Positions 1 through 64,000 of a stretch of 64,000 nt of DNA are shown here, in pieces. The DNA comes from Arachis hypogaea. Taxonomy: Eukaryota > Streptophyta > Magnoliopsida > Fabales > Fabaceae. The position numbers were made by a program, and so were the translations under genes. The number at the start of each line of letters is the position of its first letter. Within the stretch, counting starts at the first letter, position 1. The stretch covers positions 44,700,137 to 44,764,136 of the forward strand of contig NC_092042.1 in the NCBI RefSeq assembly GCF_003086295.3, in the 5' to 3' direction. The notes under the pieces are model-generated. The model had not been told where the DNA came from and ran no database searches. It was given only the letters and a program-made list of their open reading frames with translations.

Positions 1-76
1 GCCGCCGGATCTAATGCAAACCCGCTTAACAGGAGTATGTGTAACCACGTGGGCAGCCCCGTGACTAGAAACTGCA

Positions 77-2653
77 TCAAAATTTGGGACTCGGAGTGGT
101 GGTGGATCCAGGGACGCCGAGTATGCTCTCAGACCCAACCAAGTCACTGCTTCGAACAACCGCATCCGTGGTCAATTTCTGCAGTGCATCCTGGAACATA
201 TGATATTGAGATTGTAAAGTGTTAAGGAATACAAAAAGCAACAACATTTGAATAAGCAATGGTAATTGAAAGTCCTCTGTGGAGCACTCAACGACACACA
301 CCAATTTAATGTTCTTTTCTAAAGCAAGTGAGGAGATAATGTCTGGGTCAGAACATATCCTTGAAACGGTAATCACGCACGGCTGAAATTTATTTAAGCT
401 ATCATGCCTAACAGTAAGCTTGAACAGAAGTGTCCTCCCAATCAGTGCATTAAGCTCATCTGGGAAATGGTCTCTTCCATATCCCTGGTTGTTGAACAGA
501 AAAAGCCAGTAAGTTGGCAGCTTAAAATATCACAAAATATCATAGCAAGAGCAAACGAAGTAAGAATAAATAACCCTAGCAAGCAGTTTGGTGCGGATCT
601 CAGCGGCAGTTAGACCTAAGAACTTTGACGCACAATTCTCAAATAGAACAAAAGTTGCGGTATCTAATTCATCACCAACACGAACCTGAATACAGAACCT
701 TTATCCGCATTTACAGAGCAACAACAAAAAAAGAGGGGCATGTTAATGCGCCAGCAAATAGTCAGTCCATATTCAACAACAAACACGTAAGTGCAACCGG
801 GCTGTTAGATGGAACAAACCCCAAATTTAAGAAACGCATCCAACTGACAAGAAAAAGAAAGGCTAATGTTTGTGAGTTTAATGAATTAACACAAGAATAA
901 ACCAACCCCACATGAGGGGATACAAACCTGGGGGCAAAAACTGTAGAGTAAACATCGCACTTTGCACAATAAAATTGGTCAGTAAGTGCCTCCAGTCCCT
1001 GTGTGCATTGCCTGCAAGCCTTGTACCACCATGCATGATCCCTGTCAATGTCGATTACCGTTCCACATGTGACGAAGGTTGATTTCTGGGAGTAGAAAAT
1101 AGTCACAATGAAATGAGCGGTGTATCACACTAAAAAAAGGAGTCATGTATTTAATTGTTTCATGATGGTAACCAGAATGAATGTATTTAAGTTGGTGTCG
1201 CAAAAAAGCCATCGAGTTCAAAGCACCCAATGAACACACCTCAAGAGTTTCCTTTATTTGATGTATGGTAGCATAAGGGGTAAGGCTGAGAAAATCTTCA
1301 GATGGAGAATGCCTCACTACCCGGCCAATAACTTCAACGCTGGTGCTGTGCTTGCTACCAAGTCGAATCAGCCTAGCATCAATCAAATTAACAACATTAC
1401 CATGTCACAAACAATACAGGAACAGTAAAAGTTGATTGGGAAACAAAAAAGGTGGGGAACAAATAAATAAAGGCTTTGTTAAAGAAACAAACTTTTGACG
1501 GAATTTCTTAACCACTTCAAGATCAGGATTAACCATGAGCCTTATGGTGTAGTTTGTGTTGGTTATAGTCATAACACCTGAAAATAAAATGAAATCTGAT
1601 TAGATAAATAGATGGTTAGATATAAAGAGGTTCGTATATAGTGGGGCACTGTTAAATATACCATTGTAGAACTTCATCTTGGCAAATTGGAGCACAATTA
1701 TAAATTCAGTGGCCTTGTTCGCATCAAGAAGAGTTATCAATTCAGAGGCATAATTTTCCCACAAGGTGCATGAAAGCTTCTCACTGCCACTTTTGGGTGC
1801 ACACGCATTTTTTTATCGGGTTTTACATAGCACAATGATGGTCATTAGATGACACAATTTGAGGAAAGTTTCAAATGCAACGTGGGCAAGGTATATAAGT
1901 GTCTATGCATAATGAGATGAAAATACTTACCTCAGATCATCAAGCTCGATTTTCATGTAATGTGACTTCCGATTCCTATATTCAAAAGGAATCAACTCAC
2001 TCTTTGCGGACAGTAGACCAACAAAATCTGCTCCAGGAGTAAGTAGACAGTTAGCAAGGGCAAAAAGATGTTATGCTAGGTAAATGACGTAGATGTGAGT
2101 GGCACAATGACAACATCAAAGTGCATACCAATAAGATATAAGTCATCCTTAACGGATGATAAGATTTCCTTGGTTGCCACGAAATCAAATGACTCAATTG
2201 GAATATCCATGTCATCAGCACCAGACACCAATGTGTCCCTCTTAAATATGATCCGCATGCTATGCTTGGTGGGTCTGTATTTCTGTGTATTTGAGTCCAT
2301 TGCGAAGTTGCCCACAACAAACACCTTTCCCTCCTCAAGGATAGGTTCAAAAAGCCGGTAATGGACAGACCGGATGAAACAATGGATCCGAGTTCCCTGA
2401 CAACGGTGCAATTAAAAAATAATGAGATCAATGATATCAGGAAGATGAGAAACTTCTGAAAGGAATACCATACATGACTCAACAAAAGGCAGGAACCTAC
2501 ATCTTTGTCAATGACAACCAACTCCATTAAAGGTTGCGAGTAGCTCTTTTCATATGACGGAACCTTCCACATCCTCAAAATTCTTACTTTAATGCACCAG
2601 TTCTTCTCTGAAATGAGAGAAAGGTCTTTCACAGAATCAAATTTCTGATCCAT
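77..2653 (-). CDS. Replication protein A 70-kDa subunit-like, ssDNA-binding OB-fold protein (10 exons)
   Basis: Exons inferred from consensus splice sites and matching phase, in transcript order: 2653-2501, 2396-2129, 2027-1931, 1783-1662, 1577-1493, 1372-1240, 1085-928, 698-575, 484-302, 190-77; about 478 aa. The first two exons give the N-terminal OB fold (DUF223/RPA1-like; KVRILRMWKVPSYEK), exons 3-6 the second OB fold, and exons 7-9 the replication factor A C-terminal domain. That domain has a C4 zinc site, visible as ACRQC and FYCAKC. Known family role: binding single-stranded DNA in replication and repair; many plant copies are divergent paralogues of unknown role. I chose the start MDQKFD because it begins the domain as in relatives; an in-frame ATG lies 33 bp upstream. 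The frame stops at 77. Beyond it, in another frame, lies a plausible tail (TPVKRVC), so the true end may run off the window. Exon 5's donor (GTTTGT) is the least certain. Confidence 0.8.
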
Positions 2654-5455
2654 TTGGTGGATTGGATTTGGGTCTCGAAGAAGCACAAGAAGAAAATATG
2701 AGTCCAGCAGCTGAGTAACTACAGAGAATTGTAGATGCTAATTAAAAAAGTAGACACGAGGAGAAACAAATACAAAGGAAGAAATCACCATCAACTGAGA
2801 CGGAAGTACAAAAAGCAAAAATATTTATAAATATAAAACTAATAAAGTGTGTTAAGTATATAACATACACTAATGTTTTTAACATTAATGAGTGGGGGTT
2901 CCACCGAAGCCACCAATGAAAATCTATTAAACACGTGTTGTGCCATAGCAAAGGACATGTAAAGATCACAACACCATGTCCATAACCCAACAATAACAAC
3001 AGTGTAGCCCATGTTTCTAACTATCACATGCCAAAAAAGGAAACGGTCAATGTAGAAATTGGGAATAAACACATAAACACTCAGGAGATGTCACGGAGTG
3101 TGCATTACTTGGGTATTGCAAAAAGATCAACTTGCAACGAATGTGGCACGATGAAAGTCAAAGCAATAGAAACCAATATAGTGAAAATGGCGGCAGAATG
3201 GCATGGAAAACAAAAAAAATAGATCACAGTGCGAATAATGAATGGAATAAATATGTGATATGTGATGCATGTATGATTAAATCTAAGGAAGTAAAGGAAA
3301 AACTTGAATGCATGTGCATGTAGCAGTAGCAATAACAATATCAATCACAATAAACATATGTCACATGAGATAAGGACATCTTAGAACGAACCAGTATTAA
3401 AAATGCAGATAAACTCAGTGTGCAAGGATGTTGGAAAGAAGAGAAGGCTTTATAGAGCACCAGGTCCCAGCATTAACCAATTGCAATTTAGCAAACTGGA
3501 AACGGGACTGCGGTCGGCATCGTCTGACGCTGGTTAGACAACAGTTTACTTTAAATTGAAAATAAAATGAAATTAATAAAGAATAAATAATAAATAAATT
3601 TACAGAGACGACGAAATAAACCACTATTGTAAAAACTAGAACCCTTACTCGATATACATCTTGAAAGGTAGCATACTAATTCGGCCGAGCAATTAAACAG
3701 TTTAAGACTTTATTTTTAAGATTTAAAGATTATAGATGTAAAAATTAAAAGATTTAAAGAATTTAAAGAAAGTAAAAAATAAACATTATTTAGTATGTGT
3801 CAAATATAATATTATTGTACAGTTATAGAATTATAGAATTATTATACTATACTATTATAGTAAAGTATTATAGTATATAGTATATACAATTATACAACTA
3901 TACAATAATAATAATAATAATAATAATATAATATAAGAATAGTATAGTATAATATAGTGTTATAGTGTTATAGTTTTATAGTATTATAGTATAGTATAGT
4001 ATAGTATAGTATTATACAACGTGAAATCTGGAACCATTATACAATCTTAACTCATTAAATCATATTAACTATATTACATATTACATATTTTATATTATAT
4101 TAGACAATTGTGATAATAATATTATAATATCAGTGTTATTATACAGTTGTTATTATAATATTCGTGTTATTAGAACTATGACCACAAGTATTAGTATAGC
4201 AATAACAAATATAACTAATATCTAATTACTAATTAAATGCCAAATGAAGATTTACTTGAAGATTTACTTAAGTATTAAATCCAGGAAAAAGGTGATTAAA
4301 TAATAGAGTAAATACCAATTAATTAGGAAACGAAATAAATAAAAAGCTAAATAATTGACTAATAATAAATACTATATAACAAATAACCTATAAATAAGTT
4401 TGGGGCTGAATAGCTTGCGGGAAAGGCGTTACCCAACCGAATAATCAAAGCTTGTGTTTGATGCTTTTAATTGAACTGAGCACGCCACAGAGGAAAAGAA
4501 TTGATCCATAGAGAGCAAAGGTAACATGTTAAAAGGATTTGACCGTTTTAGGTTAAAGGGAGGAATGGATGAAAACTTATTCAGTTAGTCAAAAATGGCT
4601 GCTCATGTGTCAACAGGGGAAGTTAACAGCAATGACAATAACGCGTGGATAGATTCACACGGAGAAAAAAATTGGATCAATTGCAACATAGCGAAGATGT
4701 GGCGGTATTTTTTTAACCATTATACAACTAATTCGATAATATCCATAAACGTCATTATAACACTACAATAAAGAGATCTGACCCCTGATAATGTGTAGAA
4801 GAATTAATGTATATGCATTGTTATGGGAAGAAAGAAGCATGAAGGCTTTTTTATGTCATGTAAGAATAATGCATACAGACCACCCAAAAAAACCATTATT
4901 GAAAAAACAAAAAATTTTCTAGGTATAAACTAAATAATAGACATATTAGTAAAAGGTTTTGTAATATGAAAATACAAAAACAACTATTTAATGGTGTAAA
5001 ATAATGGAACCAAATGAATTAAAAACTAACTGGTTAAATGGTTTTTTGAAGGTAAAGTTTAATATAAAAAGACTAAACCTTTGGTTAATGGGTGATTTAA
5101 AGAGTGAGAAAAGTTCTTTAATGCAAGATGGATATAACATTACTTAAAAGGAATGAAAAGTTGTCAGAAGTATCAAAGAACTAATTTTTTCCAAACCATC
5201 ACGGGGAGTCATCTTCGATAAACCCATAGGGTGCGACAGTGCGGTCCTAAATCCTATAATAAAGTATAATACAGTGGCTATTATATGAAAGGGGATAAAA
5301 AAATAAAATGTTTGTCATCAGTCACGCAGCAGAATCCTATTCAATTACATAGGCAGCATTGTCCAAGTGTTTGTATTCAAGAACGAAAGAACTTCTGACT
5401 AAATGTGATTAAATTTATCTTATCAATATGGATAGTAAATCTTAAGTATGCTAAT
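2654..5455. other. AT-rich spacer upstream of the RPA-like gene
   Basis: I see no convincing coding exon. 3415-3530 is less AT-rich and could be an untranslated exon of a minus-strand gene, but nothing is recognisable. 3830-4020 is low-complexity DNA built from ATAGT, ATT and TAA units. Confidence 0.5.
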
Positions 5456-6614
5456 TTAATGGGTTAACCCACAGCACATAATAAAATGCATATTGCACAT
5501 TGATGAAACACCAAGTTCGATATTTGATGGTGGGAGCACAGTTTTCGGCTTCAGGGAACAAGGCATCAAATACATAGGACATGACAATAGCACACGCCAG
5601 TTCTTAAAGGAATAAACCATTAGCCTAATGGCGCTTCCAGTACGTAGCATGTGGTGCTGACTAAAAGGCCTCCACCCCTTAGCGAAATAGCACACTCGAG
5701 GCCGACTTGGCTTCGAGCGAACGTGGACCTTGTAACACACACCAGCATCATCGACAACGTCGACTTGATCAGGTTTAATCCCAAAGGCCCTTTGAACAAA
5801 ACCGATAGGAAGGGTCTACAAAACAAATGAGAGAAAATGGTCTCAAAGTGAGTTAGATGCTGTTACTTCGTACATGTAGACATTTAGGACAAAAAACCCA
5901 CATCAACCAAACACGGACGCATCGAAGGGCTGAATAAATCCTTACCAAAATATACTCCGTAGCTTGGTATTTTAAAATCAGTTTGTCGACAACAACAGCT
6001 TCACGGTTTGGGAGCATACTGTGAAGTGCTCCGGGGCAGAAATTTGAGTAATGGCCAAGCATTGAAGCAAAGGCGCGATAGTCAAGGGGTTTGGCTTCAT
6101 AATCAGTAGCAAAAGTAAAATAAATATTGAGAAGCAACGAAAGCATGGGCAGATTTTGTATGGTGGAGGCAAATTGGATGGTGTATGTATCACCCATGGG
6201 ATATATTACTGATGGCAAATTAGAGTGGATTGAATGTGGTAGCAACAAATCCTCGTCCTGAGACAAAGCGGGCACAAAATAAGCAGCAAGATTGCCACAA
6301 GCATTCCCTAATAGTTCATGTACGGCTAAAGGATACATGGGTGAAACCCCAGCAGCTGGGAGGGGCGCATTCACCTCTAGCACATGGAACATAAGGAACT
6401 CAGCATCACCCAGGTAGGCCATAAAGAACCAGCATCTTCCCTTAATGGTAAAGGCATTAATTAATTGTGGAAACCCCGCCACTATCAGGCAAAGAGCAGG
6501 AGTCTTGTGGAGCAGCATGGTAAACTGACGGCCAGAGGAATCGACAAACCTAACCTCATCTGGCAGTTCAGAGCGAAATTCACGGTAAAAAGTTGGGGGA
6601 AGAGCAACCGTGGC
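5456..6614 (-). CDS. Two-domain B3 DNA-binding protein (N-terminal exon not located)
   Basis: Two exons joined in phase 0: 6614-5946 and 5815-5456, giving about 342 aa up to a stop at 5456. The first exon starts with a plant B3 domain (LPPTFYREFRSELPDEVRF, then a GFPQ turn and a GDAEFLMFHV end). A hydrophobic linker region follows, and the second exon is another B3 domain (LPIGFVQRAFGIKPDQV, KGWRPF). B3 proteins are plant-specific nuclear DNA-binding proteins, often transcription regulators of the REM type. The acceptor at 6615-6616 shows that at least one upstream exon supplies the start. I could not place it; leader sequence with a GTACGT donor near 6900 is a candidate. Target genes cannot be inferred. 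Confidence 0.7.
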
Positions 6615-7581
6615 CTGGAAGCAAAATTTATGGTTACTACAATGATTTTTTAATTCAATCACATATAAATTCTGAATGATACGCTTAAGGGATGGAAGAA
6701 AGAGACGCACCAAGCAAGAGTCCAAACAAAAAAAAATGCATCTGCGTGCAACTACTGAGAGGAATAAGTTAGACATGTTCCTGATGCATATAACGGGCAG
6801 AAGCAAAAGGAGAAGTCACCCCATTAGCCAGGTAAATAGAGGAAGTCACGAACAACACAGGAAATGAACGATTGAGTTCTTGAAAAGCAAAGGTCAGGTT
6901 TCCAACGTACCCAGTGTGAAACAGGCAATCAAGAGTGACCCAGCCAGACGGAGACGATGCTTGTGGGAGGTTGCGGAAGAAAACTAACCGAAAGGAGCTC
7001 CAATCTCGTGGGCAAATGAACGGAAAACGACCGGGAAGAAATCAAAATTAGCTTTTTTGGCCGATGATAAGCATTAACCACGAAAAAGTTATTGAAAATG
7101 CAGAAGAAAAGATTAGCAATTCACCTTTTGTTAGAAGGAAACCACCATGCGAGCAAATGAGATTGAACGGCAAAAGATGAATAAGCAAAATTGAAGCGAG
7201 AAGGAAGTAGACAATGCTCTTTTTTTATTTAAGGGAATAGGAGAGAACAACGTCAAAGTCAAAGAAGTAGATGGAATTATTGAATGGAATCAGCTGTTAG
7301 GGTTTCTAGCTCTAACAAAATTAATTAAACGGCCGAACAGACCAGAACCGTGCATCGAATGTAGTGTTAAATATGCATATATACAAATAACACAAAAATA
7401 AAATATATATATATATATATATATGTATATATGTAGTATATAATATTACTAATACTAATAGTAATACTATACTAATATTTATATAGTCAACTATTACTAA
7501 CAGTTATTTATAAATAAAGTATACAACGTACATTATATGTATATACGCAGGCATTTACATGAACATGTGATCAAAATAGAG

Positions 7582-7629
<48 letters not shown>

Positions 7630-8223
7630 TATGGAATAGTATATAGTATAGTATATAGTATATAGTATAATATATAGTATATAAGAAGAAGGTATTAGAA
7701 AATGTATAATAATGATTATAAAGCATAGACAATAAGACATATAAGATATATATGACTTGATAGTATAGTTATAATATAATACTAATATAATACTAATAGA
7801 ATAATATAGAATATAGATGTGTTGATTCTATTATAAGGTATAAGGTATAAATTATGAAATTTTGATTTATGAATTTATCAGTTAAGAATCCAGATATCAA
7901 TTATCAATGAATATCAATCAATGTATCTCACCTACATAAAATTAACAACGAAATCAGGAGGGTACATTGTTTACATAATTAAACAGATATCTACAATCTA
8001 CAATTGCTATGATTTATACAATGATGTATATTACAATTCTTGTCCATGCATATGCTTGGATATTTATCAGCATGCCGACCATCGATGAAAACACGGTGGG
8101 GACGAAACTAATACGCAACTAATTCATGTGGCAGATTGCATGATAATAACAAATAATATAATAATATAACATATAATATATAACATTATAGCATTATCGT
8201 ATAATATATATTAGGTCGGTAAG

Positions 8224-8282
<59 letters not shown>

Positions 8283-8518
8283 AAATTATAAAACACCAAG
8301 CATAGTTACATATGAGCCTTTCTCAAACTGCAAAGGTTTAAAAAAACAGTGGCACACACGCCCGATAGTGAATTAACAAAGGAAAAGAAACAAAAGAGGC
8401 TGGAGGGACTCCCAAACTACAACTGAAGAGAAGGCGAGGGGTCGAGACTAAATTTGGAACATGCATTAGATATGGTAGGAGAATCATGGGTCAGAAGGAA
8501 AGGTCGAGAACAAATCTA
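6615..8518. other. AT-rich spacer with (AT)n microsatellites
   Basis: Dinucleotide AT tracts lie at about 7401-7424, 7590-7620 and 8227-8280, with ATAGT-type low-complexity DNA at 7440-7690. The part near 6615-7100 probably holds the 5' exon and promoter of the B3 gene. Nothing else is recognisable. Confidence 0.6.
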
Positions 8519-9244
8519 ACGACGAATCCACTCGGAGAAACTGGCAGCATCTGCAACTAAAAACATGGTCAGATTATTCTAGTGCTTAGATACCCATTGA
8601 ACTGAGTGAGGAAGAAAAATATTTGTGGGAGTGAGAAAATTTCCCTAACACGATTGGATAATATTAAAATAAGTTGGTCGTTACCTCCTGCATGTGTCGG
8701 ACTAAGTGATCGGATCTGCGAACGAAGATCAACACGGCCCACGGGACTCGCGTGTGACGTAGTCGAGGCAACATACACAGGACAGCCGAGGCTATTGGTT
8801 GAGATCAACGGGCTGCCGAAGGCGTTGTTACAAACAGGAGAAGTCGGGGGAGTGTATTCAATGAAAAATGGAGCTATAACGTCGCCGGTATGCATCACAT
8901 CACGAGAAACGACTCGGGTTCGATGATGATTAACACCACTGCTTGCTAGAGCAACAAAGCTGCTCTGAGAACGTGGCTTTGGGTACACAATGCGGGATCC
9001 ATCAAGGTTCCTTATGGACGTGCATAGAGTGCTGTCACCTTCATAGTAGGCGCGCAACCAAGCCCCATGCCTTATGTTGTACGCGGCAACCATGGAACGA
9101 AAGCCCTCGGAAAAAAAAAGCATTGTTACCAACCTTGTCTAACATGACGCGAAACTCATTACCATGGTTGTCCTTAAACATCATGAAATCACCAAGTTCA
9201 TGACGAAAAGCGCGAAAAAAAGGACCAGGGACCGGAACTCGTCT
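8519..9244 (-). pseudogene. B3-domain gene with one-base frameshift
   Basis: The main exon runs 9244-8685, between a TTTTTCAG acceptor and a GAG|GTAACG donor. A short last exon probably ends with a stop near 8519. It opens with a B3 fold (VPGPFFRAFRHELGDFMMF, GNEFRVML). After this the frame shifts by one base inside a nine-T run (minus strand of 9111-9119) and continues in the other frame (SEGFRSMVAAYNIRHGAW). Removing one T would keep a single frame. A serine/threonine-rich tail without clear domain follows. It resembles the B3 gene at 5456-6614, so the two may be tandem relatives. Whether it is broken or an assembly error cannot be told here. Confidence 0.6.
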
Positions 9245-9590
9245 CTGAAAAAGATATGGAGAGAGCATAGACAACCTCAGAAAAACTCGGTGTGTGTATA
9301 TATATATATAGTTATCAAAGACACACCTCGTCATCATCAAGAAATTAAAATAGCTAAATAAACCTACGTGCATGAAGAACTCTTTGGACTCAGAGAATAT
9401 CTCCATATATAAATAACTATTTAAATATACAAAAAAATGGAAAAAAATTAAAACATAAACATTTATTTAATTCAAAATAAAAATTAAATTTTTAATCCTA
9501 ATAGTCAGAACTTCCCAAGTCATGGACATGGAGACAATATAATAAACATGTGAGAAAAACTTTGATATGTACCGTATTTTTTCATGTCAC

Positions 9591-9656
<66 letters not shown>

Positions 9657-10315
9657 ATGTGCTATAAATATTGATAAATTTCATTATAAATGTAGGATAC
9701 AGATTAAAAGATTGGGAGAATATATGGCATGCGGGCATTCAGCCAAAGGAAAAAAAGGCTACGAATTTGACAACCACAAAAGATCACGCTTCAGTTGACT
9801 ATCTTCATATTACAGTTACAGTATGTGAAATAGATAGCAAAAAACGAATATATGTTTTATTAAGATATGAATAACAGAGGTATTGAGGCAAAAGGAAACG
9901 TACGGCCACGGGATCCAATGCAAGGAAGAGAAGCCTATAAAAATCAGGGTTGGGATCACCGTTTTCACCGGAGTCAGCCGTTGGTCAAAGGCACATACCT
10001 CACAAAAAAGAGCAAAAGTGTCAGATGCTATGTACGGACAGCAAGAGCTCATTTTGCCTTAGCTTGTAAATAGAAATCGCTATAAAAGGAACGCATAGGC
10101 TTGTGCGTGTGAACATAAATAGAAAGCAACATATATATTGGTGACTCACCCATGGTCCACCAAGCCGTAAATAAACTTTTGGAACATTTTAGAGAATGAC
10201 CGCATGGCTAAAAACAAAAAACAACGTTGGGGAAAACAGCGGAATCCTGTGGAGTGGGGGGGAGAGTGTGGAATGTGGTGGGTTGAGTAAGTGATGTAAG
10301 GTGGAGCGGGAATGC

Positions 10316-10399
<84 letters not shown>

Positions 10400-11388
10400 T
10401 ACGATCATGCATATAAGTGGGGTTCTGAATGGCCTATTCAAATATTTGTATTAAGTTAGTCATATTTCGTATCTTTATATTTATGTATTTATATCTATAT
10501 ATCTATCTATTTATATCTATTTATCTGTTATCTATTTATCTATCTATTCTTGTATTTACAAAGTAAGTAATATAATATATAGTAAGCGGTGCCTAGATAG
10601 GTGTGAGGGTAACAAAAAAAATACTAATAATATAAAAAATAGTAATGATAATCGTTGATGCAGTTGATCAAAGATAGAGAGATAAATTATAATTATAAAT
10701 GACCAAAGCAATAATAATTGTTGAAATTGGCCAAAAGATGAGAAATAAAAAAAAGAAAAATTTCTTCGACTAAAGTTTTGGAACAAAAAAAAATTGACAA
10801 TTAAATAATTAATTAAATTAAATTAAATTATTATATCTAACAACGGAAGAAACCCAGTGAGGTGAGGAGATGGTGTCATAATTGATGGTATTGTTATTGT
10901 TATAAGATACATGGGATCCGTAGACGTGGGAAGGTGTGTTATTTGGGCCACCAGGCCCGGATATCGAAGGAGAGATTGGATTACCTATACTAAAGGAAAG
11001 GATTGGCATAAATAAAAAATTGAAGAATTAATGACTAAAGCAATCCCTGAGTGAGGTGGGTATGACAGATGTGATCACTATGAGTTTTTTCATGATAACA
11101 AATTGCGCAAGTTAAATTCAACACTTAAGCAAAAGGTAGTATGACTAATTAACCGAATAAAAGGAGAGACCAAAGTTATTTAGATGTTAACAATGCTAGG
11201 AAACCAAAAAATTAGGGCGCAGTTGTTCAATAATCAAAGCAAGCAAGCGGTGTTCATTAAAAAACTTTGGGCCCCCTGAAGCATAGTTAATAGAAACCCA
11301 GCTGATGTGATGATCAGAGGGCTTATTAAATAACCCATTAGAGATATTCAGCATGTAATACAAAAATAAATAAACATGATAATGACCA

Positions 11389-11453
<65 letters not shown>
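9245..11453. other. Spacer with compound microsatellites; weak exon candidates
   Basis: AT tracts lie at about 9594-9651 and 11391-11450. A compound (AT)n-(TG)n-(AG)n tract lies at 10316-10398. A GC-richer patch at 10840-11005 reads on the minus strand as a proline/asparagine/serine-rich peptide (SIGNPISPSISGPGGPNN) and could be an exon, but I recognise nothing. The stretch probably includes upstream exons or promoter of the second B3 gene. Confidence 0.4.
11449..11453. repeat. Target-site duplication ATAAT (left)
   Basis: ATAAT directly abuts the Athila-type element and is repeated exactly at 18396-18400. The element entered the end of an (AT)n microsatellite. Confidence 0.85.
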
Positions 11454-11454
<1 letters not shown>

Positions 11455-13006
11455 GGTGCACGAATTTGTAATCCGCACAACTAACCAGCAAATGCACTGG
11501 GTCGTCCAAGTAATACCTTACGTGAGTAAGGGTCGAATCCCACGGAGATTGTTGGATTGAAGCAAGCTATGTTTATTTTATTTGTCTTAGTCAGGATACC
11601 AATAGGATTCTTTAGCCTCGTATTTTAATAAAGAAAAGGGTATAAAATAAATAATTATTACTTTAATAATGGAGAATAAAAGCGTTACTTGTTGTGCAGT
11701 AATGAGAAATATGTTGGAGTTTTGGAGATGCTTTGTCCTCTGACTTCAACTCTTCCTTGAAATCCTTCTCCACACGCAAGTCCCTTCCATGGCAAGCTCT
11801 ATGTAGGGTGTCACCGTTGTCAATGGCTACTTCCCATCCTCTCAGTGAAAACGTTCCTATGCTCTGTCACAGCACGGCTAATCATCTGTCGGTTCTCAAT
11901 CAGGTTGGAATAGAATCCATTGATTCTTTTGTGTCTGTCACTAACGCCCAGCCTTCAGGAGTTTGAAGCTCGTCACAGCCATTCAATCCCAGAATCCTAC
12001 TCGGAATACCACAGACAAGGTTTAGACTTTCCGGATCCTCATGAATGCCGCCATCAATCCGGCTTATACCACGAAGATTCTGATTAAGGAATCTAAGAGA
12101 TACTCATTCAATCTGATGTAGAACGGAGGTGGTTGTCAGGCACACGTTCATGGATTGAGGAAGGTGATGAGTGCCACGGATCATCACCTTCTCCATGATT
12201 AAGCGCGAATGAACATCTTAGATAAGAACAAGCGTGTTTGAATGGAAAACAAAGGAATTGTATTAAATCATCGAGACGCTGCAGAGCTCCTCACCCCCAA
12301 CAATGGAGTTTATAGACTCATGCCGTCAAAAAGTATGTAATTCAGATCTAAAATTGTCATGAGGTACAAAATAAGTCTCTAAAAGTTGTTTAAATAGTAA
12401 ACTAGTAACCTAGATTTACAGAAAATGAGTAAACTAAGATAATTGGTGCAGAAATCCACTTCTGGGGCCCACTTGGTGTGTGCTGGGGCTGGGACTAGTG
12501 CTATTCACGAGTTGAGGCCTTTCTTGGAGTTGAACTCCAAGTTATAACGTGTTTTGGGCGTTCAACTCCGGATCATGACGTTTTTCTGGCGTTTAACTCC
12601 AGACAGCAGCATGTACTTGGCGTTCAACGCCAAGTTACGTCGTCTATCTTCGCGCAAAGTATGAACTATTATATATTGCTGGAAAGCCCTGGATGTCTAC
12701 TTTCCAACGCCGTTAAGAGCGCGCCAATTGGACTCCTATAGCTCCAGAAAATCCATTTCGAGTGCATAGAGGTCAGGATCCAACAGCATCAGCAGTCCTT
12801 TTTCAGTCTAACTCAGATTTTTGCTCAGCTCCCTCAATTTCAGCCAGAAAATACCTGAAATCATAGAAAAACACACAAACTCATAGTAAAGTCCAGAAAT
12901 ATGATTTTTGCCTAAAAACTAATATTATTCTACTAAAAACCAATTAAAACATGCTAAAATCTACATGAAATTACCCCCAAAAAGCGTATAAAATATCCGC
13001 TCATCA
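11454..13006 (-). repeat. 3' LTR of the Athila-type element
   Basis: About 1.55 kb. On the minus strand it begins TGATGAGCGGATATTTTATA at 13006 and ends GTGCACCA at 11454. The same first 47 bases recur at 18395-18349. It contains dyads related to the internal array (12540-12640: GGCGTTCAACTCC, GGCGTTCAACGCC). Confidence 0.85.
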
Positions 13007-15122
13007 CAACACCAAACTTAAACTGTTGCTTGTCCTCAAGCAACTAGATAAATAAAATAGGATGAAAAGAAACTAAGAAACAATAATATCTCCGAGTTTC
13101 AAGTGAAGCTCAGATTCTAATTAGATGAGCGGGACTAGTAGCTTTTTGCTTCTGAACAGTTTTGGCATCTCACTTTATCCTTTGAAATTCAGAATGGTTG
13201 GCATCCATAGGAACTCAGAATTCAGATAGTATTATTGATTCTCCTAGTTTAGTATGTTGATTCTTGAACACAGCTACTTTATGAGTCTTGGCCGTGGCCC
13301 TAAGCACTTTGTTTTCCAGTATTACCACCGGATACATAAATGCCACAGACACATAATTGGGTGAACCTTTTCAGATTGTGACTCAGCTTTGCTAAAGTCC
13401 CCAATTAGAGGTGTCCAGAGTTCTTAAGCACACTCTTTTTGCTTTGGATCACGACTTTAACCACTCAAAGCACATGGACCTGCATGCCACAAGCACATGG
13501 TTAGGGACAGCTTGATTTAGCCGCTTAGGCCTGGATTTATTTCCTTGGGCCCTCCTATCCATTGATGCTCAAAGCCTTGGATCCTTTTTACCCCTGCCTT
13601 TTGGTTTTAAGGGCTATTGGCTTTTTCTGCTTGCTTTTTCTTTTTCTTTCTATTTTATTCCTCTTTTTTTTTCGCACAAGCTTTTGCTTTTTCACTGCTT
13701 TTTCTTGCTTCAAGAATCACTTTCATTATTTTTCAGATCATCAATAACTTTTCTCTTGTTCATCATTCTTTCAGGAGCCAACAATTTTAACATTCATAAA
13801 ATTCAATATCAAAAATATGCACTGTTCAAGCATTCATTCAGAAGACAAAAAGTATTGCCACCACATATAATTAATTAGAGTTTTTCTTATTAAGAACTCG
13901 AAAAAATATTGCCTCTTTATTCTAAAAATCTACTATTTTATTCATTTTTGATGATGATGAGAAAAATAAATTATAACTTAATTGGAATTAAAAACAAAGT
14001 AGAGATACTAATTACTACTACTAATATATAACTTCTAAGGTAAATTTCTAATAAGAACAGTTATCACAGAGTTAAGGCAAAGATTAGAACTCAACGACCT
14101 GTATTTTGGGAAGTGGATGTTCCTCTAGTCTGTGGGGTGCCTTCAAGAATTAATTTCTGACGCTTCAGCTCCCTTAAGTTCACATCCTTGCTCTTCCTGT
14201 TCCCTTAGGTGCCATGATCTTAATGAGTTTTAGCTCAGTGATCATGGCAAATCACACCAAACTTAGAGGTTTGCTTGTCCTCAAGCAAAAGAAAGGAAAG
14301 GAGAGGAATAGAAGGAGAGGCAGTTTCGAAAAAAAAGATAAGATTAGTTGAGAAAGATATGAGAAGAAATTAAAAAGATTTGAAAAAGAATTGGATTGGA
14401 AAAAGATTTGTGTTTATGAATTAAGATACATTTGATATTTTTGAAAAAGGGATTTTAGAAATTAGGGTTTTTAGAAATTAGGATTAAAATTTTTGGAATT
14501 TGAAGGATGATATTTTGAAACATGTTTATGCAAGAAATCATGAATTGAAACATAAAAATTAGAAAATTTGTGAAGAAAAACGAATTTTACCTCCTCCCCA
14601 CCATCCTGGCGTTAAACGCCCAACTGGTGCATGTTTTGGGCGTTTAACGCCCAATTGTTGCTTCTCCTGGGCGTTCAACGCCCAGCTGATGCTTCTTTCT
14701 GGCGTTGAACGCCAGGAAGTCCTTTGTCACTGGGCGTTTTTCTGAACGCCCAGGACGCTGTCAATCTGGCGTTAAACGCCCAGAAGGTGCTTCTTTCTGG
14801 CGTTCAACGCCCAGAAGATGCTCCTTTCTGGCGTTTAACGCCCAGATGGCTACCCTTACTGGCGTTGAACGCCCAGTGGGTGCTTCTTTTGGGCGTTCAA
14901 CGCCCAAAATGTTTCTTACTGGCTTTTTCACGCCAGTGAGCTTCCAAATTTCCCTGTAACTCTGTGAATTCAATCAATTGCTATTAAAACCCTTTGAAGA
15001 TACTTGGACTCATACCTGTAAAAAAAGGAAATTTATTTAATTAGTAAATAAACTTTGTAAATGGCTGGGTTGCCTCCCAGCAAGCGCTTCTTTATTGTCT
15101 TTAGCTGGACTACCACTGAGCT
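13007..15122 (-). other. Non-coding 3' region of the Athila-type element
   Basis: Lies between the pol stop and the 3' LTR. It has no credible frame. Next to the LTR, the minus strand reads AGTTTAAGTTTGGTGTTG, the polypurine-like primer site; a second copy of the same signal lies near 14255-14285. On the minus strand, just after the pol stop, is the conserved GGGAGGCAACCC motif (about 15068-15079). Confidence 0.7.
14605..14938. repeat. Array of 11 GGCGTT-N-AACGCC palindromic dyads
   Basis: Eleven imperfect palindromes of 17-24 bp, such as CTGGCGTTTAACGCCCAG, recur roughly every 25-50 bp with unrelated short linkers (several read GGTGCTTCTTT). Each could form a small hairpin, and its C/G content contrasts with the AT-rich surroundings. 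Related dyads sit in the LTR. It lies in the untranslated region of the retrotransposon, so it is a cis element or a by-product of replication slippage, not a gene. Confidence 0.85.
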
Positions 15123-18100
15123 CTAATCAAGTCTCAGTTTTGAGCATTCTTGCTCGAAGTTATTTTCAAGATAATATTTAATTCTCTGTCCATTAACAAT
15201 GAACATTTTGTTAGAGTCATTATCCTGAAGCTCTACGTATCCATATGGTGATACACTTGTAATTACATATGGACCTCTCCACCGGGATTTTAATTTCCCA
15301 GGGAATAATTTGAGCCTAGAATTAAATAGCAGAACTTTCTGCCCCGGCTCAAAGACTCTGGATGACAATTTCTTATCATGCCATCTTTTCGCTTTCTCTT
15401 TGTATATTTTTGCATTCTCGAAAGCATTGAGTCTAAATTCCTCTAGCTCATTTAACTGGAGCAATCGTTTTTCTCCAGCTAACTTGGCATCAAGGTTTAG
15501 GAATCTGGTTGCCCAGTAGGCCTTGTGTTCCAGTTCCACTGGCAAGTGACATGCCTTTCCATACACAAGCTGGTATGGAGAGGTCCCTATAGGGGTCTTG
15601 AATGCTGTTCTGTATGCCCACAGAGCATCATCCAAGCTCCTTGCCCAATCCCTTCTACGGTTAATTACCATCCGTTCTAGGATTCTTTTGAGTTCTCTAT
15701 TTGAGACTTTAGCTTGCCCATTAGTCTGTGGATGATATGGAGTGGCCACCCTGTGGCTAACTCCATAACGAACCAAAGCAGAGTAAAGCTGTTTATTGCA
15801 GAAATGAGTGCCCCCATCACTGATTAATACTCTAGGGGTACCAAATCTGCTGAAGATGTGTTTCTGGAGGAATTTTAACACTGTTTTAGTGTCATTAGTG
15901 GGTGTTGCAATAGCCTCCACCCATTTGGATACATAATCCACTGCCACCAGAATATAAGTGTTTGAGTATGATGGTGGGAAAGGTCCCATGAAGTCAATGC
16001 CCCATACATCAAACAACTCAATCTCCAAGATCCCTTATTGAGGCATGGCATAACTGTGAGGCAGATTGCCAGATCTTTGGCAACTGTCACAATTAAGTAC
16101 AAACGCTCAGGAATCTTTATAGAGAGTAGGCAAGTAGAAGCCACATTGGAGGACTCTTGTGGCTGTTCGTTCACTTCCAAAATGTCCTCCATACTATGAT
16201 CCATGGCAGTGCCACAGAATCTTTTGCGCTTCTTCCTTAGGCACACATCTACGGATTACTCCGTCTGCACATCTCTTGAAGAGATATGGTTCATCCCAAA
16301 GATAGTACTTTGCATCTGTGATCAATTTCTTTGATTGCAGCCTACTGTACTCTTTGGGTATGAATCTCACTGCCTTGTAGTTTGCAATGTCTGCAAACCA
16401 CGGCACTTCCTGGATGGCAAAGAGTTGCTCATCCGGAAAGGTTTCAGAGATCTCAGTGAGAGGGAGGGACGCCCCTTTTACTGGTTCTATTCGGGACAGG
16501 TGGTCTGCTACTTGATTTTCTGTCCCTTTTCTGTCTCTTATTTCTATATCAAACTCTTGCAGAAGCAACACCCATCTTATAAGTCTGGGCTTTGAATCCT
16601 ACTTTGTGAGTAGATATTTAAGAGCTGCATGATCAGTATACACAATCACTTTTGATCCTACTAAATAGGATCTGAATTTGTCAATGGCATAAACCACTGT
16701 AAGTAGCTCTTTTTCTGTGGTTGTGTAATTCTTCTGTGCGTCATTTAAAACACGGTTGGCATAGTAAATGACGTGCAGGAGCTTGTCATGCCTTTGTCCC
16801 AACACTGCACCAATGGCATGGTCACTGACATCACACATCAATTCAAATGGTAATGTCCAGTCTGGTGCAGAGATGATTGGTGCTGTAACCAATTTAGCTT
16901 TCAGAGTCTCAAATGCCTGCAGACACTCTTTATCAAAGATAAATGGCGTGTCAGCAGCTAGCAGGTTGCTCAGAGGTTTGGCAATTTTTGAAAAATCCTT
17001 TATAAACCTCCTATAGAATCCTGCATGCCCCAGAAAGCTTCTGATTGCCTTAACATTGGCAGGTGGTGGTAATTTTTCAATTACTTCTACCTTAGCTTGA
17101 TCCACCTTTATTCCCTTGTTCGAAATTTTGTGCCCAAGGACAATTCCTTCAGTCACCATAAAGTGACATTTTTCCCAGTTTAAAACCAGGTTAGTCTCTT
17201 GGCATCTTTTCAGAACAAGTGCTAAATGGTTAAGGCAGGAGCTGAATGAGTCTCCAAATACTGAAAAGTCATCCATGAAGACTTCCAGGAATTTTTCCAC
17301 CATATCAGAGAAAATTGAGAGCATGCACCTCTGAAAGGTTGCAGGTGCATTGCACAGGCCAAATGGCATCCTTCTGTATGCAAATACTCCAGATGAACAT
17401 GTGAATGCCGTTTTCTCTTGATCCTGGGGGTCTACTGCAATTTGATTATAACCTGAATATCCATCCAGGAAGCAGTAGTATTCATGACCTGCTAGTCTTT
17501 CTAGCATTTGGTCTATGAATGGTAAAGGAAAATGATCCTTTCTGGTGGCTGTATTGAGCCTTCTATAATCAATACACATACGCCACCCTGTAACTGTTCT
17601 TGTAGGAACCATTTCATTTTTTTCATTATGAACCACTGTCATGCCTCCCTTCTTATGAACGACTTGGACAGGGCTCACCCAGGGGCTATCAGAAATAGGA
17701 TAAATAATCCCAACCTCTAGTAATTTAGTGACCTCTTTTTGCACCACTTCTTTCATGGCTGGATTCAGTCGCCTTTGTGGTTGAACCACTGGCTTGGCGT
17801 CATCCTCCAGTAAGATCTTGTGCATGCATCTGGCTGGGCTAATGCCCTTAAGATCACTGATGGACCACCCAAGAGCTGTCTTGTGTGTCCTTAGCACTTG
17901 AATTAGTGCTTCCTCTTCCTGTGGCTCTAAGGTAGAGCTTATAATTACAGGAAAGGTATCACCTTCTCCCAGAAATGCATATTTCAGGGATGGTGGTAAT
18001 GGTTTGAGTTCGGGTTTTGGAGGTTTCTCCTCTTCTTGAGGGATTTTCAGAGGTTCTATTATCTTCTCTAATTCCTCCAAATCAGGCTGAACATCTTTGA

Positions 18101-18347
18101 AGATGTCCTCTAGCTCTGATTCGAGACTCTCAGCCATATTGACCTCTATTACTAGAGAATCAATAATATCAACACTCATGCAGTCATTTGGGGTGTCTGG
18201 ATGTTGCATGGCTTTGACAACATTCAACTTAAACTCCTCCTCATTGACTCTCAAGGTTACTTCCCCTTTTTGGACATCAATGAGGGTTCGGCCAGTTGCT
18301 AGGAAAGGTCTTCCTAGAATGAGAGTTGCACTCTTGTGCTCCTCCAT
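15123..18347 (-). pseudogene. pol: Athila-type pol: protease end, reverse transcriptase, RNase H, integrase
   Basis: Open from 18347 to 16599 (582 codons): the protease end (LILGRPFLATGRTLIDV), then RT with WRMCIDYRRLN, FAYRRMPFGLCNAPATFQR and catalytic FMDDFSVFG, then RNase H (FELMCDVSDHAIGAVLGQ, TEKELLTVVYAIDKF). An in-frame TAG at about 16596-16598 interrupts it, and the frame goes on to 16194, where a second stop falls just before the integrase zinc region. Two more stops (about 16107 and 16034) precede the integrase core, open from 16028 to 15123. The DDE residues are seen in [17 protein letters not shown] and [17 protein letters not shown]-like end ([10 protein letters not shown]) closes it. 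Gag is missing. Function: reverse transcription and insertion, now lost. Confidence 0.9.
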
Positions 18348-18348
18348 T

Positions 18349-18395
18349 TCTACATGAAATTACCCCCAAAAAGCGTATAAAATATCCGCTCATCA
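18349..18395 (-). repeat. 47-bp remnant of the 5' LTR fused to pol
   Basis: Identical to the first 47 bases of the 3' LTR (minus strand). At 18348-18349 it passes directly into the pol region beside the ATG of MEEHKSATLIL. TSD ATAAT follows at 18396-18400. Confidence 0.85.
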
Positions 18396-19518
18396 ATAAT
18401 GCATAGTAAATAATATATGTCGACGGTTCAGAATTAATTACGGGCAATATTGGGAGCACTTTATACGCAGGAATGAGACAAAGTTAAAAAATTTGAAGGA
18501 GAAAACGTTCCCGCCTTTGGAGTATAACGCGACGAAAATTAATAAGAAACAGGTACTCAATAAATGCAGATCATGAAATGAGATCAGTCAGCAACCAAGT
18601 AGTCTGAAGACTAAAAATAGCATTCATAATAACTTAGTTTAATTACACCTGACATAAGTAAGACTAAAAGAAGATAAAGTATCATTAAATGTAATTCACA
18701 GTAAGTGTTGAATCAAGTATGGAAAATGAAGTTCATTAACTCCAGGTAGGAATCTATCTTGTCACGAGAGATTCGCAGGGTTGAACAGGATGGATAGGAA
18801 AGAATAGAACAGACCTAAACTAATTAATTGCGTTGAATCACCAAGCATATTGAAACGGAATCAAGATGAGATGAATGGGGAAGTCGAATGGATGTATCAT
18901 ACATGGAGAGATGTATTGGAACCAAGCAAAAAAGGTACGGGGGCGTCATAGTCAAAAAAATGAGCATTGTGTCAGATTTCAAAAGCGTTGATGTATATGT
19001 AAATGTATTTGCAATGAAAATGCTGGGCTAACAGATAAGCATAGAAGTAAATAGCAAGTGAATAAATTTGGGAGACAAAAATTATCAGGAGCAAAAGAAT
19101 ATACTTGGCAGCCAAAAATAAATCGGAGGACGCGTAGAGGCATTGGTTGATTGCATCTACTCAGTTGTTAACCAGTTTAATGATCAGCACCAAATCTAAA
19201 TAGCAAAAGTTACATTGCCAATGTTAGCTTAGTGGGGGAATTCAGCAAATAGCAAGTCATGGCCCAATAAGCTAAATGTATTCAAACCAAATCAGATTGT
19301 TAAATAGGTAAAGATATGCAACCTAAATTAGATTAGTAGGGATCATCAACGGTGCACCTAGATTATGCATTGGATAAAGGAACATTTAGTTATATAAAAG
19401 CATGATTGTATAAAATATAGACTGATCAGAACACAATCTCAGAAACAATAAAACTGACATGTTGACAATAGGCAAGATTATGACGTGCACAAAAGTGAAT
19501 AGATTGGTAGACTGGTAC
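18396..19518. other. AT-rich spacer, nothing recognised
   Basis: No coding frame of note and no repeat structure seen. This would have been continuous with the DNA left of 11449 before the LTR element inserted. Confidence 0.5.
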
Positions 19519-20235
19519 CTCATATGCCTCAGAAGCTTGGCGACAATAAACAGCACTGCCACCTTCGAGCGAGTACAACGGATCCATGAGTTCAAACACT
19601 TCACTGCATGGTTGATGAGTAGAAGCCCAAACTGTGCTTCGATCTCTTGCCAAAGCACACATTGCCTTAGTCCCAATAAAAAAAGACGCACTGCAACAAC
19701 AAGACATGTAAAACTTTATATGGGCTAAGAAGATCTTTAAAAACTTAGAAGAGAAAATCAAAACAGAGAACACATGAATTCACCACATACATCTCTCTTT
19801 CTTTTAGCGCATACTATCATTCTATAATTACCGTCCCTATGCAAGTTTGATCAACATTTAAAAAAATATTACCAAAATTCATATTGTGTTTGTTAAAAAT
19901 CTGTTAAAATTTTTTAATTTAAAAAACGAATAATTTTTTTTAAACTATGTTGTATATCTAAAATCTAAATCTTAAATCTTAATTTAGGATTTTTAATTTA
20001 ATAGACAATAACAAATTGTGTTATTTAAGAAAAAAATGGATCTTAATCTATATTGACTCAATAAAAAGTGGTTATCTATGTTTTTTCCCCGGAATCACAG
20101 TCACGGTGGATTTGTAATTGTAAAATAAAGATATAACTACTTACAGAGACTGGACTAATAAATCCATAGAAAATCATTGTTGTGTTAGATGAGTTAGTTG
20201 ACAAATGTCAATTTAACGATTCTTTAATATGCCAA

Positions 20236-20313
<78 letters not shown>

Positions 20314-21003
20314 GCATGATACGATGAAGAAGAAAAGATTAAAATAAGCCTTTAATTAATAATTGCATCACCCTAATCCTTACTGCAAGAAAAGGATAAC
20401 CTGTGATTAACTATTAGTGAGGATGAATAATATTTGATGGTATTATTATCACTATGATCATTATAGGCAAAAAGCACAGTTGACTAATAACCTGCGCAGT
20501 GAGAAGGCCACAGTCAAGGAAAGCAGCGCCAGGAAAGCTCATATCCTCGAAGTTCATTAAGTTAGCATTGCCGTACAAAAGCCGGAGCTGCAGCGCAGAA
20601 GAGGTTGCTCAAAAGTGAATGGTATTAACAGATGCGGTCAACCAAATTAGTCAGAATCAACAAATGGGGTAGTCCGGCATTAGTTGGAACAAAAGATTTT
20701 TCCATGCATGTTGTTGGAAAATACCAGATCTTGAAAAACACAAACACAGCATAGCATCAAAACCGTCAGAGGGGGTTAAATTTGTGAGAACATTGGAAAA
20801 AATAAAAAAAGTAAAAAAGAAACTAACAATTGAAGGGATGAATCAGGAATTACCGAGGTTAAATGCAAAATGAAAGTGTCTTGGCCACGGTGAGGAGCAA
20901 GAGCCACAATAACGGCGAAAAGACAGTCCGGCGGTCCGATCTCAGAGAGGCATTGCTGTGCCAAGCTGTTAGCCGTGAGCGACGGCCGAGACAAGGGTTT
21001 CAA
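19519..21003 (-). CDS. Unrecognised three-exon candidate gene
   Basis: Exon 1, 21003-20854, is exactly 50 codons from ATG to a TCG|GTAATT donor. Exon 2, 20587-20492, is exactly 32 codons (LRLLYGNANLMNFEDMSFPG) with CAG| and |GTTATT borders. Exon 3, 19690-19519, reads KAMCALARDRSTVWASTHQP, but joining it in phase hits a stop unless one base is dropped from a seven-T run (19678-19684). Downstream exons are not located. The peptide is soluble, with cysteines and no domain I can name; an F-box-related or B3-neighbour protein is only a guess. The long intron between exons 2 and 3 contains the (AT)n tract at 20241-20310. Confidence 0.45.
20241..20310. repeat. (AT)n microsatellite
   Basis: About 35 uninterrupted AT units. 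Confidence 0.95.
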
Positions 21004-21617
21004 GCGGATATGATATGAACGGGGGGTTGTTGCAGTAGGGTTATGTCATGTCTTATGTGTGGGCCAATGCTAACTCAAACCACAGTTTCAAATGCAATAG
21101 ATTGGGCCCATCTGAGGACAAAAGGCCGGTTATGCCTAAAAGAATCATGATGCATCTATTGATGCATTTGGATTGAAATGGCGGGTTGAAAATGGCAGCC
21201 CAACGGAACAGGCGGGCTGTGACTAAGTTACGATATATTGCAAAGAGAGGAAAAGTAACCACAACACAATGTACTTGGCCAAACCAACCATTATCATAAC
21301 CATCAAATCCAGGTCTAGCATCACCAATAAACAATACCCAACACGTTACATGATAACCAGGGAATAAAAAACGGGGATTATAAAAGATAAATAAGACATG
21401 AAACATTGATAGATCAAGATACATGGAAACAAAAGTACTAAATCATATCAAACCCATGAGCCCCCGTAAAATGATGCACTAAACTCGGGTGCCAAACCTA
21501 AATACTACAGTTGTCAAACCACTAACTTGTTCAGCAAGTGCATACAAAAAACTAACGGAACCAAAGAGGAAAACACAACGCGTAAAAGAACAACACGATA
21601 ATCAGCAATAGTCAGAC

Positions 21618-22794
21618 TTATATTGAAAACCCCATGCACACCCTGATGAAAACAACTCCCGGCCATGTAATGCTTCCAATAAACTTCACAACTCCATCGT
21701 TCAGACCAATAGAGCAGAACTGGGCAACCGAAACAACCTCATCAAGCGACGCCGCAGCACCGTCGAACCCGCAGACACAGTGGCTGATCCCGAGGAGATC
21801 GCGGCCTATCTTCAGAGAGGGTGTTTCTGTCATGTTTGTGACCCCAATAAAGAGATGTCTCTCCCACGCCATTGCGCCAACATGGCTAAGGTTGATGGTC
21901 ATGACATGCACTCCAAATCTCAAAGCAGACCGCTCATATGTTTCCAAATCCACATAATCATCGTGAGCAATCAAGGTGGGATGATCCACATATGCGCCTG
22001 CGCCTATCTCTATCTCATCCCACGCAGAGTCCATAGTTGCAAATCGAACCACGGAGACCGGTGTCTTCGTGAATCTACCTTCACAGTTGACCCAAAAACC
22101 TAGCTGCTGACCACGGCATACCCACTGCTCAGTCTATCGATCATTGGCGGGGTCCGGTTAGCACTACTCCACCGACCGGTTGTCGAGAGATACATCTGCA
22201 CGTCGTATCCAGGACTTGCCAGATTATGCTTCGTCAGACTGAGAATCTTATAAGCATCACAACCCACCATGCTGAGAAAGGCATAAGTAGAGCAGTCGTC
22301 ACGGTGGTTATAGTGGTAACCGTCAGACCCGGGATCAGCAATAACAGACCTCCAAGAACCCAACGGATCCCAAGTGATCAATGAACTCGAACGGCCGTCT
22401 GTTGAGAATCTTGCACATACCTTGCCGGAGTCTATTCCCACTAGGGAAAACCATGTCCATTCCAGAGGAGCCGCAACCGGAATGGCTACATGAGTTTCAA
22501 AGACAAACATGGAAAGCCTCCCACAATCAGCATCTCTCAGGGGGTTGTCCAAGTGAAGAACCACCGCATTCCCACCAACCGATTTGAAGCGAGTCACCAT
22601 GTTATTCGCCCGGTTCAATCTGTCGTACCAATCGCGCGACATACACCTCCCCTTCCAATCATTTTTGCATCAGAACGAAGAAAAATCTTCAAAATCACGT
22701 CGGTTGGCAAGGCAGGAATGTTGAAATTGGCCTCATCGCTACCATGCCCAACGTGGAAGGGACGATCATCCTCTTCGATTCTTGCTCGGGACAT
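21618..22794 (-). pseudogene. F-box protein gene with two one-base frameshifts
   Basis: Starts at MSRARIEEDD (22794). An F-box begins at about residue 25 (ALPTDVILKIFLRSDAKMIG) and continues in another frame (CMSRDWYDRLNRANNMVTRF) after a missing base near 22650. A frame of about 180 codons follows and resembles F-box-associated interaction regions. It shifts again near 22103, and the rest is open to the stop at 21618 (RFATMDSAWDEIEI...). Known role of the family: substrate receptor in SCF ubiquitin ligases. No intron is needed. Both breaks fit one base lost, so this is a decayed copy or carries assembly errors; a short protein could also start at MSRDWYDR. Confidence 0.65.
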
Positions 22795-23064
22795 TCCAAA
22801 TCGATAGTGAGATTCCTTCCTAGACACGAAGGTGGAAATTCTCTGTAAAAGGTAAAGGTATTTCTCTAGTTGGTGTGGGTTCCTCAACCGTGAGTGTCGC
22901 TCTACTTAAATGCACAAACGAAAGCATACAGTAGAACACAATGGAGAATGACGAATATAAGTTGTAAACAAAAAATAAGAAATATATATTATGATTAATA
23001 CATATAAACAAAAACTTTAAAAAGAAAATATACATGCAACGATTAGTATATTTTATATTATTAA

Positions 23065-23103
<39 letters not shown>

Positions 23104-23356
23104 CATTATTATTATTATCATTATATATTATACAATTAATATAATACTAATAATAATAACAATATAACTATAAGTATATAACTATATTATATTACATAAC
23201 TATAACTATAACTATAACTATTTGATTTAACATGAATTTATTACATTATATTACTTTATTACATTTTATTATATTACATTATATTATATATTATTTATTA
23301 TATTATATATTATTTAACTATAAATATAATATAAAAATTATAAATAAATATAATAC

Positions 23357-23403
<47 letters not shown>

Positions 23404-23872
23404 TAATATATAACTGTAACTATCCTACAGAAACATATACTTTAGTGGGTCAGTGGATACATATATATTAGTAGATATATTTTTTTGTGTACCATACTTT
23501 GATTGAAACCGAAAATGAATGACAGCAGGAAACAGATAAGAATTGTCAACAGTCAAACGCATGAGCTGGTTGAATGGTTTAAAGCAAAGGAAGACCGCGA
23601 AACACCTGTGTTGAAAAAAAAAGGATTCACCCAGTATACTTGGGGTTGTGACACCTGGACAGCTGAAACCGGATTTTAGGATATTAACTTAGGATAATTT
23701 GGCTGTTTTATGAGTAAAATTCGTTAAACGGATTTATTAGCTAGCAGCCTAGCAGTGATTTATTATTTTTAATGAATTGCACATTCTAAAATTTTATGTT
23801 GCAGCCAATGATTGAATGGCACTAATTAGATGCTATCTATAATCAATAGTCTAATTAGATGCTATAATCAAT
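22795..23872. other. AT-rich promoter-side spacer with microsatellites
   Basis: Holds (ATT)n-type DNA at 23055-23125 and an AT tract at 23361-23395. The part next to 22795 would be the F-box gene's 5' region. No gene seen. Confidence 0.6.
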
Positions 23873-23881
23873 TATTAAATA
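23873..23881. repeat. 9-bp target-site duplication TATTAAATA (left)
   Basis: Repeated exactly at 33733-33741. Nine bases is the usual duplication length for Mutator-family transposons. Confidence 0.75.
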
Positions 23882-23930
23882 CCGGCCTGCTACACATACA
23901 AGCAAAAAGGCCCTACAAGTATTACAAGTT
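23882..23930. repeat. MULE terminal inverted repeat, left
   Basis: Begins CCGGCCTGCTACA, then CATACAAGC and TTACAAG. Matches the reverse complement of the right end (33732 inwards) best from CATACAAGC on. Confidence 0.6.
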
Positions 23931-24852
23931 TTCAGCCCAGATATCATTCACACGCGCAGTCATTCACTTTGAATGGAGCGTAAAATACACGCGCACCACT
24001 CAATGGTTGCGCTTCGCGAAAAGCGCTCCTCAATGGCGCACCCTTCCACTTCTCCAAGCCGAAGAAAACACAAATCGTTCATTTTCGAGCAACATTGCAA
24101 ACTGCAGAGATAGAACTCGTCGCGAAGATTCGAACTCTCCATCAACACAACATAGAGCTCTCCATCAAAAGACGAAGTTATAATACTCAAGGTACGTTAC
24201 GTTACTATTTTACTCATCTTGTATATTTTCCAGATTTCGAAATCGAAGAACTAGGTTATACTGTTCTTCTACGTTCTTCTAGGTTTTACTGTTCTTCTTG
24301 TTCTAGGTCTCATTTTACAGTTTTTAATGTTCTACTTGTTCTAGGTTTTACTGTTATTCTTGGTTCTAGGTTATACTGTTCTTCTTCGTTGTTCTAGGTG
24401 TTACTGTTGTTGTTGTTCTAGTTCTTCTCGTAACCGATTTTTGGGAGTATATTGCGTAATTTGTTGGGTGTATATGGAGTAATTTGTTGGGTGTATATGG
24501 CATAATTTGTTGGGTGTATATTTATGAACTGATATAATGTAATATAGTCAACAGTTGCAACTGTTCTAATATTTGCTTGTCCATGGGTGTATATTGCTTG
24601 ACCTTGTATATTAATGCATGTTTGAGTGATATCTGACTGATATCTATGGGTGTATCTGACTGATATCTATGGGTGTATCTTACTGATATCTATGGATGTA
24701 TCTGAATCATATCTATGGGTGCATTTTTCATTTCAGAAAAAATAGCAGGCAGAAACCAAGCTGCAAAAAATGTAAGAACAAATATATGTCTTAGATGAAA
24801 TCAATTTTATGTAATAGAAATATATCTGACTATAATTTTGCTTTGTTTACAG

Positions 24853-27800
24853 CAAACCAAAGACCTTAAGTGTGCAACCCATTTGTTAAGTGAGAAATTC
24901 AGAAATATGAGTGAGGAAAAGAAAACAATTATTAGGGATTTGGGATTTGGTAGCCTGATGCACATCCCACCACTAAGGGTGCATCACCAAATATTAAGGG
25001 AGTTGGCTAACTCCTTTAAATTAGGGGAAAATAGACTCGAAACGGGCTATGGTTCATTTAAAGTAACACCAAAAAAATAGGGGTTGCGCTTGGCATCAAT
25101 GCGTCAGGTAACTCGCTACAAACATAGGTGTATATGAGCCATATTCAGGTGTGTTTCAATTGATTCTTGGGTGTATTTGAACTGATTTTCATACTATGTT
25201 GTTTTTCTTTTTGTAGGAGATCTATTTCCTCAAAAAGTCAATTATAAGAATCTTTCTGAAGACGCTAAAAAATCTGACAGATGAGATGATGGCTATTGCC
25301 GTTGATAATGAATAGGGGCGCCTCATGTTCAAGAGGATTTTCATCCTCTATATACAGATGGCATTCCTGTTACCAACGACAATAAATAAAATCTCACCTG
25401 TGCACGTAGTCCCAATTTTCAAGATGAACACAATAACAGAGCGGAACTGGGGAGGACATGTTTTGAATTTTATCATCAAGGGCATAACAGATTACAAGGT
25501 GAAAAAGAAAAAGACAATTGATGGCTACCTTTTTTCAAAAAATAAAGACAAGAAGAGGGCAGAAAGACTTCTAGAACCCTGGATTGCCAACTGGAGTAAG
25601 GAGCAGTTGGTTGAAAGAATGAGAGCAGAAATGGAGGATCATATGGTAGTGAACAAAATATCTTGGGTGTATTTTATTTACCTAAATTCTGCTAACTAAA
25701 ATTTCTAATGTTTCAGAGGATTGTAAAGATGGCCGACACAAAGGAAAAATGAAACAAATAAAGAAAAAAGAAGAAACCAAAAAAACAAAAAAAGGAAGGC
25801 AAGTTCAACATCATCATCATCTGAGACTGAAACAACTGAAAGTGACCATTCTACCTCTGAGTCTGAGACTGAGGAAGACTCAGAGGATTCAACAAGAAAA
25901 CAACCCAACCGGAAAGCCAAAAAGTAAGTAACACACTTGGGTGTATTTTGTTTATCAAGTTGGGTGTATTTTGTTTATCAAATTGGGTGTACTGTGTTCA
26001 TTTATTTGGGTGTATCTTGTGCATTCATTTGGATGTATTTTATCCCTTTTATTATGTTTTTAAATAATGATTGTTTGCCTTTCAGAATAGAGTCCAAAAA
26101 AAGAAAGAAGATTTAGGAGGATTCTGATTCAGAATTTGAATCAACTGATGAGTAATATTCTGAAATTATTACTCCTTTTCTTTGGGTTTATTATCAAGAT
26201 TTCATGTATTAACAGAGTGTCTCTGATTAACTTATAGAAGTGAAGAATCATCACCAGTGGAGAAGCAAAAAACAAAGAAAAAGACTCAGAGAACACCAAA
26301 AAAGTAAGCACTTCTTTGGATAGTATTCTGTGATCAGATTAATTTTGTATTTCTGATTCATACTTATTTTTTCTCCCCAAGACACAATCCAAAAAGAAAA
26401 AGGTCATTGTGCAGGATTCATCTCCTGAGCAAGCTCAATCCTATCATGGGTACAGTACTTTCTAAGCTATATTACCGTCTATCATCAAAATTATATTTGT
26501 TAACATGTTCTTTTATGCATGTACTGTCAGATCTGAAATTGGAACTCAAGAATTATATGAATTCTTAAGGGAAAAAAATGAAAAATCTGCTGCACAGGGA
26601 TATGTCTTGTTGGGGTGTATATTTTAGATTTTAGGGGTGTTTTATTTGCTAATAATTGTTTCTTGTTTCGCAGGGAGAAACAAGCTGACCTGCGATCGAC
26701 CAAAGGTCATTATGTCTCATCTGAAACGTAAGAATCTTTATTTGATTAAATCTTGTTATCATGATTTAACAGTATGGTATTTTTTGTGAATAACATGTAC
26801 TCTATTATGTTTAGAATACCGGACGTCAACTTGGGAAGTGATGATCCTTCCTCTCAAGGACACATAGAACAAACAAACTGGCAGAGAGCATGTAATTTCT
26901 CTTTCAAATAACCGTTGCTTTTATTCTTTTATTACCTTCTACTTCTAATTCTGTATATATATTTTTTTAGAAAAAAAAAGCCCTTTATTGTCTTATTCGA
27001 GAAAAAAAAGGCAGGAAAAAAAGTAAAAACTGCAAGTATGTAAGTTCTCAAAAAATAAAGCCTGTCTTTCTTTTGAATTATTCGGGTGTATTTTTGACTT
27101 TCTTGGGGTGTATTTTAGGTTGAGTCTGTTTAAAGAGAATATGATAGTTGTGAGGGAAGAGACACAATCTGAAGGGCTTGCAATGTGAGTTTTTCAAAAA
27201 TATTTCAACCTTATAACATTTTTATTTTCAAAGTCATTCTTAACCTTTTATTTTTCTTCTTGTTTAGAGTTCCGATTCAAGTTTGTCTACCACTGTCCCA
27301 AACAACCTCTATGCCGGAAAATGAACAAACACCTGAGACAGAAAATGAACCAACCCCTCTGCTACAAATTGAAGGAACTAAAAAAAGGTAATAAATAATG
27401 TTGGGTGTATATTTGGTTATAGTTTGGGTGTATATTTTCACGATTGATCCAGGACTAGTTTTTTTACATCATGATTAAATTTATGTACTGTGCAGCACTC
27501 CTAAACCCCCCAACAACTTGAAGAAAGCACACCCACGCTTCCCCCAGCTCCATCTAAAATGTAAGTTCATCAAAGTAAAATCAATGTTTGGTTATCATCC
27601 GTATATTGTTATTCTTATAATACGTTATACATGATCACGCAGTAATCCAGCCCCAAAAGACGCTGTTGCGCTAATGATGATGGCACGGACAGCATCGTAT
27701 GTTCATAAAGGAGATCCATTGCCATCATTCAGCCTTGGCTTGACTAATTCAAGCCAAGAAGAAGCAGCAACGCAGGAAGGGGCATCAACGCAAGAAGGAG

Positions 27801-29485
27801 GGATGGAAAAAACTCTAGAAACCCCAAAGCTGCTAAAACAATTAGGGGATTTGGTGGAAAAAATAGCAAACAGTGGGGTGAAAGCAGAAAGTAAAAGTCC
27901 ACAAATTCAAAAGGAGAGTGGCGAAGAAAGTTCTAGGAAGTTTGAAACTTCTGCGAGAATAAATTAAAATACGGCTGAGATGAAAGAGAATTGCTACATC
28001 TCGAGGGACACGATTGAAGAAATACGCAGATGGCAGCACTAATGAGTTTGACAACGTGTGCACTCTGATTGCCCAAGATAAATACATTTTGACAAGAATG
28101 CACCTTGCATCACTCAAAGCAGAAAGTTATATAGAAGCTGAGGTAATATTAGAATAACATTAATGTTTTTACACCAAAGTTAACTACAATGTTTATTAAT
28201 GTAAATTGATTTCGGCATATTTTTCTAGATTGTATCTACCATGTGCCTCATCCTCAACCAAAAAAATGATGAAAGGTTTCAAGAAGAAGTCAACTGTCTC
28301 CCCCCTGATATTGTGGTAAGTGTTACTTCTACAAATTTTGGATGTATTTTCTGAATTCCTTAGGGTGTATTTTCTCTGATCAACTAGGTCTGTTTTGTAT
28401 TCATTTAGGTGTATTTTTTACGTTCAATTGGGTGTAAGTTGTGTATTCATTTGGGTTTATTTAAAGTATTCAGTTGGGTGTATTTTCAGTATTTCATTTG
28501 TTATTTCACAATTGTTGCATAACATGGCCATTGCGAAGCATCCAAAGGGGGAACTCATATCACCTAAAACCAATAAAGAATTCAGGGTGGAAGACTACCC
28601 AATGTTTATTTCCTTCATAGATGCAAAAAAATTAACATCACATCGATATGTAAGTTTTCAATTGTAAAATTTGTTAGTACCATTCTTTACTTATATGCCA
28701 AATAAAATAAAACACTGTTGAAATGTCGCCATGCTTCAGATTTTTGCACCTGTTTGCCACTCAAACTATTGGTGGTTATGGCTGATTGATACAAGAAAGT
28801 GGAGATTTTATATAATCGACCCGTATCACACAAAATGTCCAGCCGATGAGAGAAAGGACCTTAATAAATTCATTGTAAGTTGGCTATGTGTTCTTTATTT
28901 TAATAGTTAGGTGTATTTCAATTCAATATAAGGTGTATGTATGTTTTGCTTTGGGTGTAAGTATGTTTTCCTTTGGGTGTATTTCCTTCGGGTGTATTAC
29001 TGATTTGTTTAGTTTTTTAAGGGATATGTAATTTCAAGAATGAGAGTATATGCTGGCGGGGCACCTTTGAAGAGAAAGGAGAATGAAAAGGAAATTAGAG
29101 CACCATACGTTAACATCTCAGGCCAAAAGACAAGGTATAAATTTGTGACTCTGAACATTAAACTTTCCTAAATGAGATTTGTAATTTATTTTCTTCGTTT
29201 TCAGCTATGACTGTGCTATTTACGTTATGAAGTGGCTTGAGTTAATTGAGCCCGAAAACATTAAAAGGGCGAAGTATGAGTGGGATAATTGGACACAGGT
29301 AACTGTCTTTAAAACTATATAACTCTGTATTACTTTACTGAATTAATATTGTTATTTAAACAGAATATACTTTTTAATTGTAGGACGAGGTGGACCACTA
29401 TAGAGTAGAATATGCTTCCCGGATACTATTCAGTGAAATGAATAAAGACAGAGCTGAAGCAATTAGAGGGAGTAATGCAATATGA
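24853..29485 (+). pseudogene. Plant-mobile-domain plus Ulp1-like (C48) cysteine protease gene
   Basis: Many short exons. The PMD part is at 24853-25107 (LGFGSLMHIPP, ELANSFKLGENRLETGYGSF) and 25217-25650 (FKRIFILYIQMAFLLPTTIN, NWGGHVLNFIIKGITDY). A lysine-rich middle lies at 25.7-27.9 kb. The protease domain is at about 28525-29485: His in APVCHSNYWWLWLID, Asp in FYIIDPYHTK, nucleophile Cys in SYDCAIYVMKWLELIEP. Known role: Ulp1 enzymes remove SUMO-type tags; PMD proteins are linked to silencing and transposons. Breaks: a seven-A run (25071-25077) gives a stop at 25078, and a TAG lies near 25312, so the product is probably dead. The first exon is unclear (24.09-24.2 kb is a candidate). Confidence 0.75.
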
Positions 29486-29819
29486 CTGTCCCAGCCATCC
29501 TCAGTATTATTGAGTCCATTTTGTCAGATAGATTCTAATGATATAGAAACTGAGTAATGTAACTGCTAGCTAGTTTGTAAATTGAACACATGGTGTAAAA
29601 ATTTGCCAATTATAAACAACTTCTATTCAATGAAATTTTTTTCCATAGTTAAACTGTCTGTGCTGTTAAACTATCTGTGCTGTATTCAAAAGCTCTGTAT
29701 TACAGGTGGTAAAATATGAAGAAAAACATCAAACCAGATATAAACACAAATTATAAAATTGTACACCCAAGGAAAGTTTAATATACACCCAAGATTGCTT
29801 AATATACACCCAAACTTCT

Positions 29820-30150
29820 ATCCCCCTAAACCCTAAACCCAAAACCCTAAAAATCCTAAAAACCATAAAACCCTAAACCCTAAAAATCAAAACCCTAAAC
29901 CCTAAACCATAAACCATAAACCCTAAACCCTAAACCCTAAAACCCTAAAACCCTAAACCCTAAACCCTAAACCCTAAAACCCTAAAACCATAAACCCTAA
30001 ACCCTAAACCCTAAAACCATAAACCCTAAAACCATAAACCCTAAACCCTAAAACCCTAAAACCCTAAACCCTAAAACCCTAAAAACATAACCCTAAACCC
30101 TAAACCCTAACACCCTAAAACCCTAACTCCTAAACCCTAAACCAACGAAA
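29820..30150. repeat. Degenerate telomere-type (CCCTAAA)n block
   Basis: About 330 bp of CCCTAAA units with variants CCCTAAAA and CCATAAA. The strand is the C-rich telomere strand. It sits between the 3' ends of the two MULE genes, about 330 bp past the Ulp1 stop. Confidence 0.9.
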
Positions 30151-30198
30151 CTACTATACACCCAAATCAGTAATTTTTTAATATAAATAGCAGATTGT

Positions 30199-30199
30199 G

Positions 30200-30245
<46 letters not shown>
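30199..30245. repeat. (TG)n microsatellite
   Basis: About 23 TG units, 50 bp after the telomere-type block. Confidence 0.95.
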
Positions 30246-30250
<5 letters not shown>

Positions 30251-30447
30251 GGCAAACACAAGAAAATTCACAAATACACCCAAAAGAACAGTTCTTTTAC
30301 ACCCATATTCTGTAACTATACACCCAAAGAGTTATCCGCTGCTGGTGGTACCCTGAACTGATAATTCATAACACGTCCTTAATATTGGCTAGAATTTGAA
30401 TGCACCACTGATCCAGCATCAAAGAGGTTTAACTGAATATAACAAAC

Positions 30448-33388
30448 TCACATATTAGCTAAACTATTAACGACAAAATCAAACTCAATTACCACATATT
30501 TAAAAAATAACACTTTTACCTCGTTTGAAGCTTTCGTTTTCTTCTTCTTTGAGGCATTTTTAATCTGTTTGTCCAATTTTGAACCTAGCCTATTTTTTGG
30601 ACATCCTCTTGTTCGAATCCTTGGAGGGCTCTGAAACTCGTTAACGGATTTCAAGTTGGCATTTTCGTGAGATAAAGAAAATGTCCCCTTCCTTTTGGCT
30701 TTCAATTCTTCCATCTCAACCATGAGGTATCTACGCACGGTGCAGAATTGTAGTCAGCTCCTCCGATTCTGATGTAAATTCGCAAACATTTTGCGAACGA
30801 AAAATCAATTCGTCAAACCTCTTGCTTCTTGGCTCCAACAGTGGCTCGTCGTCGCTGCTCTTGATGTGTGTGTGTCGCCTCTTTACCTTCTTGCTCCATC
30901 GTTCCAGTATATATCTAGGTGACACTTGGCTTACATGTTCAAAGCTTAACACGCTTAGTGCGTGATGGAACAATATCCCTCTTGACTCGAATAATAAGCC
31001 TTGACATTTTAGCTCCGCTGCTACTAAGTCGTAAGTAACCACAAACTTGTCGAATATTGAGTTGGAAACTTGTTCTCCAACTTCGTATACTAAATAGCCT
31101 AGAGCAGAATTCGTTAATCTAGTGATGCAATTCGCCTTTTCTCTGAATTGTGCTTGGACTTCCCTAAACTTTTGATGAGTGTACACATCTTGAAACTGAG
31201 CTTCAATGGAGGATTTGGTTGCACACGGTATCACCGTATGAAAATCTGCAGCATCTGATTCTCTCTCTGCTTGCTCCCTGCTTCTGAGGCAATTATCGTA
31301 TTTTTTGACAAATTGAATAAGCGAGTTGTTCCGGGTAATAAACTTGTTAAAAAATGAATGCATGCTCTCGCTCTTTTGTGTGCTTCTCATCCCAACCCAG
31401 AAGTGGTGATCCAGATAGATTGGAACCCATATATGACGGTCTTCATAGAGATCTGCAGAATACACCCAAAAACAGACTATAAATACACCCGAAAGAAATT
31501 AAAATTACACCTCTGCTACAGATTTTAAACAAACATTACCTGAAAGCCACTTGTTGTCCACAAGACCAAAATTAAGCAAAAAATCATTCCAATTCCTATC
31601 AAATGAGTCTTTACTATGAGAGTTCTAAACAACTTAGCTCATTTCTTGTTCAATTTCTTCATGTCCTTTGTACCCGTTTAATTTGCTTAGAATCTTCTTC
31701 ATGATGTGCCAAATACACCAACAGTGAATTGTTGTTGGCATACAGGCCTCTAAAGCCCTTTTCATTAATGCGCATTGATCTGTGAGAAACCCTTTCGGAG
31801 CATTTCCTCCCATGCAACAAAGCCAACATTGAAATAACCATTTGAATGATTCAATTTCTTCATTTTTCATCAAAGAGCATCCAAGAAGTGTTGACTGACT
31901 GTGGTGATTCACCCCGACAAAAGAACCACAAACCAAATTATACCTGAAACAAATTACCATAGTGCAGAATGAAAAATCATTACGTACACCCAACAAATGC
32001 TTTATATACACCCAAAAACATCCAATATACACCTCTGTCGCGGATTCATAAAAATACATTAATTTAGCATCATAAACAGGGACAGTTTGTTACCTGTTTG
32101 TATTGTAGGTGGTGTCAAATGAAATAACATCTCCGAAATACTCAAATGCAGCTCTACTTCTTGCATCGGCCCAAAAAGCCAGCTTAATCGATTGATCCTC
32201 CTCGAGTTCAAGCTCAAAAAAGAAATTCTGATTCTTCTCTTTCATTATTAACAAATATTTTCCAAATTCCCTTGCATCTTCTTGTTCAGAAACATTACGC
32301 ACTTCTCTCGTAATGTAATTCCTCACATCCTTTTCAATAAAATTTAACTCGCGATGACCCCCGGCAGCCGCAACAAATGATTGGTAAGTTTTGCTTGGTC
32401 TAATACCAACCTCCTCGTTATTCTCTATCGTACGACGAATGGACATGCTTAGTTCCCTGTGCTATTTGAGCATCTCTGCTTTACTTGGATAGCAGGGGTG
32501 TGAATGATCCAGCACAACCTTTGAAATGATCCAAGCACCAACCTCCTTCAATGAGTGTATATAAATTCTTACATGACAGTTTAAACCAGTTGTCGGATTC
32601 GTCTTCTCGGTCGAAGATATTTTAGATTTTCATTTTCCTTCTCTGCTACATGTAATCAATTGATTCTTAATCTCATTTCCCTTTCTATTTGTGCTACGAA
32701 CTCTTGTAAAAAACCCTGCAGCCTTGGCATAGTTTCTGTAAAATTTTCCAGCATCTTCAAGGGTGGTAAAGGTCATTCCAACCTTGGGAACAAACTGGTC
32801 ATCAACAACAGAGAGAGGCTGCAGAATACACCATGTCAAAAGCAAAAAATACACACAATCATGTCTGATCTAATACACCCGAACGACAACAACTCAACTA
32901 AAATAGGAAGAAACTGGTGATCAAGAACAAAGAGAGGCTGCAGAATACACCAAGTCAAAAACAAAAAATACACCCAATCATGTCTGATATAAGACACCTG
33001 AATGACAACAACTCAACTAAAATAACAAAAAAAGCAACCTGAATGACAACAACTCAACTAAAATAACAAAAAATCCATAAACTGTAAATACACCCACACT
33101 TCCCCCAAAAATACACCCAAAAAATTCTAATCTACACCCGAGCATCTGCTATAAATTGCATATAATTAATCAAAACTAATACATTACATTCAATCCACAG
33201 ATTTATGTTCACGCGTTTGTTTCACAGTCAATGTTCACAAATTATTTAGCTACACAATGCTATACAAATAACTGCAACAAAAATTCAGAGTAATCGTATG
33301 TAAATCAAACCTCAGGAACTTCGTTAAATTCAAATTCATAATCTACTTCGCCCTGATTCAGCTGACAATCTGAGGTTGAATCACCCAT
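30448..33388 (-). pseudogene. FAR1-type MULE transposase
   Basis: Start exon 33388-33311 (26 codons, MGDSTSDCQLNQ, acidic). The FAR1 DNA-binding zinc region is in 32818-32630 (GMTFTTLEDAGKFYRNYAKA). The MULE transposase core follows: DVISFDTTYNTNRY (first catalytic Asp), donor near 32089, then SFVGVNHHSQSTLLGC, KGFLTDQCALMKRAL (second Asp) and HCWCIWHIMKKI at 31.94-31.63 kb. The exon 31451-30731 holds the C-terminal half with a degenerate SWIM site, and a basic tail ends near 30448. Stops occur near 32632, 32460, 31635 and 30731; several look like CAG/CAA to TAG/TAA or TGG to TGA. Role: cut-and-paste transposition; the family also gave rise to FHY3/FAR1 transcription factors. This copy is inactive as read. 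Confidence 0.8.
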
Positions 33389-33683
33389 TATCTTCAAAAC
33401 GTGTTCAAACTTTGATTTCAGAAAACAAAAAATCGAATAGAAAACGAAGCTAGGAACTAACATTAATGACGAAGAACAAATTAGTGAGAAAGGATGGGAA
33501 AAGAACGATCGAGAAGATAGAAAAAAATGCGCGAGAAGGAAAAAGAAGAAATTTGGGAAGAAGGAGAACGAAGAAGGAAAAGAAATCTTTTAAAATTGGA
33601 AGTTATATATTCGCGCAATCTGTTATATAGCGCATGAAAGTTACCTAACACTAGAAGTGCGTTTTGGGATTAGTCGTTAATTG

Positions 33684-33732
33684 GACTTGTAAGGCTTACA
33701 AGCCTTAATCGCTTGTATGCGAAGAATTTCTG
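33684..33732. repeat. MULE terminal inverted repeat, right
   Basis: Reverse complement starts CAGAAATTCTTCG, then CATACAAGC and CTTACAAGT. The CATACAAGC block lies the same distance from the duplication as on the left. Confidence 0.6.
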
Positions 33733-33741
33733 TATTAAATA

Positions 33742-34110
33742 ATAGTGTTTTTAAAGATTTCAATGGCTTTAATAAGACTTTGAAATCATCATTGCACTAC
33801 TAGTAATAGTTAACTAGATTTAGACTTATGCAATGCAAAAATCTAATACTATAAACTTTCTATACATAGTCTTTTACATAATTAAAAATAATAGAGGAGA
33901 TTTTGATTTCGTAATTAATTATAAAATAATCTATATAATTCTTAAAATAAAAAATTATATTATAATAATAAAGTCTATAATATAATAAAATGATAATAAT
34001 ATAGATAAATCATCAAAATTATCCAAATAATTTTTTTGATAAAAATATTCTAAATTTTATTATTAATAAAAATATCTTTAAATTATTTAAAAACATGACA
34101 ATAATGTATA
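33742..34110. other. AT-rich gap between the MULE and the gag element
   Basis: No gene; AT-rich with TAATA-type low complexity. Confidence 0.6.
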
Positions 34111-34115
34111 CCTGT
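34111..34115. repeat. Target-site duplication CCTGT (left)
   Basis: Repeated exactly at 39467-39471. Confidence 0.9.
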
Positions 34116-34777
34116 TGTATTACTCAAATTTTTGTTAATGTTTAAAAGAAAATGTGGGTATCTCAACGTCGCAATTGTAACGTCAAATAATATTAAAAGG
34201 AATAAAAGCAACAAATAAACATATAAATGCAAGGTGTCGGTGGAAAAATAAATTGCAGAAATTGAAACAAACAAAAAATTAAAAAGAAGATGAAAGAAGA
34301 AACATGAACGTAAAAGAGAAGAAGAAATAAAAGTAGAGGAATTTTATTAATAAAACTGGGAAAAAGGAAAGTACAAGTGTTTGAGTTCAGAGAAATTACT
34401 TAAGATTCCCAATTTTACTCTGTGATGCCAAGGTGCTGAGAGCGTTTTGAGTTTCTAAGTGTTTTCCAAGAAGAACTGAACTGCCTACAATATTTTCCTA
34501 AAGCTCTATTTATAGATTAACCTAATGTCAGCTAACAGTTACCATTTGTACATCACTTACAGAAAAATTTGAATTTCTTGTAACTGTTCCCGCACCTCTT
34601 GTGAATTTCAAAAATTAAATAGATAGCCAACTGACAAATGATTTAATTTAATTTAAAATATATATAAATATTATATATAGAGACATATAGATATAAATAT
34701 TATATATAGAAACATTACCAAGTAACTAATTATTTCTTTTGATAATTTTCTTATAAAAATTATTATTTTGTCTAACA
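34116..34777 (-). repeat. 3' LTR (662 bp)
   Basis: Pairs with 38833-39466. They share, for example, CTCAAATTTTTGTTAATG and the CTAACA end. Small indels separate them, including a roughly 30-bp AT stretch absent from the other copy, so the insertion is not very recent. Confidence 0.9.
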
Positions 34778-35330
34778 TAATTCCCTCCAAAATTTTTTCA
34801 CTTTAAGTCATACAGTGATTGAAAGTGAAAAATTTTGTTGTTTATAATAATAAAAGAAGTATATACAAACGTATGTTTATTTATTTATTTATTTTTCATT
34901 TTTTTACTTATATATATATATATATTTAAAGATATATAAATGATAACAATAAGTGTTGATAAGAAGGAAATTTTGAGACATCACATAGAAAGCACATAAG
35001 AGTGCTGTACTCTTTTCCCTTTTCTTTGTTATTTTGTTTATTTATTTATTTATTTTTAAATTGGCTAAACAAAAGTAAAATAACTCAGTACTCTTATCTT
35101 CTTGTAATACATGTGAGAGAGAATACGTTAGTGTTAAGCTTCTTCTTCAACTCTGTGCCTTTCACTCTCCCCAATTTCATCTACTATGGTGGGCTTCCTC
35201 TGTTCACAAGGATTTGATTATACTTAATTCTTCTAATATTTTAGGCAAGAACTTCTTCCACTCCTCCATCTTCATTCTAGAAAATCAATTTTTGATGTAA
35301 AGTGGATGGAATAGCACCCATTTCATGAAT

Positions 35331-35783
35331 CTAATCACGTCCCAAAAGCAAGTTTAAACCAGCCTTTGAAGGAAACACAACAAATAGAGTTGGCCTATTG
35401 ACAGAACCAACCTCAATTGACAGCAGAACCACACCTCTAACAAAAGAAGTCCTTCCATTAAAATCTGTTACCCCAATGCTACTTTTAATCAGATCTTTTT
35501 CAGTCTTTCCAAGCCTTCCCATCATTCTTTCAGGCATGAGATTAACAGCAGCTCCCTCATCAACCAAAATCTTATTGACTATCCTTCCATCAACACGAGC
35601 CTTGATATGCAGTGGACGCAAGTGTTCCTTATCATTTTTAGCAGGATTCTCAAATAATCCTCCACCACAAATATTGTCATCTAGCAATAAGCATTCGCTT
35701 CCAGGAAAGACATCATAACAATCATCTTCTAATAACTCTACTTCCTGGACTTGACTATACTCCTCAGGCAGTATTGACACCAC
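35331..35783 (-). pseudogene. Retroviral-type aspartic protease domain of the gag element
   Basis: About 150 codons. The flap and core are visible: RPLHIKARVDGRIVNKILVD followed by EGAAVNLMPERMM, later NRPTLFVVFPSKAGLNLLLG. The usual catalytic D-S/T-G triplet reads D-E-G here, which would be unusual for an active enzyme. It ends shortly after LLLGRD, where RT would normally begin. Stops at 35.8-35.9 kb separate it from gag. Confidence 0.75.
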
Positions 35784-35854
35784 AGCTATAGGTTGCTTAA
35801 CACCAAATATTGCTTCTAAGCTATCATCAAAATCAGTGTCAAAATTATCAGTAA

Positions 35855-38758
35855 TTAAATCTTCATCCTTTTTCCCTTGTTTTCAACCATTACCCTCTTC
35901 CCAGCAAGATTCTTCTTTATATTTTTATTGCATTTAGGGTTATTAGAAGAATTGCATGTTTCTGCAGACTTGGCCATGGTTGGCAAAGGAGGAAAATCTA
36001 CTCCGTGTCCCTTGTATGGATCCAAATGAACATACTCAGGTATATTCTCTTTCTGCTCAAAAGTTGTAAAGGAGAATATTTTGGAATATTTTGACAATTT
36101 GGCCAAGGAGAATAATTAGGAACCTGCTGCATGCTAGGATTATAACAAGAATAAATTGGCTTTGAGGGAATAGGCACATTTTTTGGAATATATATACTAC
36201 CTCCGTCTTGTGCATGATTCATGTTCCATAACTGAGACTCATAGTACATTGGCTTAAAAGGTCTAGACTTCACCCATTTATTTTTTCCTCTTGCAAAAGC
36301 AGTAGGTTGATTCTGCACATTTCTCACATTCTGGACCCATTTATTGTTTGAAATTTTGGTGGGAGAAACTCTTGTCTTTTGAGAAAATCCATCAGGTTTT
36401 CCATCAATCATGACCATAGTCTTCATCTTCTAGTTGACGGGTTGTACCCCAGTGTTGTTGAGCACTTGTTCAAAGGAGTTTGACCGCCCAACTTTTGTTT
36501 TTCCTCGGCTATCTTTCGCTTTAGCTCGTTAGTTTCATTTTCTTTTTCAGCAATCTTCTTTCTTAACTCAGCCTTTTCTTTCTCTTCAACTTTGTACTTT
36601 TCAAACTCTTTTGTAGCTTCCTTGTCAAAAATAGCATTGCACTTTGGGCACATGGCGATGGTGCTATCAGATTCTTTAATTCTCAACAAAAAATCTAACA
36701 AATCCTCACCAGGACAAGGATAAATTGGCTTCTTGTCTTGCTCAAAGATCCTTAGGTCTTTATTTTCATCTTTAGCACTAACCATTATGGCATCAACTTC
36801 TACCATGTTGACTGACAAGTTGAATGGCTCAACATAATTTGAGTCAGCAGCAAATGGTTTAGTGTCCACCTTCATAGTAGTTTTATCTTCAAACTTCAAC
36901 CTTCCCTCCTCAATTGCTTTTTGTATCAAATCCCTGAAACGGACGTAATTATTAGTGGTGTGTGAGAACACCTGATGAAACTTACAAAATTTTTTATTCT
37001 TTATTTCATCAGCTGAAGGCATCTTTTTTCCTTCTGGTAAAATAAGCTGCTTATCTTTTAATAAAACTTCAAATATTTGATCTGCCTTAGAAATATCAAA
37101 AGAATAAGTCTTATTTTCAATTTTGGAATATGAAGAAACTTTTTCTTTTCTTTTAACAGGCTTCAAAGATTTACATACATAAGGAGGACCCCCACGCAAT
37201 TTAGCAATATAAACCTCTTTCTCATCTGAATTACTACTATCGGAAAAACAATCAACATATACAACCTTTTTAGAACCTTTTTTGAAATTTTTTTCTTTTT
37301 TAATTTGTTCTATTTGTCTTACTCTTTCAGCTAACTGGGAAAGATCTAAAGTATGTTGATTGACAAGTTTCTTCTTAACTCCAAATTCTAACCCATTAGT
37401 AGCCATTTTGACAACTTCAGTTTCCAGAATTAGAGTAAAACACTTATTTCTCATGTTTCTAAATCGCGCCAAATAAGTATCAATGGATTCTCCTTCTGCA
37501 CGTTTGACAGGGAATAAATCCGTAAAACTAACTTTCAATTCACCTCGGAAAAACTGATCATGAAAATTTCTTTCTAACTGTGCCCAAGAATGAATAGAAT
37601 TTGGTCTCAAGTTGGAGAACCATATAAATGCATTTTTTGTTAAAGAAGAAGGAAAGTATCTCATCTTGAGATATTCATTAGAAGCTACTTCCCCAATTTT
37701 AACAGTATATCGAGCAATATGCTCTACTGTAGACTCATTTTCTTCTCCAGAAAATTTTGTAAGGAATTTTGAAATTTTCCAACCCCTTGGGAGCTCTGCT
37801 TGTTGGACACATTCAGGAAAAGCAGATACAAAATATGGCCTATTTAAGCAACCAACATTAAATCTCAAACGGTTTAAAACTTGTTCAACATTTCTTGCTA
37901 GATTATAATGCCCCCCTAAGTTGTTTTGCCTAAGTCTTTCTAACATATCATCAGCATTTTGACCATGTCTAGGCATATGAACATCATAATTAGGAATTGC
38001 TCCACCGTTCTGATTGACATTATCAAATCTTAAACCCAAGTTGTCATTTTCTTCTAAATTTACCACAGTAGCAATCCTATTGACTTGCCTATTTAATTTT
38101 CAATTCTAGTGTTTGTATTTTCTAAAAGAGGATTTAAAACTGTCACCATTTGATGAGTTAACATGTTTACTAGATCATGGTGGCTTTCATCCATCTGTTG
38201 CCTAATATTTGCTAAAGATCCCACCGTTTGACTAGGTTGATTAACAGGCATTGCTCTTGATATGTCAGGAAATACAGGTCTGGAATTTTCTACCCTAGTG
38301 ACAGTGGATGTAGTAGAATTAGATGCACTATTATTTCCTGTATTAATAGAATGTGAAAAATTTTGTTGTGATATGTGTGAACCTGACGCCCCAGAAACAG
38401 GTACATTTGACATGCCATATGGATTTTGATAAATAGGATTTTGAAAAGTTAAGTAGAGAGGCACAGACAATCCTTGTGTCACCAAGGAGGGGACATACCC
38501 CGGTGGCAAGCCATATGGCGGCCACCCCACAGTATTTATGTGAGTTGCATTTAACCCTGTATGGGCATGGCCAACGCCATCATGCCTCACTGACATCAAG
38601 GTAGGCTCTGCGTTTGAAATCACAGGAGAATTTTCGGATTCATTTCCTCTCATCTCATCACTAGAAGTAGAAGAAGATGCTGCAGAAGTATTTGACATGT
38701 CAACTGACGCTGATTTCCTTGGCTCTGGATGCACGAACTTACCACTACGCAACCACAT
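35855..38758 (-). CDS. gag: Gag-like polyprotein of the non-autonomous element
   Basis: Three adjoining frames on the minus strand. 38758-38093 is a Ser/Asn-rich N-terminal region (221 codons). 38066-36423 (547 codons) holds the retrotransposon gag domain (KFSGEENESTVEHIARY, FIWFSNLRPNSIHSWAQLER, RAEGESIDTYLARFRNM) plus a C-terminal coiled coil (EEKEKAELRKKIAEKEN). 36426-35998 is a basic Asn/Pro-rich tail. A single-base shift separates the first two frames (near 38092). A cysteine pair, CPKCNAIF, occurs near the end, but I see no CCHC knuckle. Function: virus-like particle shell protein. Confidence 0.8.
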
Positions 38759-38832
38759 GCAAACTCAAAAACTCCTGGTTTTCCTTTTGACAATTACAAT
38801 CTATTGACAACGTCCCACCGGGCGTGTCAACT

Positions 38833-39466
38833 TGTTTTACTCAAATTTTTGTTAATGTTTAAAAGAAAATGTGGGTGTCTCAATGTCGCAATTGTAACGT
38901 CAAATAATATTAAAAGGAATAAAAGCAACAAATAAACATATAAATACAAGGTGTCGGTGGCAAAATAAATTACAGAAATTGAAACAAACAAGAAATTAAA
39001 AAAGAAGATAAAAGAAGAAACATGAACGTAAAAGAGAAGAAGACGTAAAAGTAAAGGAATTTTATTAATAAAAACTGGGAAAAACAAAGTACAAGTGTTT
39101 GAGTTAAGAAGAATTACTTAAGATTCCCAATCTCTGTGATGCCAAGGGGCTGAGAGCGTTTTGGGTTTCTAAGTGTTTTCCAAGAAGAACTGAACTGCCT
39201 ACAATATTTTCCTAAAACTCTATTTATAGACTAACCTAATGTCAGCTAACAGTTACCATTTGTACACCACTTACGGAATATTTGAATTTCTTGTAACTGT
39301 TCCCGCACCTCTTGTGAATTTCAAAAATTAAATAGATAGCCAACTGATAAATTATCTAATTTAATTTAAGAGACATATAGATATAAATATTATATATAGA
39401 AATATTACCAAGTAACTAATTATTTCTTTTTATAATTTTTTTATAAAAATTATATTTTGTCTAACA
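38833..39466 (-). repeat. 5' LTR (634 bp)
   Basis: Pairs with 34116-34777; the CCTGT duplication follows at 39467-39471. Confidence 0.9.
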
Positions 39467-39471
39467 CCTGT

Positions 39472-39800
39472 AAACTGAAATGTTCTACATTAATGAAAAA
39501 TAGTGATGCGACTAATAGACCTTTTTATATGGCAAATGAAATCCTGATATTAGCAAGTAGATCACGTCATGTTTTTTCATTAACGAGCATGTCTCTTATT
39601 ATACTGGGCATTTTCTGACACATTTTTAATTATTTAAAAGCATTTTTATTGATAACAAAATTTAAATTTTTTTACCAAAGTCAGATAATTCGATTCATGA
39701 AATGAAAGAAACATATAGGTATCTATATATGGGACAAATAAAAGAAATAAGGAACTCCCAACGCTCTACTATAGAGGTAACATCATATAATAATCTAATA
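39472..39800. other. Gap between gag element and LINE
   Basis: AT-rich, no gene seen. Confidence 0.5.
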
Positions 39801-42800
39801 AGAGAGATAAAAAAGTAAAGTGCTCATCAATTAGGAAGTGCAAATTTGTTGAAACTCTTTCTGCAACTTCAAAGTCGATACCATTATCTCTTCCACACCA
39901 GTTGATACATTATCAAAGATGAACCTGTTTCTAGCCTTCCATAAGGACCAGCTCAAAAATCACCAGCATCATTCTCTGAGAGGAGCTATTGGGTTGGGTA
40001 CGCAAGGCTCCCATTCTCAAGTTCCACTCAACATAGAAATCAGAGTCTTCGGTGCTCCTTCTAGTAACTGGTAAGCCCATTTTTTACCAAATTTTCTATG
40101 ATTTTGCACAATAGAAAATGCAATGATTGATTGTTTCTGGAAATTGTAGGCATCTTTGGCAGATAGGTTGAATTGATGGGATGCGATGATGAAGCTTTTG
40201 CAACACTAGAAGCTTTTCATGGAAACCCCTCCAGAGAAAAATCTTAATCTTCCCTAAGATTTTCAGCTTCCACAGTTCTCGCCACAAATTTTGTTGTCTC
40301 ATAATCTCTGGGCGAAATTCAATGAGAGGATGAGAGAACCCATAAGTCACACGATACCCAGTACTCAATTCATACAAACCACTTTTATTAAGGGCCCAAT
40401 AAATTTTATCTTCTCCACCCCTGATTGTTGTTGCTAGCACACACTGACTAGTGTCCTCAGAAAAAATACTTCTAATTAGAATTTGATTCCACTGACCATT
40501 AGAAAGTATTAAGTCTTTGACCATCAATAGTGGTTGATTTTATAGATTGGAAGTGTTAGATGAAAAAGCAACATAAGGATGTGGAGGAGTAAGGCAAGGA
40601 TCACTAAAGATTCGGATACTGGATCCATCACCAACTCGCCAAACCAGCCCCTTTTCAACAACCTTACACCCTTCCAATATGCTACGCCACCCCCACGAAG
40701 GTACTGTTTTGATCTCTGCATTCATTATAGAACTGTATTGAAAATATTTACCTTTGAGGAGGCTAGATAGGAGTGATTGTGGTTGAGAGACAACCTTCCA
40801 ACATTGTTTTGCTAATAGCGCCAAATTTTGAGCCCCTAGGTCAACCTAGTCCACCATCCAATTTCGGTCTTGTCATAGCATCCTAACTAACCCATGCCAG
40901 TTTTCGCTCTGTACCTTTTTTACCCCACCAAAATTAGGAGAGTATGTTGTGAATCTCCCTAATTAAAGTGTTAGGAAGACGAAAACATGATCATGAATAA
41001 ATTGGGATAGCCTCCCCAATAGCTTTGATTAGAACATGCCTACCTGCAGAGGAGAGAAGTTTTCTTTTCCACCCTTGAACTCGCTTCCTCACCTTGTCCT
41101 TGATTTCTCTTAAGGTGGCATTTTTTATTTTTGGACTGTAAATGGAAGACCCAAATGTTTATCCTGTGCACCAATATGATCAATTTTCAATTTCTGAGCC
41201 AGTAATAATCAAGCAGCAAGAGGAGTATTATTACTAAAGAATAGAGCTAATTTATGCAAATTAACTTTTTGGCCACTGAACCCCTCGTATGACTAAAGAA
41301 GATTGAGAATATTTTTACAACTGTTTTTTGACACTTTGCAAAAAAGGATTGAGTTATCCGCAAACAATAAATGATTAACAGTAAGACATCTTCGGTTGAT
41401 CTGAATATCTTCAATGAGACCGTTTTACTCTGCCTTGTTTAGCAAAAAGGATAATCCTTCTGGATAGAAAAGAAAAAGATATGGAGATAGAGGATCTCCT
41501 TGATGGATACCTCTATTTGGTTTCAAAAAATCAAAAGGTTGACCTTCAACAATGACAGAGTAAGAAACTGTAGTCACCACCTCTTGTATCCAACCAATCC
41601 ACCTAGATTCAAATCTCAACTTCTCTAAAATGAACCAAAGAAAATTCCACTCAACATGATTATAGGCTTTGCTCATATCCAATTTAACAGCCATTTCACT
41701 CGATAGACCCCTCTTCTTTATCTTTAGATAGTGCATACATTCATAAGAGACTAGGACATTGTCTAAAATCAATCTACCTTTAATGAACTTTTATAAGGGC
41801 TGATCAGCGAAGTCATAAATTTCTGTAGCCGATGAACTAGTACTTTAGAAATAATCTTATACACAATTGAGGAAAGGCTGATGGGTCTAACCTATGTCAT
41901 ATCCTTTGCATCAAGAACCTTTTGAATGAGACAGATTTGTGTATGGTTGAAGCTCTTTAGTAGTTTACCACTGACAAAGAAACTGCGGACAACCTTAAAA
42001 ATATCCTCCCATACTAAACTCCAGTAAAATTGAAAGAATTTAGCCGTAAATCCATCATCACCAAGGGCGCTCTAGGGGTGAACACTAAATACCGCACATT
42101 TTACCTCATCAAAACTGACCGGTCTATTTAATTTTCTGTTCATGGCTGTTGAAAATTTGGTTTCAAAATCTTTGAATGCATGTGCTAGATTAGCTTGGTT
42201 AATCAATGTGAAGATATCTTTGAAGTATGTTTCAGCTACTTGTGCAATTTTCTCACGGGTGGTAGCATATATACCATCATTCTTTTCTAGTTTCTAAATT
42301 TTATTTCTCCAGATTCTGGATTGGAATGATTGGTGAAAGAAACTTGTATTTCTGTACCCTTCTTTTAGCCACTTTACACGATATTTCTCCTTCCAATAGC
42401 TTTCCTCCATAGAGTAAGCATCCTTAAGTTTATTTTCCAAGGCTTCAACCTGTTTTCCTCCTGTAATACCATCCTCTCTGAGCATTTCAAGCTGAGATGT
42501 GAGTTTATCAATGTCCTTCTTCGAATTAGATTTGTTCTGCTACTGCCATTGAACAATACGGTCCTCTAATGCTTCAATTTTTGAGCCAAAACAAACATTG
42601 CTGAGCTATCCACCCATTCCTTCCAAGTTTTAGTGATAATTACCCGAATTTCTTCTAAACTACACCATCTCTCCTGAAACTTAAACCTCCGATTAGATTT
42701 TTCTATGACCAGATTTGTATCAAGGAGGATAGATGCATGATCTGAAGCATTTTCTACGAGTCGAGACAGCGAGTCTGATGGAAAATAATCCATTCACTCA

Positions 42801-43412
42801 CCGTTTGCAAGTGCACGGTCAAGCCGCTCCCTGATTTGGTCCTGCTCTCATCGCCTATTAGTCCAGGTGAACCTTCTCCCAGTCATACCCAAGTCCTTCA
42901 GTCCACCACCATCAATAAAATTCACAAATTCAGAAATAGATGAAGCTAATTTTAACCCCCCTCCTTCCTTCTTATCGAGGCTCACTATAGTATTAAAATC
43001 ACTCATAATTATAACTTTTTCAAAGAAACCTTGTACAAAAGAGAAAATTTCTGTGTATTAGGTAGACCGAATCCCATCCAACCTATTTAAATGTACCCCG
43101 AATTAGCTCCCAAGAACAATTCAAAGCATGATCAATTACCTTGGCAGCTATGAAAAACTCTTTTTCAGCAAGAATCTCAATCGTTGTGCCCTCCTTCCAT
43201 GCTAAAGCCAATCCACCAACTGTACCCATCAGACTAACAATCCTCCAATCCGTAAAATGACAAGATCTCAACTTACTCTCTACCAGGCGAGATTGGTTTT
43301 TTGTTTCACATAAAAATATAATCTCAGGAGAGTGGGATTGACACATCCTTTTAAGGTTATGAACTGTCAGGGGTCTTTCCAAATCGTGACAATTCCATGA
43401 AAGAACTCTCAT
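39800..43412 (-). mobile_element. Decayed LINE (L1-type non-LTR retrotransposon)
   Basis: Starts with an apurinic endonuclease at 43412 (MRVLSWNCHDLERPLTVHNL; PEIIFLCETKNQ). The spacer frames are at 42.8-42.3 kb. RT is at 41772-41340 (MAVKLDMSKAYNHVEWNFL, IHQGDPLSPYLFLF, then FADNSILF where FADD is expected). zf-RVT lies at 40527-40096 (WRELWKLKILGKIKIFLWR, CQRCLQFPETINHC). The frame is broken by many stops and shifts. The 3' end is near 39.8 kb with no clear poly-A tract, and I found no flanking duplication. Function: target-primed copying; this copy is dead. Confidence 0.85.
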
Positions 43413-44030
43413 GGCAAATTAAAAGGAAGGAATAAAGAAGAGAATAAAGAAAGGATTAAAGAAAAGAATTGACAAAATCAAACATTGACCTAGACAGCAC
43501 AAGAATTCTGTTTTGAAAAGAACTCTAGCAGAGTAGGTTGAAGAAGTATGTACTCCTCACGTGATAAAACCTAAACAGCGCTCCAAAGGGTATAATAACA
43601 GAAGCCCCTCGGTGGTCCACTTTATTCCTAAATTTAAAAATTTTTTGTCAGCACTGAGATAATCCAAATACATTTTTTGCGATTTACCCTAATAATATAA
43701 GAAAAATAACAGTGTCAATATATATATTAAAGTATTTGTTTAAGTAGAATTTTTTATTTTTAAAACAAAAAAATTGTATCATAAATAAATTTTGTACTAT
43801 AATACAAAGGATTTTTTAAATAAATAATTTAATTATTTTATTTACCGAAATATATAGTTTGTAGCGTATTTACTAATTTATATCACATTGATTTATCTTG
43901 TTTATAGTGTAAAAGAGATACATTCATAATTATTTCGTTTACACTATAAACAAGATATGTGTATTATTATAAAAAAAATTACAATTAAAATAATATCAAA
44001 TTTCTTAAAAACCAACTCATTTGAATTAAT
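43413..44030. other. LINE 5' leader and AT-rich spacer with a hairpin
   Basis: 43413-43640 may be LINE leader. 43900-43965 forms a hairpin (arms GTTTATAGTGTAAA and TTTACACTATAAAC) that recurs, inverted, at about 46.55-46.62 kb. Confidence 0.5.
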
Positions 44031-44032
44031 AC

Positions 44033-44770
44033 TCATAGTTATCAGAACTGAATCAATAATAGATCTGGTTATACAATTGGGTTACTGGTTTAACTGATAG
44101 GTCACTGATTTATCCGATTGACCCGGTTATAATTAAATAAAACTATAAAATTATAAAAATAAAATTAAAATTAAATGCATATTTTTAAAAAATATATTAA
44201 TAACAATCAAATATCAATTCTTAGATATAATTTCTGGTGCAAAAAGAAATAATAAATTAGTCACTGGTACAAAATACTTTCTCAATTTAAATGAACGAGT
44301 GAAAATAAAAGATAACACAATTAATATCAATATATCAATATATTTATATATTATGTGTTGTTACTTGTTTTGTATCCATGTCAATCCATACTTAAAGAAT
44401 ATAAAATAAAAATTGATTCATAGTTTATTATATCTTTAGTTTTTGTCACACATATCATAAAGAAACAAGATGGCACAGTGGCAAGGGAGAGGCGTTGTAT
44501 GTTTGCCAACTTGTCTTCGAACAGTCTATATTTTCGGAGTTGTTGTGGATGAGAGCTCCTATGATGTTTCAGCGGTGCGCGAGTGCATCTTGGACCCGCG
44601 CGAGTCTAGCGCGGTCTGAAACATGAACTGGCCTATTTTCAACGGATTTGACCACTGTTAACCGGTTTAATTACAGGCTCGGTCCAATTCACTAATCAAA
44701 TTGGCCATATCATCAGTTTATCAGTTTTTCGGTCGAATCGGTCGGTCCGATCCGGTTTTAATAACTATGC
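44033..44770. mobile_element. Non-autonomous element with CATAGTTAT terminal inverted repeats
   Basis: The left end reads CATAGTTATCAGAACTGAA. The right end, reverse complemented, reads CATAGTTATTAAAACCGGA. Beyond these, both ends carry CCGGTTTAAC/ACCGGTCGG-like stretches typical of a common plant repeat. About 740 bp, no transposase. The duplication at the edges is not resolved. Confidence 0.6.
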
Positions 44771-45039
44771 TCAAAAGAGTACATAGAAAATAGATCGAAT
44801 TGAATTTATTTAAATTTGAAAGAAAAAAACGTGTAAGTCTTAGTATTGTCTTTGATATAGAAGTGTACGAGACTGAATTATGTCGCAATATCCAGTTTGA
44901 TTTGAAATAAAAAAAACTAAAATATTTAAAATTATTAAAATGCCCTTATTAATAAAAAATAAAAATCTTAAACCGAGCCATCCTCTCTCTCTTTCTCTCT
45001 CTCGTTTTATCATCACTGTCACTGTCGTCTTCACCTTTA

Positions 45040-45230
45040 CCTTCATCTTCACCGTCAAAGTCAAGGAGATCAAGAACGGTAGGTTGGCCATGTTTCTCAT
45101 GTTTGGATTTTTTGTTCAAGCTATTGTCACTGGAAAGAGCCCATTGAAAAATCTCGTTGACCACCTTTCTAATCCAATCAACAACAATGCCTGAGTTTAT
45201 GACACCAACTTTGTCCCCGAAAATGAGCGT
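45040..45230 (+). pseudogene. Chlorophyll a/b-binding protein (Lhcb) C-terminal fragment
   Basis: Reads [18 protein letters not shown], then [25 protein letters not shown], a stop (where Trp is expected), then DTNFVPENE. This is the third membrane helix and lumenal end of light-harvesting complex II proteins, with the chlorophyll-ligand region EIKNGRLAM kept. Only about 55 codons remain. No helices 1 or 2 and no promoter are found, so it is a pseudogene scrap, perhaps from a captured or retro-copied gene. Upstream is a CT-rich patch (44982-45004). Confidence 0.8.
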
Positions 45231-47525
45231 TATTTCTTAAAGGGAAAAAAAATGAGGAATCAGGTGTGGGGTTAGAATTTGGAATTTTGAGAACGTGAAT
45301 TAGTATGATGTGAATCGTGTGCCGATTTGGTCTCACAGAATGTTAATTACATATTTTTTTCGTAACTTTCTCATTGTTTCTTCGATCATGATTTGTATTC
45401 TCTCTTCTAGTTCAATATTAATGTTTTTAATTTTCATGGAGCTTTGATAAATGATACTAAATGAAAACTGATAAAAAATTACTAAAACATTTTATGAAAT
45501 TATTGTTGGTATTATTGTTATTGTTGAATCTTGAGTTATAAAATTGTTGTTGTTATCGATACTGTTATTGTTGGTGGTAGAGTGAGAGGTGGAGTGAGAT
45601 TGTAAGTGAAGGGTAGATTTAAAATACAAAATTTTAAATGATAGTATTTTAGAAATAAAATATTGTTAAAATTTTAGTTTTTATTTTTAAAATTTTTAGT
45701 TTTTTATATTTTCACTTTTTGAAAATACTAAAATACTAAATTTTTGGAGACGAAAATTAAAATTTTAGTATCAATGTTAGGACTAATAAACATAATATTG
45801 AATTTCAGTCCCGTCTCAATTCTAATATCTCAAAACAAATGCACTGTTACATTTATTTTTGGAGATAAGACACAAAAATAAATGTTTAGAAAGTGTTTAA
45901 AATTCAAAATATATACACTAAACACATTATTTTCAGAATAATTTTCCTTATTTTTGTACCCACTCTAAAAGATAACAATGGACGACACAAAAATTTAAAA
46001 AGGTGAAACGAATTTTTTTATAATTTTTTTTTATCTATAGATATTTTTTTTATTATTCTATATTACTCTAATATCTTTTGTTGTCCATAGATAATACGTG
46101 TTCAGGTTCTATGACAAGAGAATATAAGAATAGAAAGTTACGTGTGTTTTGGTCTCAGGATTAGAAGAAACGCAATTATCTTTCTCGCTTTTTTTTTTGT
46201 TTTATCTATCTATCTTCTTTTAATATAATAAATGTTTATCCCTGTTACATACTCTACCATTCCATTACCGCGTTTCTTCTCATCATGGAACCTAAATATG
46301 TACACTTTTTTATAAATTTAAATCAATCTAATTTAATTTATTTTTTTAATATATTTTTTTTAAGTACTAATTTAAATGAATTAATTTTTAAAAAAATAAT
46401 GTACTGATTTTAAATAGACAAATTTAAATCATTAATTTTAAATACGTGTAACGATTTTAAGATATAGTATTTAAAAATTGAATTAATTTAAAAAATAAAA
46501 ATTAAATTGATATTATTTTAATAGTGTATTTTTTGTAAATTTTATATATTTTATTTATAATGTAAACGAGATACATTCATAATTATTTTGTTTACATTGT
46601 AAATAAAATAAATCAATGTGATGTAAATTGATAAATACGCTATAAATTATATATTTCAAAAAATAAAATAATTAAATTATTTATTTTTAAAAAATTCGAT
46701 AATAAAATCATAATAGTACAATAAGGACTAATTTTATCAATTTATACTTATATACATACGGAAACATTATAATTTGCCTAACTAGAATCTTTATTTGTAA
46801 AGTATAAACAAAGTCAAATTTTTTATTTGATTTTAATAAATGAGTTAAATTTAAATTAATAATTCACAAGCAAATATAAAAGTGATATATTTATTAACAT
46901 TCAAACAAAGCTTGACTCCTAAATTTTACTTCATTCAAAATATTTTTTATCGTGGAATAAAATTCTACGATTATTTATATAAGCTAAATAAAATAAAATT
47001 ATAAAGAAATAAAATAAGTCTAAGTATTTTTATAATAATTTATTTTAATATCGTTGAATATTAATTTACTTTATAACTTACAGTTTCATTTCAAAAATAA
47101 AAAACCCTATAAAATATGATGTATAAATTATTTGATCTATAATATAAAGTATATAAGAACTGAATAATATAATTAACAGAATCCTAAAAGGTTCATTATG
47201 TGAGTAAGAAAATAGAAAAGATTTAAGAGAGACTTTGAAAACTGAATAATAAAACAAAATTGTATATTATTGCTATAAGTTTTTAGGTAACACTATAAAT
47301 TAAGGTATAACTGATATGTATAACTGCATTTCACACAGCATAGTTAGTAAGATATATTTTTAAATTCTTGAATGTCAATTAACTTAATTAATAGATTCTA
47401 ATAAATCTTAACAGTCTAACTAACTCTGTCTTTTAACAATAATAACAAATAAATAGTAAAGCAATTTTTTCGTTGAAAATAGTTTAATAAAAGTAAATTT
47501 ATTATAAATTAAGAGATAATACTAA
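45231..47525. other. AT-rich intergenic DNA
   Basis: No gene. 46500-46740 contains a sequence that is the reverse complement of 43800-43965. Confidence 0.6.
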
Positions 47526-47530
47526 TAAAA

Positions 47531-47948
47531 GAGTACAGTATCGTTTTTGTCCCCAATGTTTGGGTTAAGTCTCAAAGTTGTCCTTAACGTTTTAATCGTC
47601 CTATTTAAGTCCCTAACGTTTCAAAACTGACTCAATATTGTCCTGCCGTTAGGGATCCATTAACAGAATTGACGGTGGGACAAAATTGAGACAATTTTGA
47701 AACATTAGGGACTTAAATAGGACAAAAACGTTGGAGACAAAAATGATACATAAAAATAAATTTTAATTTTATCTTTCAATAATATCAATTTTTTACTATA
47801 CATAGTATTCAATTATTTTTTAATCACATCTAAATAAATTACACTTAATCATATTACTTTCATTTTAAATAAATTAATTTTTTTATAATTTTACTTTTAA
47901 AGATTTTTAGTTATCATGAAATATTTGTAGAATGACTAGGATATAAAC

Positions 47949-48007
<59 letters not shown>

Positions 48008-48408
48008 CCTTTTGTCTCTGATGTATCAAAATTCTTTAAAATTATAGAAAAATAAATTTATTTAAAATGAAAGTAATGTGATTAAGTGTAATTTATTTAG
48101 ATGTAATTAAAAAATAATTGAATAATATGTACAATAAAAAATTAATATTATTGAAAGATAAAATTAAATTAAAATTTATGTTTATGTATCGTTTTTGTCT
48201 CTAATGTTTTCGTCCTATTTAAATCCATAACGTTTCAAAATCGTCTTAATTTTGTCCTGCCGTCAATTCTATTAACGGATCCCTAACGGTGGGACAATAT
48301 TGAGTCAATTTTGAAACGTTAAGGATTTAAATAGGACGATTAAAACGTTAGGGACAACTTTGGAACTTACCCCAAACGTTGCGGACAAAAACGATACTTT
48401 ACTCTAAA
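47531..48408. mobile_element. Long-hairpin MITE (about 400-bp arms)
   Basis: The left arm begins AGAGTACAGTATCGTTTTTG. The right end, reverse complemented, begins AGAGTAAAGTATCGTTTTTG. The match continues for nearly the whole left arm (to about 47.93 kb) against the right arm (48.01-48.41 kb), with a 45-bp (AT)n loop at 47958-48002. Each arm itself contains smaller inverted pieces (CCTATTTAAGTCCCTAACGT and its mirror). No coding capacity. Confidence 0.8.
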
Positions 48409-53041
<4,633 letters not shown>

Positions 53042-54283
53042 TTAAAGAATAAGCAAAGTATATATATATGTACCTGAAACATCCCATATACTAAAAGAAA
53101 TACGAGCTCCTTGAACAAACAATTTTTGTCCATTATATGCTGCTTCAGTTAAGTGTACACCATCCCAAGTTATGAACTGGGATGGATCATTACAACTAAC
53201 CAACCCCGGTTCACCACAGTGCTTCGCCGGTGGATTGTGATAGTTTGCATTCGCTAGTGGACAGCAAGAATCTAGAATCGATTTTGTGAATCCTGATAGC
53301 ACAAACAAACCACAACTTATGAGGAATAATAGAATCATATGTGATATGTGATTGTTCAAAGACGATATATCATTCAAGAAAGTATGCAGAAAAAAGAAGA
53401 GTTAAGTACCAAATTGTGTTGGAGATTGATATAATTGCAAGGAAGCATGGTAATAATCTGCATAGATGATATTAACACCGAGGTGAAGCTGTCGAAGCCG
53501 ATTTAATTCAGCAAGAAGTTGGTTGTTATAGTAGTCAGCAAAATTGTTATAGGACTTTAAACATCCAGCTTCATCATAATCCTCCACATCAGTACTGGGG
53601 TGACTTCTCAAATAGACAAAGCTGCATCCGAGAGCGAAGTTTCCGGGAACCACGAGAGTTTGAGCCCCCAAATCAATCAATTTCTGACCAAGGTTCAGTT
53701 ATATATGGATTATGATTCAAAATAATTCTTAAATGCTGGCTTTATAAGATACTCTCAGATTTTATATAATTATCTTAAATGCTTGCTTCACAAGATATTC
53801 AAATATATTAATGCTTCCAAAACTCTTACATTGATGGCCCAAGAGATTTTATTAATCACAAGTGGTACATATGTCGTGGCTTCTTCTATAGGCCTGCCTA
53901 GATAGAAAAGATAGTTGAAATCATTGCCACCAATCTCACCCACAAGAAACAAAGAGCTCCCAAAAACTTGTTTACACCCTGCAAAATTAGAAGACTATCC
54001 CATAAGTTTCAATTGGAGCATTATTGCAGCTTGCCTGTGCCCAATTGAAAAGAACAACTGGAAGATTACCTGAAGAAGAGTTACAGATAGAAGGAAGCAA
54101 GTCCATGAACCAATCAAACTGGACCCCCAGAGAATAGTTGGTGGGAACAAGAACGTCATAGAGACCCTTCTCCACCAAGAAGCTAATATCCAAAGCAGTG
54201 GCACCTCCAACTGCAAAGTTCACTCCCTCCAATGAGTTCCAATCTTTTATCTTCCCTTTCTTAATAATTTTAGTAGGATTAAC
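53042..54283 (-). CDS. GDSL esterase/lipase lacking the catalytic first exon
   Basis: Four exons: 54283-54070, 53978-53830, 53683-53410, 53293-53042, about 295 aa in phase. Seen: block II (GVNFAVGGATALD), block III (FLVGEIGGNDFNYLFYLG) and the block V Asp-His (ITWDGVHLTEAAY), plus ALGC and the cysteine-rich DSCCPLANANYHNPPAKHCG region. These identify the plant SGNH/GDSL family: secreted hydrolases of lipid or cell-wall esters. Family proteins are usually near 370-390 aa. The missing 80 or so residues would hold the signal peptide and the nucleophile Ser (GDSxxDxGN). The clear acceptor at 54284-54285 shows an upstream exon existed, but none with this motif appears up to 57.1 kb. It is either a 5'-truncated copy or has a very distant first exon. 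Confidence 0.8.
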
Positions 54284-55607
54284 CTGTTGACATTTTGATA
54301 TTATTAAAACTAAACAAAGCTTAAACAGCAAAAGCATTATTGGATTGGAATAGTGAAGAGAGCAAAGCACACAAATGACACACGGGTTTGTAATACACTA
54401 ATAAGTGAGTGCCAAATGCCAATAAGTTGATATAATTATTTTAAAGCTAACTGGCACTGCGGTTGAATATTTTAAAGCTGAAACCATAACCAAAAGACAA
54501 AAGATGAGTTGAAAACATGATGGGTTGATCATTAATGATTAAAGAACTCAATCAATAAAAGAAAGAACGTAGAAAACTAGCAGTTAAATTACAAACAAAA
54601 GAATATGATTAACTAAAGCAATATAAAAGACTCCAACATTAAAACCAATATTCTTAACATATTACAAGCCCAGAATAGAAGAATAATGTATTACATCAAT
54701 TTCTTAAACCTGCAAAATTCAGACCAACAATTGATAACTAAAAAAAGTTTTGAATAGGAAACAAAAAGACGCACGATTTAAGGCAATAAATAGCTCTTAC
54801 CATTCAAAAGACAAGTTTTCTCCCCGGTATCTTTGTACTGACGGAGACATGGTTTAGACGAAAAAAATAAGGCAAGACAAGCACTAAAGGGATTGCAACA
54901 GAGTGACTGCCACACACAGAATCAGCTTCCAACCAAGCAATTGTGGCAACCTACAAGGGTTTTGAAAAATGGATCCCCTAATTAAAGAAGTCAATCAAGC
55001 ATCTTGAGAGCCAAGAACAAAACATACAAGTCTAGAAACTAAAAATTTTAACTGTTAATGAACAAGCTCTATGGAAAAAGAGAATGGTAAGAATGCTTAA
55101 ATCTGTAGACAAATTACAAATATCAATATTATATAGAGTCTACAGTGCTGATTTTTTTCTCGAGAATATTTTGAACAAAATCAAGGAAACTTGTTCCATG
55201 ACTTCAGTGCTATGTATTTGTGTATATATATAAATCATATGCATAAATTTGACAACATTCTGCATAATCAAAATAGGAGTCCCATAAGTTACATAAAATC
55301 ACAAAAAGTTAACTCCAAATAGTAAAAGGCATTAACATCAACCAATCAGAACCAAACCGGCCGATGTACCATCCTACATACAGAACGTTCCAGATCAGAA
55401 AAAACCTGCATAAAATCAGACCTTTGCCATAAGATGAGTATATTTCATCATTAAATAAACAAAGTTAACGCAAAACAAAATTGTCCATAAAGAAAAAAAA
55501 AAAAAGAAAAAAGAGTTAAAATATCCAAAGTGATAAAAAATATTATTTTTACAATTTTAATATAAGACTATAAAATAATAAACTTCTAACTAAATTAAAT
55601 TATATTT
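54284..55607. other. Upstream side of the GDSL gene, no first exon found
   Basis: Scanned on the minus strand for a GDS-type exon; none seen. No other gene. Confidence 0.5.
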
Positions 55608-55612
55608 ATTAT
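55608..55612. repeat. Target-site duplication ATTAT (left)
   Basis: Repeated at 56587-56591. Confidence 0.8.
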
Positions 55613-56586
55613 TATTAGAAAGGGTAAGAGAGACCAGTAGAAAAAAGGTTTGTGTGTATTCAAGTTGTGTAGAATGATACAATATAGAAGAGTATTTATA
55701 GGTGCTAAGAGAATCAAAATAATAAAGACGTAATATCCTATAATAAATATTCAGATATATTAAATAATACTAATTGATCTAATTGATCTTAATTATACTC
55801 TAACATCCCCCTCAAACTCAAGTGACAATTTGAGTTTGAAACTTATTTGAAACAACTAAATAAAAATGCATAAACTGATAGAACAGGTACATACGGAACT
55901 GCTTGTAGAAAGTGCAGACATAACTGCCAGAATGAAGCACAAACAGAATTGGCACAAGGAAGCGCAGACGGAACTACCACAAGAAAACGTAGAGGGAATT
56001 GCTGGAAGGAAGCGGAGACAAAACTGCTGGAAGGGAGCGCAGACGGAACTGCTGGAAGGAAACGTATACAGAACTGCCGGAAGGGAACGCAGATGGAACT
56101 GCTACAAGAGTGGCCAACTGCCGAAAAACTGCTAAAAAGATGGCGAACTACTGGAAAACCGCTGAAAAGTGACAAAGTGCAAAGAGACGATAAACTATCG
56201 AAAGGTGACGAAAAACATGTAGTTTCTCTATGAGAATAAGTAAGTAATGGATAAGCTAATTGGTAACATAAGAAAAGCATCAAAGCATTGACAAAAGAGA
56301 AAGAAAAAAAATAGCACAGAAGAAAGGTACGATGATTTCACCAGGAGAAAATCAGCTTACCATCCTCAAGGAGTATACCATGACTCTGATACCATGTTAA
56401 AAAGGGGAGAGGGAGCAATAGAAAAAAGGTTTGTGAATATTCAAGTTGTATAGAATGATATAATATAGAAGGATATCTATAGGTGATAAGAGAATCGAAA
56501 TAATAAGGACGTAATATCCTATAATAAATATTTAGATATGTTGAATAATGCAAATTGATCTAATTGATAATAATTGTACTCAAACA
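55613..56586 (-). mobile_element. TRIM-like miniature copia LTR retrotransposon (974 bp)
   Basis: LTRs 55613-55805 and 56395-56586 are direct repeats of about 192 bp, flanked by ATTAT duplications. Inside the 5' LTR (minus orientation) the sequence TGGTATCAGAG at 56394-56384 is the standard copia primer site pairing with initiator-methionine tRNA. At the other end GAGGGGGA (minus strand) abuts the 3' LTR as polypurine tract. The inner 589 bp encodes no known protein and is made largely of a diverged repeat of about 22 bp (GCAGACGGAACTGCTGGAAGG) at 55890-56110. Confidence 0.9.
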
Positions 56587-56591
56587 ATTAT

Positions 56592-57142
56592 ATTCAATTA
56601 ATTGATATACATAATATTAAATTGTGTGATACTTAAATATCTAATCAAATCAATTGGTTGATATAATTAATCCATCGTAATAAATTATAGTTAATGAGTT
56701 AAAAGAAATAAATCAAGAAACACTCTCAAAAGTATGACATGTCAACTTTATCATTAAATGCAAAAACCCAATTTTTATATAATAGAATAGATAGAATAGA
56801 TTTGACTACTAATCCTTCAAAAGGTAGTATACTTGATTCTTAGAATTTGAGAAAGAAACAGTACACATATCGGGATATTTTGATTCTCTAATCCATTTTG
56901 AATCCATAGTTGATGCTTCCCTGTGTATTTGAGATTTGGTTAGTTCTCAACTCCGCCATTGAAGAACGAAAAAAATAACTCCGATAGCTTTGGCCGCCGC
57001 ATAAGGCTGACTTTGCCACCTCTCAACGTCAGTTCCTAATCCTCTCTTGCAGCTTTCCAGCAAGACTCTAAGAGCAATGAAGAAGAACTTTTTGATCCGT
57101 TCCGTTCATAACATTTTTGCCTTTGATCTGTTTGAAGCACAT
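56592..57142. other. Spacer between TRIM and HSE-bearing LTR
   Basis: AT-rich at first; 56940-57090 is more balanced in base composition but shows no recognisable protein. Confidence 0.5.
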
Positions 57143-57204
57143 TGTCACGGTAAATTTTAAAAGGTTAAATTTAACAGTGTTTGTAGAGTTTTCTAGAGTT
57201 TTGA

Positions 57205-57309
57205 GAATGTTCTAGATGGTTCTAGAACGTTCTACAATGTCCTAGAAGGTTCTGGAATACCCTAGAAGGTTCTAGAAGACTCTAGAAGATCATAGAATAT
57301 TCTAGAAGA
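57205..57309 (+). promoter_or_regulatory. Heat-shock-element array, 21 alternating pentamers
   Basis: Reading in steps of five, the sequence alternates GAAnn and TTCnn units 21 times without a gap (for example GAAGG TTCTA GAAGA). By my reading 9 of 11 GAA-type and 6 of 10 TTC-type pentamers are exact. Alternating nGAAn/nTTCn pentamers are the binding site of heat-shock factors. It ends about 157 bp before the TATA box. Confidence 0.75.
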
Positions 57310-57466
57310 GTGTGGATGTATATAGAAGTATGAAGAGTAGTATAGAACAATCTAGAAGTATTTAGAAAGTAGTGGTAGGATAGATATTTGTAAAGAAGGT
57401 TCTAGATGATTAATCTAGACTGTTGATTAGATTTAATCTTAACCATCCATTGAGGAGGTGGATGGC

Positions 57467-57474
57467 TATAAATA
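57467..57474 (+). promoter_or_regulatory. LTR TATA box
   Basis: TATAAATA within CTATAAATAGGAGG; fits transcription start about 30 bp downstream. Confidence 0.7.
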
Positions 57475-57659
57475 GGAGGTGAGAGTTAGTGTGAGTCATG
57501 GGTGAATCATTTGTAACAAACACTTAAGCAATAAAGTGTTCTTCCACCAAAGCTTCATTTCTCTTGTGTTCTCTTGTATTTTTAGCTTTCTTGCTAAGTA
57601 TTGAAGGTTAGGCTGACTTGGTCTTAGCTCAAAAGGTTGAGTAAGTCCAAGTGCCGGCA

Positions 57660-57676
57660 CGCGCCGTTGCCGGGGA
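57660..57676 (+). promoter_or_regulatory. Primer-binding site (tRNA-Asp type)
   Basis: CGCGCCGTTGCCGGGGA agrees with the usual plant gypsy site TGGCGCCGTTGCCGGGGA, complementary to the 3' end of Asp tRNA. Confidence 0.7.
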
Positions 57677-57749
57677 ATTGCAAACGTGTGCCTTATTATT
57701 GGTTATTGTAAATATTTGCTTTTTGCTTTTTGTTAGTTTTAGGACTTAG

Positions 57750-59682
57750 TTGCTTATTCTTACTAGTTTTTGTTTTTATTTTTCTACTAAGAATTCTTAC
57801 CCCTTTGGCTATGAGTTTAGTTCAAATTATGTTGTAGGGAATGGAAGCTATAATGTGAACATGCATCAAGGTTGGGACAATCAAAGATGGGAGGAGCCAC
57901 AAGGATTTGATCAACCCTCTTGGCAACAACCCCCTCCAATGCACTATGACCAATAATCATTCTATGATGCATACCAAGACAATAGTGATGGTGGACTTCT
58001 TCGTGACAACCAACCTCCACCAAATTACTATAGTCAAGAGCCATTCCGAGGTGCGTACCAAGATGATAGATATGGTGGACCCCTTGTAGTTACCAACAAG
58101 CCCCACCATATGCCTATCACCCCCTCCTCAAAATGGGTTTGAACCACCAAACTCACAAGCCCCCTACTACTAAACACCCTCATATGACCCTAACCCTTAT
58201 CCATCTTATGAACCATACTTAGAACCACCCCCATTCCAATACAATTACTCTCATGAGCCGCCACCTCAATATTCACCATCTCCATGCCCTTACCAAGAAG
58301 AACCACCTTCCTACCATGCACCCTTTCTCCAAAATAATGAATCTTCCTACCCACCCAACCTCCACTGGATGACAACACCCTTGGTGCTATTCACCAAGGG
58401 CAAACAGAGCTTCATACCATATTTGCCTCTATCACTGGTCTCACCTCTAAACTCCAAAATCTTATATCCCGCATGGACCACCCCTCTACCTCCAATATTC
58501 AACCCTCAAGCTCTAGTGCACTTCCTTCTCAATCACATAATGATCTGTCCATCCCATCACCACCCTTCATGGAAGAGCACCCACATCCATCAATCCAAGA
58601 GCAACCTGATCGCAATGGATCGGTTACACGCGGCCTTATTTCCAGGGGAGCAAGAGGAGGCCCAAAATGTGGAGGTAGGAGAGACCCTTGAAGATGAAGG
58701 AGTAGTTGAAGGGAGTTGTCATAGAAAGGAAATCATCAAGGAAGAGTATGATTTTATGCTAAAATAACTGGAGGAAGCCGTAATTATTGAAGAGGAAGAA
58801 GTGGTTGAAGACTTAGGAGATGCGGAACCTCCATGGGAAGGTCAAATCATAGAGCCTCCCTCTAAGATGCTTGAAATTGATGTTGAGGAGGGTGTACAAC
58901 CTCCAAGGCGTATCATGGCTGAAGACTTTGAGGAGGTCGATCAAGAGATGGATTCAATCATTGATGAATCCTTATCTACAATTGAATCCTATCCTATTGA
59001 ACTTGACATGGGGATTAAAGAAGAAGAAGCACAACCTCCCATGCCCTTGGTGAACAATGAAGAAGAGATTGAATTGGAAGAACACTACCAAGAGGAAGGG
59101 GCTGATATCGAAGAAGCTTGCAAGGAGGTCGAAGTTGTCAGAGAAGAGCACAAGGGAGTGGAGCTTGTAAGATCATTAGAAACACCTCTCCCAAGGCCAT
59201 CACTGTCCAACACAATATTCAAGTGGGTAAAATTCTTATCCTTGACCTTTACTTTCCCACTTGAATATGGGCTACTGGAGACGGATGGTCAACTTAGAGC
59301 TCTCTGTGGCCTTAAGAGTAAGAGGGAGATGATCAGTGGGAAGAGCTGTCAATCAAGGTTCAATATGGTTGTATGCTCCAAGTTGAAATGCAAAGGTTAG
59401 TGTAGAGTTCAATTGACTGCATCTAGGATGTTGTTGGGACATTTCAGTGACAATTCAAATTACTTGCCACCCGGTTGGAAAGATGATGATCAACAAGAAG
59501 ACGGGTGCAAAAGCAAGGTTTGGGACTCCGAAATTCATTTTAGTCATCAACACTCTTGGGGTCTTTTCACTAGCTTTAACTTGCTTGAAGGATTTATGCG
59601 CCTAGTTTTGGACCCCGGAGGCTATTGGAATTGCAAGCATTGGTGGGGATTCCAGGAAGAGTTCAAGCACAAGCCACCATGA
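57750..59682 (+). pseudogene. Gag-like remnant of a non-autonomous plus-strand element
   Basis: Frames broken by several stops: a Gln/Pro-rich part at 57750-58370 (WQQPPPMHYDQ), a Ser/Pro part at 58369-58767, an acidic Glu-rich frame at 58801-59400 (PPRRIMAEDFEEVDQEMDSI) and a Trp/His-rich end at 59413-59682 (GYWNCKHWWGFQEEFKHKPP). I recall such WNCKHWW ends from many legume LTR elements but cannot name a domain. No RT or integrase is present. A GGGAGACAACCC motif follows at 59735-59746. Confidence 0.55.
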
Positions 59683-59924
59683 CAAGGAACTCACTAATTG
59701 TCCAACTTAAGGACTTTAACTAAAAGTGCTAGGTGGGAGACAACCCACCATGGTATGATCGTTCTTTTCTCTCTTCTTAGTTTTCTTTTTAAGTGACTCT
59801 TCTCATTATTAGTACATATAATTTGCATCTTCTTATGCATATTGCATATTGCATAAAAAAACAAACTGAACAGAAAGTTGCGTGGGAACAATGCAGAAAG
59901 AGTGCCAATCGCACAAGCATCACC

Positions 59925-60330
59925 ACGCGTACGCGTCCCTCATGTGTACGCGTCATCTGATAATTTGGCACTTCACGCGTACGCGTCAATGACGTGCACG
60001 CTTGACCTTGCGAATTCGACATAAAAGGTGTATTGGCCAAAAGTTATGCTGGCTTGGTGCTAGAACTGTGCTAGAAGCACAAACCCACCCACGCGTACGC
60101 ATCATTGACGCGTGTGCATCATTTTCCACTTTTGCACGCGCACGCGTCAAATGACATTTTGGCACATATCCCAAAACGAACAGAGGGTTGTGCGAGCACC
60201 ACGATGCCCTCGCGTGAGCACCACAAACATGGTCACGCGTCGCTCACACGCGTCGCCTCCCTCTCTGCGCAACCCACGTGTAAGCGTGGAGCACGCATGC
60301 GCGTCGTGCGCGCAACACGCTTAGAACCCT
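59925..60330. repeat. ACGCGTACGCGT dyad array
   Basis: Repeated CACGCGTACGCGT, GTACGCGTCA, CACGCGCACGCGTCA and CACGCGTCGC units at irregular spacing, rich in CpG within AT-rich DNA. It occupies the same place in its element (after the gag-like region) as the GGCGTT array does in the Athila-type element. Confidence 0.8.
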
Positions 60331-62527
<2,197 letters not shown>

Positions 62528-62995
62528 TGATGCACCACTATTTCATGGTACATCTTGTGCTTAATTGAGTGGATTATATCCACTATTCTCACACTTATTC
62601 ATAGAAATCGCATGTTTTACATTTTCCTTCCTAATTTTGTGCTATGATTGAAAACATGTTTCTTTGGTCTTAATTTAATTAATTTTAATCCTCTCTCATT
62701 ACCATTCGATGCCTTGATATGTGTGTTAAGCGTTTTCAGAGATTACAGGGAAGGAATGACTTAGAGGATGGAAAGGAAGCATGCAAAAGTGGAAGGAATA
62801 CAAGAAACTGAAGGAATTGCTGAGCTGTCCAGCCTGATCTCTTTGTACTAAATCGACTATAACTTGAGCTACAGAGGTCCAAATGAGGTGGTTCTAGTTG
62901 CGTTGGAAAGCTAACATCCGGGGTTTCGAAACGATATATAATTTTCCATAGTTGCCACGCTGTTAGGTGACGCGCACAGAAACACCACAATCACT
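62528..62995 (+). repeat. 3' LTR start, truncated
   Basis: TGATGCACCACTATTTCATG follows the polypurine tract. It does not match the LTR at 57143 (TGTCACGG), so two elements are joined between them. The sequence changes to a minus-oriented element near 62995-63050. Confidence 0.55.
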
Positions 62996-63009
62996 TGATT
63001 GGAGAACTC

Positions 63010-64000
63010 TCTTTAAGTTCTGATTTTTCTTTCATTTACTCCTAGACAGTGGTGCTCAAAGCCTTTGGCATACTCTGTTAAATGCACTTGGTCTCGACTC
63101 TAAGTGTTCTATCTCAAGGATTACTTGACACAATCACACCACAAGCATATGACTAGAGAAACAACTCTTTGAGCTTTTAATCATGTCTGACCTCCATAGT
63201 CATTGATGCTCAGAGCCTTGGACCTTGCTTTTCTAGTTTCTTTTTCTTTTTTTGTTTCTTTTGCTTCAAGGATTAAATTTTTGTTAGTTTCAGAGAAGTC
63301 ATAATAATTCTCTAAATTCCTATTTCTTATACATCAACATCTTTTGATTCAAATTCAAATATGCACTGTTCATGTCATGCATTCAAAATCACAAATAATA
63401 CCACCACATTTAAGTAAATAAGACTACTCTTAAATATAACTCGATTTCTCACGCAATACATCACTTCTTTTTCTTTTGAATTCAAGCTTTAGTGAGCAAT
63501 ACATGAGACAATTTTTTTTTATTAAAAGTACTAAAGATCATGCAAGCAATCAAAGCAACAGAAAACAGACAATAACACAATAAGAACGGAAGAGAAATAG
63601 AGTGAAAGGAACTCAACCACCTCAGTTATGCTGGTGGTCATCTCATTCCTTCATGAAGAACATTCTTCTCCCATTGGTGCTAGACAGAAAAGCCATAAGC
63701 GAAGCGTCAACACCAAACTTAAAGGTTTGTTTGTCCTCAAGCAAAGAAGAACTGCAAATAGAGAGAGACATAAAAGAAATTAATATGATGAAAGAAGAAG
63801 AAAAAGGTAAAAGAATAAGAGAGAATTAAGATTTAGGAGGTGGATGATTTGAAATCAGACGCTGAGGTGGTTCAATTGGGTGTCGCATGCGACGCGTATG
63901 CATGAGGCACGCGTATGCGTGGATCGCATGAACTTCAAGTGACGCGTACGCGTCAGGGATGCGTACGCGTGGAAGACCAGGATGGGCAAATGACGCGAAC
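63010..64000 (-). mobile_element. Partial gypsy element 3' region (minus), runs off the window
   Basis: Same layout as 13.1-14.9 kb of the Athila-type element: GATGCTCAGAGCCTTGGA (63206), CACCAAACTTAAAGG with TTGTCCTCAAGCAA (63712-63745), then a dyad array at 63885 onward (TGACGCGTACGCGTCA). No LTR is visible on its 3' side. The rest lies beyond 64000. Confidence 0.65.

What the first reader, a model, noticed from the sequence alone, without database searches (positions are those of the whole stretch)
57205..57309. Retrotransposon LTR carrying a 105-bp heat-shock-element array
Seen: 21 consecutive pentamers alternating GAAnn/TTCnn with no phase slip, upstream of a TATA box, in an LTR followed by a primer-binding site. 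Known: heat-shock factors bind such alternating pentamers, and the Arabidopsis copia element ONSEN is heat-activated through elements in its LTR. Inferred: this gypsy-like family may be transcribed, or mobilise, under heat, and could give heat response to nearby genes. The array is far longer than a usual two- to four-unit site.
Basis: partly seen in the sequence, partly recalled or inferred. Interest (0 to 1): 0.8.

Follow-up and report, generated by a model that had tools for sequence, protein, structure and literature searches.

The report
Heat-switch-like repeats in peanut retrotransposon LTR
A young family of jumping genes in the peanut genome carries, in its promoter, a ladder of short repeats that matches the binding sites of plant heat-shock regulators, so heat may switch the family on, although no heat experiment was available to check this.

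Summary
The array is real: 57205-57309 holds 21 in-register pentamers, 15 exactly GAA/TTC, and the 10-bp register runs on, decayed, to 57404. It lies in the U3 of a truncated LTR, 57143-57661. Related LTRs in the same genome (2.557 Gb, Arachis) belong to a young Ty3 chromovirus (domains of one copy; ten LTR pairs 0-1.45 Myr at a recalled rate). Of 48 sampled family LTRs, 41 carry an exact four-unit heat-shock element, the type correlated with strong heat induction in Brassicaceae copia elements, and 42 keep the array length exactly; the window copy has three-unit sites only. Evidence for selection is weak: exact units vary less than the rest of the array (P 0.010) but not less than the rest of the LTR (P 0.20), and three-unit sites are no commoner than a uniformly decayed decamer repeat would give. 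Most likely an HSF-responsive enhancer, ONSEN-like but in a chromovirus; heat response is untested.

The parts
57143..57661 (+). Truncated LTR of the peanut chromovirus family (TGTCACGG start; last ~32 bp of the family LTR missing)
   Evidence: 40 scored genome matches: the window itself and 39 others covering query 1 to 516-518; family LTR 546-552 bp in the 28 of 30 copies whose end was found
57205..57309 (+). The reported array: 21 in-register GAA/TTC pentamers, 15 exact
57205..57404 (+). Full 10-bp ladder (20 decamers, GAAnnTTCTA type), decayed after 57310; exact GAA 14 of 20, exact TTC 7 of 20
57220..57232 (-). Exact three-unit HSE; 41 of 48 family LTRs have an exact four-unit HSE, mostly beginning here
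57245..57257 (+). Exact three-unit HSE (middle TTC exact in 5 of 18 elements)
57265..57277 (+). Exact three-unit HSE, each of the three units exact in 18 of 18 elements
57295..57307 (+). Exact three-unit HSE (first unit exact in 11 of 18 elements, other two in 18 of 18)
57395..57402 (+). Isolated in-register GAAnnTTC pair about 63 bp before the TATA box (GAA 18 of 18, TTC 17 of 18 elements)
57467..57472 (+). TATA box
   Evidence: TATAAA in 44 of 44 aligned LTRs
57530..57535 (+). AATAAA, likely polyadenylation signal of R
   Evidence: 44 of 44 aligned LTRs
57661..57662 (.). Junction between the chromovirus LTR and a foreign element
   Evidence: LTR matches of 39 other copies end at 57659-57661; matches of the downstream sequence start at 57661-57671 in 39 of 39 other scored copies
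57661..62527 (+). Interior of a different, decayed element (extent inferred): tRNA-Asp-type PBS (16 of 18 letters of a recalled probe), ORF remnants 58174-59682 without a significant Pfam match; its own 5' LTR is missing
62528..62978 (+). Sequence like the start of the LTR that precedes this interior in its relatives (TGATGCACC...), probably that element's 3' LTR; no HSE array
   Evidence: blastn: 18 of 19 relatives match here, 78-91%; no exact three-unit HSE outside the array in the window

Best explanation
The array is the U3 enhancer of a young peanut Ty3/gypsy chromovirus family. A decamer of the form GAAnnTTCTA was multiplied in tandem in the LTR of an ancestor. In today's family it gives one exact four-unit heat-shock element, one or two three-unit elements and a 10-bp ladder of single GAA units, upstream of a conserved TATA box. 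Most likely mechanism: on heat stress, trimeric class A heat-shock factors bind side by side on this ladder and switch on transcription from the LTR, as HSFA1/HSFA2 do for ONSEN. Shown here: the array, its register, its presence in the sampled family LTRs, the TATA box and AATAAA, chromovirus coding domains in one copy, young LTR pairs with target-site duplications. Inferred: HSF binding, heat induction, mobilisation. The window copy itself is a broken piece: an LTR cut short and joined to another element, with three-unit sites only, so at this locus the array can at most act as a stray enhancer.
For: Register and exact units far above local chance. U3 position before TATAAA; TATAAA and AATAAA in 44 of 44 LTRs. 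41 of 48 family LTRs have an exact four-unit HSE and 42 of 48 an array of exactly the same length; 18 of the 48 were found with a query that excludes the array. In Brassicaceae copia elements predicted four-unit HREs go with up to thousand-fold and three-unit with up to hundred-fold induction (PMC5059998, passages). Control: 0 of 19 loci of the other element family have even a three-unit HSE in the 1,500 bp before the shared interior. Exact units vary less than the rest of the array, base-matched: 15 of 60 against 59 of 140 columns, P 0.0097. Over the 200-bp ladder of the window copy exact units exceed uniform decay (21 of 40 against 14.8, P 0.008). No indel shared between different elements falls in the array (L086/L087 counted as one duplicated element), several fall in the rest of the LTR.
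Against: No expression or binding data were available. Exact units are not less variable than the rest of the LTR (15 of 60 against an expected 17.9, P 0.20; for variants shared by two or more elements 8 against 7.8, P 0.63), and sliding the unit map by +1 gives an equally low count (14 of 60). In a smaller set GAA columns were spared (7 against 12.5, P 0.028) but TTC columns were not (16 against 13.4, P 0.87). Against uniform decay of a decamer repeat the window core has no significant excess of exact units (14 of 20 against 10.95, P 0.055) nor of three-unit sites (core 3 against 2.8, P 0.51; 200 bp 4 against 1.8, P 0.15). The family is young, so shared phase is mostly shared descent. The TA between TTC and GAA, which HSF contacts little (recalled), is as well kept as GAA in the core (19 of 20). 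TTC is exact in 1 of 10 steps of the 3' half. CG depletion is no stronger in the LTR than in the foreign interior (o/e 0.21 and 0.23; rest of window 0.60), so the CG/CHG-free promoter of ONSEN is not reproduced.
Confidence: 0.58

Rival explanations
1. A decamer minisatellite without regulatory function: TTCTAGAAnn multiplied by slippage or unequal exchange in an ancestral LTR, and any such decamer reads as an HSE array. It has been carried along by the family and is decaying.
For: Similar identity at lags 10, 20, 30 and 40 (0.50-0.55); one element lost exactly 50 bp, five units; three-unit sites no commoner than under uniform decay (P 0.51 and 0.15); the array apart from the exact units changes faster than the LTR (59 of 140 columns against 47.1 expected); exact units are not slower than the LTR background; TTC side lost in the 3' half.
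Against: Exact units are spared relative to the rest of the array (P 0.0097); a four-unit HSE is present in 41 of 48 LTRs; no indel shared between elements breaks the register in 200 bp; U3 position. A minisatellite origin does not exclude HSF binding: ONSEN's own HRE arose by duplication (PMC5059998, passages).
Confidence: 0.3
2. A tandem U3 enhancer for another regulator or for constitutive expression, with 10-bp helical phasing of a TAGAAG-type site on one face of the helix; the likeness to HSEs is a by-product.
For: GAA and TAGAA are better kept than TTC over the full ladder (14 of 20 against 7 of 20, Fisher P 0.056; TAGAA 11 of 20, TTCTA 6 of 20); GAA columns spared, TTC columns not. Tandem U3 boxes for other factors are known from tobacco elements such as Tnt1 (recalled).
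Against: In the window core the better kept part is palindromic TTCTAGAA with a free two-base spacer (71 of 80 against 11 of 20, P 0.0015), the shape of an HSE; no other plant factor with this alternating 5-bp register is known to me (recall).
Confidence: 0.1
3. One reading: the window holds one gypsy-like element whose own 5' LTR carries the array and is followed by its primer-binding site.
For: A tRNA-Asp-type PBS (16 of 18 letters of a recalled probe) directly follows the LTR piece.
Against: LTR homology stops at 57659-57661 in the 39 other scored copies; the 39 other scored copies of the downstream family all start at 57661 or later, none with this LTR; 17 of 19 fetched ones show ..TCAAAATGGC before it, an LTR end of another kind; the LTR-like sequence at 62528 has no array; chromovirus copies use TGGTATC.GAG as PBS (13 of 30 LTRs).
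Confidence: 0.02

Closest known systems
ONSEN / COPIA78 of Arabidopsis (PMC3907296, abstract and passages; PMC5059998, passages)
   Same: LTR with an HRE (nTTCnnGAAn, 4P type) in the promoter; retained across young copies; HSFA1/HSFA2 drive it there
   Different: ONSEN is Ty1/copia with one 4P and one gap HRE; here a Ty3 chromovirus with a 200-bp ladder. ONSEN's LTRs have no CG or CHG sites; these have several. Heat response shown there, untested here
TERESTRA / Alesia.FAM.7 (PMC5059998, passages; PMC10881000, passages)
   Same: Cluster of several nGAAn motifs in the LTR (six in A. lyrata TERESTRA, a four-motif cluster in Alesia.FAM.7)
   Different: Copia; up to six motifs in the passages I saw, against 13-15 exact units in 105 bp in 39 of 48 LTRs here
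HSE clusters in Caenorhabditis Helitrons (PMC6927752, passages)
   Same: Repetitive, overlapping HSEs spread by a transposon; HSF-1 bound there
   Different: DNA transposon in an animal; binding and gene induction shown there
Heat-induced Ty3/gypsy elements: PHRE1/PHRE2 of moso bamboo (PMC8656106, passages), Cryptomeria and pine LTRs (PMC9780303, passages)
   Same: Ty3/gypsy LTR elements studied or reported as induced under heat
   Different: The terms HSE and HSF do not occur in the main text of the PHRE paper; in the review 'HSE' does not occur and the HRE passage shown concerns copia

Membership tests
Ty3/gypsy chromovirus (family to which the LTR belongs) | pol order PR-RT-RNase H-INT with C-terminal chromodomain | tested here: met
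   Pfam on four pieces of the open frame of one copy (L034): Ty3_capsid/Retrotrans_gag, aspartyl protease, RVT_1, RT_RNaseH, Integrase_H2C2, Tf2-1-like SH3, Chromo 3e-11. The frames of three other copies were only read. The window copy has no interior of its own
Ty3/gypsy chromovirus (family to which the LTR belongs) | LTR TG..CA, PBS and PPT next to LTRs, target-site duplication | tested here: met
   TGTCAC..TGACA, 546-552 bp in 28 of 30; TGGTAT after 13 of 30, purine tract before 16 of 30, neither only in the window copy; 4-bp duplication in 8 of 10 pairs (two of them one duplicated locus), no match in one, right end not found in one. Assignment of TGGTATC to initiator tRNA-Met is recalled
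Named chromovirus clade (Galadriel, Reina, Tekay, CRM) | RT phylogeny | not tested
   No tree built
Heat-responsive element (HRE/HSE) | At least three adjacent nGAAn units (definition as in PMC5059998) | tested here: met
   Four exact alternating three-unit sites in the window copy; exact four-unit site in 41 of 48 family LTRs
Heat-responsive element (HRE/HSE) | Bound by HSF | not testable with these tools
   No binding data held
ONSEN-type heat-activated retrotransposon | Transcript and extrachromosomal DNA induced by heat through HSF | not testable with these tools
   No RNA or eccDNA data held
[quoted passage not shown]
   4-6 CG and 5-10 CHG sites in six LTRs counted of 30 held then; depletion like that of the neighbouring foreign interior
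ONSEN/COPIA78 family itself | Ty1/copia pol (INT before RT) | tested here: not met
   RT precedes integrase, chromodomain present
Athila/Calypso-type element (downstream of 57661) | PBS for tRNA-Asp a few bases after the LTR (as in Diaspora and Calypso, PMC1142308, passages) | tested here: met
   TCAAAATGGC.. before GTTGCCGGGG-type sequence in 17 of 19 relatives; 16 of 18 letters of the tRNA-Asp probe, which is recalled, in the window
Athila/Calypso-type element (downstream of 57661) | RT of the Athila lineage | not tested
   No significant Pfam match in the five ORF remnants tested

The most novel reading that the evidence does not exclude
Peanut carries a young chromovirus family with open coding frames and about 1,000 first-look LTR candidates that has independently evolved a multi-trimer HSF landing strip in its U3, the first such case I know of in a Ty3 chromovirus or a legume element, and has thereby spread hundreds of portable heat-responsive enhancers through the genome, including truncated LTRs such as this one that still carry the array.
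Probability: 0.35. Interest if true: 0.68.

Novelty: new variant of a known kind. Interest (0 to 1): 0.5.

Why it matters
HSF-driven LTRs are established for a few Brassicaceae copia families. A chromovirus with a longer HSE array across its sampled copies, in a heat-exposed crop, would show that the trait arises repeatedly across superfamilies, and offers a directly testable link between heat, retrotransposon activity and heat-responsive expression of nearby genes in peanut. Heat-stress RNA-seq of peanut would decide it quickly.

Tried and rejected
Rejected: the LTR plus PBS as one element; ONSEN-like CG/CHG avoidance; a copia assignment from the TGGTAT PBS, which I first considered (note) and which the domain order overturned. 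Led nowhere: viral contigs with a 23-letter HSE pattern gave two IMG/VR contigs, of which I read only part of one and scanned the other for tandem repeats (none); PBS-region pattern, interior-protein scans of viral contigs and genome contigs, and plasmids gave no relative; bacterial promoter scan uninformative; no long open frame across the array. A 7-unit HSE pattern search of the whole genome was asked ten times and never answered, so I cannot say whether other LTR families have longer exact arrays. Ten paper searches (open-licence PMC only) listed no paper that I recognised from title and abstract start as describing such an array in peanut, legume or Ty3 LTRs; two lists were cut (20 of 23; 25 of 609). 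The peanut repeat paper I looked up by a recalled DOI is not held. In one search two elements (L030, L031) had been given one label by mistake; one search repeats the count with 27 elements and gives the same numbers. From I dropped 4 of 48 LTRs (L071, L073, L081, L082) whose start was not placed by my exact-match rule. The tool scored only the best 40 of 1099 and 40 of 1001 candidates, and I aligned 30 of the first and 18 new ones of the second, so the sample leans to similar copies. One search aligned minus-strand copies unturned; one search replaces it. The grouping of LTRs into elements and the pairing by coordinates are mine.

Full report
Observation. The stretch 57205-57309 was read pentamer by pentamer: the alternating GAA/TTC register holds through all 21 units, 15 triplets are exact and 55 of 63 letters match. 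No other place in the window scores above 33 on the same measure and 300 Markov sequences trained on the local DNA reach at most 35. All four exact three-unit HSEs of the window are here; shuffles of the whole window reach four or more in 5 of 100, so it is their packing into 88 bp that is unusual. The register is a 10-bp repeat: identity at lags 10, 20, 30 and 40 is 0.50-0.55 against 0.19-0.34 at other lags. It continues in phase to 57404; over the 20 decamers GAA is exact 14 times and TTC 7 times.

Where it lies. A search of the window's own genome (2.557 Gb, 440 contigs; first answered) shows that 57144-57661 matches other LTRs at 92-93% in the 39 other places scored of 1099 candidates; including the T at 57143 the family LTR is TGTCAC..TGACA, 546-552 bp in the 28 of 30 fetched copies whose end was found. 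Named relatives of the ORF downstream come from Arachis hypogaea, A. duranensis, A. stenosperma and Stylosanthes scabra, so the window is Arachis; tetraploid peanut is an inference from genome size. Of the 40 scored places, 28 form 14 pairs by my reading of the coordinates, six about 3.8-3.9 kb and eight about 5.1 kb apart.

The family. Four elements were fetched. One has a single open frame of 1525 residues, whose pieces match Ty3 capsid/gag, aspartyl protease, reverse transcriptase, RNase H, an integrase zinc finger and a chromodomain in this order: a Ty3/gypsy chromovirus. The two short elements read (L033, L036) have frames in which the stretch holding RT and RNase H of the long ones is missing (by reading). 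Of 30 LTRs, 13 are followed by ATTTGGTATC.GAG (initiator-tRNA-Met type, recalled), 16 are preceded by a purine tract, and the window copy has neither; 8 of 10 pairs show a 4-bp target-site duplication, one does not, and in one the right end was not found. The two LTRs of an element differ at 0-12 of about 518 sites in the ten pairs compared, 0-1.45 Myr at a recalled rate of 8.12e-9. So it is a young family.

The junction. At 57661 the window leaves this family. A search with 57630-58200 scored 40 places of 7734 candidates: besides the window itself, 39 of 39 begin at query 32-42, that is at 57661 or later, and none carries the chromovirus LTR. In 17 of 19 fetched relatives the same interior is preceded by ..TCAAAATGGC, an LTR end and PBS of another kind, and 0 of 19 have a three-unit HSE in the 1,500 bp before it. 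This looks like the tRNA-Asp primer-binding site described for Diaspora and Calypso of soybean (PMC1142308, passages; the probe letters are recalled). The sequence that starts the upstream LTR in these relatives recurs at window 62528 (18 of 19 match, 78-91%), probably the 3' LTR of the second element.

Family test of the array. Alignment of 48 LTRs (30, 18 more from a search with the array-free part): 41 have at least one exact four-unit HSE, 42 have an array of exactly the window's length, two (one element) have lost 50 bp, one has lost 2 bp, three gained 1 bp; exact units in the first 21 range from 6 to 15. One copy has six exact units in a row (L028). In 18 elements, one LTR each, the units at 57220, 57230, 57245, 57255, 57265, 57270, 57275, 57285, 57300, 57305, 57345, 57355 and 57395 are exact in all 18, and of the first 21 those at 57215, 57260, 57280 and 57290 in none. 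So the conserved pattern is one four-unit site, one or two three-unit sites and a GAA ladder, not 21 perfect units. The window copy lacks the four-unit site that most sampled relatives have.

Is it under selection? Within the window array the TTCTAGAA columns are better kept than the two spacer columns (71 of 80 against 11 of 20, P 0.0015), but HSE columns as such are not better kept than the others (P 0.18). Against a decamer repeat whose mismatches are spread evenly, exact units are in excess over 200 bp (21 of 40 against 14.8, P 0.008) but not clearly in the core (14 of 20 against 10.95, P 0.055), and three-unit sites are not in excess (P 0.15 and 0.51). Across 44 LTRs of 27 elements, base-matched, exact units vary less than the rest of the array (15 of 60 against 59 of 140, P 0.0097) but not less than the rest of the LTR (91 of 305; P 0.20); variants shared by two or more elements tell the same (8 of 60; P 0.0087 and 0.63). 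Sliding the unit map by one base gives 14 of 60. An earlier count on 30 LTRs looked somewhat stronger (7 of 57 against 72 of 318, P 0.08, and against 43 of 143 in the rest of the array, P 0.011) and faded against the LTR with more copies. Shared indels avoid the array, but they are few. I read this as weak evidence for upkeep of the sites, and as no proof of function.

Mechanism. Plant HREs need three adjacent units; four-unit sites take two HSFA2 trimers and go with the strongest heat induction of Brassicaceae copia LTRs (PMC5059998, passages); ONSEN is activated through HSFA1 and HSFA2 on its HRE (PMC3907296, passages). The chromovirus U3 has the same kind of site, more of them, at about 60-260 bp before a TATA box that is kept in 44 of 44 LTRs. 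Heat-induced transcription is therefore the most likely function, at 0.58; a decaying minisatellite is the main rival, at 0.30. At this locus only a stray enhancer effect could remain. The nearest gene-like exons that I noticed lie about 2.9 kb away on the other strand (by reading), and no effect on them was tested.

Known or new. HSE-driven LTRs are known for copia elements and HSE-rich Helitrons for Caenorhabditis (PMC6927752, passages); a review lists heat-induced gypsy elements, but the HRE passage shown there concerns copia (PMC9780303, passages). In the listings of ten searches of open-licence papers, two of them cut, I saw no report of an HSE array in a chromovirus or a peanut element. 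Hence: new variant of a known kind, if functional.

Noticed in passing
L033 and L036 (G000:C8:3487400-3492300, C14:11762100-11766900): Short (about 4.4 kb) members of the chromovirus family whose frames lack the stretch that holds RT and RNase H in the long members (by reading); six pairs have this LTR spacing (3.8-3.9 kb), as if a non-autonomous derivative had been copied in trans.
   Followed up: partly
window 52700-54300, minus strand: Exon-like pieces with a GDSL-esterase look (recalled motif; no Pfam match to the two ORF pieces tested); I saw no first coding exon in 52600-56000, and the LTR lies about 2.9 kb beyond their upstream end.
   Followed up: partly
window 55619-56586: Two 187-bp direct repeats (87%) 781 bp apart flank a 25-bp minisatellite; could be a small LTR element.
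   Followed up: no
window 29824-30143: 320 bp of interstitial CCCTAAA telomere-type repeats.
   Followed up: no
window 34115-39466: Retrotransposon with 665-bp repeats 91% alike about 4.7 kb apart, gag and protease domains.
   Followed up: no
window 47530-48405: Large imperfect palindrome, 246-bp and 141-bp arms at 89-91%, MITE-like.
   Followed up: no
window 58768-59397: Acidic ORF of the second element with 71 hits, the named ones Arachis and Stylosanthes, and a conserved C-terminal block (FKWVKFL..LEYGLLETDGQLRALCG); no Pfam family, function unknown.
   Followed up: partly
G000:C8:3474383-3478817 and 3487611-3492050: Two chromovirus copies 13 kb apart, LTRs identical within each pair and the same flanking letters: a segmental duplication.
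   Followed up: no
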